Positions 1 through 64,000 of a stretch of DNA of 64,000 bases are shown piece after piece; position 1 is the stretch's first letter, and each line of letters begins with the position of its first letter. The position numbers and the translations under genes were made by a program. The DNA comes from Modestobacter sp. VKM Ac-2977. Lineage in GTDB: Bacteria; Actinomycetota; Actinomycetes; Mycobacteriales; Geodermatophilaceae. Under the pieces are notes generated by a model. The model searched no databases. It saw only the letters and a list, made by a program, of their open reading frames with translations, and was not told the DNA's origin. The stretch covers positions 218,060 to 282,059 of the forward strand of contig NZ_JAPVBQ010000003.1 in the NCBI RefSeq assembly GCF_026968045.1. Reading direction: 5' to 3'.

Positions 1-1349
1 TGCACCTTGCTGGCGATGAACTCCAGGACCGCGTCGGGGGCCTGCAGTCGCTCGCCATAGGCCTTCTTCCGCAGGATCGCGATGCGGGTCTCCAGGTCCG
101 GCGCCTGGACGTCGGTGATGAGACCCCACTCGAACCGCGTGCGCAGCCGGTCCTCCAGCGTCGTCAGCTTCTTCGGCGCGCGGTCGGAGGTGATGACGAT
201 CTGCTTGCTGGCGTTGTGCAGCGTGTTGAACGTGTGGAAGAACTCCTCCTGGGTGCGCTCGGCGCGCTCCAGGAACTGGATGTCGTCGATCAGCAGGAAG
301 TCGATGTCCCGGTAGCGACGCCGGAAGTCCTCGGCCCGGCCGGAGTGCACCAGGTTGATGAACTCGTTGGTGAACTCCTCCGTGCTGACGTACCGCACCC
401 GCACGTTGGGGAACATCCGCGCGGCGTAGTGGCCGATCGCGTGCAGCAGGTGCGTCTTGCCCAGCCCGGAGTCGCCGTAGATGAACAGCGGGTTGTAGGC
501 GCGGGCCGGGGCCTCGGCGACGGCGACGGCGGCCGCGTGCGCGAACCGGTTGCTGTTGCCGATGACGAAGCTGTCGAAGACGTACTTCGCGTTGAGCCCC
601 GGGTCCAGGCCGCCGGGGCGCCGGTCGGCGAACAGGGGGACGGCGCCGCCGCCGCGGCCCGGGCGCTCGGCGGGGCGGTCGCCGATGCCCTCGTTCCCCG
701 GTGTCTGGGCGCGACCGGCGTCCCCCGGGTCCCGGTCCCACGGGGCGAGCCGGCGGGGGCCGCCATCGGGCTGGTCGTCGGAGGCCGACCCACGCGACCA
801 GTCGCGCCCGTCCCCGGACTCGGGCAGCCAGGCCTCGGCCCGGGCGGCATCGGTACGCACCCCGAAGGCGCTCCGCCCGTCGTCGACCCGGTCCCGGTCG
901 GCGCGGTCCTCGGCGGCCCGGTCGTGCGCCGCCCGCTCGCGGGCAGCCAGCTCCTCCGAGGCGCGGTCGTGGGCCAGCCGGTCCTGCGTGAGGCGGTCCT
1001 GGTCCAGCCGGTCCTGCTCGGCGGTGGGCCAGCGACGGACCTCCGGCTCGACGCCGAGCCGAGGTGCCTCGGGGGCCGGCGGCGGCACCGGCATGTCCTC
1101 CAGCTGCACCGCCACCCGGATGTCCCGGCCGATCTCCGCGGACAGCGCCTCGGCCAGCACCATGCGCATGCGGGACTCGAGCACCGTCTGGGTGAACTCG
1201 TTGGGCGCGGCGAGCACGGCGGTGTCCTCGAACAGGCCGAGTGGGCGGGTGAGGTTGAGCACCGCCTTCTGCTGCGGGGTCAAGCTGCTGGCGAGCCTCT
1301 CGCGGGCCTGGTCCCAGACCGTCGCCAGGTCGACCGGATCGTCGGCCAT
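1..1349 (-). CDS. dnaA: Chromosomal replication initiator DnaA (3' end outside window)
   Basis: AAA+ initiator that binds DnaA boxes and opens oriC. The 449 visible residues start [12 protein letters not shown] and hold domain I, a long linker, and most of domain III: Walker [14 protein letters not shown], Walker [10 protein letters not shown]. The reading frame is still open at base 1, so the rest of domain III and the DNA-binding domain IV lie outside the window. Domain II (about residues 115-170) is unusually charged and holds a run of DR(L/A) pseudo-repeats such as [18 protein letters not shown]. The ATG at 1347-1349 is the first in frame after the origin spacer. It is divergent from rpmH across oriC, as in most actinobacteria. 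Confidence 0.97.
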
Positions 1350-1760
1350 CGACTGTGTCCCTTCCCGTGCCTTCGGTGCTCTGCCTCTGGTGTGACGCCT
1401 CTGGTGCGACCCCGGAGCTGCGGTGCGACCCCGGAGCCGTCGTCCACAGGTGGGATGGATCTCGGGGACTCGCTGGATCCCCCGTCGGGTCCCCAGCTGT
1501 GGACGTCCGGCGGTGCTGCGTCCACATGAGTGTCCACAGTCTGTGCACGCTCGGCGACACCTGGTCCGGCGATCGGCGTCCGCGCTGCCGGGCACGACGT
1601 CATGGCTGGTGAGCGCCCCGGCAGGGGCGATCGGAGGAAGGTCCGGCGAGCGATCGGCCGACGGGGTCGGCAGGAGAACCGGCGCCCGGTCGTCCGACCC
1701 GGAGCGACGGCGACGCTAACAGCCTCGTCCACAGGCGGGCAACGACGACGGCAGCCGGCA
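1350..1760. other. oriC: Putative oriC spacer with DnaA boxes
   Basis: Non-coding dnaA-rpmH intergenic region. Against the actinobacterial DnaA-box consensus TTGTCCACA I see one-mismatch boxes at 1440-1448 (TCGTCCACA), 1530-1538 (GTGTCCACA) and 1725-1733 (TCGTCCACA), and two-mismatch boxes at 1498-1506 (minus strand) and 1518-1526. A 12-mer AGTCTGTGCACG occurs at 1538-1549 and again at 1869-1880. No obvious AT-rich unwinding element is visible. The call rests on these boxes and on the flanking genes. The rest of the spacer to 2068 holds no gene, only a possible -10 element for rpmH. Confidence 0.75.
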
Positions 1761-1856
1761 CGCTGATCGGCCGCGGCGTGTCCGGCGCCGGGTGGCCCGA
1801 TCAGCGGTGCACCATGAGCGGTCCGGCCAGCAGACCGGGACCCGTCGGGTGTCGGC

Positions 1857-1862
1857 TATGCT
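1857..1862 (+). promoter_or_regulatory. Possible -10 element for the rpmH operon
   Basis: TATGCT is the best -10 match upstream of rpmH. No convincing -35 is visible 16-18 nt upstream. It would give a leader of about 200 nt. This is a weak, position-based call. Confidence 0.3.
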
Positions 1863-2068
1863 GGTCGGAGTCTGTGCACGGGAGTCGGCGCGCGCCCTGA
1901 GGTCGTGGGGCGTGATCACCGGGCCCGTCGCACAGCAGACCAGCCTCGGGAGTCCGGGACAGGTCGCAGGTCCCAGGAGCACCGGGGCCGACGACCTGCC
2001 CGGCCCCGCGCGTGCGCTGCCCGACCGGGTGCGCGCCGCATCGACGTCGTCAGCAGTGGGAGTCCCTC

Positions 2069-2206
2069 GTGAGCAAGCGCACGTTCCAGCCGAACACCCG
2101 TCGTCGGGCCAAGACCCACGGCTTCCGGCTGCGGATGCGCACCCGGGCCGGGCGGGCGATCCTCGCCGCTCGCCGTGGCAAGGGTCGCAACAAGCTCTCC
2201 GCCTGA
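2069..2206 (+). CDS. rpmH: 50S ribosomal protein L34
   Basis: A 45-residue, highly basic protein with the complete L34 signature [20 protein letters not shown] and the conserved tail [18 protein letters not shown]. The GTG start at 2069 is chosen because family members begin (M/V)SKRTFQP and GGGAG lies 6 nt upstream. First gene of the rpmH-rnpA-yidD-yidC-jag-rsmG run; only one base separates it from rnpA, so co-translation is likely. Confidence 0.97.
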
Positions 2207-2207
2207 G

Positions 2208-2600
2208 GTGCTGCCTGCGCAGGCACGCCTGCGCCGGCGGCCGGAGTTCACCGCGGTCATGCGGTCCGGCCGACGTGCCGGGCGGCCGACCCTGGTGGTG
2301 CACTACCTCTCCGAACGGCCCGTCGCCCGGGTCGGGGGTCCGCTGGACCCCTCGACCGGGCCGCGGGCCGGTTTCGTGGTCGGCAAGGCCGTCGGCAACT
2401 CCGTCTGCCGGCACCGGGTCACCCGGCAGCTCCGCCACCTGGTCGGCGACCGCCTGGACCGGCTCCCGGCGACCGCGGACCTCGTCATCCGGGCCCGCCC
2501 GGAGGCGGCCGACGCCGGTTCCGCCGTGCTGAGCCGCGACCTGGACGCCGGCCTCGACCGGGTGCTCGGCGGACACGGCCCCCGGGCACGGCGACCGTGA
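2208..2600 (+). CDS. rnpA: Ribonuclease P protein component
   Basis: Protein subunit of RNase P, which matures the 5' end of tRNAs. The 130 residues contain the family core: [16 protein letters not shown], then [24 protein letters not shown], which carries the RNR-like basic helix. The conserved arginine-rich motif reads [10 protein letters not shown] (usually NAVxRNRxKR). The GTG at 2208 fits the usual VLP start; an in-frame GTG at 2175 would overlap rpmH. The 3' end overlaps yidD by 4 nt (GTGA). Confidence 0.95.
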
Positions 2601-3025
2601 CGATCGCGCCCGCCCGCGGGTTGCTGGCCGCCGTCCGCTTCTACCAGCGGGCGATCAGCCCCGCGTTCCCCCCACGGTGCCGCTTCGAGCCCACCTGCAG
2701 CGCCTACGCGGCCGAGGCGATCGAGGTCCTCGGCGCCGGCCGGGGCAGCTGGCTGGCCGTGCGCCGGCTGGCGAAGTGCGCGCCCTGGCACCCCGGTGGC
2801 GTCGACCTGGTCCCGCCCCGGCGGGCCGGTACCGAGCCATCCGTAGGTGAATCGCTCGACCCCGGCCCAGGAACCGCTGGGCCCACCCACTCGTCGTGCA
2901 CAGCGGCGCAGCCGCCGGCACCGTCCGCGGCGACCGCGTCGACGGCTGACGGCACACGTCGTCCCGACCGTGCCACCCCGCCGGCTCCGCGCCGGTCTGC
3001 GCAGCAGGAGGCTGGCGTTGCTTGA
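2597..3025 (+). CDS. yidD: Membrane protein insertion efficiency factor YidD
   Basis: Small membrane-associated factor that assists YidC-dependent insertion. Residues 1-80 contain the invariant pattern [27 protein letters not shown] and [13 protein letters not shown] with its conserved cysteines. The remaining 60 residues form a Pro/Ala/Thr-rich tail not needed for the family (usual length 70-115), so the protein is long for YidD. The gene overlaps rnpA by 4 nt and the yidC start by 8 nt, implying translational coupling. Confidence 0.9.
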
Positions 3026-4121
3026 CTGGCTGTACACCGCGATCGCGTGGGTGATGAAGCAGTGGCATGCACTGTTCTCCACGTTCCTCGACCCGGCGAG
3101 CGGCATCACCTGGGCGCTGTCGATCGTCTTCCTGGTCGTCACCATCCGCGTGCTGCTGTTCCGCCTGTTCGTCAAGCAGGTGAAGAGCCAGCGGGCGATG
3201 CAGGAGATCCAGCCGGAGATCCAGAAGCTCCGCAAGCAGTACGGCAGCGACAAGCAGGGCTTCAGCCAGGCCATGATGGCGCTGAACAAGGAGCGCGGGG
3301 TCAACCCGCTCGCCGGCTGTCTGCCGATCCTGCCGCAGATCCCGATCTTCCTGTCGCTCTTCCACGTGCTGCGCCGGATCGCGCCGGGCAAGGACGGCCT
3401 CTACAGCTGGTCGGACACCCTCACGAACCAGGCGGCTTCGGCCCAGCTGTTCGGCGCGCCGATCTCCGCCTCGTTCAACATGACCGGGGCGAAAGAGCAG
3501 GCGATCCTCGGGCTGCCGGACGTCGGTTACACCAACATCCGGATCGTCGCGTTCCTGCTCATCGTGATCATGTGCGGGACGACCTTCTTCACCCAGAAGC
3601 AGATCATGCGGCGCTCCGGCCCGGTCGAGGGCCAGGCCGCGATGGTGCAGAAGCTGCTGCTCTACGGCATGCCGCTGAGCCTCTTCGTCTCCGGCTTCTT
3701 CTTCCCGATCGGCGTGCTCCTCTACTGGTTCACCAACAACCTGTGGACCCTGGGCCAGCAGTTCTACATCCTGAAGAAGCTGCCCCCGCCCGGGTCGCCG
3801 GCCGCGCTGGCCAAGGCCGCCGCCGACAAGCCGCCGATCGACCCGAAGGCCCTCGCCCCCAAGCCGGGCGCGAAGCCGGTGCGCCCCAAGTCGGGCAGCC
3901 GCGGGGCGACCGCGGCCCCCTCCCCCACGGTGGACGGCGACGGCACCACCCCCGACGCCCCGCCGGCCGGTGCGACCCCCGCCGAGGGGACCGGACCCGC
4001 AGAGGGTGGCTCGGCCAACGGCCGGCCCCCGGGTGGCGGAGGTGCCCGCCCCCGCACGGGCTCCTCGGGCAGCCGGTCGTCGGCCGGGCCCGCCAACCGA
4101 GGCAAACGCAAGCGCCGCTGA
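3018..4121 (+). CDS. yidC: Membrane protein insertase YidC (Oxa1 family)
   Basis: Inserts and folds inner-membrane proteins alone or with SecYEG. The 367-residue protein starts [20 protein letters not shown], followed by TM helices near residues 30-50, 105-125, 180-200 and 220-245, and the 60KD_IMP core ([18 protein letters not shown]). A basic Pro/Gly-rich C-terminal tail ends GKRKRR. The TTG at 3018 is chosen because a perfect AGGAGG (3006-3011) lies 6 nt upstream and it gives the usual actinobacterial N-terminus. An earlier in-frame ATG at 2847 would fall inside yidD. Confidence 0.95.
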
Positions 4122-4211
4122 CCGGCTGCGGCACCCGGGCGCGAGCCCGCGGCGTGCCCGCCACCTGACCACCGGGCTCGCCCGGCCGCCTGCACGATCC
4201 TGGAGGACTCC

Positions 4212-4853
4212 GTGAGTGCATCCGACAACGACACCGTGGCCACGTCCGAGGCGACCTCGGACGCCCTGCTGACCCCGGCCGGCGGGAGCGGTGACCCCGC
4301 GCTCCCCGACGCCGACCCGGCGTCCTCCGACGCCGTCGTCGAGCCGGTCGACGTCGAGGACGAGTCCGACGACGACGCTGAGGACGGCGCGGACGGCCTG
4401 CTCGTCCGCGAGGGCGACGTCGCCGGCGACTACCTCGAGCGGCTGCTGGACATCCTCGACGTCGACGGTGACATCGACCTGGACGTCGAGGGTGACCGGG
4501 CCTCGGTCGCGGTCGTCGGCGGCCAGCTGAAGACCCTCATCGGGCCCGACGGCGCCACGCTGGAGGCGCTCCAGGAGCTGACCCGGCTGGCGGTGGCCCA
4601 GTCCACCGGTGTCCGCAGCCGGCTGATGCTCGACATCGGGGGCTTCCGGGCCAAGCGGCGCGCAGACCTGACCAGCCTGGCGTCCGCAGCGGCCGAGCGG
4701 GTCGCCGAGAGCGGAGCACCCGAGCGCCTCTCGCCGATGAACCCGTTCGAGCGGAAGGTCGTGCACGACGTCATCGCCGTAGCCGCCGGTGTGCGCAGTG
4801 AGTCGGAGGGCGAGGAGCCGAACCGGCGCGTCGTGGTCCTGCCGGACCGGTGA
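4212..4853 (+). CDS. jag: Jag/KhpB-like R3H-KH RNA-binding protein
   Basis: The 213-residue protein has an acidic N-terminus (about 1-65), a Jag-type KH domain around GDIDLDVEGDRASVAVVGG and LIGPDGATLEALQELTRLA, and a C-terminal R3H domain around LSPMNPFERKVVHDVIA. Family members bind small RNAs and mRNAs and influence cell-envelope growth. Position between yidC and rsmG is conserved in Gram-positives. GTG start at 4212 with GGAGG 7 nt upstream; the stop overlaps rsmG by 4 nt. Confidence 0.93.
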   Translation: MSASDNDTVATSEATSDALLTPAGGSGDPALPDADPASSDAVVEPVDVEDESDDDAEDGADGLLVREGDVAGDYLERLLDILDVDGDIDLDVEGDRASVAVVGGQLKTLIGPDGATLEALQELTRLAVAQSTGVRSRLMLDIGGFRAKRRADLTSLASAAAERVAESGAPERLSPMNPFERKVVHDVIAVAAGVRSESEGEEPNRRVVVLPDR

Positions 4854-5566
4854 TCGACGAGGAGGGCCAGGCCGAGGGCCCGCCGTCCGCAGCTGATCAG
4901 CCCGGTCCTGTTCCGGAACCCTCGGCGGCAGCGCTCGCCCTGTTCGGTCCCGCTGTCGAGCAGGCGGTCCGCTACGTCGGGATGCTCGCTGGTGACGGTG
5001 TGGTCCGTGGGCTGATCGGGCCGCGTGAGGTGCCCCGGCTGTGGGACCGCCACGTGCTGAACAGCGCTGCGCTGGCCGAGGTGGTGCCGCAGGGCAGTCG
5101 GGTGGTCGACGTGGGCAGTGGGGCCGGGCTCCCCGGGGTGCCGCTGGGGCTGGCCCGGCCGGATCTCATGCTGACGCTGGTCGAGCCGATGGCCCGTCGG
5201 GTGGAGTTCCTCCAGGACGTCGTGACCGAACTGGGTGCTCCCTGGCGGGTGGTCCGCGGGCGTGCCGAGGAGCGGTCGGTCGTCCGGGCGGTCGGGCCGG
5301 TGGACGTGGTCACCGCGCGGGCGGTGGCGCCGCTGCCGCGACTGGTGGGCTGGTGCCGTGGGCTGCTGGCCCCGGGGGCCCAGCTGATCGCCCTGGTCGG
5401 CGCACGGGCGGCAGCCGAGGTGCCGGACCTGGTGCCGGAGTTGGAGGCTGCCGGGATGCGGGACGTGCACACGCGGGCAGTCGGTGTCGAGCTCGGCGCT
5501 GCAGCCACTACCGTGGTGCTCATGACGCGCGCTGGCACCTCTCGGTCCGGGCGCTCGGCAGGGTGA
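4850..5566 (+). CDS. rsmG: 16S rRNA (guanine-N7) methyltransferase RsmG
   Basis: SAM-dependent methyltransferase that modifies the 530-loop guanine of 16S rRNA (formerly GidB). The 238 residues show the GidB pattern: LWDRHVLNSAALAEVVP, the SAM-binding glycine loop VVDVGSGAGLPGVPLGLARP, and VTARAVAPLPRLVGWC. The GTG at 4850 overlaps the jag stop. The stop is followed by the parS pair and parA, the usual rsmG-parA-parB order beside oriC. Confidence 0.96.
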   Translation: MIDEEGQAEGPPSAADQPGPVPEPSAAALALFGPAVEQAVRYVGMLAGDGVVRGLIGPREVPRLWDRHVLNSAALAEVVPQGSRVVDVGSGAGLPGVPLGLARPDLMLTLVEPMARRVEFLQDVVTELGAPWRVVRGRAEERSVVRAVGPVDVVTARAVAPLPRLVGWCRGLLAPGAQLIALVGARAAAEVPDLVPELEAAGMRDVHTRAVGVELGAAATTVVLMTRAGTSRSGRSAG

Positions 5567-5569
5567 GCG

Positions 5570-5585
5570 CGTTTCACGTGGAACT
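5570..5585. promoter_or_regulatory. parS: parS centromere site 1
   Basis: CGTTTCACGTGGAACT holds the 14-bp core GTTTCACGTGGAAC at 5571-5584, a near match to the universal ParB-binding palindrome TGTTTCACGTGAAACA. It lies in the rsmG-parA spacer, 20 bp from a second, perfect site. Expected role: ParB loading for origin segregation. Confidence 0.9.
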
Positions 5586-5604
5586 CGCCGTAGCGACCGC
5601 TCCC

Positions 5605-5620
5605 TGTTCCACGTGGAACA
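5605..5620. promoter_or_regulatory. parS: parS centromere site 2 (perfect palindrome)
   Basis: TGTTCCACGTGGAACA is a perfect 16-bp palindrome and the actinobacterial version of parS. It is immediately upstream of parA, so ParB bound here could also affect parAB transcription (inference). Confidence 0.95.
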
Positions 5621-5642
5621 CGGTGGTGAGGAGGACGCACCG

Positions 5643-6758
5643 ATGACGGACCCGGGCGAGCGCCTGCGCAACAGCCTCGCCGCCGATCTCCCGGTCGGTC
5701 CCGACTTCGACAGCCCGATCGCCATGGAGGCGATGCGGGCCACTCGCGTGCTGCACGCCGCTGATCAGGATCCCTTCCCGGCGCCGGGCCGGATCCGGGT
5801 GGTGACGGTGGCGAACCAGAAGGGCGGCGTCGGGAAGACGACGTCGACGGTCAACCTGGGTGTCGCCCTGGCCATGTACGGGCTCCGGACGCTGGTCATC
5901 GACCTCGACCCCCAGGGGAACGCCAGCACCGCTCTCGGTGTGGAGCACACCGTGGGCACCCCCTCGATCTACGACGCACTGGTCGGCGACAACACGCTCG
6001 CCGAGGTCACCCACCCGACGACCGCGAGCCCGAACCTCTTCTGCGTCCCGGCGACGATCGACCTCGCCGGCGCGGAGATCGAGCTCGTCTCGGTCGTCGC
6101 TCGGGAACACCGGCTGCGCCGCTCCATCGAGACCTACCTGCACGAGCTCCCCGCCGAGGAGCGCCCGCACTACGTCCTCATCGACTGCCCGCCGTCCCTG
6201 GGGCTGCTCACGCTGAACGCGCTCGTGGCCGGGGACGAGGTGCTGATCCCCATCCAGTGCGAGTACTACGCGCTGGAGGGCCTCGGCCAGCTGCTGTCGA
6301 ACATCGACCTGGTGCGCGCCCACCTGAACCCGGGCATCTCGGTGAGCACGATCCTGCTCACCATGTACGACGGTCGTACCAAGCTCGCCGACCAGGTGGC
6401 CGACGAGGTGCGCAACCACTTCGGTGACCTGGTGCTCACGGCGGTCATCCCGCGGAACGTACGGGTGAGCGAGGCGCCGGGCTACGGGCAGTCGGTGCTC
6501 ACCTACGACCCGGGATCCCGTGGCTCGACCAGCTATGTGGAGGCGGCGCGGGAGTTCGCCCGCCGGGGAGCGGCCCTGCCGGCGTCGACGCCTCAGCCGA
6601 TCAGCCAGCCTCCTCCCCCACCACCGGTTGCCACGCCGGTCTACCCGCCGCCGGTGGGCGGGCCGCCGCCACCGGTGGCCGGGCCGCCGTCGGTGGCGGC
6701 ACTGGTGCTCGGTGAGCCGGCGACGGCTCCGGCCCAGCGGGGACGGCACGCGACGTGA
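5643..6758 (+). CDS. parA: Chromosome-partitioning ATPase ParA (Soj)
   Basis: Walker-type ATPase that forms nucleoid-bound dimers and drives segregation of ParB-parS complexes. The 371 residues show deviant Walker [21 protein letters not shown], Walker A' [11 protein letters not shown] and Walker [19 protein letters not shown] Pro-rich tail (about residues 320-371) extends past the usual fold. The ATG at 5643 is preceded by GAGGAGG at 5628-5634. An in-frame GTG at 5613 lies inside the parS palindrome and is unlikely. parB follows 67 nt downstream. Confidence 0.97.
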
Positions 6759-6825
6759 CCCCGGTGCGCCACATTCCCACCCCCGAGCCGCGTCTGCGGA
6801 CACCGGGCATCTGCGAGGAGGACCA

Positions 6826-7860
6826 GTGACCAAGCGCGGCGGTCTGGGGCGGGGCCTGGCGGCTCTGATCCCCACCAGTGCACCGGCTCCCACGGCGACC
6901 CCGGCGGCTCGCGCCGCGGAGGCGGCCGAGGTCGCCGCCACCGCGGCCGACCAGGCCGGGGCCACCCCTCCGGACCAGTCCACCCGGACGGCGTCGGTGC
7001 ACGAGCTCCCGAGCCGTGCGCTCGAGGAGGTCGCCGGCGTCCCCGGTGCGCAGCTGCGCGAGCTGCCGGTCGACGACATCGTCCCGAACCCCAAGCAGCC
7101 GCGACAGGTCTTCGACGACGAGGCCCTGGAGGAGCTCACCCACTCGGTGCGCGAGTTCGGGCTCCTGCAGCCGATCGTGGTCCGGGAGGCCGGTGACGGC
7201 CGCTACGAGCTCATCATGGGCGAGCGCCGACTGCGTGCGTCCCGGGCAGCCGGCCTGGAGACCGTGCCCGCGATCGTCCGGGACACCACCGACGACGCCA
7301 TGCTGCGCGACGCCCTGCTGGAGAACATCCACCGGGTCCAGCTCAACCCGCTGGAGGAGGCAGCTGCCTACCAGCAGCTGCTCGAGGAGTTCGGCGCCAC
7401 CCACGAGGAGCTGGCCAGCAAGATCGGGCGCAGCCGCTCGCAGGTCACCAACACCATCCGGCTGATGAAGCTGCCGGTGAAGGTCCAGACCCGGGTGGCC
7501 GCGGGGGTCATCTCGGCCGGGCACGCTCGGGCCCTGCTCGGTCTTCCGGAGGCGGAGGCGCAGGACGCCCTGGCCACCCGGATCGTCGCCGAGGGCATGT
7601 CCGTCCGGGCGACCGAGGAGGCCGTCGCGATGGCGGTCGCCGACTCTCCCACCGCGGCGCGCCGTTCGGCCCGGAAGATCAGTGCCCCCGGGGTCGAGGA
7701 CCTCGCCGGCCGGCTGTCGGACGTCTTCGAGACCAAGGTGAAGGTGCAGATCGGCCGGGCCAAGGGCCGGATCGTCGTGGAGTTCGGCTCGGTCGACGAC
7801 CTGCAGCGGATCGTCGGGATGATGGCCCCGGACATCACCGGTCGCAGCCAGCAGGAGTGA
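6826..7860 (+). CDS. parB: Chromosome-partitioning protein ParB (Spo0J)
   Basis: CTP-dependent parS-binding clamp. The 344 residues begin [16 protein letters not shown], the typical ParA-interacting N-terminus. The ParB/Srx domain follows with [18 protein letters not shown] and [12 protein letters not shown], then [20 protein letters not shown], the HTH around [20 protein letters not shown], and the C-terminal dimerisation domain. The GTG at 6826 has GAGGAGG just upstream. Its parS targets are visible at 5570, 5605, 20040 and 46245. Confidence 0.97.
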
Positions 7861-7890
7861 GTGCCGTACTTACGTCACAGTAGTAATGCG

Positions 7891-7926
7891 GATGAGGTGG
7901 TCGTCCGTCCGGACGACGACCTCATC
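7891..7926. terminator. Bidirectional terminator hairpin between parB and ddl
   Basis: Arms gatgaggtggtcgtcc (7891-7906) and ggacgacgacctcatc (7911-7926) pair 15 of 16 bases around a 4-nt loop. It lies between convergent genes and its right arm runs over the ddl stop codon. No T-tract is present, as usual in GC-rich actinobacteria. Confidence 0.75.
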
Positions 7927-8926
7927 CTGTGATCGGTCCCTCGGCCGCCGCTCGGGCGAGCAACCGGCCGAGGACGTCGCCGAGCCCGTACCCGGCTGCC
8001 TCGACGGCCATCGGGAACATCGACGTCTCCGTCAGTCCCGGGGAGACGTTCACCTCGAGGAACTGCACCGCGCCGTCGGGGGTGACGATCGCGTCGGTGC
8101 GGGACAGGCCGGCCAGCCCGAGCACCTCGTGCACCCGCAGGGCCATCTCCGCCGCGCGAGCAGCGACCTCGTCGGAGACCCGCGCCGGGGAGTGGTACTC
8201 GGTCATCCCGGGGGTGTACCGGGAGGTGTAGTCGAAGACGCCGGACTCGGGGGCGATCTCGACCGCAGGCAGCGCCTCGGGGCCGTTCCCGAGGTCGATC
8301 ACCGACAGGGCCAGCTCGACCCCGTCGACGAACCGCTCGACCATCACCGTGTCGCCGTAGGCGAAGCAGCTGACCATCGCGGCCGGCAGGTCCTCGACCC
8401 GGCTGACCTTCTGCACGCCGAGCGAGGAGCCACCCGAGGCCGGCTTCACCATGAGCGGGAGTCCGAGCCGGGCCACGATGAGGTCCAGGACGGCGCCGGC
8501 GCCCAGTTCCCGGAACGTGCTGTGCGGCAGAGCGACCCAGTCCGGCGTCGTGACCCCCGCCGTGCGCACGACCGACTTGGCGGCCGGCTTGTCCCAGGCC
8601 AGCCGGCAGGCAGCGGCCGGGGAGCCGACGTAGGGCACGCCGGCCAGGTCCAGCACGGCCCGCAGCGCGCCGTCCTCGCCGGTGGCGCCGTGCAGCGCGA
8701 TGAACACCGCGTCGGCCGGCGAGGCCGCCAGGCCGGGCAGCAGCTCGGCGTCGGCGTCGTGCATCTGCGCCTCGACCCCGGCCCGGGTGAGCGCCTCGAC
8801 CACCTGCCCGCCGGAGTTGATGCTGACCTCCCGCTCGAAGGTGAGCCCACCGGCGAGCACCAGGGCCCGCAGCGGGGTCGTCGCAGCGCCGGGTGCCGCT
8901 TCCGGTGCGGCCGCCTGGTCGGTCAT
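7922..8926 (-). CDS. D-alanine--D-alanine ligase family protein (ATP-grasp)
   Basis: The 334 residues match D-Ala-D-Ala ligases: N-terminal VLAGGLTFEREVSINSG, FIALHGATGEDGALRAVLDL, the ATP-binding block LPLMVKPASGGSSLGVQKV, and the metal-binding end VQFLEVNVSPGLTETS. The product would be the dipeptide for UDP-MurNAc-pentapeptide. Because ddl normally sits elsewhere in actinobacteria, this may be a second ligase or a relative with altered specificity. The ATG overlaps the upstream aminotransferase stop by 4 nt, so the two are one operon. Confidence 0.88.
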   Translation of the reverse strand: MTDQAAAPEAAPGAATTPLRALVLAGGLTFEREVSINSGGQVVEALTRAGVEAQMHDADAELLPGLAASPADAVFIALHGATGEDGALRAVLDLAGVPYVGSPAAACRLAWDKPAAKSVVRTAGVTTPDWVALPHSTFRELGAGAVLDLIVARLGLPLMVKPASGGSSLGVQKVSRVEDLPAAMVSCFAYGDTVMVERFVDGVELALSVIDLGNGPEALPAVEIAPESGVFDYTSRYTPGMTEYHSPARVSDEVAARAAEMALRVHEVLGLAGLSRTDAIVTPDGAVQFLEVNVSPGLTETSMFPMAVEAAGYGLGDVLGRLLARAAAEGPITG

Positions 8927-10365
8927 GGCTGACGGTCCTCGCTCTGGTCGTTGTTCGCCGGCCCGATGACCGGCGGCGGGGTCGGCCGGCCGCCCTCCGG
9001 CCGGGCCGTGGCCGGGCCCACCGCGCGGAACGTCCCGGTGTCGACGGCGTCGAAGGTGGAGTGCAGGTCCAGCTCGGCCTCGATCACCCGGGCCAGCCGG
9101 CGCACGCCCTCCCGGATCTGGTGCGGCTCGGGGTAGCAGTAGGACAACCGCATGTGCTCCCGGCCACCACCGTCGGCGTAGAAGCCGATGCCGGGCACGT
9201 AGGCGACGTGGGCGGCGACCGCGCGCGGTTGCATGAGCTTGGCGTCCAGGCCGTGCGGCAGCTTCAGCCAGACGTAGAACCCGCCCTCCGGCTTGGTCCA
9301 GGTGGTGCCCGGCGGCATGAGCGCGGTGAGCGACTCCAGCGTGGCGTCCCGCCGCTCGCGGTACAGCTCGGTGAAGACCTTGATCTGCTCGCGCCAGGGC
9401 TGGGTGTCCAGGTACCGGGCGACCGCGTACTGGGTGAGCGAGGGCGGGCAGAGGACCTGCGCCTCGGTGGCGAGCACCAGCTTCTCCCGCACGGCCAGCG
9501 GGGCCAGCACCCAGCCCACGCGCAGACCCGGGGAGAAGGTCTTCGAGAACGACCCCAGGTAGATGACCCGGTGCTCGTTACGGGCGCGCAGCGCGCGCAT
9601 CGGCTCCTTGTCGAAGCCGAGCAGACCGTACGGGTTGTCCTCGATGACCAGCAGGTCGTACTGCTCGGCGATCGCCATGATCGCCTCGCGGCGCACCTCG
9701 GTCAGCGTGACGCCGGCGGGGTTGTGGAAGTTCGGCACCGTGTAGAGGAACTTCACGCGGTCACCGCGGGCCCGGCACTCCAGCAGGGCCTCCTCCAGCG
9801 CCTCGGGGATCAGCCCGTCGTCGTCCATCGCGACGTGCCGGACCTGGGCCTGGGCGGCCTGGAAGACCCCGAGGGCCCCGACGTAGGACGGCGCCTCGGC
9901 GAGGATGACGTCACCGGGGTCGACGAAGACGCGGGTCACGAGGTCGAGCCCCTGCTGGGAGCCGACGGTGACGACCACCTCGCTGGGCGAGGCGTCGGTG
10001 ATGCCCTCCAGGGCCATGACGTCGCAGATCCGCTCCCGCAGCCGGGGCTCACCCTGGCCGGAGCCGTACTGGAGGGTCTGGGCGCCCATGTCGGACACCA
10101 GCTCGCCGATCATCGACCCGACGGCGTCCAGCGGCAGAGCGGTGACCGCGGGCATGCCCCCGGCGAGCGAGACGACCTCGGGCCGGCTGACCACGGAGAA
10201 CAGCGCCCGGATCTCCGAGCTCTTCATGCCGTGGGTGCGTGCTGCGTACCGGTCGGCCAAGGGGTCCAGCCGCGGGTGTCGCGGGGAGACGTGCGGGGAC
10301 GCACCGCTGGAGTGCGCCCCGGCCTGACCGGTTCCGACCGAGGGGCCGGGCACAGGAGGGGTCAC
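8923..10365 (-). CDS. PLP-dependent class I/II aminotransferase (LysN/MocR-domain type)
   Basis: The 480 residues carry the fold-type I core: VVVTVGSQQGLDLVTRVFVD, the aspartate-containing IEDNPYGLL and the PLP-lysine motif GSFSKTFSPGLRVGW. The start of the fold, RALFSVVSRPEVVSLAGGMP, resembles 2-aminoadipate transaminases and the catalytic half of MocR regulators, but no winged helix is present. The last 40 residues are Pro-rich and dispensable-looking. The substrate cannot be read from sequence. The gene overlaps the D-Ala ligase gene, and an amino-acid supply role there is only an inference. GTG start at 10365 with GAGAGG upstream. Confidence 0.9.
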   Translation of the reverse strand: MTPPVPGPSVGTGQAGAHSSGASPHVSPRHPRLDPLADRYAARTHGMKSSEIRALFSVVSRPEVVSLAGGMPAVTALPLDAVGSMIGELVSDMGAQTLQYGSGQGEPRLRERICDVMALEGITDASPSEVVVTVGSQQGLDLVTRVFVDPGDVILAEAPSYVGALGVFQAAQAQVRHVAMDDDGLIPEALEEALLECRARGDRVKFLYTVPNFHNPAGVTLTEVRREAIMAIAEQYDLLVIEDNPYGLLGFDKEPMRALRARNEHRVIYLGSFSKTFSPGLRVGWVLAPLAVREKLVLATEAQVLCPPSLTQYAVARYLDTQPWREQIKVFTELYRERRDATLESLTALMPPGTTWTKPEGGFYVWLKLPHGLDAKLMQPRAVAAHVAYVPGIGFYADGGGREHMRLSYCYPEPHQIREGVRRLARVIEAELDLHSTFDAVDTGTFRAVGPATARPEGGRPTPPPVIGPANNDQSEDRQP

Positions 10366-10400
10366 CTCTCGGAGTCTATGCCCGCCTCACTGCCGGCCGT

Positions 10401-11531
10401 TCAGCCGCGGGCGGGCAGCAGGAAGGTGCCGGTCGGCGGGTCGGCATCGGCGGGCAGGAACAGCCGCTGGACGGCGGCCACCACGGCCTGGGCGACGGTG
10501 CTGCGCAGCCGGGCGTCCAGCAGCAGCAGCCGGTCGACCGGGTGGGAGAGGTAGCCGCAGTCGATCCGGACGGCGGGCATCCTCGTCATGCGCAGGATGT
10601 CCCAGGTCTTGGGGTGGGAACCGCAGTCGAGCATGCCGGTGCGGGCGATGACCTCGCGGCGCACCAGGTTGGCGAACTCCTCGCCGACCGTGGAGCTCGC
10701 CCCGGACCCGGTGCCGTAGTAGTAGCTGGCGACGCCGCGGGCGTGCGCCGACCCGTGGGCCTCCATGTGCAGGGAGAGGAAGAGGTCGGCGCGCGCCTGG
10801 TTGGCGAAGGCGGTGCGGTCCTCTGCGGTCTGGTCCACGGTGCGGCCGCGGGTGAGGTAGACCGTGGCGCCCGCGGCGGCCAGCCGGCCCTCGATCCGGG
10901 AGGCGAGGTCGAAGACCAGGTCGGCCTCGGTGGTCTCGCCGGCCGTGTACCCGCTGTCCGCCCCGCCGTGGCCGGGGTCGATGACGATGACCCGGCCGAT
11001 CAGGTGCGGCCCGGAGTCGACCAGCGAGGCGCTCTGCCGCAGCAGCTGCGGCCGGCCGCCGGTGACCCGGCGGCCCAGCTGCTTGAGCGCGCGCAACGTC
11101 GCCGGACCGCACGTGCCGTCGGCGGTCAGCCCGTAGTCGCGCTGGAACGCCCGCAGGCCCAGCTCGGTGTCGGCGCCCAGCATGCCGTCGGCCCGGCCGG
11201 CGTCGTAGCCGAGCTCCAGCAGCAGCTCCTGGAGCCGGCGGACGTCGTCCCCTCGGGTCGGCCGCTCGGGGTCGAACCGCAGCAGCCGGTCGCCCAGGGA
11301 CCAGCGTGCCTCGTGCAGTGCCCGGTAGGTCTCGTCGCCCACCCGGCCGTCGACCGAGAGCCCGCGCACCTGCTGGAAGTGCCGGACGGCGAGCTCGGTC
11401 GCTGCGTCGTAGCCCGCGTCGTCCGGACGCTCTGGTCGCTCCGGCTCATCGGTCAGCAGGCCGAGGGAACGGAGCATGGCCTGCACCTCCGCCACGGCGG
11501 GACCGGTGCTGCCAGGTCGCAGGACGTCCAT
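10401..11531 (-). CDS. cwlM: CwlM-type N-acetylmuramoyl-L-alanine amidase family protein
   Basis: The 376 residues hold two peptidoglycan-binding repeats (about 5-75 and 85-150) and a C-terminal Amidase_3 domain from IVIDPGHGGADSGYTAGE. There is no signal peptide, as in mycobacterial CwlM, a cytoplasmic regulator of MurA. The zinc histidines are present (DPGHGG, LSLHMEAH) and the glutamate of ETTEADL is retained. The late catalytic glutamate region reads RIDCGYLSHP, with Asp where active amidases have Glu. The ATG at 11531 is chosen by homology; GAGGAG lies about 15 nt upstream. Position beside trxAB matches M. tuberculosis. Confidence 0.88.
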   Translation of the reverse strand: MDVLRPGSTGPAVAEVQAMLRSLGLLTDEPERPERPDDAGYDAATELAVRHFQQVRGLSVDGRVGDETYRALHEARWSLGDRLLRFDPERPTRGDDVRRLQELLLELGYDAGRADGMLGADTELGLRAFQRDYGLTADGTCGPATLRALKQLGRRVTGGRPQLLRQSASLVDSGPHLIGRVIVIDPGHGGADSGYTAGETTEADLVFDLASRIEGRLAAAGATVYLTRGRTVDQTAEDRTAFANQARADLFLSLHMEAHGSAHARGVASYYYGTGSGASSTVGEEFANLVRREVIARTGMLDCGSHPKTWDILRMTRMPAVRIDCGYLSHPVDRLLLLDARLRSTVAQAVVAAVQRLFLPADADPPTGTFLLPARG

Positions 11532-11668
11532 GCGCAGGTCGTCGCTCCTCGCTCGGGTCAGGACGGCCGGTCGAGGCCGCTGGGGACGATTGTGGCGGGT
11601 GTGCACGACCGGGCAGTGCACCGGGTGACCCGGTACCCCTGTCCGGGTGACCGTCCCCCGGGACGGGC

Positions 11669-11702
11669 GAGGCCCGCCGGTCCGGGTGGACGGGCGGGCC
11701 TC
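11669..11702 (-). terminator. Terminator of the trxB-trxA unit
   Basis: Arms gaggcccgcc (11669-11678) and ggcgggcctc (11693-11702) pair perfectly, with an inner GTCC/GGAC stem. It lies 66 nt past the trxA stop, before the cwlM start. Confidence 0.7.
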
Positions 11703-11768
11703 ACCATGCGATCCGCGCCGCAGCGCGGTGGCTGCGGTGCCGCGTCGGCCGGTGGCCGGCCCGACGGA

Positions 11769-12098
11769 TCAGAGGTAGTCGGACAGGTCCGACAGGATGG
11801 CGCCCTTGGGCTTGGCGCCGATGATGCTCTTGACCGGCTTGCCACCCTGGAAGACCGTCATGGTCGGGATCGACATGACCTGGTAGTCACGGGCGATCTG
11901 CGGGTTCTCGTCGATGTTGAGCTTGGCGATCGTCAGCTTGTCGGCGTGCTCGGCCGCGATCTCCTCCAGCACGGGGGCGACCATCTTGCACGGCCCGCAC
12001 CACTCGGCCCAGAAGTCGACCAGCACGGGCTTGTCGCTGCCCAGGACGTCACTCGCGAAGCTCGAGTCGGTGACGGTCACGGTGTTCTTGCCTGCCAT
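11769..12098 (-). CDS. trxA: Thioredoxin
   Basis: The 109-residue thioredoxin has the redox site WCGPC in VDFWAEWCGPCKMVAPVLEE and the cis-proline motif MSIPTMTVF. It reduces protein disulfides with electrons from TrxB. A good ribosome binding site (AAGGAG) precedes the ATG at 12098. It follows trxB after 58 nt, which include a 17-bp tandem duplication, and is probably co-transcribed from the SigR-type promoter upstream of trxB. Confidence 0.97.
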   Translation of the reverse strand: MAGKNTVTVTDSSFASDVLGSDKPVLVDFWAEWCGPCKMVAPVLEEIAAEHADKLTIAKLNIDENPQIARDYQVMSIPTMTVFQGGKPVKSIIGAKPKGAILSDLSDYL

Positions 12099-12127
12099 GG
12101 TGCTGCTCCTTGCTCAGAGGGGACGGT

Positions 12128-12161
12128 GCAGTCTGTGGTTCAGCGCAGTCTGTGGTTCAGC
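12128..12161. repeat. 17-bp perfect tandem duplication at the trxB 3' end
   Basis: GCAGTCTGTGGTTCAGC is present twice in direct succession, at 12128-12144 and 12145-12161. The second copy contains the trxB stop codon (minus strand, 12157-12159), the first lies in the trxB-trxA spacer. It looks like a slip-strand duplication. Confidence 0.9.
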
Positions 12162-13173
12162 GCTCGTCGAATGTCTCGGCGAGCCAGCGCTCGGCGTCGA
12201 TGGCCGCGGCGGCGCCGGTGCCGGCCGAGGTGATCGCCTGCCGGTAGATGTGGTCGACGACGTCGCCGCAGGCGAAGACGCCGTTGACGCTGGTGTCGGT
12301 CGTCGGGTGGGAGACCACCACGTACCCCTCGTCGTCCAGCTTCAACTGCCCGACGAAGAGCTCGGTGCGGGGGTCGTGGCCGATTGCGACGAACATGCCG
12401 GAGACCGGGAGCTGCTCCGTCGCGCCGGTGGCCACGTCGGTCAGCTCCACCGCCTCGACCGTCGTGTCGCCGTGCACCTCGGTGACCTGCTTGCCCAGTG
12501 CCCAGCGGATCTTCTCGTTGTCCTGCGCGCGCTTGACCATGATCTTCGACGCGCGCAGCTCCTCGCGCCGGTGCACCACGGTGACCGACTTGGCGAAGCG
12601 GGTGAGGAAGGTGGCCTCCTCCATCGCCGAGTCGCCGCCGCCGACGACCGCGATGTCCTGGTCGCGGAAGAAGAAGCCGTCGCAGGTGGCGCAGGCGGAG
12701 ACACCACGGCCGAGCAGTCGCTGCTCGTTGTCCAGCCCGAGGTAGCGGTACTTGGAGCCGGTGGCGACGATGACGGCGTGCGCGCGGTGCACCTCGTCGC
12801 CGACCTTGATGATCTTCGGGTCGACCGTGAGGTCGACCTCGGTGACGTCCCTGGCGACCAGCTCTGCGCCGAAGCGCTCGGCCTGGGTGCGCATGTCGTC
12901 CATCAGCTGCGGGCCCTGGACGCCCTCGGGGAAGCCGGGGAAGTTCTCGACCTCGGTGGTGGTCATCAGTGCACCGCCGAACTGGGACCCCTCGAACACG
13001 AGGGGGTGCAGGTTCGCGCGGGCGGCGTACGTGGCAGCGGTGTACCCGGCGGGACCGGACCCGATGATGATCAGGTCGCGGATCCCGTCGTGCTCGGCCG
13101 GAGGGATCTCCGGGGCGGCACTGGTCGGGACCGTCAGGCCGGGAGTGGGGTCGTTGCTCGTCACAGGCGGCAC
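12157..13173 (-). CDS. trxB: Thioredoxin reductase (NADPH)
   Basis: FAD/NADPH oxidoreductase with FAD motif [20 protein letters not shown], active-site CATC in [16 protein letters not shown], the NADPH motif [15 protein letters not shown], and a C-terminal FAD block VFACGDVVD. From the GTG at 13173 it is 338 residues. An in-frame GTG at 13164 is equally plausible and may be the true leaderless start for the SigR-type promoter at 13174-13199. There is no Shine-Dalgarno sequence at either. trxA follows downstream. Confidence 0.96.
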
Positions 13174-13199
13174 AACGGACAGCCTAGGGCGGTCATTCC
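13174..13199 (-). promoter_or_regulatory. SigR/SigH-type (thiol stress) promoter of trxB
   Basis: On the minus strand GGAAT (13195-13199) and GTT (13174-13176) are separated by exactly 18 nt, the SigR (mycobacterial SigH) consensus that drives trxBA in Streptomyces. The predicted transcription start falls at about 13165-13167, next to the GTG at 13164. A housekeeping-like TAGGCT also lies inside the spacer, 7 nt before the GTG at 13173, so two overlapping promoters are possible. Confidence 0.75.
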
Positions 13200-13221
13200 C
13201 TGGGGGCGGCCGGGTCCTTCG

Positions 13222-14853
13222 TCAGCCGGCTGCGGTGACGCTGACCTCGGCCAGGTCGGCGCTGAAGCCCTCGTCGACGGGGACGAGGCCGGTCACCCAC
13301 ACCAGCACGTACCGGGTGGTCGCCGGCTCGGCGAACTCCAGCACGTCCTCGCCGGTCAGCTCCGCAGAGGCGGCGACGTCGAACGCCTCCAGCCCGGCGT
13401 CCGGTGAACCGCCGGTGCGCACCTCCACGGTCGCCCCGGGCCGGGTCGTCTGCAGCGCGACGCTGCTCACCGGCTGCTCGCTGCCCAGGTCGTACAGGAC
13501 GCCGACGCCGGGCTTCAGGTTGCCGAAGTCGGCCGAGCCCCGGTAGTTCAGCGTCGACCACGCGGTGCTCGGGTCGCCGTCGAAGGACAGCGGGACATCG
13601 TCGTCGTTCTCCGGCTCGCCGTCGCCGAACGGGTCGAACACCGCGGCGCCGGTGAGGGGCACCGGGGCGCCGGCGGCCGGCGGGGCCGGTGCCGGCTCCT
13701 CACCGGGTGCCGGTGCGGCAGCGGCGGTGGTGCTGGACTCCGGCGTCGACCCGGTCGGACCGCCCTCGACGCTGCCCGCCACGGAGAGCACGTTGGTGCC
13801 GAACCACCATCCGATGGCCACGACGAGGGCCAGCGCCAGCAGCGGCAGCCCGATCACGGCCAGCCGCCGCCGGGCGGACGACGACGCCTCGCGCTCGGCG
13901 ACACCGTCGTCCTCGGCCACGAGGGTCTCGTCGAGGACGAGGTCGTCCTCGACGTCCCGGTAGCCCGCGGGCCCGGCGGACAGCGGGCGGGGCAGCGACG
14001 CCCCGGGGACGGGGGGCAGGTGGTTCCGCACCAGCCGGACCGGCTGGTCCGCGTCGTCGCCCTCGACTGCGTCGGCGTCGGCCAGGTCGCGCCGGTCGCG
14101 CAGGCGGCGCACCCAGCCGCTGTCGGTGAGGCCGTCGGGCCGGGCGCTCTCCTGCGGGCCGGTACGCGGACGCTCGACGAGCAGCGAGACCATCGTGGTC
14201 ACGCTCGACAGCCCGGTGGCCGGGTCGGTGGAGCGGGCCCGGCGCACCAGGGCGGCGAGGTCGGGCGACGAGATCTCGGCGGGCTGGGCGCCGGACAGGC
14301 CGGTCAGGCACAGCTCCAGCAGCGCCCCCAGGGCGGTGATGTCGCCCTTCTCGGTGCCGCTGGCCGCCGGCACCGACAGCAGGCCGACCAGGCCGCCGGG
14401 ACGCAGCACGACGTGCTCGGGCGTGAGGCCGCCGACGGCCAGGCCCACCCGGTGGGCCTCCGCGACTCCCTCGGCCAGCCGGCGGACCACCGCGCGCGCC
14501 TCGCGCTCGGACAGCGGGCCCTCGGCGGCGAGCCGGTCGGAGAGCCGGATGCCCTCGATCCACTCGTTCACGACGTACGCGGCGCCGCCGGGCTCGGTGC
14601 GACCGGTGCCCTCTGCGGCGTCGTAGACCATCGCCAGCGCGGGGGTCGCCAGCCCACCCGCGGTCAGCGCGCGGTTGATCCACTCCCGCGCGGCCGGGCC
14701 GCCGGGGGTGTGCACCCGCAGCGCCACGTCACGGTTGAGCACCCGGTCACGGGCGCGCCAGGTGCGGATGACGCCGGTGGGCGTCTCCTCGTCGGGGGCC
14801 ACCTGGTCCAGCGGGCGGTAGCGGTCGGGCAGGCCGGTTGTCGTCGACGTCAC
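13222..14853 (-). CDS. Membrane pseudokinase with extracellular discoidin-like domain (MviN C-terminal equivalent)
   Basis: Three parts are visible in 543 residues. Residues 1-230 resemble a Ser/Thr kinase but lack catalysis: the VAIK lysine is absent (DVALRVH, 42-48), the HRD loop is GLTPEH (142-147), and no DFG is seen. One TM helix spans 331-351. After a Pro/Ala linker, 400-543 form a beta-rich, carbohydrate-binding/discoidin-like domain (LSFDGDPSTAWST). M. tuberculosis MviN carries the same order (pseudokinase, TM, carbohydrate-binding-like domain) fused to MurJ and binds FhaA through it. Here it is a separate gene 70 nt downstream of murJ. GTG start. Confidence 0.82.
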   Translation of the reverse strand: MTSTTTGLPDRYRPLDQVAPDEETPTGVIRTWRARDRVLNRDVALRVHTPGGPAAREWINRALTAGGLATPALAMVYDAAEGTGRTEPGGAAYVVNEWIEGIRLSDRLAAEGPLSEREARAVVRRLAEGVAEAHRVGLAVGGLTPEHVVLRPGGLVGLLSVPAASGTEKGDITALGALLELCLTGLSGAQPAEISSPDLAALVRRARSTDPATGLSSVTTMVSLLVERPRTGPQESARPDGLTDSGWVRRLRDRRDLADADAVEGDDADQPVRLVRNHLPPVPGASLPRPLSAGPAGYRDVEDDLVLDETLVAEDDGVAEREASSSARRRLAVIGLPLLALALVVAIGWWFGTNVLSVAGSVEGGPTGSTPESSTTAAAAPAPGEEPAPAPPAAGAPVPLTGAAVFDPFGDGEPENDDDVPLSFDGDPSTAWSTLNYRGSADFGNLKPGVGVLYDLGSEQPVSSVALQTTRPGATVEVRTGGSPDAGLEAFDVAASAELTGEDVLEFAEPATTRYVLVWVTGLVPVDEGFSADLAEVSVTAAG

Positions 14854-14923
14854 GGACGCTGCCGACCCCCTGCTCGTTCACGGCCGGGAACGGCGCCCCC
14901 GGTTCCGGCCCGAGACCGCCTGG

Positions 14924-16960
14924 TCACCGTGAGCGCCCGAGTCGAGCCCGGACCCCGGCCAGTGCGTCCCGGAGCTCCGGGACACCGGCCATCACGGCAC
15001 CCGCGACGACCGCGCTGCCGATGACCACGGTACCGAGGACGACCGTCCCGAGCGAGCCCGGTACCGAGGTGCCCAGTGACCTGCCGGCGAGCGACACGGC
15101 GGCCCAGCCGAGGGCCCCGGCGACGGCCGAGACCGCGGTCATCCGGAGCACGGTGGTGCCTGCCTCGGCGCTGGCCCGGACGCCGAGCTTGCGCTCCAGG
15201 GCGATCGCGCCCACCACCCAGCCGGCGACGTAGGTGACGCTGGTGGCGATCATCAGGCCGGCCACGACGTGCTCCGGGTCGACCAACACCGGCACGAGCA
15301 GCAGCAGCGGCACCCGGACGGCGACCATCGCCACCTGGATGAGCGTCGGGGTCCGGGCGTCCTTCATGGCGTAGAACACCCGCAGCTGGAGCAGCGTCAC
15401 CGCCATCGGGAGCAGGCCGAACGCACCGACCGCGAGGGCGACGCCGACCTGCCGGGCGTCGTCGACGTCGGCGTTCCCGCGGGCGAAGGCCACGATGCCC
15501 ACGGCGGGGCCCAGCACCATCAGCAGGGCGGTCACCGGCAGCAGGCCGGTCGCCGAGAGCCGGGTGCCGAGCGTGAGGTCGGAGACGACGCCGTCCATGT
15601 CGCGCCGGGCGGCCGCCCGGCTCATCCGGGGGAGGAGGGCGGTGAGCAGCGCGACGCCGATGATCCCGTAGGGCATCTGGAACAGCAGGCTGGCGTTGCT
15701 GAACGCGAAGGGGCCGAGACCGCCGGCGTCGGCGGCGTCGTTGGCCACGTTGCTGGCGACGACGACCCCGATCTGGCTGACCAGCACGTAGCCGATCACC
15801 CAGAGCCCGAGCGTGCCGGCCTCCCCGAGCCCGGTGCCCCGCAGCTCCCACCGCGGTCGCAGCGGCACCCCGTGCCGGCCCAGCAGCGGCAGCAGCACGA
15901 ACGCCTGGACGGCGATGCCCAGGGTGGTGCCGATGCCGAGCAGCCAGACCTGGAAGGCGGTGATGGTGACCGGCGTCAGGTCGCCCGGCCCGGCCGCCAG
16001 GAGGAAGACCGCCCCGGTGGCGATCACCACGATGTTGTTCAGCACCGGCGCCCAGGCCGGTGGACCGAACACCTGACGCGCGTTGAGCACCGCCGTCGCG
16101 AGCGCGCCGACCCCGTAGAAGACGATCTCGACCAGCAGGATCCGGGCCAGCCAGTTGGCCAGCTCCACCTGCTCGGGGTCCTCGTCGATGCCCATCAGCC
16201 AGGTCAGCGCCGGTGCCGCGAGCACGGCCACGACGGTGAGCGCGGCCAGGCCGACGGTGGCCAGGGTGAGCAGCCGCTGGGTGTACCGCACGCCCCCGTC
16301 GGCGTCCCGCTCCTGGGCGCTGACCAGCAGCGGGACGACGACCGAGGTCAGCACCCCGCCGAGCAGCAGCTCGTAGACGATGTTGGGCAGCGTGTTGGCC
16401 ACGGTGTAGGCGTTGCCGACCAGCCCGAAGCCGAGCGCGGCGGTGAGCACCACGGTGCGCAGGAAGCCGGTGAGCCGGGAGACCAGGCTCGCCACGGCCA
16501 TCGTCCCGGCCGCGCGCAGGATGCCGCCGCTGCCGCCGGAGCGGCCCTGGCGGACCTCGGTGTCCTCCGGCTCGTCCTCGAGGTAGCGCGGCACCGCTGG
16601 GATGACCGGGATGAGCTGGGTGTCGTCCGGGCCGGGCACGAAGCGCCGGGGTCGCGCGGGCGGCGGCACCGGGGGCAGCACGGCACGCCGGCGGGCGGCG
16701 TCGGCCGACCGGTCGCCCGCCGGCCGCGCCGCCGGGTAGCCGGCGGGTGGCGGCGGCAGGGGTCGCGGGGAGAGTGACGGGGCCAGGTTCTCGGGCTGGT
16801 TGCCGACCACCGGCGCGGGGACGGCGGTGGGAGGAGTGGGCGGCGGACCAGGCTGTGCCCCCCGGTACGGCGGCGGGGGCAGCGGTGCGGGCGTCCGGGG
16901 CCGCGCGTCGGGTGACCCGGTCCGTTGGTCCTCGGACCCGGCCGGTGGGCCGCCGCTCAC
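14924..16960 (-). CDS. murJ: Lipid II flippase MurJ (MviN family)
   Basis: Polytopic MOP-superfamily flippase that moves lipid II across the membrane. Residues 146-678 contain the core (GTMAVASLVSRLTGFLRTVV, NTLPNIVYELLLGGVL, and about 14 TM helices). Residues 1-145 are a Pro-rich cytoplasmic extension containing DDTQLIPVIP at 112-121, a plausible Ser/Thr-kinase and FHA recognition site (inference). Unlike mycobacterial MviN the protein ends after the TM core; the pseudokinase is the next gene. The GTG at 16960 overlaps the DUF6049 stop by 4 nt. Confidence 0.95.
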   Translation of the reverse strand: MSGGPPAGSEDQRTGSPDARPRTPAPLPPPPYRGAQPGPPPTPPTAVPAPVVGNQPENLAPSLSPRPLPPPPAGYPAARPAGDRSADAARRRAVLPPVPPPARPRRFVPGPDDTQLIPVIPAVPRYLEDEPEDTEVRQGRSGGSGGILRAAGTMAVASLVSRLTGFLRTVVLTAALGFGLVGNAYTVANTLPNIVYELLLGGVLTSVVVPLLVSAQERDADGGVRYTQRLLTLATVGLAALTVVAVLAAPALTWLMGIDEDPEQVELANWLARILLVEIVFYGVGALATAVLNARQVFGPPAWAPVLNNIVVIATGAVFLLAAGPGDLTPVTITAFQVWLLGIGTTLGIAVQAFVLLPLLGRHGVPLRPRWELRGTGLGEAGTLGLWVIGYVLVSQIGVVVASNVANDAADAGGLGPFAFSNASLLFQMPYGIIGVALLTALLPRMSRAAARRDMDGVVSDLTLGTRLSATGLLPVTALLMVLGPAVGIVAFARGNADVDDARQVGVALAVGAFGLLPMAVTLLQLRVFYAMKDARTPTLIQVAMVAVRVPLLLLVPVLVDPEHVVAGLMIATSVTYVAGWVVGAIALERKLGVRASAEAGTTVLRMTAVSAVAGALGWAAVSLAGRSLGTSVPGSLGTVVLGTVVIGSAVVAGAVMAGVPELRDALAGVRARLGRSR

Positions 16961-19236
16961 ACCGGGCTCCGGGTGGGCGGCAGGCCGGCCGCCTCGTCCG
17001 CGGCGGGAACCGGCTCGCCGCGCCGGCGGCGCAGCACGAAGCGCACCCCCCGGCGCAGGAAGAGCAGGGCCAGCAGTGCGGCGGCGCCGAGGGTGATCGC
17101 CAGGGTGACCGGGCCGTACGCGGTGCTCCGCACCTGGAGCTGCACCGGCTCGCCCAGCGGGCCACCGGCCGGCGTGGTCAGCCGTGCGGTGACGGCGAAC
17201 CCGCCGGACTGCTGGACGTCGGCGGGCACCTCGACCGTGGTGAGCGACTCCGGCTCCAGCGTCTGCACGCCGATGTCCTCGGTGTCCAGACCGACGTTGC
17301 TGCGGGTCTGCAGGTCCAGCCGCACGTCGACGGCGAAGGGCAGGTCGTTGCGCACGGTGAGCACCAGCGGCGCGTCGCTGGAGGCGAGGGTGTAGGTCCC
17401 GTCGGCCGGGGAGACGAGGGTGACCTGCTCGCGGAGCCGGGCGACGGTGCCCCGCAGGTCGGTGACCACGGACTGGAACACCTCCGGCTCCCCCCGCCAC
17501 TGCGCGGACGCCGCCCGGGCGATCGCCGCGTCGTACCCGGCGAGCGCCTCGTCGGCGTCGCCGACCACGGCGGCGGCGAAGTCGTCCCGCACCCGCGAGG
17601 TCTCCACGATCCCGGCCATCGTCGCGGCCGGCAGCCGGACGTCCGGGTCGGTGCCGGTCAGCTCCCCGACGTCGGCGGCCGGGCCGTCGGCCGTTGCGGC
17701 CACCGAGAACGGGACCAGCCACGGCTGGGTGTACGTGTCGGTCATCATCGCGGCCACGGTGCCCGGGTCCGGGTCGACCCAGCGGGGTGGGGCGACGAGC
17801 ACGGTCGAGCCGTCGCCGTCGGCCTGCTGGGTGTGCAGCGCCGCGAGCTCGGCCAGGTAGCGCTGTTCGACGAGTCGCCCCGCCCCCGGCTGGAGGGTCG
17901 CGACCTCGACGGCCTCGGCCAGTTCCCCGTCGGCGACCAGCGTGGTGACCGGCCCACCGTCGGTGGTCAGGTCGCCGCGGGCGGCGGCCGGGTCGCCGTC
18001 GTCCCCCACCGCTCGGCTGCCGTCGGTCAGTCCGTCCTCGGCCAGCACCACGGTGCCGACCCCGCCGGCGACCAGGGTGGCCAGGGTGGGCTCGTCCACG
18101 GTGCCACCGGCCGGCCAGGCCAGGTCGGTGCGCGGCTCCACCCCGAGCACCTCCTCCACGATCTCGGCCCCGGCGCCGGTCTCCCCGGTCGGGCCGGCCG
18201 CGGGCGCCGGGACCAGGGCCCCGTCCGCGGTGCTGGGCTGACGGGCGGTGCCCTCACCCGGCAACGCGCGGAGGAGGGCCTCCGGTCGGCCGGCCGCGAC
18301 CAGTGCGTCGGCGTCGACGTCGGCGTACGGGAGGGCCACCACGTCGTGGTCGGCGGCCAGTCGGCGCAGCCGCTCCAGCAGTTCGGCCGCGTCGGCGGTG
18401 CCCGTGCCCTCCTCGCCGTCCGCCAGGTAGGGGCCGGCGGCCATGGCCGCCAGCTCCTCGAGCAGCGCCGGATCGACGGCGAGGGTCACCGGCACGACGG
18501 GCTCGGTCTCCGCCGGCGTCGGAGCCGTGGTGCGGGGCAGCTGCTCGACCGCCTCCAGGACCCGGTCCAGCCGGCCGCCCTCGGCCACCTGGGCGGCGAG
18601 CGCGTCGTCGGTGAAGGCGCCGGTGGCGTCCCGGTGCGGGCGGTCGGTGATCGGCCAGAGCCACGCCACGCCCGTCCGGGTCGCCGGCACCGCAGGCTGG
18701 ACGACGAGGTGGGTGGACAGCTCGGCCACCCGCTCGGTGATGCCGTCGGCACGGGTGCCGTTGACGTTGACCAGGAGCGGGTACACGCCGTCGGTGGTGA
18801 GCTGCAGCGCGTCGGCGGTGCTGGGGTAGGTGAACGTGACCTCCTCCCCCGGCTCGAGCTCGTCCGAGGACACCTCGAGGAAGGACGTGGTCGCCGCAGT
18901 GTGGTCTCCGGGCCGGGCGAGGTCGGCGGCGAGCCCGCTCCGCGAGGTCAGCACCTCACCCCGCTGCAGCCGCACCGACAGGTCCTCGTAGGTCTCGGTG
19001 CTGTCGTTGCGCAGGGTGGCGGTGACCTCGACGGCGGCGCCGGGGGTGACGGTGCGCGGTTCCAGCCGGTCCAGGGTCAGCTCCAGGGGCCGGTCGGCCG
19101 ACGAGTCGGTCGCGCGGCCGGCGTCGCCGGGCGCGGCGGAGGCGGCCGGGGCGCCCAGCAGCCCGCTGACGACGGTCACGAGGGCGCCGAGCAGCACCTG
19201 CCGGCCGCCGGCGCGGCCGGCGGCCCGCCGGGTCAC
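16957..19236 (-). CDS. DUF6049 family secreted, membrane-anchored protein
   Basis: The 759-residue protein begins with a signal peptide ([21 protein letters not shown]), continues as a large extracytoplasmic region with beta-sandwich-like stretches ([20 protein letters not shown]), and ends in one TM helix ([18 protein letters not shown]) with a basic cytoplasmic tail. It corresponds to Rv3909 of M. tuberculosis, always between the Nudix gene and murJ. Its function is unknown; coupling to murJ suggests a role in envelope synthesis. It overlaps both neighbours by 4 nt. Confidence 0.88.
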
Positions 19237-19709
19237 GCGCTGTCAGCCAGGAGGCCGGGCGCGCGCTCGACCAGCGCACGCTCGTCGGCGTAGGCCAGAC
19301 GCCCGCCGAGCTCGGTCAGCGGCACCCAGGCGACCTCGGTGACCTCGACGTCGGCGTCGGACAGAGCGCCGCCGGTGGCCCGGAGCAGGAAGTGGTGGAC
19401 CGTCTTGTGGACGCGACGGCCGTCGGCGACGAACCAGAAGTCGATGATGCCCAGCGGGGCGACGACCTGGCCGATGATGCCGGTCTCCTCCGCGACCTCG
19501 CGGACGGCGGTGTCCTCCGGCGTCTCGCCCTGTTCGATGTGCCCCTTGGGCAGCGACCAGAGCAGACGACCGCGGCGGTCGGTTCGGCCGATCAGGGCGG
19601 CGCGCGGCCCGGTGACCTCGTCATCTGCGACCACCAGCCCTCCCGCCGAGGTCTCGTCGACCCGACGCAGCCGGCGGCCGGGGCGCTGCCGCCCGCCCGT
19701 CCCAGCCAT
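19233..19709 (-). CDS. Nudix hydrolase (MutT4-like)
   Basis: The 158-residue protein has a complete Nudix box, [20 protein letters not shown] followed by TGI, matching GX5EX7REUXEEXGU. It is preceded by LLWSLPKGH. It likely hydrolyses a nucleoside diphosphate derivative, substrate not predictable. The position next to the CCA enzyme and the DUF6049/murJ genes matches mutT4 of mycobacteria. The ATG at 19709 is divergent from the CCA gene, 42 nt apart. The stop overlaps the next gene by 4 nt. Confidence 0.92.
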
Positions 19710-19737
19710 GTCAGGAGGGTAGCGCGCGACACGGCAC

Positions 19738-19743
19738 TACCCT
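19738..19743 (+). promoter_or_regulatory. -10 element for a leaderless CCA-enzyme transcript
   Basis: TACCCT lies 8 nt upstream of the GTG start at 19752, and no ribosome binding site is visible between. The -35 is weak. It fits the leaderless pattern seen at several other genes here. Confidence 0.4.
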
Positions 19744-19751
19744 CGACCGTC

Positions 19752-21263
19752 GTGTCAACCGAGCCGTCGCGTCGCGCCCCCTCCGGCCCGACCCCACCAC
19801 CCCCGCCCGTCCCCGCGGCGGTGCAGCAGACGGTGCGCGAGCTCGTCGAGGTCTCCCCCGTGCTGGTCGCCCTCGGCGAACGGTTCTCCGCCGCCGGCCA
19901 CGAGGTGCACCTCGTGGGCGGCTCGGTGCGCGACGCGCTGCTGGCGGCCGGGACGGGACGGCCGCTGCCCACCGGCGACCTGGACCTGACCACCGACGCG
20001 CGCCCGGAGCAGACCCTCGAGGTGCTCCGGGGCTGGGCCAGTTCCACGTGGAACACCGGCATCGCCTTCGGCACGGTCGGCGCCGAGGTGCGCGGCGAGC
20101 GGGTGGAGATCACCACCTTCCGCGCCGACCGCTACGACCGGGAGTCCCGCAACCCGGAGGTCGCCTGGGGCACCTCGCTCGCCGACGACCTGGCCCGGCG
20201 TGACTTCACCGTCAACGCGATGGCGGTCTCGCTGGGCCCCGACCGCACGGTCACCGACCCCTTCGGTGGGCTGGGCGACCTGCTGGCACGGCGGCTGCGC
20301 ACTCCGGGCCGGGCGGTCGACTCCTTCGCCGACGACCCGCTCCGGATGCTGCGTGCGGTCCGGTTCGTCGCCCAGCTGGGGCTGACCCCGGACGACGAGG
20401 TGGTCGAGGCGATGACCGCCCTCGCTCCCGAGCTCGGCCGGATCACCGCCGAGCGGGTGCAGCACGAGTTCTCCCGCACGCTGCGGGGCGACGCCCCCGG
20501 CCCGGCGCTGGACCTCTTCGTCTCCACCGGCCTGGCCGACGTCGTCCTGCCCGAGCTGTCCGCGCTGCGGATGGAGATCGACGAGCACCACCAGCACAAG
20601 GACGTCTACGTCCACTCGCTGACCGTGCTGGACCAGGCGATCGCGCTGGAGGAGGCCGACCCTGCTGCGGAGTCCCCCGACCTGGTGCTGCGGCTGGCGG
20701 CGCTGCTGCACGACATCGGCAAGCCGGCCACCCGCCGGCACGAGCCGCGCGGCCGGGTCTCCTTCCACCACCACGAGGTGGTCGGCGCCAAGCTGGTGCG
20801 CAAGCGGCTGCTCGCGCTGAAGTACCCGAAGGACGTCGTCGAGGCGGTGTCCCGGCTGACCTTCCTGCACCTGCGCTTCCACGGGTACGGCAGCGGGGAG
20901 TGGACCGACTCCGCCGTCCGCCGGTACGTCACCGACGCCGGTGACCTGCTGCCGCGGCTGCACAAGCTGGTCCGGTCCGACTGCACGACCCGCAACCGGC
21001 GGCGGGCGGCGGCACTGTCGGCGACCTACGACTCGCTGGAGGAGCGGATCCAGGTGCTCTCGGAGGAGGAGAACCTCTCCCGGATCCGGCCGGACCTGGA
21101 CGGCAACCGGATCATGGAGCTGCTGGAGATCCCGCCGGGTCGCGAGGTCGGCGAGGCCTGGCGCTTCCTCAAGGACCTGCGCCTGGAGCGCGGGCCGCTG
21201 GAGCCCGAGGAGGCCGAGGCCGAGCTGCTCGCCTGGTGGCGGGCCCGCGGCCAGGTCAGCTGA
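19752..21263 (+). CDS. pcnA: CCA tRNA nucleotidyltransferase (class II, HD domain)
   Basis: Adds or repairs the 3' CCA of tRNAs. The 503 residues show VHLVGGSVRDALL and the catalytic GDLDLTTDA pair of acidic residues, RRDFTVNAMA, the RNA-binding DDPLRMLRAVRFVAQLG, and a C-terminal HD phosphohydrolase domain with LLHDIGKP. The GTG at 19752 is chosen because of the leaderless-type -10 just upstream and because longer forms would overlap the divergent Nudix gene. A parS site sits inside the gene at 20040. Confidence 0.95.
   Translation: MSTEPSRRAPSGPTPPPPPVPAAVQQTVRELVEVSPVLVALGERFSAAGHEVHLVGGSVRDALLAAGTGRPLPTGDLDLTTDARPEQTLEVLRGWASSTWNTGIAFGTVGAEVRGERVEITTFRADRYDRESRNPEVAWGTSLADDLARRDFTVNAMAVSLGPDRTVTDPFGGLGDLLARRLRTPGRAVDSFADDPLRMLRAVRFVAQLGLTPDDEVVEAMTALAPELGRITAERVQHEFSRTLRGDAPGPALDLFVSTGLADVVLPELSALRMEIDEHHQHKDVYVHSLTVLDQAIALEEADPAAESPDLVLRLAALLHDIGKPATRRHEPRGRVSFHHHEVVGAKLVRKRLLALKYPKDVVEAVSRLTFLHLRFHGYGSGEWTDSAVRRYVTDAGDLLPRLHKLVRSDCTTRNRRRAAALSATYDSLEERIQVLSEEENLSRIRPDLDGNRIMELLEIPPGREVGEAWRFLKDLRLERGPLEPEEAEAELLAWWRARGQVS
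20040..20055. promoter_or_regulatory. parS: parS site inside the CCA-enzyme gene
   Basis: AGTTCCACGTGGAACA has one mismatch to the perfect site upstream of parA and keeps the full 14-bp palindromic core. It lies 14 kb from parAB, within the coding sequence (residues S-S-T-W-N-T). Confidence 0.85.
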
Positions 21264-22589
21264 CTACGGGGTGAGCGAGACCCGCAGGGCGAGCGGGGCG
21301 TCGTCGGTGCGCCGGGCCTCGGCGCGGGCCCAGCGGCTGAACACCACGGCGGTGAGCAGGTAACCGGCGGCGATGCCGATCAGCAGGGGCCAGCTGACCC
21401 CCGACGCCGGCATCAGGAACGCCCCGGCCAGCAGCGCCGCCACGAAGGTGGCGTTGAACAGGGTGTCGTAGACGGAGAAGACCCGGCCCCGGAAGTCGTC
21501 GTCCACCGCCTCCTGGAGCGTGGTGTCGACACAGATCTTGATGCCCTGCGCGACGAACCCCAGCACGAGGACGGCGGCCACGATCGCCGCCGGCCGGAAC
21601 ACCCCGCCCAGCACCAGCTGGCCGGTGCCGCCGAGCACCAGCAGCCCGACCACCCAGGCCGCCTTGCCCCACCGGCGCACCGCCCACGGCGTCACCGCGG
21701 CCGCCAGGAGGGTGCCGACCGCGCCGGCCGCCAGCACCTGGCCCAGGCCGGCCAGCCCGCCCGGGAAGAGGCCGGTCACGTCGGCGAAGGAGTTGCGGTA
21801 GAGCAGGAGCGTCATGAGGGTCAGCAGCCCGTACAGGAGCCGGTGCACCGCCATCACCGACAGGATGGCCGTCGCCGGCGGGTGCGCCAGCATGTGCCGG
21901 GCGCCGGCCACCATCCCGTGCAGCACGTCGCGGGCGCTCACCGTGGCGGCCAGGCTGAGGTGGTCGGGGCCGAGGTGGCCGCGCGGGAAGCGGGAGACGA
22001 TGGCGGAGGCCACCAGGTAGGGCATCGCCGAGGCCAGGGCCAGACCGGCGTAGCCACCGCTACCGGAGCCGACGAGCGCGGTCGCGCCGATGGCGACCCC
22101 GCCGCCCAGCACGCCGGCCACCGCCCCGGACGTCGTGGACAGCGCGTTCGCCGAGACGAGCGAGGGTGCGTCGGTGGTGTGCGGCAGCCCGGCGGAGAGC
22201 GCGGAGAGCACGAAGCGGTTGACCGAGAACACCAACAGCCCGGCGACGTAGAACCCGATTCCCTGGATCCCGGCCAGCACGAGCGCAGCGACCGCCACCA
22301 CGAGCAGCGCGCGCACCACGTTGGCGACCAGCAGCACCTGCCGACGGCTCCAGCGGTCCAGCCACACCCCGGCGAACGGGCCGACCAGCGAGTACGGCAG
22401 CAGCAGGACGGCGAACCCGGCGGCGACGTCGATGGGGTCGGTGGCCTGCTGCGGGTTGAACAGCACCGTGCCGGCCAGCGCGGCCTGGAAGACGCCGTCG
22501 CCGAACTGCGAGGACAGCCGGGTGGCCAGCAGCCGGCGGAAGTCGGCGCGCAGCAACAGATGACGCACGGTGGTGGGCGCCTGCTGCAT
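21264..22589 (-). CDS. Major facilitator superfamily transporter
   Basis: The 441-residue membrane protein has 10-12 predicted TM helices, a typical N-terminus FRRLLATRLSSQFGDGVFQA and the MFS loop motif GVWLDRWSRRQVLLVAN between helices 2 and 3. It resembles uncharacterised drug-export-type permeases; the substrate is unknown. The ATG at 22589 is preceded by TAGTGT (22597-22602, minus strand) 7 nt upstream and has no Shine-Dalgarno sequence, so the mRNA is probably leaderless. It ends 1 nt beyond the convergent CCA gene. Confidence 0.88.
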   Translation of the reverse strand: MQQAPTTVRHLLLRADFRRLLATRLSSQFGDGVFQAALAGTVLFNPQQATDPIDVAAGFAVLLLPYSLVGPFAGVWLDRWSRRQVLLVANVVRALLVVAVAALVLAGIQGIGFYVAGLLVFSVNRFVLSALSAGLPHTTDAPSLVSANALSTTSGAVAGVLGGGVAIGATALVGSGSGGYAGLALASAMPYLVASAIVSRFPRGHLGPDHLSLAATVSARDVLHGMVAGARHMLAHPPATAILSVMAVHRLLYGLLTLMTLLLYRNSFADVTGLFPGGLAGLGQVLAAGAVGTLLAAAVTPWAVRRWGKAAWVVGLLVLGGTGQLVLGGVFRPAAIVAAVLVLGFVAQGIKICVDTTLQEAVDDDFRGRVFSVYDTLFNATFVAALLAGAFLMPASGVSWPLLIGIAAGYLLTAVVFSRWARAEARRTDDAPLALRVSLTP

Positions 22590-22698
22590 CCCAGCCACAC
22601 TACGTCGCCGGTGGCCGGGCGGCAGCCGAGGTCGGGCGGCCAGGAGGCAGGCCGATGGGCCACCCCTCCGGCTCGTCCCTGATGCACACTGGGAGGCG

Positions 22699-23370
22699 AT
22701 GAACCCGGTGCCCTCGTCACCCGATCCCGAAGGTCGTCCCGCCGCCGGCCAGGCTGCGGGGCGGGGCCGGCGTACCGGCGTACCGGCCCTGTCGGTCGGC
22801 TCACTGGACGACGTCCGGCCGGGCTCCCTGCTGGTCGCGATGCCGGCCCTGACCGACCCCACCTTCGCCGGGGCGGTCGTCTACGTCCTGGACCACGCCG
22901 ACACCGGCACCATCGGCGTCGTGCTCGGCCGGCCCAGCGAGGTCCGGATCGGCGACGTGCTGCCGGGGTGGTCGGAGCTGGCCGTGGAGCCGGGCGTCTT
23001 CCACGTCGGCGGGCCCTGCGAGGCCGACACCGCCCTGTGCCTGGCCACCCGCCGGGGCAGCACGCCGCTGCCGGACGACAGCGGGCTCCGTGAGGTCGCG
23101 GGCGCGGTGCACCTGGTCGACCTGGACAGCGACCCGGCAGAGCTGGACGGCGAGATCGGCGGTCTGCGGGTGTTCGCCGGCTACGCCGGGTGGTCGGCCG
23201 GGCAGCTGGCCGGCGAGCTGGCCGAGGGCGCCTGGGCCTGCGTCACCGGGATCCCCGCCGACGTGCTGACCGGCGCATCCGGGCCGGAGCTGTGGCGGTC
23301 GGTGCTGCGCCGCCAGTCGGGCCGGCTGGCCGTGCTATCCACCGCCCCGGCGGACCCCTCCGCCAACTGA
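22699..23370 (+). CDS. YqgE/AlgH family protein (UPF0301)
   Basis: The 223-residue protein has the family start GSLLVAMPALTDPTFAGAVVYVLDH, followed by GVVLGRP and the signature FHVGGPCEAD, and ends with RVFAGYAGWSAGQLAGEL. The biochemical role is not known. M. tuberculosis Rv0038 is the counterpart. ATG start at 22699 with GGGAGG 2-3 nt upstream. An earlier in-frame start would run into the divergent MFS gene. Confidence 0.92.
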   Translation: MNPVPSSPDPEGRPAAGQAAGRGRRTGVPALSVGSLDDVRPGSLLVAMPALTDPTFAGAVVYVLDHADTGTIGVVLGRPSEVRIGDVLPGWSELAVEPGVFHVGGPCEADTALCLATRRGSTPLPDDSGLREVAGAVHLVDLDSDPAELDGEIGGLRVFAGYAGWSAGQLAGELAEGAWACVTGIPADVLTGASGPELWRSVLRRQSGRLAVLSTAPADPSAN

Positions 23371-23440
23371 ACCGGCTCCCGGGCAGTCATGACCGCGTGT
23401 CGACTCCCGGATCCGGTCACGGCCTGGTAGGAAGGGGACC

Positions 23441-23481
23441 GCAGGAGGGGGCGACCTGGGGAAGAGGCCGCCCCCTCCTGC
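23441..23481. terminator. Bidirectional terminator
   Basis: Arms gcaggagggggcg (23441-23453) and cgccccctcctgc (23469-23481) form a perfect 13-bp stem with a 15-nt loop. It lies between the convergent yqgE-type gene and the lipoprotein gene. Confidence 0.8.
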
Positions 23482-23502
23482 TCTGTCTCCGGCCCGGCGT
23501 GG

Positions 23503-24267
23503 CTACAGGCCCAGCGCCGCCGCGATCTCCGGGTGCTCCGTGAGGCTCACCGTGTCGCTGTCGGCCGGGAGCGTGATCTCCCGCTCGCCGTGGTCGGCCA
23601 GGGTGATGGTGACCGGGACGTCCTGCAGCGTGGTGGAGTACTGAACCAGCAGCTCACTGTCGGCGGCCACGGCGATCGTCGTCCCCGTCGGGTTCTGGAA
23701 GACCGAGGCCAGCTCCCCGTTGATCGACCGGCTGCCCGCCCAGGTGTAGCCCGCGAAGGACCGCGGGTCGTCCGCCGTCGGGGCGGCGAGCTTGGGCACC
23801 ATCTGGACCAGCACGTCCAGCAGCGAGGCGGTGCCGCCGGCCTGCGTGGTGGCGATCGGGCGGCGCACGTAGGTGGCGGGCGGGAGGCCGGCGTCCTCCA
23901 GCGCCTCGGTCAGTCCGGGGACGTCGCCCTGCCAGAGGTCCGCACCGGTGAAGAAGAGGGTGCGGGTGTCCTCGGGGCGCCCGTCGGCGTAGCTGGTGAC
24001 GGCCTGCGCCCGCCCGATGCCCTCGGTGAAGTCGATCTCGCCGGTGAGCGTGAGGACGGCGCCCTCGGCGTAGGGGGCGGTCACCTCGAAGTCGGCGCCG
24101 CCCTCCTCGAGGTCGGCGGCGAGCACCTGACCGAGGACCTCGGCCTCCTGGGTGGTCACCGGGTCGCCGGGGACGCGCTGGACGGTCTCGTCCTCCCCGC
24201 ACCCGGCCAGCAGGGCCAGTGCCACCAGCAGGGAGGGCACGACCAGGGGCGGGCGACGCAGCTGCAT
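23503..24267 (-). CDS. LppX/LprAFG-like lipoprotein
   Basis: The 254 residues start with a lipoprotein signal peptide, MQLRRPPLVVPSLLVALALLAGCGEDE (lipobox LAGC, lipidated Cys23). The mature part has the half-barrel pattern of actinobacterial LppX/LprG proteins: LTGEIDFTEGIGRAQAV, DVPVTITLADHG. Such proteins carry triacylated lipids or lipoglycans to the outer envelope. Specific cargo cannot be deduced. It is a single gene framed by hairpins at 23441 and 24305. Confidence 0.8.
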   Translation of the reverse strand: MQLRRPPLVVPSLLVALALLAGCGEDETVQRVPGDPVTTQEAEVLGQVLAADLEEGGADFEVTAPYAEGAVLTLTGEIDFTEGIGRAQAVTSYADGRPEDTRTLFFTGADLWQGDVPGLTEALEDAGLPPATYVRRPIATTQAGGTASLLDVLVQMVPKLAAPTADDPRSFAGYTWAGSRSINGELASVFQNPTGTTIAVAADSELLVQYSTTLQDVPVTITLADHGEREITLPADSDTVSLTEHPEIAAALGL

Positions 24268-24304
24268 GCCCCAACACTAGGAGCCGGGCCGGGGCCCGGA
24301 CGCG

Positions 24305-24340
24305 GAACGGCCCGCACCCGGTGAGGGGTGCGGGCCGTTC
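24305..24340 (-). terminator. Terminator of ino1
   Basis: Perfect 15-bp stem: gaacggcccgcaccc (24305-24319) with gggtgcgggccgttc (24326-24340), 6-nt loop. It lies 14 nt past the ino1 stop and shields the lipoprotein gene. Confidence 0.85.
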
Positions 24341-24353
24341 GGTGCTCCTGCTG

Positions 24354-25433
24354 TCAGCGCTCGATGTCGCCGCGGATGAAGGCCTCGACGGCGTCCCGGG
24401 CCTCGCTGTCGCTGTACTGCTCCGGCGGGCTCTTCATGAAGTAGGACGACGCGGACAGGATCGGTCCGCCGATGCCGCGGTCCAGGGCGATCTTCGCGGC
24501 CCGGACGGCGTCGATGATGATGCCGGCCGAGTTCGGGGAGTCCCAGACCTCGAGCTTGTACTCCAGGTTCAGCGGGACGTCACCGAACGCGCGGCCCTCC
24601 AGGCGGACGTAGGCCCACTTGCGGTCCGAGAGCCACGGCACGTGGTCCGACGGGCCGATGTGCACGTTGCCCTTGCCCATGTCCCGGTCGACCTGGCTGG
24701 TGACCGACTGGGTCTTGGAGATCTTCTTGGACTCCAGGCGCTCCCGCTCGAGCATGTTCTTGAAGTCCATGTTGCCGCCGACGTTGAGCTGCATCGTGCG
24801 GTCCAGCTGCACGCCGCGGTCCTCGAACAGCTTGGCCAGCACCCGGTGGGTGATGGTGGCGCCGACCTGGCTCTTGATGTCGTCACCGACGATCGGCACC
24901 CCGGCGGCGGTGAACTTGTCCGCCCACTCCTTGGTGCCGGCGATGAAGACCGGCAGCGCGTTGACGAAGGCGACGCCGGCGTCGAGCGCGGCCTGCGCGT
25001 AGAACTCCGCTGCCTGCTGCGAGCCCACCGGGAGGTAGCAGACCAGCACGTCGGCGCCGGACTCCCGCAGCGCGGTGACCATGTCGACCGGCTGGTCGTC
25101 GGACTCCTCGACGATCTCGCGGTAGTACTTGCCCAGCCCGTCGAGGGTGGTGCCGCGCTGCACGGTCACGCCCAGCGGCGGCACGTCGGCGATCTTGATG
25201 GTGTTGTTCTCGCTGGCGACGATCGCCTCGGAGAGGTCGCGGCCGACCTTCTTGGCGTCGACGTCGAACGCGGCGACGAACTCGACGTCGGAGACGTGGT
25301 AGTCGCCGAACCGGACGTGCATGAGGCCGGGGACCGACGCGGTCTCGTCGGCGTCCCGGTAGTACTCGACGCCCTGGACGAGCGACGCGGCGCAGTTGCC
25401 GACGCCGACGATGGCGACCTTGACCGATGCCAT
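24354..25433 (-). CDS. ino1: myo-Inositol-1-phosphate synthase
   Basis: NAD-dependent enzyme converting glucose 6-phosphate to myo-inositol 1-phosphate, the entry to phosphatidylinositol and mycothiol. The 359 residues show the NAD loop [18 protein letters not shown], the prokaryotic-type active site [19 protein letters not shown] and [12 protein letters not shown], then [12 protein letters not shown]. Typical length for the actinobacterial form. A PadR regulator gene lies just upstream in the same direction, as in M. tuberculosis Rv0046c-Rv0047c. ATG start at 25433 with GGAGGGAG upstream. Confidence 0.96.
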
Positions 25434-25513
25434 GGACTGACTCCCTCCGACGGACCCGAGCCGGGTCCGGACTGTGTGCGATGGGTGCGGTGCAGTGGTT
25501 CGGGTGGTGCAGC

Positions 25514-26140
25514 TCAGGTGGTGCCGTCGTCCGGCGGGGTGGGCGACTGCGCTGGGGGGGTCTGGGTGGGCGACTGCTCAGCCCGGGCGGCGTCGTCGCG
25601 CTCGCTGTCGATGAGCTCGGTGAGCCAGCGGACCTCGCGGTCGACCGAGTCCAGACCGTGCCGCTGCAGCTCGAGGGTGTAGCGGTCGAGCTTCTCCTGG
25701 GTGCGGCGCAGGGAGTCCATCAGCCGGTCGCGCTGGCGCTCGACGGTGCGTCGGCGGCCCTCCAGGATGCGCAGCCGCACGTCGGCGGCGGTGTGCCGGA
25801 AGAAGGCGAGGTGGACGCCGAACCGGCCCTCGTCGTCGTATGCCTCCGGGCCGGTCTGGCTGACCAGGTCGGCGAAGCGCTCCTTGCCCTCGGCGGTGAT
25901 CGCGTAGACGACCTTCCCGCGCCGGCCGGTGAGCGCCGGGGCGTCGGCGGGCAGCAGGGACCGCGGGGTCGGGTCGTCGCTGGCGATCAGGCCGGCCACC
26001 TGCAGGCGCTTGAGCGCCGGGTAGAGCGAGCCGTAGGAGATCGAGCGGAGCCCCCCGAGGACGGCGGCCAGTTCCTTGCGGAGCTCGTAACCGTGCATCG
26101 GCGACTGCTGCAACAGGCCCAGGATGGCGAACTCGAGCAC
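25514..26140 (-). CDS. PadR family transcriptional regulator
   Basis: The 208-residue protein has an N-terminal PadR winged helix ([42 protein letters not shown]) and a C-terminal coiled-coil dimerisation segment (about 110-180), then a Pro-rich tail. The GTG at 26140 is chosen because AGGAGG lies 9 nt upstream. A perfect inverted repeat 37 nt upstream is the likely operator. Likely targets are itself, ino1 downstream and possibly the divergent ponA. Confidence 0.92.
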
Positions 26141-26176
26141 GGCGCCACCTCCTGGTCTGCCGGCGTTCACCGGATC

Positions 26177-26197
26177 GATGTATCGGCACGATACATC
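26177..26197. promoter_or_regulatory. Putative PadR operator
   Basis: GATGTATCG and CGATACATC form a perfect 9-bp inverted repeat around a 3-nt spacer (GCA), AT-rich against its surroundings and of the ATGTATCG type used by PadR proteins. It lies in the 373-nt divergent spacer between padR and ponA, closer to padR. The rest of that spacer (26198-26513) contains no gene and no clear promoter that I can see. Confidence 0.8.
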
Positions 26198-26513
26198 TGA
26201 GCGCTGTACTGCGCGCAAGTCGGACAGTCAGTTGACGGGTGTCCCACCCGTCCCATGTCGACCTGTGGAGGAGGTCGTGAACCGCTGGTCAGTGCGTACA
26301 TTGGCGGCCGTGCCCGGACGTCGTTCGGTGGTGGACCACGCACTGGGTCGCCGGGACGCGCACCACGCGAGGACCGCCGCCAGGCGTCGTCCCGCCCGGC
26401 TGAGCTGACGCGCTCCCAGCCGACACACAGCTGAAGACGCCACCCTGGGCGCGCAGGCACCGCGAGCAGTCCGGCGCCTGAGCACCCACGACCTGCAGGA
26501 AGGGGCCCACCGC

Positions 26514-28985
26514 GTGCCTCCCCACGACGAGACCGCCCGCGTCACCCCTGGTGGCGGCGCGGTCCGCCGTCCCCCGCCGGCCCGGGCCCGCGCCGGCTCC
26601 GGCGGCAGTGGTGCCGGCGGTGTCCGCCGCCCGCCGGCCGCCCGGGCCCGGACGACGGCGTCCCGTGACGGTGGTGGGCGTCCGGCGGCCCGGTCCGGTG
26701 GCGGCGGTGGTGGTGGCCGTCCCCCGGTGAAGCCGCCGACGGGTGGACGGCGGCCCGGGGGCAGCAGCCGGCCGCCCGGTGGTGGCAGGAAGAAGGGTGC
26801 GAAGCCGAAGCGCCGGCGCTGGCTGAAGGTGCTCGCCGGGCTGTTCCTGAGCATGCTGGTGCTGCTGGGCGTCTTCGTCGGCGTCGTCTACGCCACGACC
26901 GAGGTGCCCACGCCGGAGTCGGTGCAGAACGACCAGACGACGGTCGTGTACTACGCCGACGGCGTCACCGAGATGGCCCGGCTGGGCAACGAGAACCGGA
27001 CGAACGTCACCCTGGCGCAGATCTCCGAGCCGGCCCAGAACGCCATCCTGGCCGCGGAGAACCGGGCCTTCTACACCGACCCGGGCATCTCCTTCACCGG
27101 CATCGTGCGGGCGGCGTGGAACAACCTGACCGGTGGCTCGACCCAGGGTGGCTCCACCATCACCCAGCAGTACGTGAAGAACGCCTTCCTGACCTCCGAC
27201 CAGACGTTCAGCCGGAAGTTCAAGGAGCTCTTCCTCGCCGTCAAGCTGGACAACGAGTACTCGAAGGAGCAGATCCTCGAGAACTACCTCAACACCATCT
27301 ACTTCGGCCGCGGGGCGTACGGCATCGAGGCGGCGGCCAACACCTACTTCGGGGTGCCCGCCGCGCAGCTCACCCCCGAGCAGGGCGCTGTGCTCGCCGT
27401 GCTCATCCGGAACCCCAGCGCCAACGACCCGGAGACCAACCCGGAGGGTGCCCAGCAGCGCTGGGGCCTGGTCCTGGACGCGATGGTCGAGCAGGGCTGG
27501 CTGGACGCCGCGGCACGCGAGGCCGCGGCCTACCCGGCGATCCTGCCCAACACCGGCAGCAGCTCCGGCATCCCGGAGGGCCCGCAGGGGCTGATCGTGC
27601 GCCAGGTCCTCGACGAGCTGGAGCGGCAGCCGTTCAGCTACTCGCGCGACGACATCTACTCCGCCGGTCTGCGGATCACCACGACCGTGGACAAGGCCAA
27701 GCAGGACGCCGCGGTCGCCGCGGTGAACGAGGTGATGGCCGGTGAGCCGCAGAACCTGCAGGAGGCGCTGGTCGCGGTCGACCCGGGGACCGGCGGCGTG
27801 CTGGCCTACTACGGCAACGCGTTGAGCAGCAGTGAGGACGCTGCGGTCGACACCACCGACTACGCGCAGGCGCTCAAGCAGCCCGGCTCGTCGTTCAAGC
27901 CCTACACCCTGGCTGCCGCGCTGGAGAACGGCTTCAGCGTCGACACCCGTCGCGACGGCAGCTCGCCGCAGGAGTTCGAGGACCGGCCCGGGCTGCCGGT
28001 GGTCAACTCCGGCAACGCGCAGTGCGGCAACTGCACGCTCAAGGAGGCGATGACCAGGTCGCTGAACACCACGTACTACGGGCTCGCCTACGAGGTCGGC
28101 CCCGAGGTGGTCGCCGAGACGGCCCGGGAGATCGCCGGTCTCCCGGCGACGTGGGACCCGAACCAGAACGACCCCACGGTGCCCACGGACCTGACCGGGT
28201 TCGAGACGCTCAGCATCCCGAAGACCAACACCACCGGTGGTTCGATCGGCATCGGGGAGTACGCGGTCCGCCCGATCCAGCAGGCCGCCGGCTTCGCCAC
28301 CTTCGCCGCCGGTGGGGTGCAGCGCGCGACGCACTTCGTCGCCTCGGTCGCCGACAGCGCCGGGACGGTGCTGGGCACGGGGACGACCGCCTCCACGCAG
28401 GCGATCTCGCCCGAGGTGGCCAACGACGTCACGTTCGCGCTGACCGACGTGGCCGAGAGCTCGAAGCTCCCACTGGACGGCAACCGGCCGGTCGCGGCGA
28501 AGACCGGCACCCAGGGCAGCAACCGCACGGACAACTCCGACGCCTGGATGGTCGGTTTCACGCCGTCGATCTCCACCGCGGTGTGGGTCGGGACCAAGGG
28601 CACCGAGGCCATCGTCAACTCCCGGGGCAACATCATCTACGGGTCGGGGCTGCCGGGGGAGATCTGGCAGCAGTTCATGAACACCGTGCTCGAGGGCACG
28701 CCGGAGCAGCCGCTCCCGTCGAAGGCGCTGATCGAGGGCGACCCGGACCGGAGCATCCCGGAGCCGACGACGGAGGCCCCCGCCCCGACCACGAGCGAGG
28801 CGCCCGCGCCGGAGCCGGCACCGGTCACCAGCCAGGCTCCGGCCCCCAGCAGGGCGCCGAGCAGCAGTTCGGCTCCGGTCACGGAGGCGCCCGAGGTGGA
28901 GGAGCCCGTCACCTCGACGCCGCCGGTCCCCCCGGCCCCGACGTCGTCGTCGCCGGGACCGCCCACCACGGGCCCGAACGGCTGA
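26514..28985 (+). CDS. ponA: Class A penicillin-binding protein (PonA1-like)
   Basis: Bifunctional peptidoglycan polymerase and transpeptidase, 823 residues. A Gly/Pro/Arg-rich cytoplasmic region (1-100) is followed by a TM helix (105-127). The GT51 domain shows AILAAENRAFYTDPG (catalytic Glu182), GGSTITQQYVKN and YLNTIYFGRGAYGIEAAA. The transpeptidase shows SSFK in PGSSFKPYT, SLN and KTGTQ. A Pro/Thr/Ser/Glu-rich tail of about 85 residues follows. GTG start at 26514 with GGAAGG upstream. The context ino1-padR-ponA-GT87 equals Rv0046c-Rv0051. Confidence 0.96.
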   Translation: MPPHDETARVTPGGGAVRRPPPARARAGSGGSGAGGVRRPPAARARTTASRDGGGRPAARSGGGGGGGRPPVKPPTGGRRPGGSSRPPGGGRKKGAKPKRRRWLKVLAGLFLSMLVLLGVFVGVVYATTEVPTPESVQNDQTTVVYYADGVTEMARLGNENRTNVTLAQISEPAQNAILAAENRAFYTDPGISFTGIVRAAWNNLTGGSTQGGSTITQQYVKNAFLTSDQTFSRKFKELFLAVKLDNEYSKEQILENYLNTIYFGRGAYGIEAAANTYFGVPAAQLTPEQGAVLAVLIRNPSANDPETNPEGAQQRWGLVLDAMVEQGWLDAAAREAAAYPAILPNTGSSSGIPEGPQGLIVRQVLDELERQPFSYSRDDIYSAGLRITTTVDKAKQDAAVAAVNEVMAGEPQNLQEALVAVDPGTGGVLAYYGNALSSSEDAAVDTTDYAQALKQPGSSFKPYTLAAALENGFSVDTRRDGSSPQEFEDRPGLPVVNSGNAQCGNCTLKEAMTRSLNTTYYGLAYEVGPEVVAETAREIAGLPATWDPNQNDPTVPTDLTGFETLSIPKTNTTGGSIGIGEYAVRPIQQAAGFATFAAGGVQRATHFVASVADSAGTVLGTGTTASTQAISPEVANDVTFALTDVAESSKLPLDGNRPVAAKTGTQGSNRTDNSDAWMVGFTPSISTAVWVGTKGTEAIVNSRGNIIYGSGLPGEIWQQFMNTVLEGTPEQPLPSKALIEGDPDRSIPEPTTEAPAPTTSEAPAPEPAPVTSQAPAPSRAPSSSSAPVTEAPEVEEPVTSTPPVPPAPTSSSPGPPTTGPNG

Positions 28986-29010
28986 TCGGGGCAGCAGGCA
29001 GACTGACCCG

Positions 29011-30528
29011 GTGAGTGCGACACCGACGGGCCCGTCCGTCCCGGCCGATCGGCTGGGGGGCGGGCCCGAGGTGTCTGCGCCGCCGGGGCCGGACCGCATC
29101 GTGCCGTCCTGGACCGACCCGGTGGCGGTCCAGGCCAGCGAGGCGGTGGGCGGTCCCTGGGGTCGGCACGCCGTCACCGGGCGCGCCCGCTTCTGGACGC
29201 CGCTGCGGGTGTGCCTGCTGTTCACCGTGGTGGTGCTCGGGCTGGCCTGGGCCAAGCAGGCGCCGTGCGCCACCGGCAACTGGACGGGCAGCAAGCAGTA
29301 CACCCACTTCTGCTACAGCGACCCCGTCGCGCTGTTCTTCACCCATGGGATCGGCGACGGGCAGGTGCCCTACCTCGACTCCGCCGTCGAGTACCCGGTG
29401 CTCACCGGTGCGCTGATGCAGCTCGCCGCGGTGGTCGCGCGAGGCTGGGACGGGCTGGCGGCGGGCGTCTCCACCGTGCCGGTGGCGAGCTTCTACGTCG
29501 TCACCTGTCTGCTGCTGTCGGCACTGGCGCTCCTGGTCACCCGCGGCGTGCTGGGGCTGGCCGGCCGCCGGCCCTGGGACGCCGCGATGGTCGCGCTGTC
29601 GCCGCTGCTGCTGGTGCACGCCTTCACCAACTGGGACCTGCTGGCCATCGCCCTGACCACGCTCGGGATGTGGGCCTGGGCACGCCGGCACCCGGCGCTC
29701 GCCGGGGTGCTGATCGGGCTGGGGGTCGCGGCGAAGCTCTACCCGGTGATCGTCCTCGGCGTGCTCTTCGTGCTGTGCCTGCGCGCCGGCCGGCTGCGGG
29801 CATGGCTGTCGGCGATCGTGGCCGCCGGGCTGGCCTGGCTGGCGGTGAACCTGCCCGTCGCCCTCGCCGCGCCGGAGAACTGGGCCCGGTTCTTCACCTT
29901 CAGCGACGTCCGGCCGGCGAACCCGGAGAGCGTCTGGGCGATCGCCCTGGACCTGACCGGCGACCGGATCCTGGACGGTCCGCTGGCCGAGGGTCAGACG
30001 CCGTCGGTGCTCAACGCCACCGTCGCGGTCGTGCTGCTGCTGTCGGCCGCGGCCGTGGCCTGGCTGGCCCTGGCGGCCCCGCTGCGCCCCCGGCTGCCCC
30101 AGCTGGCGTTCCTGCTGGTCGCGGCCTTCCTGCTGCTGAACAAGGTGTGGAGCCCGCAGTTCTCGCTGTGGTTGCTGCCGCTGGCCGTGCTGGCGCGACC
30201 GCGGTGGCGCTCGCTGCTGCTCTGGCAGGCCACCGAGGTGCTGGTCTGGGTGATGACCATGCTCTATTACCTGGGGGCGGACGAGAACGGTGTGGACGTC
30301 GAGTGGTTCTACCTCGCCGTGGTGGTGCGCGACGTCGCCGTCCTCGTCCTGATGGCGCTGGTCGTCCGGGAGGTGTGGTCACCGGACCGGGACCTGGTGC
30401 GGCGCAGCTGGCCGGGCACCGACGACCCCGCCGGCGGCGTCCTGGACCAGGCCCCCGACCGGTTCACGTTGCGGCGCACGCCTCAGCCGGCGAGCGCTCC
30501 GCGCAGCAGGGCGATCTCCTCGGCGTGA
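29011..30528 (+). CDS. GT87-family polyprenol-phosphate-mannose-type glycosyltransferase (putative)
   Basis: The 505-residue integral membrane protein has about 10 TM helices and a GT-C glycosyltransferase pattern: a large first external loop beginning after TM1 ([25 protein letters not shown]), an acidic motif in that loop, [13 protein letters not shown], and [15 protein letters not shown], typical of GT87/PimE-like alpha-mannosyltransferases. It is the counterpart of Rv0051, 25 nt after ponA. GTG start. Its 3' end overlaps the convergent endonuclease gene by 46 nt. Confidence 0.8.
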
Positions 30529-31298
30529 CCTGCGGTGTCCCCGGGGGTCTCCAGGACGACGGGGGCGCCGGCGGCGCGGGCCACGCCCACCAGCAGCTCC
30601 AGCGGGATCTCCCCGGCGGTCAGCGGCGCGTGGCGGTCGCGACCGGAGCCGGCGGGGTCGCGGCTGTTGTTCAGGTGCACCAGGTCGACCCGGCCGGTGA
30701 TCGCCCGGACGTCGTCCACCACCCGGGTCAGGTCCCAGCCCGCGGCCCAGGCGTGGCAGGTGTCCAGCACGAAGCCCGCGCCGAACTCCCCCACGGCCTC
30801 CCACAACCGGGCGACGGCGTCGAGCTCGCGGGCCATCGCGTTGTCCCCGCCGGCGGTGTTCTCGATGAGCACCGGGACGCCGAAGCCGCCCTCGTCGGCC
30901 TGCCGGGCGAAGGTCTTGCGCCAGTTGTCGACCCCGGCCGACGGGTCGTCCGCCGCCAGCACGTGCCCGCCGTGCACGACCATGCCCTGGGCCCCGACGG
31001 CGGCCGACGCCTGGGCGTGCTGGCCGAGCAGCTTGCGGCTGGGGATCCGGATCCGGTTGTTCGTCGAGGCGACGTTGAGCACGTAGGGGGCGTGCACGAA
31101 GACGGCGACGTCGGAGCCGAGCAGCGCCTCGGCGTCCGGGCGCGGCCTCGGCGCCTTCCAGCCCTGGGGATCGGCGAGGAACACCTGCACCGCGTCGGCG
31201 TCCAGCTCGGCGGCGCGGGCCAGCGGACCGCCGTCGGCCAGCTCGTTCTCCTCGGTCAGGCCCGGTCCGACGTGCACGCCGATCAGCTGCTCAGCCAC
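30483..31298 (-). CDS. nfo: Endonuclease IV (AP endonuclease family 2)
   Basis: Metal-dependent AP endonuclease of base-excision repair. The 271 residues hold the Nfo metal ligands: [59 protein letters not shown] and VVLETPG. The GTG at 31298 is chosen as first in-frame start after TAGTCT (31306-31311, minus strand), 7 nt upstream; no ribosome binding site is present, so a leaderless mRNA is likely. It is inserted between GT87 and rpsF relative to mycobacteria. Confidence 0.92.
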
Positions 31299-31364
31299 GC
31301 GGAGGAGACTAGGCCTCCCCGCTGCGCGGCACATCGGGGAGAACGCACTGGTAGCCTGTCCGGT

Positions 31365-31401
31365 GCGCGTCCTCCCCTGCTCCGAGCAGGTCCGGGCGCG
31401 C
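31365..31401 (+). promoter_or_regulatory. Candidate S6:S18-type leader structure upstream of rpsF
   Basis: A possible promoter (TAGCCT at 31352-31357) would give a 100-nt rpsF leader. Its first part folds into GCGCG/CGCGC (31365-31369 with 31397-31401), an internal loop containing CCG, and an upper stem CCTGCT/AGCAGG (31376-31381 with 31385-31390). Leaders with a CCG internal loop are known to bind the S6:S18 complex and repress rpsF operons. The match is by eye only. Confidence 0.4.
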
Positions 31402-31469
31402 GACGCATGTACGACCCTCCTGCTGCAGACACCCTGCGGCCGCTGAGACCAGAGGAGGTGGGGTTCTCC

Positions 31470-31757
31470 GTGCGTAACTACGAACTGATGATCATCCTCG
31501 ACCCTGAGCTCGAGGAGCGCACCATCGCTCCCAGCCTGGATCGTTTCCTGACCGTCGTCACCAACTCCGGTGGCACCGTCAAGACCGAGATCTGGGGCCG
31601 CCGCCGGCTGGCCTACGAGATCGACAAGAAGGCCGAGGGCATCTACGCCATCGTCGACATCCAGGCCGAGCCGGCCGCCGTCGCCGAGCTGGACCGTCAG
31701 CTGAACCTCAACGAGTCCATCCTGCGCACCAAGCTGATGCGCCCCGAGGCTCACTGA
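31470..31757 (+). CDS. rpsF: 30S ribosomal protein S6
   Basis: The 95-residue S6 has the usual start [18 protein letters not shown], the central [18 protein letters not shown] and [16 protein letters not shown]. The GTG at 31470 is preceded by AGAGGAGGTG at 31451-31460, a strong ribosome binding site; longer in-frame forms would lose it. First gene of rpsF-ssb-rpsR-rplI. Confidence 0.97.
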
Positions 31758-31759
31758 CC

Positions 31760-32272
31760 ATGGCCGGCGAGACCGTCATCACCGTCATCGGGAACCTGAC
31801 GGCCGACCCGGAGCTGCGGTTCACCCCGTCCGGCGCCGCCGTCGCCAACTTCACCGTCGCCTCGACGCCCCGCACCTTCGACCGTCAGTCGCAGGAGTGG
31901 AAGGACGGCGAAGCGCTGTTCCTCCGCTGCAACGTCTGGCGCCAGGCGGCGGAGAACGTCGCCGAGTCGCTCACCCGCGGTTCGCGGGTCATCGTGTCGG
32001 GCCGGCTGAAGCAGCGGTCCTTCGACACGAAGGAAGGCGAGAAGCGCACCGTCATCGAGCTGGAGGTCGACGAGATCGGCCCCTCTCTGCGGTACGCCAC
32101 CGCCAAGGTCACCCGCGCTGCGCGCAGCGAGGGTGGCGGTGGCGGCGGCGGGTTCGGCGGTGGCGGCGGCAACAGCGGTGGCAGCGGTGGCGGTGGTGGT
32201 GGCTTCTCCGGTGGCGGAGCGAGCGACCCCTGGTCCACCCCGCCGGCGTCGTCCGACGAACCGCCTTTCTGA
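31760..32272 (+). CDS. ssb: Single-stranded DNA-binding protein
   Basis: The 170-residue SSB has an OB fold ([38 protein letters not shown]), a Gly/Ser-rich linker (about 122-155) and the acidic tip SSDEPPF, a variant of the DDDIPF tail that recruits repair and replication proteins. ATG two bases after the rpsF stop. Confidence 0.97.
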
Positions 32273-32304
32273 TCCCCCCTCTGTACTGATCTCTGGAGAA
32301 CCCA

Positions 32305-32541
32305 GTGCCCAAGCCTCCCCCCCGCAAGATCAAGAAGAAGGTCTGCCAGTTCTGCAAGGACAAGGCGACCTACATCGACTACAAGGACACGACCCTGCTG
32401 CGGAAGTTCATCTCCGACCGCGGCAAGATCCGTGCCCGCCGCGTCAGCGGCAACTGCAGCCAGCACCAGCGTGACGTCGCCGTGGCCGTGAAGAACAGCC
32501 GCGAGATGGCACTGCTGCCCTACACCTCCACGGCGCGCTGA
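32305..32541 (+). CDS. rpsR: 30S ribosomal protein S18
   Basis: The 78-residue S18 contains the rRNA-binding core [20 protein letters not shown] and [20 protein letters not shown], ending [10 protein letters not shown]. Cysteines CQFC plus C51 and H54 form a possible zinc-binding set, so this is the zinc-dependent (C+) type. A C- paralogue under Zur control is not in the window. GTG start at 32305. Confidence 0.96.
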
Positions 32542-32543
32542 TC

Positions 32544-32999
32544 ATGAGCACCATGAAGCTGATCCTCACGCAGGAGGTCACCGGTCTCGGGTCCTCCGGC
32601 GACACCGTCGAGGTCAAGGGCGGGTACGCCCGCAACTACCTCCTGCCCCGCGGGCTGGCCATGCTGGCCACCCGAGGTGCCGAGAAGCAGGTCAACAGCC
32701 TGCGCCGGGCGCGCGCTGCGCGCGACGTGCGTTCGCTCGAGGAGGCCCAGGCGGTCGCCGGTCAGCTGTCGCAGCTGACCGTCACGCTTCCGGCCCGCTC
32801 CGGTGACGGTGGCCGTCTCTTCGGCCGCATCACCACCGCCGACGTCGCCGCCGCGGTGACCGCGGCCGGTGGCCCGGAGCTCGACCGTCGCCGGATCGAG
32901 CTGCCCAGCAGCATCAAGAGCCTCGGCACCCACACCGTCACGGTGCGGGTCCACCCCGAGGTGTCCGTGCCGGTGACCGTGGACGTCGTCGCCGGCTGA
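32544..32999 (+). CDS. rplI: 50S ribosomal protein L9
   Basis: The 151-residue L9 has the N-terminal signature MKLILTQEVTGLGSSGDTVE and GYARNYLLPRGLA, a long connecting helix, and the C-terminal rRNA-binding domain. The true start may be the ATG at 32553 (MKLIL, the family start); the ATG at 32544 adds three residues. Neither has a clear ribosome binding site; coupling with the rpsR stop 3 nt away is likely. Confidence 0.95.
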   Translation: MSTMKLILTQEVTGLGSSGDTVEVKGGYARNYLLPRGLAMLATRGAEKQVNSLRRARAARDVRSLEEAQAVAGQLSQLTVTLPARSGDGGRLFGRITTADVAAAVTAAGGPELDRRRIELPSSIKSLGTHTVTVRVHPEVSVPVTVDVVAG

Positions 33000-33023
33000 T
33001 CGGGCCGCTTTCCACAGCACTGC

Positions 33024-33063
33024 CCACGAGGGGCGTCGGACTCCGGTCCGGCGCCCCTCGTGG
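33024..33063 (+). terminator. Terminator of the rpsF-ssb-rpsR-rplI operon
   Basis: ccacgaggggcg (33024-33035) pairs with cgcccctcgtgg (33052-33063). The inner CGGAC/GTCCG and a T-G wobble extend the stem to about 18 bp around a 4-nt loop. It begins 25 nt after the rplI stop. Confidence 0.88.
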
Positions 33064-33388
33064 CGTTCCCGGGGCCTGCTGGGCGTCCTCCCGTGTCGAC
33101 ACGGGCGCCGGCCCTCCGTGGACGGCAGGTGAACGGCGCCACCGACCCGTGCGGCACCGCGCAGCACGGCCGAGCCTCGGGGACGGCGCCCCTGCCGTCG
33201 ACCCGTTACGCGTGTGACCTGCGGGGATCCGCCGACACGCCCGGGCGGCGTGTTCTGCGACGAGTTGCGGGATTTCTTCCGTCCACACCCCGGGACAGGC
33301 TCCGGCGCAGGTGACGAGGGGGTGGCGGGGACGCGACGTCCGCGGGTCCACCACGGTCTCCACACGGTGACCGCCCCTGTCCACCGAC

Positions 33389-33397
33389 TTGTCCACA
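33389..33397 (+). promoter_or_regulatory. Exact DnaA box upstream of dnaB
   Basis: TTGTCCACA matches the actinobacterial DnaA-box consensus exactly and sits in the small palindrome ACTTG-TCCA-CAAGT. A weaker box (CCGTCCACA) is at 33280-33288. The 33064-33562 spacer holds no gene. Besides this box it contains a -10-like TAACGT (33452-33457), a hairpin and an SOS box. Confidence 0.6.
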
Positions 33398-33464
33398 AGT
33401 TGTGCAGATCGGCGTGCACAGCGGTGTTGGACGTGCCCCCTCCTGGCTTCCTAACGTCACCCCC

Positions 33465-33505
33465 AGCTACCGCCGGGCACGAACTGTCGGCGCCCGGTGG
33501 TAGCT
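33465..33505 (+). promoter_or_regulatory. Stem-loop in the dnaB 5' leader
   Basis: agctaccgccgggc (33465-33478) pairs with gcccggtggtagct (33492-33505): 13 Watson-Crick pairs and one G-U wobble, 13-nt loop. If TAACGT at 33452-33457 is the -10, transcription would begin at about 33464 and the hairpin would form the very 5' end of the mRNA, 57 nt ahead of the dnaB start. Confidence 0.65.
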
Positions 33506-33510
33506 GTTGT

Positions 33511-33526
33511 CCGAACGCACGTTCGA
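33511..33526. promoter_or_regulatory. LexA (SOS) box upstream of dnaB
   Basis: CCGAACGCACGTTCGA matches the actinobacterial SOS box TCGAAC-N4-GTTCGA at 11 of 12 positions. It lies 36 nt before the dnaB start, in the putative leader, where bound LexA would block elongation or a downstream promoter. Confidence 0.65.
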
Positions 33527-33562
33527 GCGGCAGCAGGAGCAGGGGACGAGGAGAACATCAGC

Positions 33563-34933
33563 GTGGCGGTCGTCGACGACATCAGCAGGCCGAGGGTCAC
33601 GGCTCCGGAGTACGACCGACAGCCCCCTCAGGACGTCGCTGCCGAGCAGTCGGTCCTGGGCGGCATGCTGATGAGCAAGGACGCGATCGCCGACGTGGTC
33701 GAGGTCCTGGCGGGCCCGGACTTCTACCGCCCGGCCCACCAGATCGTCTTCGACGTCATCCTCGACCTGTACGGCCGGGGTGAGCCCGCCGACGCCATCA
33801 CCGTCGCCGCGGAGCTGAACCGCACCGACCAGCTGTCGAAGATGGGGGGCGCGGTCTACCTGCACACGCTCATCGCCTCCACCCCGACCGCGGCGAACGC
33901 CGGGTACTACGCGGCGATCGTCGCGGAGCAGGCGGTGCTGCGGCGGCTGGTCGAGGCCGGCACCCGGGTCGTCCAGCTCGGCTACGGCGCAGCCGGTGGG
34001 AAGGGCGATGTCGACGACATCGTCGACCGCGCCCAGCAGGAGATCTACGACGTCACCGAGAAGCGGATGAGCGAGGACTACTCCCGCCTCGCCGACGTCC
34101 TGCAGCCGACGATGGACGAGCTCGACGCGATCGCCTCCCGGGGTGGCACGGCGCGGGGCGTCCCCACCGGCATCCGTGACCTCGACGAGCTCACCAACGG
34201 CCTGCAGGCCGGCCAGATGGTGGTCATCGCCGCCCGCCCCGGTGTCGGCAAGAGCACGCTGGGGCTGGACATCGCCCGCTCGGCCACCGTGAAGCACCAC
34301 ATGCCGGCGGCGATCTTCTCGCTCGAGATGAGCAAGCACGAGATCACCATGCGTCTGCTGTCGGCCGAGGCGAAGGTGCCGCTGCACCACATGCGTGCCG
34401 GCACGCTGTCGGACGAGGACTGGTCGAAGCTCGCCCGCCGGATGGGCGAGATCGCCGACGCCCCGCTCTACATCGACGACTCCCCCAACATGACGATGAT
34501 GGAGATCCGGGCCAAGGCGCGGCGGCTCAAGCAGCGCAACGACCTCAAGCTCATCGTCATCGACTACCTGCAGCTGATGACGTCGGGCAAGAAGGTGGAG
34601 AGCCGTCAGCAGGAGGTCTCGGAGTTCTCCCGTGCGCTGAAGCTGCTGGCCAAGGAGCTCGAGCTGCCGGTGATCGCGATGAGCCAGCTGAACCGTGGCT
34701 CGGAGCAGCGTCAGGACAAGAAGCCGATGCTCTCCGACCTCCGTGAGTCCGGCTCGATCGAGCAGGACGCCGACATGGTGATGATGATCCACCGCGAGGA
34801 CATGTACGAGAAGGAGTCCCCGCGGGCCGGCGAGGCCGACATCATGCTGGTCAAGCACCGCAACGGCCCCACCGCGAACGTCACCGTCGCGTTCCAGGGT
34901 CACTACAGCCGCTTCGTCGACATGGCCAACTGA
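33563..34933 (+). CDS. dnaB: Replicative DNA helicase DnaB
   Basis: Hexameric 5'-3' fork helicase, 456 residues. The N-terminal primase-interacting domain (PPQDVAAEQSVLGGMLMSKD) is followed by the RecA-like motor: Walker A ARPGVGKST, FSLEMSKHEITMRLL, Walker B LIVIDYLQLM, and the C-terminal LRESGSIEQDADMVMMIHRE. The gene is continuous, without the intein found in several mycobacterial dnaB genes. The GTG at 33563 has GAGGAGA 8 nt upstream; an in-frame GTG at 33497 lies inside the leader hairpin. Confidence 0.97.
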   Translation: MAVVDDISRPRVTAPEYDRQPPQDVAAEQSVLGGMLMSKDAIADVVEVLAGPDFYRPAHQIVFDVILDLYGRGEPADAITVAAELNRTDQLSKMGGAVYLHTLIASTPTAANAGYYAAIVAEQAVLRRLVEAGTRVVQLGYGAAGGKGDVDDIVDRAQQEIYDVTEKRMSEDYSRLADVLQPTMDELDAIASRGGTARGVPTGIRDLDELTNGLQAGQMVVIAARPGVGKSTLGLDIARSATVKHHMPAAIFSLEMSKHEITMRLLSAEAKVPLHHMRAGTLSDEDWSKLARRMGEIADAPLYIDDSPNMTMMEIRAKARRLKQRNDLKLIVIDYLQLMTSGKKVESRQQEVSEFSRALKLLAKELELPVIAMSQLNRGSEQRQDKKPMLSDLRESGSIEQDADMVMMIHREDMYEKESPRAGEADIMLVKHRNGPTANVTVAFQGHYSRFVDMAN

Positions 34934-34938
34934 TCCCC

Positions 34939-35469
34939 GTGCCCGAACTGGTCGAGCCGACTCCGCGGTTGCACGTCGCCTGGCTCGCCGCGCACCGCGA
35001 GTGGGGCGCCGGGGTGCCTGAGGACGGCGCCGGCCTGCGGCCCGAGGACGACGTCGAGACGCCTGAGGGCTTCGCGGCCTGGGTCGAACGGCTGCGCGAG
35101 GAGTCGGACCCGGAGCGGCCCATCGCCGAGGGGCGCGTGCACTGCACCTACTGGTGGATCGTCGAGGGCGACACCGTGCTGGGGGCCATCGCGCTGCGCC
35201 ACCAGCTCAACGACTTCCTGCTCCGGGCGGGCGGTCACATCGGGTACGGCATCCGCCCTTCGGCCCGCCGGCGTGGCCTGGCCACCTGGGCGCTGGGCCA
35301 GGTGCTGAACCGGGCCCGTGCGATGGGTCTGGATCAGGTGCTCATCACCTGCGACGAGGGCAACCAGGCCTCGGCTCGGGTGATCGAGCGGGCGGGTGGT
35401 CTCCTGGAGGACATCCGGGACACCGAGCTGGGCCGGGCACGGCGGTACTGGGTCCCGCTCCCCCGCTGA
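34939..35469 (+). CDS. GNAT family N-acetyltransferase
   Basis: The 176-residue protein shows a GNAT fold of the RimJ/RimL-like type: WWIVEGDTVLGAIALRH, the acetyl-CoA loop IGYGIRPSARRRGLATWAL (R/Q-x-x-G-x-A form) and NQASARVIERAGG. The substrate is unknown. Its GTG is 5 nt after the dnaB stop, so it is probably co-transcribed with dnaB, an association I cannot explain functionally. Confidence 0.85.
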   Translation: MPELVEPTPRLHVAWLAAHREWGAGVPEDGAGLRPEDDVETPEGFAAWVERLREESDPERPIAEGRVHCTYWWIVEGDTVLGAIALRHQLNDFLLRAGGHIGYGIRPSARRRGLATWALGQVLNRARAMGLDQVLITCDEGNQASARVIERAGGLLEDIRDTELGRARRYWVPLPR

Positions 35470-35573
35470 CCGCCGTACACCCGATCGGGGATACGAGACC
35501 CGGGCGACTCAACGATCGGCACCCTGCTGCCGATGCTCCAGGCAACGCTCGATCCACGACCTGGAGGTCACCT

Positions 35574-36164
35574 GTGCTCTCGCTCCTCTCCGGCCTGCTC
35601 GCCAAGGCCGTCTCCGCCTCGCTGGCCGCCAAGGTGGCCGCCGGCGCGACCGCCGTCGTCGTGGCCGGTGGCGGCGCTGCCGTGACCACCCAGGTGGTCA
35701 CCGCCGCTGCCGAGCCGACGACGTCGGAGGTCAGCACCACGGAGAACACCGACGTCGCCGACCCCGCGGACGTCGCAGTCCCGACCGAGGCCCCGGAGAC
35801 CACGGAGCCGACCCCCGCCCCCGAGGCGCCGGAGACCGAGGAGCCCACGGTCGACCCGACCGCCGAGCCGACGCCGGAGCCGGCGCCGGAGGAGACCGAG
35901 GAGCCCACGGCCCCCGAGGTGCCGGCCGAGCCGTCGGCCCCGGTGAACCACGGACAGGTCGTCTCGTCGGTCGCGAAGTCCACCTTCGCGACGGGCCGGG
36001 AGCACGGCCAGGCCGTCTCCTCCGCCGCACGCAACAAGGCGAGCAAGAACGAGCCCGCTCCCGCCCCCGAGGCTGACAGTGCCGAGGCCGTCGAGGGCGC
36101 CAGCACCGCTGACGCCACCGGCAACGGCAACGGCAACGGCAACGGCCGGGGTGGCCGGGGCTGA
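35574..36164 (+). CDS. Secreted or membrane-anchored Pro/Glu/Thr-rich protein
   Basis: I do not recognise a family. The 196-residue protein starts with a long non-polar segment (VLSLLSGLLAKAVSASLAAKV, then ATAVVVAGGGAAVTT) that can act as a signal or anchor. An acidic low-complexity stretch (about 50-125) follows with repeats of EETEEPT type, then a small basic segment, and the C-terminus GNGNGNGNGRGGRG. GTG start at 35574 with CTGGAGGT 5 nt upstream. It precedes a lipoprotein nuclease gene by 107 nt in the same orientation. Confidence 0.75.
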   Translation: MLSLLSGLLAKAVSASLAAKVAAGATAVVVAGGGAAVTTQVVTAAAEPTTSEVSTTENTDVADPADVAVPTEAPETTEPTPAPEAPETEEPTVDPTAEPTPEPAPEETEEPTAPEVPAEPSAPVNHGQVVSSVAKSTFATGREHGQAVSSAARNKASKNEPAPAPEADSAEAVEGASTADATGNGNGNGNGRGGRG

Positions 36165-36270
36165 TCCCCTGCGCCGGGCGGCGACACGTCGCCCGGCGCG
36201 CCCGGCAGGTCCGCCGATCCGGGCCGCACGGAACCTACCGTCGGGGCTGGCCGACTCCCGGGGGCTCCAC

Positions 36271-37137
36271 GTGAAACACCGCATCACCGCGCTGGCCGCG
36301 CTCGCCGTCTTCGGCACCGCCGCCTGCGCACCGGCCGACACCCCGGCCGCCACAGGCGCGGACACCGTCTCCGAGGCCGCCCAGCAGTCGCCCTCCGTCG
36401 CCCCCACGGCTGGTCAGTCCGCCACCGACGTGCTGGCCACGCTCCCGGTGAAGGGCCGCGCGGCGAAGACCGGCTACGACCGGAACGAGTTCGGCGCCAC
36501 CTGGGCCGACGTCGACCGCAACGGCTGCGACACCCGCAACGACGTGCTGGCCCGCGACCTGACGCAGGAGCAGTTCCGGCCGGGCACCCAGGACTGCGTG
36601 GTGGGCAGCGGCACCCTGGTCGACCCGTACACCGCCCAGACCATCGCGTTCGAGAAGGGCGATGGCAGCAGCGTCGACATCGACCACGTCGTCGCGCTCA
36701 GCAACGGCTGGCAGACCGGCGCGTTCGGCTGGGACGAGGCCCGGCGCACCGCCTTCGCCAACGACCCGCTCAACCTGCTGGCCGTCGACTACGCGGCGAA
36801 CCGGCAGAAGGGCGACGGCGACGCCGCCACCTGGCTGCCGGCAGACCGCGGCTACCGCTGCGCCTACGTCGCCCGTCAGGTCGCCGTGAAGGCCACGTAC
36901 GGCCTGTGGGTCACCCAGGCCGAGCACGACGCCATCGCCCGGGTACTGGACACCTGCCGAGGTGAGCCCGTCCCGACGTCCACCGTGGTGGACGTTCCCG
37001 CGGGAACGTCCACCACGGTCGAGCCCTTCGCCGACTGCGACGCCGCTCGGGCAGCCGGCGCGGCACCCCTGCACCGCGGCGACCCCGGGTGGTCCGACCG
37101 GATGGACGGCGACGGGGACGGCACCGCCTGCGAGTGA
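36271..37137 (+). CDS. DUF1524 HNH-nuclease lipoprotein with C-terminal excalibur domain
   Basis: The 288-residue protein begins with a lipoprotein signal (ITALAALAVFGTAACAPA, lipobox TAAC). Residues 60-225 form a GmrSD/DUF1524-type HNH nuclease: WADVDRNGCDTRNDVLARDL, the catalytic VDIDHVVALSNGWQTGA and NDPLNLLAVDYAANRQKGD. Residues 255-288 are an excalibur calcium-binding motif ending DRMDGDGDGTACE. It is probably an extracellular, lipid-anchored DNase. The linker is encoded by a perfect 38-bp palindrome. GTG start at 36271. Confidence 0.88.
   Translation: MKHRITALAALAVFGTAACAPADTPAATGADTVSEAAQQSPSVAPTAGQSATDVLATLPVKGRAAKTGYDRNEFGATWADVDRNGCDTRNDVLARDLTQEQFRPGTQDCVVGSGTLVDPYTAQTIAFEKGDGSSVDIDHVVALSNGWQTGAFGWDEARRTAFANDPLNLLAVDYAANRQKGDGDAATWLPADRGYRCAYVARQVAVKATYGLWVTQAEHDAIARVLDTCRGEPVPTSTVVDVPAGTSTTVEPFADCDAARAAGAAPLHRGDPGWSDRMDGDGDGTACE
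36982..37019. repeat. 38-bp perfect palindrome inside the nuclease gene
   Basis: ACCGTGGTGGACGTTCCCG (36982-37000) is followed directly by its reverse complement (37001-37019) with no spacer. It encodes the linker STVVDVPAGTSTTV between the nuclease and excalibur domains, and because of symmetry would encode the same peptide on the other strand. It could extrude as a cruciform or fold in mRNA. Confidence 0.95.
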
Positions 37138-37138
37138 C

Positions 37139-37663
37139 TCACCCCGGCCAGCGCACCGACCCGTCGGCTCCGCGCACGGCGCCCTCGGCCGGGCGGTGCG
37201 GGGTCAGCCGGCCGTCGGGCATCAGGTGGTCCACCGGCAGCTCCCGGCCCAGCACGACGACGTCGGCGATCAGCCGCCGGTGGCAGCGCCACCACACGCT
37301 CTCGCTGCACATCACCGCCACCGTGCGGTCGGCCGCGGCGGCCAGCACCTCGTCCAGGGCGTCGCTGAACTCGGTGGTGCGGGTGTGCGCGGCGTACGCG
37401 GCGAACTGGGCCACCGTCCACCAGCCGTCGGCGGCCGGCTCGTCCGCGGGCAGCCGACGCCGACCGCCCAGCCGCTCCTCCCAGCGGTAGGCGACGCCCG
37501 CCGCCGGGAGCCACTCGGTGAGCGCCTCGCGCCGGACGTCGGGGTTGACCCGGCTGCCCGGGAACCGCCGCACGTCGACGAGCTGCTCCACCCTGGCGCC
37601 GGAGAGCCGGGCGAGCAGGCGGGCCTGGTCCTCGGGCCCGTGGCCGACGGTCAGCAGCGGCAC
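37139..37663 (-). CDS. DUF488 domain-containing protein
   Basis: The 174-residue protein has the DUF488 landmarks: LLTVGHGPEDQARLLARL, LVDVRRFPGSRVNPDV, the YRWEERLGGRR block and the cysteine motif MCSESVWWRCHRRLIAD. The biochemical role is unknown; some relatives are linked to nucleic-acid modification contexts. It is followed, in the same direction but upstream, by the cupin and methyltransferase genes, with 8 nt spacing, so these three likely form an operon divergent from dinB. Confidence 0.9.
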   Translation of the reverse strand: MPLLTVGHGPEDQARLLARLSGARVEQLVDVRRFPGSRVNPDVRREALTEWLPAAGVAYRWEERLGGRRRLPADEPAADGWWTVAQFAAYAAHTRTTEFSDALDEVLAAAADRTVAVMCSESVWWRCHRRLIADVVVLGRELPVDHLMPDGRLTPHRPAEGAVRGADGSVRWPG

Positions 37664-37671
37664 GGTCGGGC

Positions 37672-38130
37672 TCAGTCCCGCAGGTTGAGCTGGTCGTGCC
37701 GGAGCGCGAACTCGTCGATCTCCGCAGGGGACGGGGTCCGCCCGCCGGCGTGCAGCTCCAGCAGCCCCTCGAAGTACTCCTCCCGCGGGACGCCGGGGGT
37801 GAAGAGGATCTGGAACCGGGCCCCGACGTCCGGGCCCACCGACCGGAACGCGTGCACCCCGGAGCGCGGCACGTAGACCAGGTCACCGGCGTGCGCCGTC
37901 GTCCACTCGCCGTTCGCCAGCACCGCCAGCGACCCCTCCAGCACGTGGAACGACTCGCTGAACGTGCGGTGCAGGTGCGGCCCGGGGCCGCTGCCGCCCG
38001 GGGTCAGGGTCACCTCGAACAGCCCGAAGTCCCTGCGGGTCTGCGCGCCGGTGGCGACGAACCGGGTCCGGCCCGCCGACCGCTGGTCCGCGCGCCGGGA
38101 GAAGGTCGCCGGGTCGGGCAGCAGGGTCAT
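37672..38130 (-). CDS. Cupin domain protein
   Basis: The 152-residue protein has the two cupin motifs: GPGPHLHRTFSESFHVLEGSL (metal-binding His/His/Glu/His pattern) and GDLVYVPRSGVHAFRSVG. It is a single-domain metal-binding beta-barrel; substrate not evident. Its start overlaps the methyltransferase stop by 4 nt (ATGA), so translation is coupled. Confidence 0.88.
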   Translation of the reverse strand: MTLLPDPATFSRRADQRSAGRTRFVATGAQTRRDFGLFEVTLTPGGSGPGPHLHRTFSESFHVLEGSLAVLANGEWTTAHAGDLVYVPRSGVHAFRSVGPDVGARFQILFTPGVPREEYFEGLLELHAGGRTPSPAEIDEFALRHDQLNLRD

Positions 38131-38732
38131 GCCGGACGCAGGACGGCGACCAGGAAGTCGGCGTCCGGGGACCAGGGCCGCAGGTCCCAGGTGGACAGCA
38201 GCACGTCGGGGGTCAGCCCGGCGCCGTCGGCGTCGGCCAGGAACTCCTCGAAGGCGTAGCCGCGCCCGGCGCCGAAGCCGATCGCCGCCCGCCCGTCCGG
38301 GCGCAGGTGGGTGCGCAGCCGGCGGAGCACCTCGCCCCGGGTGCTCGGCGCGAGGAAGGCCATCACGTTGCCGGCGCAGACGATCCCGTCGAACCGTTCC
38401 GCGATGCCCAGGGAAGGGAGGTCCAGCTCGGCGAGGTCACCGACGAGCCAGCGGGGCCCGGGGTGGTCGGCCTCGGCGGCGGCGATCAGCACCGGGTCGG
38501 CGTCCACCCCGACCACCTCGTGCCCGGCGGCGAACAGGACGGCGCCGACCCGGCCGGGACCGCAGCCGGCGTCCAGCACCCGGGCGCCGCGCGGCAGCAA
38601 CGCGTCGACCAGTCGCGCCTCCCCCGCCAGGTCCGCGCCCTGGGCGGCCAGCCGGCGGAACCGCTCGACGTAGGCGTCGGAGTGCGCCGGGTCCTCCTGG
38701 GCCATCCGGCTCCAGCTGCTCTGTTCGACCAT
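38127..38732 (-). CDS. SAM-dependent class I methyltransferase
   Basis: The 201-residue protein has motif I RVLDAGCGPGRVGAVLFAAG, the acidic motif II VVGVDADPVLI and motif IV FDGIVCAGNVMAFLAP. It resembles small-molecule methyltransferases of the Methyltransf_25 type; substrate unknown. The ATG at 38732 is preferred because further upstream in-frame ATGs would invade dinB. It is divergent from dinB, with starts only 22 nt apart. Confidence 0.88.
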   Translation of the reverse strand: MVEQSSWSRMAQEDPAHSDAYVERFRRLAAQGADLAGEARLVDALLPRGARVLDAGCGPGRVGAVLFAAGHEVVGVDADPVLIAAAEADHPGPRWLVGDLAELDLPSLGIAERFDGIVCAGNVMAFLAPSTRGEVLRRLRTHLRPDGRAAIGFGAGRGYAFEEFLADADGAGLTPDVLLSTWDLRPWSPDADFLVAVLRPA

Positions 38733-38754
38733 GCGGTCATCATCGCGCGGCATC

Positions 38755-40098
38755 ATGGAGGGCGTGCGTCGGGAGCCCAGCATCCTGCACCTGGACCTCG
38801 ATGCGTTCTTCGCCGCCGTCGAGCAGCGGGACAAGCCCTCCCTGCGCGGCCGGCCGGTCGTCGTCGGGGGCACGGGCGGCCGCGGCGTCGTCTCCACCGC
38901 CTCCTACGAGGCCCGGGCGTTCGGCGCCCGCAGCGCGATGCCCACCGCCGAGGCGCGCCGGCTCTGCCCGCCGGGCACCGCCTTCCTCGGTGGCCGCTTC
39001 GCCGCCTACCGGCGGACGTCGGAGGTGGTGATGGGGCTGCTGCGCGAGCTCTCCCCGCTGGTCGAGCCGGTCTCCATCGACGAGGCCTACGTCGACCTGG
39101 CCGCCGGCGACCACGACCTCTCGGTCCCCGGGGTCACCGCGCTGGCCGCTGAGCTCAAGGCCCGGATCGCCGTCGCCACCGGCGGCGTCACCGGGTCGGT
39201 CGGGATCGGCACCTCGAAGGCGGTGGCGAAGATCGGCTCCGAGCTGGACAAGCCGGACGGGCTGACCGTCGTCCGGCCCGGGGAGGAGCTCGCCGTCCTG
39301 CACCCGTTGCCGGTGCGTGCGCTGGGCGGCGTCGGGCCGGCGACGGCCGAGCGGCTGGCCCAGATCGGGGTGAAGACCATCGGCGACCTGCACCGGCTGT
39401 CGCTGGTCGACCTGACCAGCCTGGTCGGCCAGGCGCACGGCGCCGGGCTCCACCGGCTCGCCCGCGCGGACGACGACCGGCCCGTGGTCACCGACCGGGA
39501 GGCCAAGTCGGTCAGCGCCGAGGAGACCTTCGCCCGCGACCTGACCGACCCCGCCCGGCTGGCCACCGAGATCGAGGCGCTGGCGACCCGGGTGGGCAGC
39601 CGGCTGCAGCGCTCGGGCACCTCGGGGCGCACCGTGACGCTGAAGGTCCGCCGCTACGACTTCAGCACCCTCACCCGGTCGCAGACCCTGGCCCACGCCG
39701 TCGACGACCCGCGGCAGATCGCCGAGGTCGCCCACCGCCTGCTCGGCGCCGTCGACCGCAGCGGCGGCCTGCGGCTGCTCGGCGTCGGCGTCTCGGGGCT
39801 GTCGCCGTACGCGCAGGGCGACCTGTTCGCCGAGCCCGCCGAGGCGGTGGAGCCCGTCGAGGTGGTCGAGCCCGCGGAGCTGCCGGCCGACCCAGCGCCG
39901 GGCCCCGCCGTCGTCGCCTGGTACCCGGGACAGGACGTCGTCCACCCCGACCTCGGCTCCGGCTGGGTGTGGGGCAGCGGGCTCAACCGGGTGACCGTCC
40001 GGTTCGAGGGCCCGCGCACGACGCCCGGTCCGGTGCGCACGCTGGCCGCCGACGACCCGGACCTGCAGCCGGCCGACCCGCCGGACTGGACCCCCTGA
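38755..40098 (+). CDS. dinB: DNA polymerase IV (DinB, Y-family)
   Basis: Error-prone translesion polymerase, 447 residues. Catalytic acidic motifs are present: ILHLDLDAFFAAVEQ and VSIDEAYVDL, with the HhH GGVGPATAERLAQIG and little finger. After GLSPYAQGDLF, a likely beta-clamp-binding motif, an acidic linker leads to a 60-residue module (GQDVVHPDLGSGWVWGSG, VTVRFEG) resembling a Tudor/SH3-like fold, as in mycobacterial DinB1-type proteins. The ATG at 38755 is chosen; no SOS box is visible upstream. Confidence 0.94.
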   Translation: MEGVRREPSILHLDLDAFFAAVEQRDKPSLRGRPVVVGGTGGRGVVSTASYEARAFGARSAMPTAEARRLCPPGTAFLGGRFAAYRRTSEVVMGLLRELSPLVEPVSIDEAYVDLAAGDHDLSVPGVTALAAELKARIAVATGGVTGSVGIGTSKAVAKIGSELDKPDGLTVVRPGEELAVLHPLPVRALGGVGPATAERLAQIGVKTIGDLHRLSLVDLTSLVGQAHGAGLHRLARADDDRPVVTDREAKSVSAEETFARDLTDPARLATEIEALATRVGSRLQRSGTSGRTVTLKVRRYDFSTLTRSQTLAHAVDDPRQIAEVAHRLLGAVDRSGGLRLLGVGVSGLSPYAQGDLFAEPAEAVEPVEVVEPAELPADPAPGPAVVAWYPGQDVVHPDLGSGWVWGSGLNRVTVRFEGPRTTPGPVRTLAADDPDLQPADPPDWTP

Positions 40099-40100
40099 AC

Positions 40101-40137
40101 GGGTGGGCCCGCCCCTTCGGGGCATGCGCCCGACCCG
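40101..40137 (+). terminator. Terminator of dinB
   Basis: An inner GCCCC-TTC-GGGGC hairpin (40111-40123) is flanked by outer arms gggtgggc and gcccgaccc that pair with one bulge. It starts right after the dinB stop and ends 22 nt before the next start. Confidence 0.6.
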
Positions 40138-40159
40138 GTGATCACGACAGACTGCCGAC

Positions 40160-41098
40160 GTGCCCCTGGACCCGGAGAACCTCCCCGACGTCGACGTCCT
40201 CGTCGACCGGGGCTGCGCGCTCGCCGACCTGGGCGACCACGAGCAGGCGGTCGAGCTCCTGGGGACGGCGGCAGCGCACGGCGACCCGGTCGCCCTCCGC
40301 CACCTGGGCTCCTGCCTGGGCGTCCTCGGACGCTGGGCGGAGGCCGCCGTGGCGTACCGCCGGGCGGCCGATGCCGGCCGGGACGACGCCTGGCTGGACC
40401 TGGCGCGGGCGCTGCTGCGGCTGGGGTGCTGGTCGGAGGCGGAGACCGCCGCCCGGACCGCGGTGGACCGGGGGGAGCCGGGAGGCTGGGCTGCGCTGAG
40501 CGTGGCGCTGCAGGGCCAGGACCGGGCGGCCGAGGCCGAGCGGACGTTCCGGGTGGCTGCCGAGCGCGGCGCGCACCCGGCGGCGCTGGAGCTGGCGTAC
40601 CTGCTGCGGTCGTCCGGGCGGCACCTGGCCGCCTGGCACTGGGCGCAGGTCGCTGCGGATGCCGGCAATCCGGTGGCCCGCGCCACCCTGGCCTGCTGGC
40701 GCTGGCAGGAGAGCCACGACCGGGCTCTGGAGCCGGAGCTGCGGGCCGGCGCCGACCACCACCAGCACGCCCGTACCGGCCTGGCCGACCTGTTGCGCAG
40801 CACCGGACGGGTCGAGGAGGCCCGGGCGGTCCTGGAGCGGGGGGCGGCCCGTGGCGAGGTGGCGACCTGGCTCCCGTTGGGCAACCTGTACCGCGACGAG
40901 CTGGACGACGCCGTCGCCGCCGAGGCCGCCTACCGGGCCGGGGTGGAGGGCGGTGACCTGCACGCCCACCACAACCTGGCCGTGCTGCTGCTGGAGACCG
41001 GGGACGTCGACTCCGCCGTCGAGCACTTCTCCATCGCCGCCGCCGGCGGCGACGAGCTGGCCGCCCGGGTGCTGCGCGAGGTCCTCGGCGACAGCTGA
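40160..41098 (+). CDS. Tetratricopeptide/Sel1-type repeat protein
   Basis: The 312-residue soluble protein consists of about eight degenerate alpha-helical repeats of 34-36 residues (for example GDPVALRHLGSCLGVLGRWAEAAVAYRRA, split here by its helix turns; LHAHHNLAVLLLETGDVDSA). No signal peptide or other domain is visible. It probably acts as a protein-protein scaffold; the partner is unknown. GTG start at 40160. Its stop is 15 nt from the convergent thiD stop. Confidence 0.82.
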   Translation: MPLDPENLPDVDVLVDRGCALADLGDHEQAVELLGTAAAHGDPVALRHLGSCLGVLGRWAEAAVAYRRAADAGRDDAWLDLARALLRLGCWSEAETAARTAVDRGEPGGWAALSVALQGQDRAAEAERTFRVAAERGAHPAALELAYLLRSSGRHLAAWHWAQVAADAGNPVARATLACWRWQESHDRALEPELRAGADHHQHARTGLADLLRSTGRVEEARAVLERGAARGEVATWLPLGNLYRDELDDAVAAEAAYRAGVEGGDLHAHHNLAVLLLETGDVDSAVEHFSIAAAGGDELAARVLREVLGDS

Positions 41099-41113
41099 GT
41101 CAGCGGGGTCGGC

Positions 41114-41932
41114 TCACCAGCGGCCGGCGAAGTGGTGCACCGGCCCGTGCCCGGAGCCGACGCCGAGGGACTCCCCGGCCTCGAGTGCGGCCTGCAGGTA
41201 GTCCCGGGCCCCGTCGACCAGCGGCGTCCAGTCCAGCTCGTCCCCTGCGAGCCGTGCGCGGGCGGCCAGCGCCGCGAGCGCCGAGGACAGCGTGCAGCCG
41301 GTGCCGTGGGTCGACGACGTCGCCACCCGCGGACGCCGGGTCTCCAGCACCCCGGCCGCCGTCGCCAGGACGTCGACGCTCTCGCCCCCGCCCAGGTGCC
41401 CGCCCTTCAGCAGCACCGCCGCCGGCCCGAGTTCCAGCAGCGCGCGGGCCTGCGGGGCCAGCTCCTCGACCGTCGTCGCCGGCGCCACGTCCAGCAGGGC
41501 CGCCGCCTCGGGCACGTTCGGGGTGAGCAGGTCGGTCACCGGCAGCAGGTCGGTGCGGACGGCGTCCACCGCCTCCTCCGAGATCAGCCGGTCGCCGCTG
41601 GTCGCCACCATCACCGGGTCGCAGACCACGGGGCCGCCCGGGCGGTCGGCCAGCGCGGCGGCGACCGTCCGCACGACGTCCGCGGTGCCGAGCATGCCGA
41701 GCTTGGTGGCGTGCACGGTCACGTCGCCCAGCAGGGTGGCCAGCTGCGCGCCGACGAAGTCGGCCGGCACCTGGTGCACCCCGGTGACGCCGCGGGTGTT
41801 CTGTGCGGTGAGTGCGGTGAGCACCGCGGTGCCGTAGACGCCGAGCGCGCTGAAGGTCTTCAGGTCGGCCTGGATGCCGGCGCCGCCGCTGGGGTCGCTG
41901 CCGGCGACGGTCAGCGCCACTGCCGCGGTCAT
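41114..41932 (-). CDS. thiD: Hydroxymethylpyrimidine/phosphomethylpyrimidine kinase
   Basis: Phosphorylates HMP and HMP-P for thiamine synthesis. The 272 residues start [20 protein letters not shown], followed by DLKTFSALGVYGTAVLTALTAQNT, VCDPVMVATSGDRL, LLKGGHLGG and the anion-hole motif STHGTGCTLSSALAA of ribokinase-type PfkB-fold enzymes. The ATG overlaps the thiE stop by 4 nt. Last gene of thiM-thiE-thiD under a TPP riboswitch. Confidence 0.96.
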   Translation of the reverse strand: MTAAVALTVAGSDPSGGAGIQADLKTFSALGVYGTAVLTALTAQNTRGVTGVHQVPADFVGAQLATLLGDVTVHATKLGMLGTADVVRTVAAALADRPGGPVVCDPVMVATSGDRLISEEAVDAVRTDLLPVTDLLTPNVPEAAALLDVAPATTVEELAPQARALLELGPAAVLLKGGHLGGGESVDVLATAAGVLETRRPRVATSSTHGTGCTLSSALAALAARARLAGDELDWTPLVDGARDYLQAALEAGESLGVGSGHGPVHHFAGRW

Positions 41933-42594
41933 CGGGCCACCAGCTCCCCGGCCATCGCGGCGCGCAGCGTGCGGGCGGCGGCCGCCGGGTCGGTGGCGGC
42001 GCAGATGTCGGAGACCACGCAGATGCCGTCGACTCCGGTGCCGGCCACCGCGGCGGCCGTGGCGGCGGAGATGCCGCCGATGGCCACCGACAGCAGGCCC
42101 CCGGCGCGGGCCCGGGTGGCCAGCGCGCGGGTTCCCGTGAGCTCCAGGGCGGTGCCGGCGTCCGGCTTGGTCGGCGTCGACCAGACCGGGCTGAGCCCGA
42201 CCAGGTCGGCGGTGCCGGCGGGGAGGGCGAGCACGTCGTCCAGCTCGGCCGCGCTGCCGACGGAGACGCCGATCAGGGCGTCGGGCCCCAGCAGCGTCCG
42301 GACGTCGGCGGCCGGCAGGTCCTCTTGGCCCACGTGTACGCCGTCGGCCCCGGTGAGCAGCGCGACGTCGACGGCGTCGTTGACGAAGAGCCGGACGTGC
42401 GGGGTCGGCCGGAGCACCTCCTGCACCGCGCGCGTGAGGGCCAGCAGGTCGCGGCGGCCGGCGGTCTTGTCCCGCACCTGGACCGCGGTCACCCCACCGG
42501 AGACGGCGGCAGCGACCACCTCGGGCACCGACCGGGGCGCGCAGAGCAGCGTGTCGGTGACCAGGTAGAGCCGGGGGTCGAAGTCGGCCCTCAT
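41929..42594 (-). CDS. thiE: Thiamine-phosphate synthase
   Basis: Couples HMP-PP with thiazole phosphate to give thiamine phosphate. The 221-residue TIM-barrel shows [64 protein letters not shown] and the phosphate loop [15 protein letters not shown]. The ATG at 42594 overlaps the thiM stop by 4 nt. Earlier in-frame starts would lie inside thiM. Confidence 0.96.
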
Positions 42595-43385
42595 GCGCTG
42601 CGGACGTCGGCGCGGGCGAGTGCGTCGCCGTCGACCGCGTCCAGCGCGTCCAGCCACAGCGCGGCGAACGTGCCCGGCCCGGCGGCGAGCCCGGCGGCGG
42701 CCTCGGCGGCCAGCGCCACGTGCGCGTGGGCGGCGACCACGGCGATGAGCGGGTCACCGGTGGTGGCGGCGTAGGCGGCGACGATGCCGCCGAGCGCGCA
42801 GCCGGCGCCGGTGGTGCGGGTGAGCAGCGGGGAGCCGCCTCCCACCCGGACGACCCGGTCCCCGTCGGTGACGACGTCGACCGGACCGCTGACCGCGACG
42901 ACGCCGCCGGTCCGGCGGGCGAGCTCCTGGGCCGTCTCCAGCGCAGCCTCCGGGGAGTCGGTGCTCTCCACGCCACGGCCGCCCTTGCCGGCGCCGGCCA
43001 GGGCCAGCACCTCCGAGGCGTTCCCCCGGACGACGGTGGGGCGCAGCTCGACCAGGTCGGCGGCGAGCCCGGTGCGGAAGGTGAGCCCGCCGACGGCCAC
43101 CGGGTCCAGCACCCACGGGGTGCCCACCTCGCCGGCGGTGCGGGCGGCGAGCCGCATCGCCTCGGCGGTGCGCTGCTGCACCGTGCCCACGTTGACCAGC
43201 ACCGCGGAGGCGACGGCGGCGAACTCACCGGCCTCGGCCGGGTCGTCGACCATGGCCGGTGCCGCGCCGATCGCCAGCAGCGCGTTGGCGGTGATCGTCT
43301 GCACGACCGTGTTGGTGAGGCAGTGCACCAGGGGTGCGGAGTCGCGCAAGGCCGTGCCGGCAGCGCGCAGATCGATGGCGTCCAT
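42591..43385 (-). CDS. thiM: Hydroxyethylthiazole kinase
   Basis: Salvage kinase for the thiazole moiety of thiamine, 264 residues. Family motifs: [32 protein letters not shown] (in two conserved halves), [22 protein letters not shown], and the C-terminal [14 protein letters not shown] catalytic loop. First gene of the operon; its start is 8 nt from the riboswitch's final helix. With thiE and thiD it forms a salvage route; thiC and thiG are not in the window. Confidence 0.96.
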
Positions 43386-43392
43386 CGCCGTG

Positions 43393-43472
43393 ACATCCCT
43401 TCGCCAGTACCAACTGGAGCAGGTTCGACGGGTGTGCTCTCAGTCCCCGGTGGGACACCCCGTGTCAGCCCC
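43393..43472 (-). ncRNA. TPP riboswitch (THI element)
   Basis: Upstream of thiM the minus strand reads ACACGGGGTGTCCC, then GGGGACTGAGAG, CACACCCGTCGAACCTG, a variable helix and GGCGAAGGGATGTC. These are the conserved CTGAGA pyrimidine-sensor and GAACCTG pyrophosphate-sensor segments of the TPP aptamer. The closing helix ends next to the thiM start, suggesting control of translation initiation: TPP binding would hide the start region. Confidence 0.93.
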
Positions 43473-43557
43473 CGACGCTAACACCGCTCCCGGCGGCCCT
43501 TCCACCGACGGGTCGCTGAGCTGCGGTTCTGTCGTACCCCGGTGCCAGCGTCGTGCC

Positions 43558-44937
43558 ATGGGTGCAGTCGTGGCGGTGCGGGACGTGTCGGTGCTCGACC
43601 TGACGGGGCAGCGGTCGGTCGAGGAGCTGGCTCAGGAGATCCGGTCGGGGGCGGTACGGCTGGCGGCGGCGACCGCTGCCTGGCTGCGATTGGTCGCGGA
43701 GTTCGACGCCCGCGAGGGCTGGGGCGAGGTCGGCGTGCAGAGCTGTGCGCACTGGCTGGCCTGGCAGTGCGGGATGAGCCCGGGTGCCGCGCGGGAGCAC
43801 GTGCGGGTCGCCCGGGCACTGGGCTCGCTGCCGGTGACGGCGGAGGCGTTCGCCGCGGGCCGGTTGTCGTACTCGAAGGTGCGGGCGATCACCCGGGTGG
43901 CCGATGCCGGCACGGAAGTCGAGCTGGTCGAGCTGGCACGGCACGCCACGGCCTCACAGGTGGAGCGGGTGGTGCGCGCCTGGCGCCGGTCGGACGCCGT
44001 CGACGAGGAGCTGGTCGCGGAGAAGCGGTCCTTCCAGTGGCACTGGGACGCCGACGGGATGCTCGTGCTGCAGGTCCGGATGGACGGCGAGGCCGGCGCG
44101 GCGCTGCTGGCGTCGGTCGAGTCGCTGGCCGAGCGCGACGCCCGCCGGGAACGCGCCGCCACGACCCGGGCCGCCGCTGCCGCCGACTGCCCGGCGGACC
44201 CCGAGACGTTCCCGCGGGAACGGATGAGCGCGCGGCGCTGCCGGGCGCTGGCCCAGCTGGCCGAGGTCGCCGCCGACACCGGACGACGGGCGGGCGACCC
44301 GCCGCGCCGGGAGGTGGTGGTGCACGTGGACGCCGACGTCCTGGCCGACGACGCCGCCGCGGGGAGGGCGCACCTGGAGGGCGGCCCGGCGCTCACCCCG
44401 GCGCAGGTCCGGCGGATGGCGTGCGAGGCGGCGCTGACGGTGATCGTCGAACGGAACGGTCAGCCGCTCGCACTCGGACGGCGCCGGCGGCTGGCCACCG
44501 TGACGCAGCGGCGGGCGCTGCTGGCCCGGGACGGCGGCTGTGCCCGGCCGGGCTGCACCGAGACCCGGATCGAGCGGCTGCACGCCCACCACCTGACCCC
44601 GTGGCGGCTGGGGGGCCGCACCGACGTGTCGGCGATGGTGGTGCTCTGCGACGTCGACCACGGCCTGGTGCACGACGAGGGGCTGGTGCTGGACCGGCGG
44701 GGTCGGGAGCTGGTGGCCCACGACCGGGCCGGGCAGCGGGTCTGGGGTCCGGCCGACCCGGCCTTCGCCGACGGCCTGACCGCGAGGGAGGCCACGTCTC
44801 CGCGGCCGCTGCTCACCCTGGTCCCGGACGCCGCACTGCCCGACGCCTGGCCGGCCGGCGGGGAACGGATGGACCTCGGGCACGTCGTCTGGGCGCTGCT
44901 GGCCCACCGCGAGCACCTGCGGCGAGCGGCGTCCTGA
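43558..44937 (+). CDS. DUF222 protein with degenerate HNH domain
   Basis: The 459-residue protein starts with DUF222 (13E12-type; LAQEIRSGAVRLAAATAAWLRLVAEFD, CAHWLAWQCGMSPGAAREHVRVARAL - read as two motifs) and ends with an HNH region: RDGGCARPGCTETRIERLHAHH, then RLGGRTDVSAMVVLCDVDHG. The zinc cysteines are present, but the usual asparagine (DNLVLLC) is replaced by Ala (SAMVVLC) and HH by DH, so catalysis is doubtful. These proteins form large paralogous families in actinobacteria. Start at 43558 by homology. Confidence 0.85.
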   Translation: MGAVVAVRDVSVLDLTGQRSVEELAQEIRSGAVRLAAATAAWLRLVAEFDAREGWGEVGVQSCAHWLAWQCGMSPGAAREHVRVARALGSLPVTAEAFAAGRLSYSKVRAITRVADAGTEVELVELARHATASQVERVVRAWRRSDAVDEELVAEKRSFQWHWDADGMLVLQVRMDGEAGAALLASVESLAERDARRERAATTRAAAAADCPADPETFPRERMSARRCRALAQLAEVAADTGRRAGDPPRREVVVHVDADVLADDAAAGRAHLEGGPALTPAQVRRMACEAALTVIVERNGQPLALGRRRRLATVTQRRALLARDGGCARPGCTETRIERLHAHHLTPWRLGGRTDVSAMVVLCDVDHGLVHDEGLVLDRRGRELVAHDRAGQRVWGPADPAFADGLTAREATSPRPLLTLVPDAALPDAWPAGGERMDLGHVVWALLAHREHLRRAAS

Positions 44938-44957
44938 CCGCTTGCGACGATGCACAG

Positions 44958-45404
44958 GTGACCGATGCACCCGTCCTGCGCGAGTCGGCCTTCGCCGAGC
45001 TGACCCCGGCCGAGCTCTACGGGATCCTGCGGCTGCGGGTCGACGTCTTCGTCGTGGAGCAGGCCTGCCCGTACCCGGAGCTGGACGGCCGGGACGCCGA
45101 GCCGACCACCGTGCACCTCTGGCACGAGGCGGACGACGGCACGGTGCTCTCCACGATCCGGGTGCTGACCAACGGCGAGGACCGGGCGATCGGCCGGGTC
45201 GCCACGGCGGAGGATGCCCGGGGTCGAGGGCTGTCTGCCCAGCTCGTCGCCCGCGGCATCGAGCTGTGCGCGGGCCGCACCATCGACATCGGCGCCCAGG
45301 CGTACCTGGAGTCCTGGTACGAGCGGTTCGGGTTCCGTCGCTCGGGGCCGGACTACGTCGAGGACGGCATCCCGCACCTGCCGATGCGGCTCGCGCCCCG
45401 CTAG
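44958..45404 (+). CDS. ElaA-type GNAT acetyltransferase
   Basis: The 148-residue protein has the ElaA start ELTPAELYGILRLRVDVFVVEQ, followed by CPYPELDGRDAEPTTVHL, and the acetyl-CoA loop RVATAEDARGRGLSAQLV. The substrate is unknown. The GTG is 20 nt after the DUF222 gene. Its TAG overlaps the TAG of the convergent helicase gene in a shared CTAG. Confidence 0.88.
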   Translation: MTDAPVLRESAFAELTPAELYGILRLRVDVFVVEQACPYPELDGRDAEPTTVHLWHEADDGTVLSTIRVLTNGEDRAIGRVATAEDARGRGLSAQLVARGIELCAGRTIDIGAQAYLESWYERFGFRRSGPDYVEDGIPHLPMRLAPR

Positions 45405-47170
45405 TCGGCTCCGGTCAGCGAGGTCGTGGGCAGCCAGTCGGCGTCGAGCAGCTCGGCGATCTGCTGCAGCCCGGCGGTGTCGCCGCCGGCGGCCGAGCCG
45501 GTGACCGCCAGCCGCTCGACCATCACCCGGGCCACGTCCTCCTCCACGGTGTCCTGGGCGAAGGCCACCCGCCACGGTGAGACCTGGTGGTCGCGGTGCG
45601 TGCGGCCGGTGACCTGCCGGGCGGCGATCCCGGAGAACCGCGGCTGGTGGAACAGCCCGACCCGTGGCGTGGTCGACGCGGTGCGCCCGCCGGGCAGCAC
45701 CTCCCCGGCGTGCAGGCTGATCGAGGCGGTCACGGTGAACACGCACACCGGCGCCTCCCCCGTCTGGAAGCGGAGCCGCTCGGCCTCCACGTCGAAGCGG
45801 TCCCGGCCGTAGATCGAGGCAACGGCGACGCCGCCGTCCAGCAGGGCCTCCCGGATCGGGTCGGCGGCGGTCTCGACGAACTCCACCGACACCGCGACCT
45901 GCCGGTCGGCCTCCACCTGGGCCTTGACCCAGTCGACCGTCGCCGCCGCCCGGATCAGCCCGGCCTTCTGCCGGAACCGCAGCAGCGCCGCCCGGCCGCG
46001 CGCGGTCTCGCGCTTCCGGCGGGCCAGCTGCATCTCCGCGCGGAACTCCGACCACTCCGCCTCGTACTGCGCGCGCTCGGCCGGGGTCAGCTCGACCGGG
46101 GTGCCGGTGACCGACACCGGCCCCCACGGTGCGGGGCGGTGCAGCGTGGCCGGCGGGTCGGTGTCGGCCAGCCAGCTGCGCAGCCGGGTCAGGTCCGCCC
46201 GCCGTTCCTCGGCGTCCTCGGTCCAGCTCCAGCCGTAGCGGGCACGTTCCACGTGGAACCCGTGCGCCGCGAGCCGGCTGGGCAGGTCGGACCAGTCCTT
46301 CAGCGGTTCCCCGTGGACGGCGGCGAAGTGCGGCGCGAGGTAGGGCAGCTCCAGCGGGGTGTGCGCCGGGGTCGCGGTGGCCAGCAGCACGTACGGGGCG
46401 TCCTTGACCCGGCCGGCGCCGGACACCGACCGCCAGTGCTTCCACCGCTGCGTCGTGGTGTGCCGGACCATGTGCGCCTCGTCGGCGACGACGACGTCGA
46501 ACCGCTGACCGGTGGCCTTCGTCAGCCCGGCCACCTTGCCCAGCCGGTCCCAGGTGGTCACGCACCAGCGCAGCCCGCTGTCGCCGAAGGCCGCGATCGA
46601 GCGGGCCCAGTGCGGCACCGTGATGGCGGCCGGCCGGTCGGCGACCACGAGCACGGTGCGCACCGGCCGTCGGGCGGCGATCTGCTGGACCGCGAGCACG
46701 GCGGTGCCGGTCTTGCCCACGCCCGGGTCGTCGCCGAGCAGGAACATCCGCCCGCCCGCGGCCTCGTGCGCGGCGATGACCGCCGCCCCGGTGACCTGCT
46801 CCGGCCGCGGGGACATCGGGCGGGCCGGCGGCACCGGTCGGGGCTCGGCGTTCAGCTCGTCCTCGAGGAACCGCTCCAGGCTGTACGGCGGCGGGTCGTA
46901 GGGCGCCAGCGCCGCGGGCAGGGTGGCGCCCACGTACACGTGCGCGGACAGGCCGGCGTGCCAGCTCGCCCCCGGTGCCGGCGCGCGGAACGGGACGGCG
47001 AGCACCCAGACCCGCTCCCCCGGCCCGGCGACCGGCAGCTCGGCGCCCGCCTTCGGCGCGGCCTTCCGGGGGGTCGCCTTCTTCGCGGCTGCCTTCCGCG
47101 GCGCCGCCGTCCGGGTGGTCGTCGTGGTGGTGCGGGACGAGCTGGTGGGGCGCCGTCGGCGTCCGGGCAC
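45401..47170 (-). CDS. SNF2-type DEAD/DEAH-box helicase, stand-alone
   Basis: The 589-residue ATPase has a Lys/Thr/Ala-rich basic N-terminus (SSSRTTTTTTRTAAPRK), an unrecognised domain (about 45-115), then Walker A LLGDDPGVGKTGTAV, DEAH box VVVADEAHMVRH, motif III LLATATP, and helicase C-terminal motifs including AARQVTGRTHRDHQ (motif VI, Q-x2-GR-x-HR). The compact motor resembles SNF2 proteins of phages and defence islands. There is no nuclease or methylase next to it. GTG start with CAGGAG upstream. It carries an internal parS. Confidence 0.8.
   Translation of the reverse strand: MPGRRRRPTSSSRTTTTTTRTAAPRKAAAKKATPRKAAPKAGAELPVAGPGERVWVLAVPFRAPAPGASWHAGLSAHVYVGATLPAALAPYDPPPYSLERFLEDELNAEPRPVPPARPMSPRPEQVTGAAVIAAHEAAGGRMFLLGDDPGVGKTGTAVLAVQQIAARRPVRTVLVVADRPAAITVPHWARSIAAFGDSGLRWCVTTWDRLGKVAGLTKATGQRFDVVVADEAHMVRHTTTQRWKHWRSVSGAGRVKDAPYVLLATATPAHTPLELPYLAPHFAAVHGEPLKDWSDLPSRLAAHGFHVERARYGWSWTEDAEERRADLTRLRSWLADTDPPATLHRPAPWGPVSVTGTPVELTPAERAQYEAEWSEFRAEMQLARRKRETARGRAALLRFRQKAGLIRAAATVDWVKAQVEADRQVAVSVEFVETAADPIREALLDGGVAVASIYGRDRFDVEAERLRFQTGEAPVCVFTVTASISLHAGEVLPGGRTASTTPRVGLFHQPRFSGIAARQVTGRTHRDHQVSPWRVAFAQDTVEEDVARVMVERLAVTGSAAGGDTAGLQQIAELLDADWLPTTSLTGAD
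46245..46260. promoter_or_regulatory. parS: parS site inside the SNF2-type helicase gene
   Basis: CGTTCCACGTGGAACC keeps the full 14-bp palindromic core (46246-46259) with mismatches only at the outer bases. It is about 45 kb from oriC, so it is within the zone where multiple parS sites are normal. Confidence 0.7.
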
Positions 47171-47260
47171 GGGGTTCTCCTGGGGGTCGACGACCGGTCC
47201 GCCCGACGCTACGGGCGCCCACCGACAGCCAGGCGCAGCGACATGTGCTGCGATCAGCGC

Positions 47261-48103
47261 ATGACCGAGGACATCCGCCTGTCGGCCCGCACGCTCGGCG
47301 ACACCGGGCCCCACGTGGTCTTCGTGCACGGCCTGTTCGGCCAGGGCCGCAACTGGACGACGATCGCCAAGGCGCTGGCCGCCGACGGGCACAGGGTCAC
47401 CCTGCTCGACCTGCCCAACCACGGGCACTCCCCGTGGACCGACCGGGTCGACTACGTCGACATGGCCGACTTCGTCGCCGCCGAGCTGGCCCAGCTGGGC
47501 GAGCCGGTGACGCTGGTCGGGCACTCGATGGGCGGCAAGGTGGCGATGCAGCTGGCGCTGCGCCGTCCCGAGCTGCTGCGCGCCCTCGTCGTCGTCGACA
47601 TCGCCCCGACCGACTACCCCGAGTCCGGTGGCCGGACCGAGGACCCCGACGAGGAGGCCTCTCCGTTCGCCGCGTTCATCACCGCGATGCAGGGCATGGA
47701 CCTCGACGGGCTGGAGACCCGGGAGGACGCCGACCAGGCGCTGCGCGCCGCCGTCCCCAGCACGATGGTGCGGTCGTTCCTGCTGCAGAGCCTGGTCCGG
47801 GACGGCGTCGGGGAGGGTGACGGCTGGCGCTGGCGGCTGAACCTGGAGACCTTGGCCCGTGACCTGGGCGAGCTGCGCCGGTTCCCCGACCCGCCGCCGG
47901 GGGCCACCTACGAGGAGCCGGTGCTCTGGATCGCCGGGGCCAACTCCACCTACGTGCTCGACAGCGACCGGCCGCGGATGGACGAGCTGTTCCCGACGAC
48001 CCGGCTGGTGCGGGTGAAGAACGCCGGGCACTGGGTGCACTCCGAGCAGCCCGAGGTCTTCCTGGAGACGGTCCGCCGGTTCCTGCGGCAGGTCGAAGGA
48101 TGA
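47261..48103 (+). CDS. Alpha/beta-hydrolase
   Basis: The 280-residue protein has the oxyanion segment VVFVHGLFGQGRNWTTIA, nucleophile elbow VGHSMGGKVAMQLAL (Ser in GHSMGG), an acidic residue region WIAGANSTYV and the catalytic histidine KNAGHWVHSEQPE. It resembles YbfF-type esterases; substrate unknown. Its stop overlaps the start of the BluB-CobT gene (ATGA), so the two are co-translated. An alternative in-frame ATG lies at 47243. Confidence 0.9.
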   Translation: MTEDIRLSARTLGDTGPHVVFVHGLFGQGRNWTTIAKALAADGHRVTLLDLPNHGHSPWTDRVDYVDMADFVAAELAQLGEPVTLVGHSMGGKVAMQLALRRPELLRALVVVDIAPTDYPESGGRTEDPDEEASPFAAFITAMQGMDLDGLETREDADQALRAAVPSTMVRSFLLQSLVRDGVGEGDGWRWRLNLETLARDLGELRRFPDPPPGATYEEPVLWIAGANSTYVLDSDRPRMDELFPTTRLVRVKNAGHWVHSEQPEVFLETVRRFLRQVEG

Positions 48104-49827
48104 CGTACCCCCGGCCGGTGCCGCTGATCGGCGACGGCACCGCGGCCACCGAGCGCGCCGCCGACCCCGCCGGCTGGGCGCTGCCGGACGCCGACCGGGC
48201 CGGGCTGTACCGCACGGTCGAGGCCCGCCGCGACGTCCGGCGCTACCGCCCGGACCCGGTGCCCGACGAGGTGCTCACCCGGGTGCTCACCGCCGCGCAC
48301 CAGGCGCCGTCGGTGGGGCACAGCCAGCCGTGGCGGTTCATCGTCGTCCGGGACGCCGGCACCCGGGACACCGCCGCCGTCCTCACCGACCGGGAGCGGC
48401 TGCGCCAGGCCGCCCAGCTCGACCCCGACGCCGCGGCCCGGCTGCTGGACCTGCAGCTGGCGGGCGTGCGGGAGGCGCCGCTGGGCGTCGTCGTCTGCTG
48501 CGACCGGCGGGCGCCGGCGGCCGGCGTGCTGGGCCGGGCCACCTTCCCCGACGCCGACCTGTGGAGCTGCGCCACCGCCGTCCAGAACCTGTGGCTGGCC
48601 GCCCGGACGGAGGGGCTGGGCGTCGGCTGGGTGACCTTGTTCCGCCCCGAGGAGCTCGCCGCCCTGCTCGGCCTGCCCGACGGGGTGGTCACGCTCGGCT
48701 GGCTGTGCCTGGGCTGGCCGGACGAGCGCCCGCCGGCGCCGGGGCTGGAGCGGGCCGCCTGGTCGCGTCGGCAGCCGCTGTCCGACGTCGTGCTGGCCGA
48801 CCGGTGGCCGGCCGAGGAGGCCGCGCCCGCACCGCCGCCGTCCCGGCTGCGCAGCCCGGCACCCGAGCAGGTCGTCGGGGCCCGGGACGACGCCGACCGG
48901 CTGCTCACCCCGCCGGGGTCGCTCGGCGTGCTGGACGGCGCGGTCGCCCGGGCGGTGGCGCTGGGCCGGGGCGGCCTGACCGGGGGTGTGCTGGTGCTCG
49001 CCGCCGCCGACCACCCGGTCACCGCGCACCACGTCTCGGCCTATCCGGCCTCGGCGACCCGGGACGTCGTCACCGCCGCGGTCGCCGGGGTGGCTATGGG
49101 GGCGACCGCCGCCCGGTCGGCGGGGCTGGACCTGGTCGTGGTGGACGCCGGGGTCGCCGGGCCGGCGGTGCCCGGTGCGGTCGCGGCCCGGCCGTCCGGC
49201 GACCGCGGGGATCTGGTGACCGGGCCGGCGATGACGGCGGCGGACGCTGCGGCGCTGCTGGCGGCCGGCCGGGCACTGGGCCTGGAGCACGGTCGGGCGG
49301 GGCTGGTGGCCCTCGGTGAGGTGGGCGTCGGCAACACCACGGTCGCCGCCGCCCTGGCCGCCGCGCTGTTGCACGTGGAACCGGCCGCGGTGGCCGGGCT
49401 CGGGTCCGGCGCGGACGCGGCCATGGTCGAGCGCAAGCGGGACGTCGTCGCGGCGGCGCTGACCCGGGCCGGCCCCTACCTGGACCCGCTGACCGCGCTG
49501 GCCGAGCTGGGCGGACCCGAGCTCGCCGTGCTCGCGGGGGTGGTGCTGGGGGCGGCGGAGGCCGGGGCGGTCGTCGTCCTGGACGGGTTCGCCACCGCGG
49601 TCGCCGCGCTGGTCGCCGTATTGCTCGAGCCCGCGGCGCAGTCGGCACTGGTGGCCGGGCAGCGCAGCCGGGAACGCGGCAGCGACGCCGTCCTGCAGGC
49701 CCTCGGCTGCGAGCCGCTGCTGGACCTGCGGCTGCGCGCCGGCGAGGGGGTCGGGGCGGTGCTCGCCGCCGGCCTGCTCCTGCAGGGACTGCGGATGCGC
49801 CGGGAGACCGCCCGGGTCGACTCCTAG
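48100..49827 (+). CDS. BluB-CobT fusion: DMB synthase and nicotinate-nucleotide:DMB phosphoribosyltransferase
   Basis: The 575-residue protein joins two steps of lower-ligand synthesis. Residues 25-240 are BluB (flavin destructase making 5,6-dimethylbenzimidazole): VEARRDVRRYRPDPVPDEV, AAHQAPSVGHSQPWRFIVV. Residues 255-575 are CobT: LLTPPGSLGVLDGAVARA, VDAGVAGPA, LGEVGVGNTTVAAAL and GAVVVLDGFATA. The CobT half lacks the usual N-terminal helix. Together they would make alpha-ribazole phosphate from FMNH2 and nicotinate mononucleotide. The CTAG at the end is shared with the convergent phosphatase stop. Confidence 0.88.
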   Translation: MTYPRPVPLIGDGTAATERAADPAGWALPDADRAGLYRTVEARRDVRRYRPDPVPDEVLTRVLTAAHQAPSVGHSQPWRFIVVRDAGTRDTAAVLTDRERLRQAAQLDPDAAARLLDLQLAGVREAPLGVVVCCDRRAPAAGVLGRATFPDADLWSCATAVQNLWLAARTEGLGVGWVTLFRPEELAALLGLPDGVVTLGWLCLGWPDERPPAPGLERAAWSRRQPLSDVVLADRWPAEEAAPAPPPSRLRSPAPEQVVGARDDADRLLTPPGSLGVLDGAVARAVALGRGGLTGGVLVLAAADHPVTAHHVSAYPASATRDVVTAAVAGVAMGATAARSAGLDLVVVDAGVAGPAVPGAVAARPSGDRGDLVTGPAMTAADAAALLAAGRALGLEHGRAGLVALGEVGVGNTTVAAALAAALLHVEPAAVAGLGSGADAAMVERKRDVVAAALTRAGPYLDPLTALAELGGPELAVLAGVVLGAAEAGAVVVLDGFATAVAALVAVLLEPAAQSALVAGQRSRERGSDAVLQALGCEPLLDLRLRAGEGVGAVLAAGLLLQGLRMRRETARVDS

Positions 49828-51644
49828 CCCTCGGCAGGGAGGACCCGGATGGCGATGAGGGCGACGTCGTCGTCGGCCCCGGCGGCGGGGAGCAACGTCC
49901 CGACCACCCGGTCGCACAGCTGGTCCAGCCCCAGGTCGGCGGCGTCGGTCAGCACCTCGACCAGGCGCCCGAGGCCCTGGTCGAGGTCCCGGGCACCGGC
50001 GGGGCCGACGCCGTTCTCGATCAGGCCGTCGGTGTAGAGCAGCAGCGTGGACCCGGCCGGCAGCGCGCACCGGTGCTCCGGGCGCGGCTGGTCGGGCAGT
50101 ACGCCCAGCGGCAGCCCGACCGGGTCGGTGAGGACGTCGACGCGGCCGTCGGCGTGCAGCAGCAGCGGCGGCGGGTGCCCGGCGGAGGACCAGCGGATGG
50201 CCCGGGCCCCACCCGGTTCGGCCGCGGGGTCGCCGTCGATCTGGGCGACCAGGGCGGTGGCGAACACCCCGTGCTCCAGGGTGTCGCAGGCGGCGTCCAC
50301 GGCGGTCAGCACGGCGCCGGAGGTGGCCGTGCCGTCGTGGCCGGCCATCCGCAGCATCGTGCGCAGCTGCCCCATGGTGGCCGCCGCGTCGATGTCGTGC
50401 CCGGCGACGTCGCCGATGACCAGGCTGGTGGTGCCCCGCGCGTCCAGGAAGGCGTCGTACCAGTCGCCGCCGACCAGCTGGGCGTCACCGGCGGGCTGGT
50501 ACCGGGCGGACAGCTGCAGGTGGGCGGGCCGGGGCAGCACCGGTGGCAGCAGCGCCCGCTGCATCGTCTCGGACACCGAGCGCTGCCACGCGTAGGCGAG
50601 GGCGTTCTCCACCACCAGCGCGGCGCGGTCGGCCATCGCGGTGACCAGTTCCTGCTCGACCTCGGTGTAGGGCGCCGCCGCACCGGTCCGGGCCACCACC
50701 AGGACCGCGACCACGCCACTGCGGCTGCTCAGTGGCGCGACGAGCGCGCTGCTGACCCCCAGCCGGGCGGCCGCGTCCCGCTGGGCGGGGGTCAGCGCGG
50801 CGTCCGCCGGGATGTCGATCAGCTGGACCCGGCCGGTCACGGCGACGTGGCCGGGACCGGATGCCTCGCCGATCCGGCGGCCCACGCCGTGCACCCACTC
50901 CTCCAGCACCGCGAGCTGGTCGGGGTCGGCGTGTCGGACGGCCACGGGGGTGAGGCTGCCGTCGCGCTCCACGGTGCAGACGTAGGCGAGGTCGCCCAGT
51001 GCCGGGACGGCCAGCCGGGCGATCGCCTGCCAGACGCCGGCGGGCTCCAGGCCGGCGGTGAGCAGGTCACCGATGCGGGCCAGCAGGGCAGCGCGGTCCG
51101 CCTCTGCACGGGCCTCGGCACGGGCCTGCTCGGCCCGGAGCATGGTCACCCGCAACGCGACCTCACGGGACGCGATGGCCGCCAGGTCCTCCAGCAGCTC
51201 GACGTCGTCGGCGGTCCACTCGTGGGTGGCGGTGTCGACCACGCAGAAGCTGCCGAGCACCTCCCCGTCGGGGGTGTGCACCGGGAAGCCGGCCCAGGCG
51301 CGGACGCCCAGCTCGTCGACGTGCGGGTTCCGCTTCGTCCGCTCGTCGGCGGTCACGTCGTCCAGGACAAGTGGCTCCCCGCCGAGCACGTACTGGCAGA
51401 AGGACTCCTCCACGGTGCTCTGCACCGGGCCACCCGGCTCCGTGCCCTGGCGGCTCAGCCAGTAGGACCGCTGGTCGTCGACGACGGTGAGCAGGGCCAC
51501 CGGTGCCCCGGTCAACCGCCGGGCGAGGGCGGTCAGCCGGTCGAAGGACTCCTCGGCGGCCGCGTCGAGCAGCTCGGTGGCGCGTACCGCGGCCACCCTC
51601 GCCCGGCTGCCGGCGCTCTCCGCAGCGGTCACCGGGTGGGGCAC
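49824..51644 (-). CDS. GAF-GAF-PP2C (SpoIIE-type) serine phosphatase
   Basis: The 606-residue soluble protein has two GAF sensor domains (about 25-175 and 200-345). The PP2C/SpoIIE phosphatase domain follows (about 370-606): LPRPAHLQLSARYQPAGDAQ, metal-binding VGGDWYDAF and VIGDVAGHDIDAAATM, SSAGHPPPLLL, LLLYTDGLIE and ADDDVALIAIR. Such enzymes dephosphorylate anti-anti-sigma factors in partner-switching pathways. The first GAF domain carries SFCQYVLGGEPLVLDDV, a sequence seen in redox or light-responsive members. No partner is nearby. Confidence 0.92.
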   Translation of the reverse strand: MPHPVTAAESAGSRARVAAVRATELLDAAAEESFDRLTALARRLTGAPVALLTVVDDQRSYWLSRQGTEPGGPVQSTVEESFCQYVLGGEPLVLDDVTADERTKRNPHVDELGVRAWAGFPVHTPDGEVLGSFCVVDTATHEWTADDVELLEDLAAIASREVALRVTMLRAEQARAEARAEADRAALLARIGDLLTAGLEPAGVWQAIARLAVPALGDLAYVCTVERDGSLTPVAVRHADPDQLAVLEEWVHGVGRRIGEASGPGHVAVTGRVQLIDIPADAALTPAQRDAAARLGVSSALVAPLSSRSGVVAVLVVARTGAAAPYTEVEQELVTAMADRAALVVENALAYAWQRSVSETMQRALLPPVLPRPAHLQLSARYQPAGDAQLVGGDWYDAFLDARGTTSLVIGDVAGHDIDAAATMGQLRTMLRMAGHDGTATSGAVLTAVDAACDTLEHGVFATALVAQIDGDPAAEPGGARAIRWSSAGHPPPLLLHADGRVDVLTDPVGLPLGVLPDQPRPEHRCALPAGSTLLLYTDGLIENGVGPAGARDLDQGLGRLVEVLTDAADLGLDQLCDRVVGTLLPAAGADDDVALIAIRVLPAEG

Positions 51645-51730
51645 GGACGAGCCGTCGGGTCTCCGGGATGCACGTCACCATTGAACACAGCAGGGACGAC
51701 GACCGGTGGCCGGTGCCGCGAGAGGGTGAC

Positions 51731-52606
51731 GTGCCGGACCGGGACGGCCATCCTGGTGCGGTGTCCGACGAGTGGGTGCACGTCCGCCCGCACCCGGCGC
51801 TGCGCCCGTTCGTCCCGAGTGCGGTGGGCTACCGGTACGGCGGGTCCGCCTCGGGGGTGCACCGGGGGCTGCCGTCCCCCTTCCTCACCTTCGTCGTCAC
51901 CGTCGACGAGCCGCTCGTGCTCGTCGCGCACCCCGATCCCCAGCAGGCGCCGGGCCGGTACGACGCGCTGCTCGGTGGGCTGCACACCCGCCCTGCGCTG
52001 ATCACCCAGACCGGGTGGCAGACCGGCCTCCAGCTGGCGCTCACCCCGCTGGGCGCCCGGGCGCTCCTCGGCCTGCCGGCCGGAGAGCTGGCCTCGCTCG
52101 ACTGCCCGGTCGCCGACGTGCTCGGTGCGGACGGCGCCGAGCTGACCGAGCGGGTGCGGTCCGCGCCGGACTGGGCGGGCCGGTTCGCCGCCGTGGAGGA
52201 CGTGCTGCTGCGTCGGGTGCGGGCCGGGGCCGGGCCCGCGCCCGAGGTCACCGAGGCCTGGCGGCTGACCCTCGCCTCCGGTGGGCGGCTCCGGGTCGCC
52301 GACGTCGCCGGGCGGGTGGGCTGGTCGGAGCGGCACCTGCTGGCCCGGTTCCGCACCGAGACCGGCCTGACCCCGAAGGAGGCGGCTCGCGTCGTCCGGT
52401 TCGACCGGGCCCGTCGGGCGTTGACCGCCCGGGTGACCGGCGGCGGCCCGCCCGACCTGGCCGCCCTCGCCGCCGCCACCGGCTTCACCGACCAGGCGCA
52501 CCTGACTCGCGAGTGGCGGGCGTTCAGCGGCCTGCCGCCGACCCGGTGGTTGGCCGCGGAGCTCGGATTCGTCCAAGACGGCCGGACGCCCGTGTCGACA
52601 TCCTGA
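51731..52606 (+). CDS. AraC family transcriptional regulator
   Basis: The 291-residue regulator has an N-terminal sensor domain (HPALRPFVPSAVGYRYGG) and a C-terminal pair of HTH motifs: LRVADVAGRVGWSERHLLAR and AAATGFTDQAHLTREWRAF. It resembles DUF6597-type AraC proteins often paired with VOC enzymes. The start is uncertain: GTG 51731 follows GAGGG, while ATG 51668 and GTG 51761 are also in frame. The VOC gene begins 4 nt downstream, so this regulator-enzyme pair is an operon. Confidence 0.88.
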   Translation: MPDRDGHPGAVSDEWVHVRPHPALRPFVPSAVGYRYGGSASGVHRGLPSPFLTFVVTVDEPLVLVAHPDPQQAPGRYDALLGGLHTRPALITQTGWQTGLQLALTPLGARALLGLPAGELASLDCPVADVLGADGAELTERVRSAPDWAGRFAAVEDVLLRRVRAGAGPAPEVTEAWRLTLASGGRLRVADVAGRVGWSERHLLARFRTETGLTPKEAARVVRFDRARRALTARVTGGGPPDLAALAAATGFTDQAHLTREWRAFSGLPPTRWLAAELGFVQDGRTPVSTS

Positions 52607-52610
52607 GCTC

Positions 52611-53030
52611 ATGACCGAGACCACGCACACCAACGCTCCCCCGCCCACCGTCTGGCCCGCGTTCCGGGCCCGGGACGCCCGCGCCCTGATCCGGTTCCTC
52701 GTCGACGCTCTCGGCTTCGAGGAGACCGCCGTGTACGGCGAGGGCGACGTCGTGCAGCACGCCCAGCTGTCCTGGCCGCCCGGCGGCGGGGTGATGCTCG
52801 GCTCGGTGCGCGACGACGAGGGCTGGACGGTCGCCCCGGGCAGCACCGGCTGCTACCTGGTCGCCGACGACGTCGACGGGCTGTTCGACCGGGCGGTCGC
52901 CGCTGGTGCCGAGGTCTTCCGGCCACTGCAGGACACCGACTACGGCGGCCGGGAGTTCGCCGTCCGCGACCCGGAGGGAAACCTCTGGAGCGTCGGCAGC
53001 TACCGCGGCGAGCCCCGCCGGGTCAGCTGA
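52611..53030 (+). CDS. VOC family protein (glyoxalase/bleomycin-resistance fold)
   Basis: The 139-residue protein has two beta-alpha-beta-beta-beta modules: FRARDARALIRFLVDALGF and YLVADDVDGLFDRAVAAGAE, and the usual end DYGGREFAVRDPEGNLWSVG. The metal-binding set is partial, so the enzymatic role is open. It is transcribed with the AraC gene and its 3' end overlaps the convergent SNF2 helicase by 8 nt. Confidence 0.88.
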   Translation: MTETTHTNAPPPTVWPAFRARDARALIRFLVDALGFEETAVYGEGDVVQHAQLSWPPGGGVMLGSVRDDEGWTVAPGSTGCYLVADDVDGLFDRAVAAGAEVFRPLQDTDYGGREFAVRDPEGNLWSVGSYRGEPRRVS

Positions 53031-56000
53031 ACAGGCCGCGGACGTCGTCGGCGGTCAACGCGCCCGAGGCGAGTGCGCCGTCGTCGACGACGCGGGAGAA
53101 CAGGGCCTGCTTGCGGGCCTTGAGCTCCATCACCTTCTCCTCGATGGTGCCGACGGCGACCAGCCGGTAGACCATCACCGTCTTGTCCTGGCCGATCCGG
53201 TGCGCCCGGTCGACGGCCTGGGCCTCGCTCGCCGGGTTCCACCACGGGTCGAGGACGAAGACGTAGTCGGCCTCGGTGAGGGTGAGTCCGAAGCCGCCGG
53301 CCTTGAGGCTGATCAGGAACACCGGGGCGCTGCCGGTGCGGAACTCCTCGATCCGGGCGTCCCGGTCCCGGGTCCGCCCGTCCAGGTAGACCCAGTCGAT
53401 GCCCTCGGCGGTCAGCCGGTCGCGGATGCTGCCCAGGAACCGGGTGAACTGGCTGAAGACCAGCACCCGGTGCTCCTCGGCGACCACCTCGCGCAGGTGG
53501 TCGAGGAACGCGTCGGCCTTGCTGGCGCGGACGTCGGCGTACGCCGGGTCGATCAGCGCCGGGTCCAGGCTGAGCTGCCGCAGCAGGGTGAGTGACCGGA
53601 AGATGGTCATCCGGTTCTTCGACATGTCCTCGACCAGCCCGAGGACCTTGCTCCGCTCCCGCTGCAGGTGGGTCTGGTACAGCTTCTCGTGCCGCGGGTT
53701 CAGCACCACCTCGAGCACCTGCTCCTGCTTGGGTGGCAGCTCCGCGGCGACCAGCTCCTTGGTCCGGCGGCGCACCAGCGGGCGGATCCGGCGGCGCAGC
53801 AGGGCCAGCTTCTCCGCGTCGCCGTCCCGCTCGATCGGGATCCGGTAGAACTCGGTGAACCGCTCCGGGTCGGGGAAGAGGCCGGGCGCGACGATCGACA
53901 TCAGCGCCCACAGGTCCATGACGCTGTTCTCCAGCGGCGTCCCGGTGAGCGCCAGTTTCACCGGCGCCGGCAGCATCCGGGCGACCTGGTAGGTGCGGGC
54001 CTGGTGGTTCTTCACGAACTGCGCCTCGTCGAGCACCAGCCCGCGCCAGGACAGCGACGTCCAGGAGTCGGCGTCGATCCGGAACAGTGCGTAGGAGGTG
54101 ACGACGACGTGCGCGCCGGCCACCCGGCCGCGCAGCGAGGTGCCCGCCTTGCGTTCGGTCTCGTCGACGGCGACCACCCGCAGACCCGGGGCGAACCGGG
54201 CCGCCTCCCGGGTCCAGGTTGAGACGACGCTGGTGGGCGCCACCACCAGCACCGGTGCGGCGTCCAGGTCGCCGGCCTCGTGCGCTCGGCAGAGCAGGGC
54301 GAGGGTCTGCAGCGTCTTGCCCAGCCCCATGTCGTCGGCGAGCACCCCGCCGAGCCGGTGGTCCCAGAGGAAGGCCAGCCAGCCGTAGCCCTCCCGCTGG
54401 TAGGGCCGCAGCTCCGCGGCCAGCCCGGCCGGTGGTGGGGGCGGCTCAGCCGTCTCGACGTCGATCAGGCCACGCACCTCGCGGGTCCAGCGGTCGCTCT
54501 GCTCGGTGACCACCCCCAGCCCCAGCAGTTGCTCCCACAGACCGGCGGAGAAGCGGCTGACCTGCACCTCGTCGCCGGGCAGGTCGCGCAGCTCGCGGGC
54601 CTCCTCGATCAGCAGCCGCAACTGCTCGAACTCCGGGCGCTGCAGGGAGAACCAGGTGCCGCTGATCAGCGCCAGCCGGGTGCGGCCGGCGGCCAGTGCG
54701 GAGAACAGCGTCGCGAACGGCACGTGCTGGCCGTCCATGGTCACCGAGATACCGAGGTCGAACCAGTCGGACTCCCGGCTGTCCCGCGCGGTGAAGCTGA
54801 TCTGCGGCGCCGAGGTGGTCTGCCGGTAGGACGTCGGGGTGCCCACCACGGTCACGTCGACGTCGGGGTCGGCGCGCAGGGCCGGGAGCACCTCGGTGGT
54901 GAACTCCAGCGCCTCCATGCCGGCGAGCTCGACCCGCTCGGCCAGCCGGCGCTCCGGCGTCCACAGTTCCGGCAGTCCGCCGACCGGGCCGGGCAGCGCC
55001 TCGACCAACTGCTCCTCGGCGGCCGGGTCGCGGCCATCGGCCGGGCCGGCCGTGGTCGACAGGCCGAACGACCGGTCGCCGTACCCCACCGACCAGGCCA
55101 TGGTGACCGTCGCGTCACCGGGGTAGGTCACCTCGGCGGCCAGCCTCGGGGGTGCGACGTCGGGCAGCTCCACCGAGCCGTCGGCCGAGATCACCGGGAC
55201 GGCGCGTCGCAGCCCCGGGTAGAAGTCGCGCTGGAAGCGGTCGACGTCGCCGGCCGGGATGCCGATCACCCCGCCCCGGGCCACCAGGCCGGCCAGCACC
55301 GGGGGCACCGGGGAGTCCAGCCGCGCGAGCACCAGCCCCGGCGCGCCCTCGGGCGCCTCGTCGCGGGCCGGACCGTCGACGGTGACCCCGTGCGGGGGCA
55401 TGCCGAGGAAGGAGAGCGCCGCCGGGTCGATCGCCCGCCCCGCCACCCGCAGCACGGCGGACAGCTCGGTGCGGTCGCCACTGTCGCGCAGGTCGACGGC
55501 CACGTCCGCCTCGCCCTCGGCGAGCACCACCGGACGCGGCTGGCGGTCGGCGGTCACCAGGGGGACGCCGTCGGCCACCGCCTCGGCCAGCAGCCGCCAG
55601 AGCCCGGGGCCGAACTCGTGCAGGTACACGTCGACCGGGGCGTACGAGTAGAACTGGTTGCGCGCCGCCTGGTGGGTGGCGTGCAGCGCGCGCATCGCCG
55701 CCACGTGCGCCGGGTCCCAGCCGGACCGGCTGTTGTCGTACTGCAGCTGACGCCAGGAGATCCCGCTGCGCACCCAGTGCCCCCGCTTGCCCGGGACCAC
55801 CGGCCGCAGCCGCACCAGCCGCTGCAGGGTGCCCGGCGCGCCGACCGAGCTCCGACCCCGCCCGGGCGCCTGCTCGACCAGCTCGAACTGCAGCCCGATC
55901 GGCACCGCCGTGCGCGGTCGGCGGTCGGCCGCCGCGGCCACCAGCTCCTCGAGTTCGGCCTCCCAGCCGGCCGCCACCGGGGACGCCTTCAGGTTCGAGC

Positions 56001-56283
56001 GCAGCGACAGCAGGACGGCGACCGCGTGCTTGCAGTCGTCGCCCACCGGGCAGGTGCACGCACCCGCCCAGCCCACCCGGCCGCCGTCGGTGCGCACCAC
56101 CGTCGTCCGGTAGGGCTCGGCGGCGCCGCCCTGGACCAGACCGGTCAGCCGGCGTGCGTCGTCGGCCAGCCGGAGGTCGAGGACGCCGCGGGCCACGTAG
56201 CGGCGGGCACGGTCGAGCACCTCGGGGCCGACGGCGTCGGCCAACGCCGCATCGGTGACCATCTCCCGCCAGTCCCCGAGCAC
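53023..56283 (-). CDS. SWIM zinc finger SNF2-family helicase (RapA-like)
   Basis: The 1086-residue protein has a SWIM zinc finger near the N-terminus ([18 protein letters not shown], CxCx5CxH), a large unassigned middle region, and a C-terminal SNF2 motor: Walker [22 protein letters not shown] box [20 protein letters not shown], and the helicase-C motifs [15 protein letters not shown] and [15 protein letters not shown]. It is the standard actinobacterial SWIM-SNF2 protein, probably acting on DNA-protein or RNA polymerase complexes. An ATG at 56262 is an alternative start. Confidence 0.94.
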
Positions 56284-56359
56284 CCGATCAGGCTACGGCG
56301 GTGCACCGACAGAGCTGCCCGGGTCGCGGTCACCGGTGCTCCGGCGCGAAGATCACTGC

Positions 56360-57994
56360 ATGAGCTCCGACCGCGCCGGCCAGCCCGCCCAGCCCTCCGA
56401 CCTGGTCGACGTCCCCCACCTGCTGACCGCGTACTACACGGTCGAGCCGGATCCGGACGACGTCGCCCAGCAGGTCGCGTTCGGCACCTCGGGGCACCGG
56501 GGCTCCTCGCTGGACGGCGCCTTCAACGAGCCGCACATCCTGGCCACCACCCAGGCGATCTGCGAGTACCGCGCGCAACAGGGGTACGACGGCCCGCTGT
56601 TCGTCGGCCGGGACACCCACGGGCTCAGCGAGCCCGCCTGGGCGAGCGCCCTGGAGGTGCTGGTCGCCAACGACGTCACCGTGCTCGTCGACGCCGCGGA
56701 CCGGTACACGCCCACCCCGGCGGTCAGCCACGCGATCCTGCGGGCCAACCGGGGGAAGACCACCGGGCTGGCCGACGGCATCGTCGTCACCCCGTCGCAC
56801 AACCCGCCCCGGGACGGCGGCTTCAAGTACAACCCGCCCTCGGGCGGCCCGGCCGACACCGACGCCACCGGCTGGATCGCCACGCGGGCCAACGAGCTGC
56901 TGGCCGCCGGCCTGGACGGGGTGCGGCGGGTGCCCTTCGCCCGGGCCCGTGCCGCAGCGCAGTCCTACGACTTCCTGGGCACCTACGTCGACGACCTGCC
57001 GAACGTGCTCGACCTGGACGCCGTCCGGGCCGCCGGGGTGCGGATCGGTGCCGACCCGCTCGGCGGTGCCGCCGTCGACTACTGGGGGGCGATCGCCGAA
57101 CGGCACCGCCTGGACCTCACCGTGGTCAACCCGTTGGTCGACCCGACGTGGCGGTTCATGACGCTGGACTGGGACGGCAAGATCCGGATGGACTGCTCCT
57201 CCCCCTCGGCGATGGCCTCGCTGATCGGTGCGAAGGACGAGTTCCAGATCGCCACCGGCAACGACGCCGACGCCGACCGGCACGGCATCGTCACCCCCGA
57301 CGGCGGGCTGATGAACCCCAACCACTTCCTCGCCGTGGCGATCTCCTACCTGTTCAGCCACCGCGACGGGTGGGGTGCCGAGACGGCGGTGGGCAAGACG
57401 CTGGTGTCGTCGTCCCTGATCGACCGCGTGGTCGCCGACCTCGGCCGGCGGCTGGTCGAGGTGCCGGTCGGGTTCAAGTGGTTCGTGCCCGGGCTGCTCG
57501 ACGGGTCGGTCGGGTTCGGTGGCGAGGAGTCGGCCGGGGCGTCGTTCCTCCGTCGCGACGGCGGGGTGTGGACCACGGACAAGGACGGCATCCTGCTCGC
57601 CCTGTTGGCCTCGGAGATCCAGGCCGTGACCGGGAGCTCGCCCTCGGAGCTGCATACGTCACTGACGCAACGCTTCGGTGAGTCGGCCTACGCGCGGGTC
57701 GACGCCGCGGCGACCCGGGAGGAGAAGGCCGCGCTGGGCAAGCTCTCCCCCGACGCCGTCACCGCCACCGAACTGGCCGGCGAGCCGATCACCGCCAAGC
57801 TCACGAAGGCGCCGGGCAACGACGCCGCGATCGGTGGCCTGAAGGTCACCACGGAGAACGCCTGGTTCGCCGCCCGCCCCTCGGGCACCGAGGACGTCTA
57901 CAAGGTCTACGCGGAGTCCTTCAAGGGCCCCGACCACCTAGCCCAGGTCCAGGAGGAGGCCAAGGCCGTCGTCTCCGCCGCCCTCACCCCCTGA
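56360..57994 (+). CDS. pgm: Phosphoglucomutase (alpha-D-glucose phosphate-specific)
   Basis: Interconverts glucose 1- and 6-phosphate. The 544 residues show [11 protein letters not shown], the phosphoserine loop [19 protein letters not shown], the Mg loop [14 protein letters not shown], sugar-binding [12 protein letters not shown] and the phosphate-binding [11 protein letters not shown]. Full length for the Pgm/Celf family. ATG start at 56360 gives the typical N-terminus ([16 protein letters not shown]). The transcript ends at the palindromic repeat copy 1. Confidence 0.97.
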
Positions 57995-57999
57995 CGCTC

Positions 58000-58030
58000 G
58001 AGGGGCCAAGATCGCGCTTTTGGCCCCTCA
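58000..58030. repeat. Palindromic repeat GGGGCCAARATCGCG, copy 1
   Basis: gaggggccaa (58000-58009) pairs with ttggcccctc (58020-58029) around an ATCGCG core. It lies between the convergent pgm and DUF559 genes and its final TCA is the DUF559 stop codon (minus strand). It likely acts as a terminator in both directions. Copies 2 and 3 lie at 58933 and 61523. Confidence 0.9.
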
Positions 58031-58885
58031 GGAGGTCAGTGCCTCCCGGACCCGGCGGACGACGGAGTCCAGGTCGTGCAGGTCCGGAGCGCTCAGCCGG
58101 ATGACCCGCCAGCGCGCCGCGACCAGGACGGCGTAGCGCTGGTCGTCCGCCACGATCTTCTCCGCGTCGAAGTGGTGGGCCCCCTCGTACTCGACGATCA
58201 GCTTCGCCTCCGGCCAGGCGAAGTCGACCCTGGCCAGGAACTCACCGTGGTGTTGCACGTGGAACTGTGGCACCGGGGCCAGTCCGGCGAGCACCAGCGC
58301 CACCCGCACCTTCGACTCCGGCGCCGACTCGGCCCGTGGGTCGACCAGGCCGAACGCCCGGCGGACCTTCGTGACGCCCCACTCTCCGGCGGCGCGTTCC
58401 AGCCGTGAGGTCAAGGTGGTCGCGGACACCGAGCCGGCTCGGACCATGGCGTCGAGCGCGGCCACGGCCGTACCGAGGGGCTCCAGGGCGGCGACGTCCC
58501 ACGCGGTCCGGAGAGGGGTGCTGACCGGGACGTCGTCGATGACGTCGATGTCCTCGGGACCGAGCACGGTCTGGTGGACACGCACCCCTCGCGGCCCGGA
58601 CCAGCGGACGTCTGCGCTCCGGAGAACGGTCACCGGATCGGCTGGTCCGGCGAAGGGGGCGCCGTGCCAGGCGGCGGCCGAGTGCCCACCGATCGCCGTC
58701 CCGGCCGGGAGCAGGAGGGCGACGCCGGTGCAGCGGAGCCGATGATCGAACTCGAGCCCCGGATCGGCGTATACGCCCTGGACGATGCGCCGGTAACCCA
58801 GCAGGCGAAGCTGTTTGCGGGTGATCGCCTTCTCCGCGATGGCGTGGCTGGCGACGAAGACACCGTGGAGCGGTCGTAAGGGCAC
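58028..58885 (-). CDS. DUF559/VSR-like nuclease-domain protein
   Basis: The 285-residue protein has an N-terminal HTH-like segment resembling AbiEi antitoxin-type domains (AITRKQLRLLGYRRIVQGVY) and a C-terminal DUF559 domain of the VSR/PD-(D/E)XK superfamily: LARVDFAWPEAKLIVEYEGAHHF with the acidic D..E..E residues. Function unknown; these occur in many actinobacterial copies. GTG start at 58885 by homology. It is bracketed by palindromic repeat copies at both ends. Confidence 0.8.
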   Translation of the reverse strand: MPLRPLHGVFVASHAIAEKAITRKQLRLLGYRRIVQGVYADPGLEFDHRLRCTGVALLLPAGTAIGGHSAAAWHGAPFAGPADPVTVLRSADVRWSGPRGVRVHQTVLGPEDIDVIDDVPVSTPLRTAWDVAALEPLGTAVAALDAMVRAGSVSATTLTSRLERAAGEWGVTKVRRAFGLVDPRAESAPESKVRVALVLAGLAPVPQFHVQHHGEFLARVDFAWPEAKLIVEYEGAHHFDAEKIVADDQRYAVLVAARWRVIRLSAPDLHDLDSVVRRVREALTS

Positions 58886-58932
58886 CGGTGCAGAGTGGTG
58901 GACGAAGTCCGGTCTGTGCTGGCGTCGTCCAC

Positions 58933-58962
58933 AGGGGCCAAAATCGCGATAATGGCCCCTCA
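58933..58962. repeat. Palindromic repeat, copy 2
   Basis: aggggcca (58933-58940) pairs with tggcccct (58953-58960) around AAATCGCGATAA. The same left half, GGGGCCAAAATCGCG, as copy 3. The final TCA at 58960-58962 is the stop codon of the HAAS-domain gene. It is 48 nt upstream of the DUF559 start. Confidence 0.9.
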
Positions 58963-59511
58963 GCGGGTGAGGAGGCCGCCGAGGAGCATCAGTGCGAAGG
59001 CCAGCGCGGGGGCGCCGATGAGGACGGCGAGTTGCCACCGCCCGAGGCGGGCCATGTCCTCGCCGGTGCGCGGGTCGCGCACGGTGTCGTCGGGCTCGCG
59101 CCGGCTCGCGGCGGCGATCCAGGCAGCGCACGCGGCCAGGACGACGGCGGCAGCGGCGGCCATCAGCCCGGCCGGGACGCCGAAGGCTGCGTCGTCCCCC
59201 GCGCCGAGTCCCCAGAGACTGTCGGCGAGCAGGAAGCTGGCGACGCCGATGACCACGGTGACGACCAGGTGCGCCCACGACAGACCGCTGAGCAGGTGGC
59301 GCCAGCCGCGGCCCCGCTGCAGGCCGAGCGCCGCCGCGACCTCGTCGGCGTACTGCTTCGGGTCGCCGAACGCCTGACGCGGGTCCTCCCCGGTCTCGGC
59401 CACGTGGCTCTGCACCTCGGCGAGGACCTCGCCGATCCGGCTGCCCGGGACCTCCCGCAGCCGCAGCGCGAGCAGCAGGTCGTCGCTGTAGGCCTGGTCG
59501 GTGCTCTTCAT
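58960..59511 (-). CDS. HAAS-domain membrane protein
   Basis: The 183-residue protein has an N-terminal HAAS/DUF1700-like helical domain (about 1-70: YSDDLLLALRLREVPGSRIG, FGDPKQYADEVAAAL) and four TM helices (about 78-96, 106-130 and two toward the C-terminus, ending LMLLGGLLTR). HAAS proteins are typically encoded with PadR regulators, as here: the ATG overlaps the padR stop by 4 nt. Its role is likely a signalling or transport adaptor; unproven. Confidence 0.83.
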   Translation of the reverse strand: MKSTDQAYSDDLLLALRLREVPGSRIGEVLAEVQSHVAETGEDPRQAFGDPKQYADEVAAALGLQRGRGWRHLLSGLSWAHLVVTVVIGVASFLLADSLWGLGAGDDAAFGVPAGLMAAAAAVVLAACAAWIAAASRREPDDTVRDPRTGEDMARLGRWQLAVLIGAPALAFALMLLGGLLTR

Positions 59512-59861
59512 GGCGTGCTCCTCGAAGCAGGCAGGGGGGCCAGCAGGCCGGCGGCCCGCTCGGTGAAGACGTGCCAGAGCTCGGTCCGCTCGCGGAGGAA
59601 CTGCTCGCCCGCGGGCGTGAGGGTGAAGAACTTGCGGCCCGGGCCCCCGTCGCCGGCCTCCCAGGACGAGGACACCAGGGCCTCGGTCTCCAGGCGGGTC
59701 AGGATCGGGTAGAGCGTGCCGCCCTTCACCGGGCCGAGCCCGGCGTCGGCCAGCCGGGCGGCGATCGCGTAGCCGTAGGTCGGGCCGTCGGCGACGACGC
59801 GGAGCACGCACAGCGACAGGACGCCGCGCATCCACTCCCCGGGCCACCGCTCGTCGGTCAC
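59508..59861 (-). CDS. PadR family transcriptional regulator 2
   Basis: The 117-residue PadR-s1 type regulator has the winged helix (MRGVLSLCVLRVVADGPTYG, KGGTLYPILTRLETEALV) followed by a short wing and one dimerisation helix. The GTG at 59861 is leaderless: -10 TACTGT is only 6 nt upstream. The palindrome CTGACTAGTCAG sits between the -35 and -10, so autorepression is likely. It is co-transcribed with the HAAS gene. Confidence 0.92.
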   Translation of the reverse strand: MTDERWPGEWMRGVLSLCVLRVVADGPTYGYAIAARLADAGLGPVKGGTLYPILTRLETEALVSSSWEAGDGGPGRKFFTLTPAGEQFLRERTELWHVFTERAAGLLAPLPASRSTP

Positions 59862-59867
59862 GGCTAG

Positions 59868-59896
59868 ACAGTACGACTGACTAGTCAGGCGCACAA
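59868..59896 (-). promoter_or_regulatory. padR2 promoter with embedded operator
   Basis: TTGTGC (59891-59896) and TACTGT (59868-59873) on the minus strand are exactly 17 nt apart. Between them lies the perfect 12-bp palindrome CTGACTAGTCAG (59877-59888). A further TGACTAG copy lies at 59898-59904, upstream of the -35. The geometry fits a self-repressing PadR operator. Confidence 0.8.
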
Positions 59897-59930
59897 GCTA
59901 GTCATCCGGCCGGGTGGGCCCGGACGCACG

Positions 59931-59964
59931 GCAGGCCCGCCGGAGCGGACTCCGACGGGCCTGC
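59931..59964 (-). terminator. Terminator of the glpF-glpK unit
   Basis: gcaggcccgccggag (59931-59945) pairs with ctccgacgggcctgc (59950-59964) with one C-A mismatch and a 4-nt loop. It lies 19 nt past the glpK1 stop and separates it from the padR2 promoter. Confidence 0.8.
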
Positions 59965-59983
59965 AGTGCCGAGGGGACAGGCG

Positions 59984-61501
59984 TCAGCTGACGTCCTCGT
60001 CCACCCAGTCCAGCGACTTCGTGACCGCCTTCTGCCAGTTGCGGTAGAAGCGCTCCCGCTCGTCGGTGGCCATCTGCGGGTCCCAGCGCTTGTCCTCGGC
60101 CCACTTGGCGGTGAGCTCGTCGAGGTCGGACCAGAAGCCGACGGCGAGCCCGGCCGCGTAGGCCGCACCCAGCGCCGTCGTCTCGGCGATCTTCGGCCGG
60201 ATCACCGGGACGCCGAGCAGGTCGGCCTGGAACTGCATGAGCAGCTCGTTGCCGACCATCCCGCCGTCCACCCGGAGCTCGGTGAGGTCGACCCCGGAGT
60301 CGGCGTTCATCGCGTCCAGCACCTCGCGGGTCTGGTAGGCGGTCGCCTCCAGGACGGCGCGGGCCAGGTGCCCCTTGTTGACGAACCGGGTGAGCCCGAC
60401 GACGGCGCCGCGGGCGTCGGAACGCCAGTGCGGGGCGAACAGGCCGGAGAACGCCGGCACGAAGTAGGACCCGCCGTTGTCGTCGACCGAGCGGGCCAGG
60501 TCCTCGATCTCCGGGGCGCTCTTGATCATCCCCAGGTTGTCCCGGACCCACTGCACCAGCGAGCCGGTGACCGCGATCGAGCCCTCCAGTGCGTACACCG
60601 GCTTGGCGTCCCCGAGCTGGTAGCACAGCGTGGTGAGCAGGCCGTTCTCCGAGGGGACAGCCTCCTCGCCGGTGTTGAGCAGCATGAAGTTGCCGGTGCC
60701 GTAGGTGTTCTTGGCCATGCCCTTGCTGAAGCAGACCTGGCCGAACGTCGCCGCCTGCTGGTCACCGAGGGAGCCGGCGATCGGCACGCCGGCCAGGAAG
60801 CCGGCCTTGCGGCCCTTGCCGTACTCCTCGGAGTTGGAGCGGATCTCGGGGAGCATGGACATCGGGATGCCCATCTCCTCGGCGATGTCGGCGTCCCAGG
60901 CCAGCTTCCGGTAGTCCATCAGCATGGTGCGGGAGGCGTTGGAGACGTCGGTGAGGTGCAGCCCGCCGTCGGCGCCGCCGGTCATGTTCCAGATCAGCCA
61001 GGAGTCGATGGTGCCCATCAGCAGCTCGCCGCGCTCGGCCCGCTCCCTGGTGCCCTCGACGTTGTCCAGGATCCAGCGGACCTTGGGGCCGGCGAAGTAG
61101 GTCGCGAGGGGCAGGCCGACCTTGTCCTTGTAGCGGTCGGCGCCGCCACCCAGCGCGCCGAGTTCCTCGATGATCTTCCCGGTGCGGGTGTCCTGCCAGA
61201 CGATCGCGTTGTAGACCGGTTCGCCGGTGGTGCGGTCCCAGACCACCGCGGTCTCCCGCTGGTTGGTGATCCCGACGGCGACGATGTCGGAGGTGCCGGC
61301 GTCGCTGCGGGCCAGCGCCTGGCCGACCACCTCGCGGGTGTTGCGCCAGATCTCCATCGCGTCGTGTTCGACCCACCCGGCGCGCGGGAAGATCTGCTCG
61401 TGCTCCTTCTGGCCGACGGAGACGACGGCGCCGTCGTGGTCGAAGATCATGCACCGGGTGCTCGTGGTGCCCTGGTCGATCGCGGCTACGTACTGGGCCA
61501 T
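59984..61501 (-). CDS. glpK: Glycerol kinase (paralogue 1)
   Basis: Phosphorylates glycerol entering by GlpF. The 505 residues show the FGGY-kinase pattern: [81 protein letters not shown] and [20 protein letters not shown]. Start ATG 61501 with AGGAGGAA just upstream. It lies downstream of glpF with a 63-nt spacer that contains palindromic repeat copy 3, which may reduce its expression relative to glpF. Confidence 0.97.
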
Positions 61502-61522
61502 GGGGTTCCTCCTGGATGCGGG

Positions 61523-61549
61523 AGGGGCCAAAATCGCGACTTTGGCCCC
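61523..61549. repeat. Palindromic repeat, copy 3
   Basis: ggggccaaa (61524-61532) pairs with tttggcccc (61541-61549) around ATCGCGAC. It is between glpF and glpK1, both on the minus strand, so it would form a hairpin within the operon mRNA, 20 nt before the glpK ribosome binding site. Confidence 0.88.
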
Positions 61550-61564
61550 GACGGGCTGGTCGGG

Positions 61565-62302
61565 TCAGACGTTGACGTGCGAGAGCAGGCCGGCCAGGAC
61601 GGCGCCGATGACCGGGCCGACGATCGGCACCCAGGCGTAGCCCCAGTTGCTGTCGCCCTTGCCGCGGATCGGCAGGACGGCGTGGGCGAGGCGCGGCCCG
61701 AGGTCACGGGCCGGGTTGATGGCGTAGCCGGTCGGGCCACCGAGCGAGGCGCCGATGCCGACGACGAGCAGGGCGACGGCGAGCGGGCCGATCTCGGTGG
61801 GCGTGTCCCCGAACCGCAGGATGATGTAGACGAGGACGAACGTGCCGACGACCTCGGTGACCACGTTGTCCTTGACGGTGCCGATGGCCGGGCCGGTGGC
61901 GAAGGTGCCCAGCTGGGTGCCGGCGGCCTCCGGGTCGTTGTAGTGCCCGTAGTAGGCCAGGTAGGCCACGACCGCGCCGATGAAGGCGCCGACCAGCTGC
62001 CCGGCGAAGTACACCAGCGTGCTGGTCACGCTGACCTCGACGCCGGGGGCGTACTCGTCGGTGCCGCTGACCAGCAGGCCGACGGTGACGGCCGGGTTGA
62101 TGTGCGCGCCGGAGCTCGCCCCGGCGAAGACGCCGGCGAAGACGGCGAGCCCCCAGCCGAAGATGATGACGATCCAGCCGCTGTTGTTGCCGTTGGTCTT
62201 CGGCAGCACGACGTTGGCGACCACGCCGACGCCGAGCAGCAGCAGGATCCCGGTGCCGAGTACTTCACTGCCGAAGACGGTCCAGAGACCGACGGTGTCC
62301 AC
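61565..62302 (-). CDS. glpF: Glycerol uptake facilitator (aquaglyceroporin GlpF)
   Basis: The 245-residue MIP-family channel has six TM helices and both half-helix motifs: SGAHINPAVTVGLLVSG (first NPA) and GYAINPARDLGPR (second NPA, with the Asp typical of glycerol-conducting members). The GTG at 62302 follows GAGGAGC by 9 nt. It is preceded by a promoter-like sequence at 62400-62429 and followed by glpK1. Confidence 0.95.
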   Translation of the reverse strand: MDTVGLWTVFGSEVLGTGILLLLGVGVVANVVLPKTNGNNSGWIVIIFGWGLAVFAGVFAGASSGAHINPAVTVGLLVSGTDEYAPGVEVSVTSTLVYFAGQLVGAFIGAVVAYLAYYGHYNDPEAAGTQLGTFATGPAIGTVKDNVVTEVVGTFVLVYIILRFGDTPTEIGPLAVALLVVGIGASLGGPTGYAINPARDLGPRLAHAVLPIRGKGDSNWGYAWVPIVGPVIGAVLAGLLSHVNV

Positions 62303-62399
62303 GAGTAGGCGCTCCTCACGACGGGCCCGCAGCATCGCGGGCCGTGCTGATCCAGGACGGGCCTGTGGCGGTGGTCACCACGCGTCCCGTCGTGCGAGG

Positions 62400-62429
62400 A
62401 CCGTAGGAGGCGCACTGTGAGCTGGACAA
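62400..62429 (-). promoter_or_regulatory. Candidate promoter of glpF
   Basis: TTGTCC (62424-62429) and TACGGT (62400-62405) on the minus strand are 18 nt apart. The transcript would start near 62393. A small palindrome GTGGT-C-ACCAC (62371-62381) lies just downstream of that start, where a repressor could act, and a 7-bp hairpin is at 62324-62343. Confidence 0.55.
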
Positions 62430-62461
62430 CAGTCTCGGTGCGACATCGTCGGACGACGACC

Positions 62462-63964
62462 TCAGGGCGCTCCCCAGGCGATGCTCAGCTCCACGGCACG
62501 TTCCCAGCGGGGGTACTCCGCGGTCAGCGCCCGCGCCCGCTCCGGCGTCGGCGTCCACTGCGCCGACCGGTGCCAGTTCCGGCGCAGCGCCTCGACGTCC
62601 GACCACACCCCCACGGCCAGGCCGGCGGCGTAGGCGGCCCCGAGGGAGACCGTCTCCCCCACCATCGGCCGCACCACCGGGGTGTCCAGCGCGTCGGCGA
62701 CGAACTGCATGAGCAGGTTGTTGGTGGTCATCCCGCCGTCCACCCGCAGGGCCGGCAACGACAGGCCGGAGTCGGCGGCCATCGCCTGCACCACGTCGCG
62801 GGTCTGCCAGCCGGTGGCCTCCAGCACCGCACGGGCCAGGTGTCCCTTGGTGACGTAGGAGGTGAGCCCGGCCACCAGGCCGCGGGCCTCCCCCCGCCAG
62901 TGCGGCGCCAGCAGCCCGGAGAACGCCGGGACGACGTAGCAGCCGCCGTTGTCGCCGACCGTGCGGGCGAGGGTCTCCACCTCCGCGGCCGAGCTGATCA
63001 GGCCCAGCCCGTCGCGCAGCCACTGCACCAGTGCGCCGGCGACGGCGACCGACCCCTCCAGCGCGTACCGGACCGGCTCCCCGGCCAGCTGGTAGGCCAC
63101 CGTGCTGATCGACCCGGACCGGGTGCGCACCAGCTCGGTGCCGGTGTTCTGCAGCAGGAAGCTGCCCGTGCCGTAGGTGCACTTGGCCTCGCCGGGGGCG
63201 AAACAGGCCTGGCCGAACAGCGCCGCCTGCTGGTCGCCCAGCGCTCCCGCGATCGGCAGCGCCCGGTTCAGCGCGGTGGCCGTGCCCAGGACGCCGACCG
63301 AGGGGCGGATCTCCGGCAGCATCTCCGCCGGGATGTCGAAGAAGGCGAGCAGGTCGGGGTCCCAGCGGCAGCTGCGCACGTCCATCAGCAGGGTGCGGCT
63401 GGCGTTGGTCACGTCGGTGACGTGGACCCCGCCGTCCGGCCCGCCGGTGAGGTTCCAGATCAGCCAGGTCTCCATGGTGCCGAACAGCAGCTCGCCGCGT
63501 TCGGCGCGCTCCCGGGCGCGGGGCACGTGGTCGAGGATCCAGCGCAGCCGCGGGCCGGAGAAGTAGCCGGCGATCGCCATGCCGCTGCGCTCGGCGACCA
63601 CGCCGGCGTCGGGCCGGGCGGCCAGCTCCGTCACCAGGTCGGCGGTGCGGGTGTCCTGCCAGACCAGCGCCCGGGTCACCGGCCGGCCGGTGACCCGGTC
63701 CCAGACCACGGTGGTCTCCCGCTGGTTGGCGATGCCCAGCGCCACGACGTCCCCGGCGTCGGGCACGTCGCCGAGCACCTGCGCGGCGGTCCGCTGGGTG
63801 TTCGCCCAGATCTCCATCGGGTCGTGCTCCACCCAGCCGGGGCGGGGGAAGTACTGGTGGTGCTCACGCTGGCGGACGGCGACCATCCGGCCGCCCCGGT
63901 CGAACACCAGCGACCGCGTCGACGTCGTCCCCTGGTCGACGGCCAGCACGTAGCGGTCAGCCAC
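62462..63964 (-). CDS. Glycerol kinase (paralogue 2)
   Basis: The 500-residue FGGY kinase has [88 protein letters not shown] and RVDGGMTTNNLLMQF, all matching GlpK. It differs from glpK1 clearly in the middle and at the C-terminus, so it is not a recent duplicate. The GTG at 63964 overlaps the end of an upstream frame by 8 nt. It is separated from glpF by its own promoter spacer. Confidence 0.93.
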   Translation of the reverse strand: MADRYVLAVDQGTTSTRSLVFDRGGRMVAVRQREHHQYFPRPGWVEHDPMEIWANTQRTAAQVLGDVPDAGDVVALGIANQRETTVVWDRVTGRPVTRALVWQDTRTADLVTELAARPDAGVVAERSGMAIAGYFSGPRLRWILDHVPRARERAERGELLFGTMETWLIWNLTGGPDGGVHVTDVTNASRTLLMDVRSCRWDPDLLAFFDIPAEMLPEIRPSVGVLGTATALNRALPIAGALGDQQAALFGQACFAPGEAKCTYGTGSFLLQNTGTELVRTRSGSISTVAYQLAGEPVRYALEGSVAVAGALVQWLRDGLGLISSAAEVETLARTVGDNGGCYVVPAFSGLLAPHWRGEARGLVAGLTSYVTKGHLARAVLEATGWQTRDVVQAMAADSGLSLPALRVDGGMTTNNLLMQFVADALDTPVVRPMVGETVSLGAAYAAGLAVGVWSDVEALRRNWHRSAQWTPTPERARALTAEYPRWERAVELSIAWGAP

Positions 63965-64000
63965 CGCCGTGCCCCAGCTCCCGGGAGACGGCGTGGGCGG
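63957..64000 (-). CDS. C-terminus of an upstream protein, possibly IclR-type regulator (partial)
   Basis: Only the last 13 codons are inside the window. The frame reads AHAVSRELGHGGG and stops with TGA at 63957-63959, overlapping glpK2 by 8 nt. The end resembles IclR-family C-termini (helix VSRELG), and IclR-type GylR regulators precede glpF/glpK in Streptomyces. This is a suggestion from 13 residues only. Confidence 0.35.
   Translation of the reverse strand, partial: AHAVSRELGHGGG

Follow-up and report, generated by a model that had tools for sequence, protein, structure and literature searches.

The stretch analysed here (the window, 64 kb of a genome of 4.31 Mb in 16 contigs) carries dnaB, the gene of the replicative DNA helicase, in line with ssb and rplI. 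Features of the dnaB upstream region are collected in Table 1. Among the dnaB genes retrieved, the closest, from Modestobacter caceresii, shows 99% protein identity. The inverted repeat that follows rplI is perhaps the terminator of the operon, a role that would leave dnaB with its own promoters only; a terminator scan of positions 32950-33620 found no T-run terminator. A dnaA match runs on the minus strand from left of the window to position 1316, with rpmH near 2075 and dnaN left of the window (about -2330 to -1068); about 32 kb separate dnaB from dnaA. An earlier reading of the sequence alone (the sequence-only reading) spoke of oriC boxes in the window; the DnaA boxes at 1440-1733 are part of the dnaA-rpmH spacer. 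The origin itself (oriC) lies to the left of the window between dnaA and dnaN, in a spacer (about -1067 to -430) that holds three DnaA boxes with one mismatch and zero exact copies.

Table 1. Genes and sequence elements at the dnaB locus (window positions; bits are information content across the family alignment)
Feature	Position	Strand	Remarks
ssb	31760-32272		in line with rplI and dnaB
rplI (ribosomal protein L9), gene 5' of dnaB	32544..32999	+	ORF; NCBIfam TIGR00158 L9
Inverted repeat, 18 bp	33024..33063	+	25 bp 3' of rplI; arms 94% complementary, 4 nt between
TCTCCACA, conserved partial DnaA box	33357..33364	+	1.78 bits mean, 39 loci; 2-mismatch box at 33356
CTGTCCACC, weak DnaA box	33377..33385	+	2 mismatches; inside conserved GTCCACCGAC block
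TTGTCCACA, exact DnaA box	33389..33397	+	first half of double box; 1.84 bits
TTGTGCAGA, second DnaA box	33400..33408	+	2 mismatches; 2 bp after first
GTGCACAG, partly conserved	33414..33421	+	deleted in 4/39 loci
P1 -35 TTGGAC	33427..33432	+	1.81 bits; GTGGAC or CTGGAC in some relatives
P1 -10 TAACGT	33452..33457	+	1.80 bits; inferred start near 33464
Hairpin at inferred P1 RNA 5' end	33465..33505	+	right arm and loop coincide with P2 motif
P2 upstream (-26) element TGTCGG, PafBC-type	33485..33490	+	1.85 bits; TGTCRG-N10-TA in 39/39 loci
P2 -10 TAGCTG	33501..33506	+	TAG 1.84 bits; last T of TANNNT missing; inferred start near 33513
LexA box CCGAACGCACGTTCGA	33511..33526	+	TCGAAC-N4-GTTCGA at 11/12 positions
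dnaB, replicative DNA helicase	33563..34933	+	GTG start; TIGR00665 549.6 bits

The 300 bp 5' of dnaB were aligned for 39 family loci, that is, the window and 38 Geodermatophilaceae relatives (L005-L042). Information content peaks at the DnaA module, the P1 -35 and -10 elements, TGTCGG and TAG, and is lower on the LexA half-sites; several of the stretches between peaks stand at 0.75 to 0.83 bits and others at 1.0 to 1.6. For chance estimates, the 450 bp upstream of dnaB were compared with dinucleotide shuffles. The PafBC motif TGTCRG-N10-TA was found in 39/39 family loci (0.17 expected), the exact DnaA box in 32 (0.10 expected) and a LexA box with at most one mismatch in 16 (0.03 expected), counts that are not independent because the loci are related. 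On the opposite strand, the exact DnaA box and the PafBC motif each occurred in 0/39 loci, and 117 kb of control sequence just upstream of the same loci held no exact DnaA box, two PafBC motifs and one LexA box. The DnaA and LexA boxes picked out by the sequence-only reading are thus kept in related genomes well above chance.

Two wider samples were also scored. Among 42 more distant loci (L043-L084), the exact DnaA box precedes dnaB in 26 (0.03 expected; none on the opposite strand), the PafBC motif in 13 (0.07 expected; two on the opposite strand) and a LexA box with at most one mismatch in 20 (0.03 expected). The class sample comprises 60 of 108 genomes from 22 families, hand-picked rather than random, with related loci within families and several genomes each from families f2, f4, f57, f58 and f59; here 42 genomes have a double DnaA box before dnaB and 18 lack one (0.05 expected; opposite strand 4/60), the PafBC motif is present in 24 and lacking in 36 (0.50 expected), and a LexA box with at most one mismatch is present in 9 and lacking in 51 (0.00 expected). 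Families with at least one positive genome numbered 16 for the double box, 10 for the PafBC motif and four for the LexA box.

The sequence-only reading was right that TTGTCCACA is the sole exact DnaA box in the 64 kb, but its description of a single box was incomplete, since a second box adjoins the exact one to form a double box. The pair (33389-33408) consists of two same-strand 9-mers within the 2-3 bp spacing by which we define a double box, and a relaxed version, GTCC[AC]CA-2 bp-TTGTGCAGA, is present in 39/39 family loci. High conservation is also found in the TCCACCGAC block (1.76 bits) and in AGTTGTGCAGA, directly after the DnaA box (1.88 bits; both across 39 loci). Genome-wide (4.31 Mb), TTGTCCACA occurs in 9 copies against 10 for a reversed-pattern control, which is no enrichment; the box is therefore notable through its position and conservation, not its count. 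The distance from the start of the DnaA box to the start of the P1 -35 element is 38 bp in 35 family loci and 28 bp in the other four (L016, L019, L033 and L037). Because all four form one clade of the dnaB tree (Blastococcus; support 94/87), the shift from 38 to 28 bp was probably a single event of one helical turn.

Same-strand arrays of DnaA boxes stand before dnaB in L047, L071, L079 and others of L043-L084, with recurring spacings of 11, 45, 53, 56 and 67 bp.

DnaA boxes so close to the origin might instead serve titration or initiator-state control, in the manner of datA or DARS, and stand before dnaB by location alone. The distance of about 32 kb to dnaA, the occurrence of the double box in 42/60 class genomes and the repeated 11, 53, 56 and 67 bp spacings of the arrays, as DnaA assembly might need, would all agree with such a role. 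We nevertheless regard it as unlikely, since boxes with at most one mismatch are mostly oriented with dnaB (plus vs minus strand, 123 vs 6 for L043-L084 and 86 vs 20 for 40 class genomes), since the distance to the -35 element in the family loci is rigidly 38 or 28 bp, and since a DnaA variant of M. tuberculosis with weaker binding at this place under-expresses dnaB according to the accessible text of the report (PMC7738170). Titration of DnaA and regulation of dnaB can, in addition, be compatible with each other.

Downstream of the double box, the TAACGT named as a -10 element by the sequence-only reading is indeed present, and together with TTGGAC it forms the predicted promoter P1, whose elements are separated by 18 or 19 bp in 39/39 family loci. 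A sigma-70 scan returned no promoter in the dnaB upstream region; the 19-nt spacer of P1 exceeds the scanned range of 16-18. A second predicted promoter, P2, has its -10 element 49 bp downstream of that of P1 and resembles the PafBC promoter consensus given for M. tuberculosis in the accessible text (TGTCGG or TGTCAG, 10 nt, then TA-3N-T; PMC8151990). In the window (TGTCGG-N10-TAGCTG, 33485-33506), the last T of this consensus is replaced by G, at a position that varies in relatives. The sequence-only reading, which had named LexA alone as the damage input, overlooked the PafBC-type motif, the better kept of the two (39/39 family loci vs 30/39 for the LexA box).

A strict genome search for TGTCRG-N10-TAGNNT gave 11 sites against 0 for the reversed control, and the dnaB P2 is not among them for want of the final T. 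With one nearby ORF scanned per site (n=11), two clearly belong to repair, recA and a DEDD exonuclease/UvrC-like gene, and mshC is plausible; the other eight ORFs (transporters, an amidase, a dapA-like gene and others) are without a clear repair link, and their sites may be chance occurrences or mark unknown targets. The genome has adjacent genes, in tandem, for candidate PafB and PafC proteins, and a Pup ligase gene is found close to them. For the PafB candidate, matches were obtained to chains 7p5x_AY and 9fnd_X (E about 2e-70, each from an entry that also has a chain named PafC) and to PafBC of 6sj9 (E 3.6e-51), and the adjoining gene has HTH_PafC, WYL and WCX domains.

Further PafBC-type motifs lie on the minus strand of the window at 47206-47227 and 56290-56311; the ORF after the latter (about 54790-56283, minus) gave no NCBIfam match at 1e-10. 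In family f4, whose genomes are large (L179-L183 and L128-L130), TTGTCAG-N10-TA is found about 215-240 bp before the dnaB match in 8/8 genomes, and a LexA box with up to two mismatches is absent from the listed stretch of the same eight.

The hairpin that the sequence-only reading had placed at the start of the mRNA exists and folds strongly (33459-33562, -52.4 kcal/mol vs a shuffle mean of -37.7, z -4.24), but its status as a separate element is not supported; it consists mostly of P2 and a poorly conserved left arm (1.01 bits vs 1.85 for TGTCGG). Pairing exceeded that obtained with shuffled left arms (p <=0.05) in 19/38 leaders, L042 having been dropped for lack of an anchor. More specifically, pairing is nearly perfect in the window and in L005-L009 (Modestobacter) but not in L010 (M. 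muralis), and 1/6 loci named Geodermatophilus and 0/8 Klenkia-clade loci passed the shuffle comparison. An alternative explanation would make the hairpin a selected RNA element, a 5' stabiliser or an attenuator, with the TGTC motif kept as its part. The strength of the fold, the half of the leaders that out-pair their shuffles and an extra insert in L036 that lengthens the pairing speak for this; we judge it quite improbable, given that 5/6 Geodermatophilus and 8/8 Klenkia-clade loci do not out-pair their shuffles though TGTCRG-N10-TA is present in 39/39, that a motif of the same form also precedes recA in this genome, and that an Rfam search of 30000-36000 gave a single match, far under the gathering score. 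We read the hairpin as a lineage feature superimposed on P2, and it may stabilise the P1 RNA in Modestobacter.

Two other roles for the hairpin were set aside. As the main general element it was rejected on the 19/38 result, and as the terminator of rplI it is unlikely, considering the 18-bp inverted repeat directly after rplI (33024-33063) and a scan without T-run terminators across 32950-33620.

Immediately downstream of P2, the LexA box CCGAACGCACGTTCGA was confirmed with the 11 matching positions that the sequence-only reading had counted. Across the genome there are 39 LexA sites with at most one mismatch, against 2 for the reversed control, and six are exact. lexA itself (C9:1034063-1034734) has its own exact box upstream at C9:1033675 (L089). 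Exact boxes are also found at a DNA polymerase IV-type (Y-family) gene (L087), a label that does not imply ImuB, and at a DUF6504 gene situated just ahead of a DnaE-type polymerase gene, the box standing about 0.7 kb from the latter (L086, L178); this polymerase may be either a replicative or an error-prone alpha subunit. The remaining three exact boxes (L085, L088, L090) lack a clear repair neighbour among the scanned ORFs. recA carries both a LexA box, with one mismatch, and a PafBC motif upstream.

At dnaB, the LexA box is present in 30/39 family loci, with one mismatch in the window and two in many Blastococcus, and its sequence would suit a moderate-affinity operator, fitting an essential gene. 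Counted from the inferred starts, it runs from about -2 to +14 at P2 and from about +48 to +63 at P1. The box begins 10 bp after the PafBC TA in 25 of the 39 loci, 9 bp in three and 11 bp in two. In three genomes of family f2, of the same order, it begins 20 bp after the TA; in L052 and L068 the offset is 0 bp, TAGAAC being shared by both motifs. The pattern of whole-turn spacings is based on three lineages. The half-sites carry 1.28 and 1.13 bits, the nine loci without a box included, vs 0.62 for the N4. That this palindrome is an RNA hairpin or a chance occurrence rather than an operator is very doubtful: it does fold as a stem in the leader, it is missing from the Klenkia clade, and its outermost pair is C-G in 13/30 box-bearing loci and T-A in 3/30, a two-sided change compatible with a stem, but the core CGAAC/GTTCG is kept in 29/30 without compensatory changes while the N4 varies, the outermost pair is mismatched in 11/30 (C-A in six, G-A in five; T-G is found in three more), and a LexA box with at most one mismatch precedes dnaB elsewhere (9/60 class genomes and 20/42 other loci).

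The nine loci without the box are eight of the Klenkia clade (one labelled Modestobacter sp. Leaf380) and L042. Loss of lexA as the reason for its absence in Klenkia was rejected, lexA being kept in 4/4 Klenkia genomes tested, with 6-8 exact LexA boxes each. Presence of the box changes four times on the 44-row dnaB tree, which is compatible with loss or with separate gains.

At other places in the genome, two CGTCCACAG-type DnaA-like sites lie upstream of recA, between its LexA box and PafBC motif (L115). DUF222 genes (L097, L102, L103; C1:781393-781468 and C9:880171-880246) have a LexA-like TCGAACGTGTGTACGA and an exact TTGTCCACA at start-to-start distances of 60 and 67 bp, and five of the genome's one-mismatch LexA sites consist of TCGAACGTGTGTACGA or its complement. 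A 2OG-Fe(II) oxygenase gene (PF13532; AlkB-like going by its domain only) has beside it, at C10:1023-1052 (L104), an exact DnaA box and, 5 bp away, a LexA box with one mismatch.

Taken together, we think it probable that dnaB is controlled from an upstream region with two promoters and three inputs, DnaA, PafBC and LexA. The elements, their conservation and spacings, and the genes for LexA, RecA, PafB and PafC are established directly, and from them we infer the start sites, the binding and the sign of each effect. P1 would be a promoter of the housekeeping type, securing expression of the essential helicase. DnaA on the double box, whose two halves have their centres some 60 and 71 bp upstream of the predicted P1 start, would most likely be an activator touching RNA polymerase, and if DnaA activates P1, helicase supply would follow the active initiator. 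P2 would be of the PafBC type: upon damage, single-stranded DNA would activate PafBC, which would then guide the housekeeping polymerase onto P2. With its box across the predicted P2 start, LexA would shut P2 until it is cleaved in a RecA-driven reaction; it may also impede transcripts from P1 as a roadblock. As a result, P1 would give basal helicase, and more helicase would be made once forks stall. The proposal of the sequence-only reading that the helicase is tied to initiator and to DNA damage is broadly supported by conservation and by published mycobacterial data, with the correction that two damage pathways, not one, are indicated. Our confidence in the three-input model is slightly lowered by the outermost LexA pair, whose two-sided change in 13/30 loci is compatible with a stem.

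To our knowledge, the supply of the replicative helicase is seldom viewed as a damage-regulated step. We tentatively extend the model to Actinomycetes, in which dnaB could join the initiation and damage circuits: an ancestral, helically phased DnaA double-box activator to which lineages would add PafBC, LexA or both, with the LexA box placed, in three lineages, at 0, 10 or so, or 20 bp relative to the PafBC -10 element, as if whole turns alone were permitted, such that supply would rise when forks need reloading. If the layout works as read, actinobacteria would tune DnaB by initiator activity and by two separate alarms triggered by single-stranded DNA, with a bearing on fork restart and replication control. 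Natural variants, namely Klenkia without the LexA box and the Blastococcus clade with its 10-bp spacing shift, would allow the individual inputs to be told apart.

Control of dnaB by DnaA and by damage is already known, in pieces, from mycobacteria. Added here are a composite of PafBC and LexA elements at fixed distances, a double box that is widespread, and natural variants of the layout; the joint layout looks new. No report joining DnaA, PafBC and LexA inputs in one dnaB layout was recognised in the literature searched, mostly outside subscription journals, and no mention of dnaB was found in the listed literature on Streptomyces DnaA-box clusters. For S. venezuelae, the word dnaB was not found in the searchable text of a LexA paper, and, according to the accessible text of a report, the PafBC motif seems not to be conserved in this species, as judged from an initial search (PMC9380542).

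The closest parallels, as far as the accessible text of the cited reports goes, are the mycobacterial ones. In M. tuberculosis, the region upstream of dnaB is among the five top DnaA pull-down sites, the homologous five regions are bound by DnaA in M. smegmatis by ChIP-seq, the DnaA I282T variant is the one with weaker binding upstream of dnaB and dnaB under-expression, and Caulobacter is cited as consistent (PMC7738170). M. tuberculosis dnaB is also overexpressed on mitomycin C, with a putative SOS box upstream and partial dependence on PafBC (PMC8151990). DnaA binding upstream of dnaB in both species, and the SOS box and PafBC dependence in M. tuberculosis, thus match the elements predicted here. 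PafBC, activated by single-stranded DNA, lets the housekeeping polymerase use promoters that bear its motif (PMC11804915). The double promoter of Mycobacterium recA, with a PafBC-dependent P1 and a LexA/RecA-controlled P2 (PMC11804915, PMC8223512), resembles dnaB here in placing a PafBC motif and an SOS box on one gene. It differs in two respects: at dnaB here, it is the PafBC-type promoter whose predicted start is overlain by the LexA box, and a separate promoter with a DnaA double box stands further upstream. Family f2 differs from the present locus in its longer LexA/PafBC distance (20 bp vs about 10). Finally, E. coli DnaA favours box pairs 2 or 3 bp apart (PMC11317965, accessible text), and the predicted pair here has the same orientation and the 2-bp distance of the E. 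coli double box; in E. coli the consensus is TTATCCACA, whereas here one box of the two is exact.
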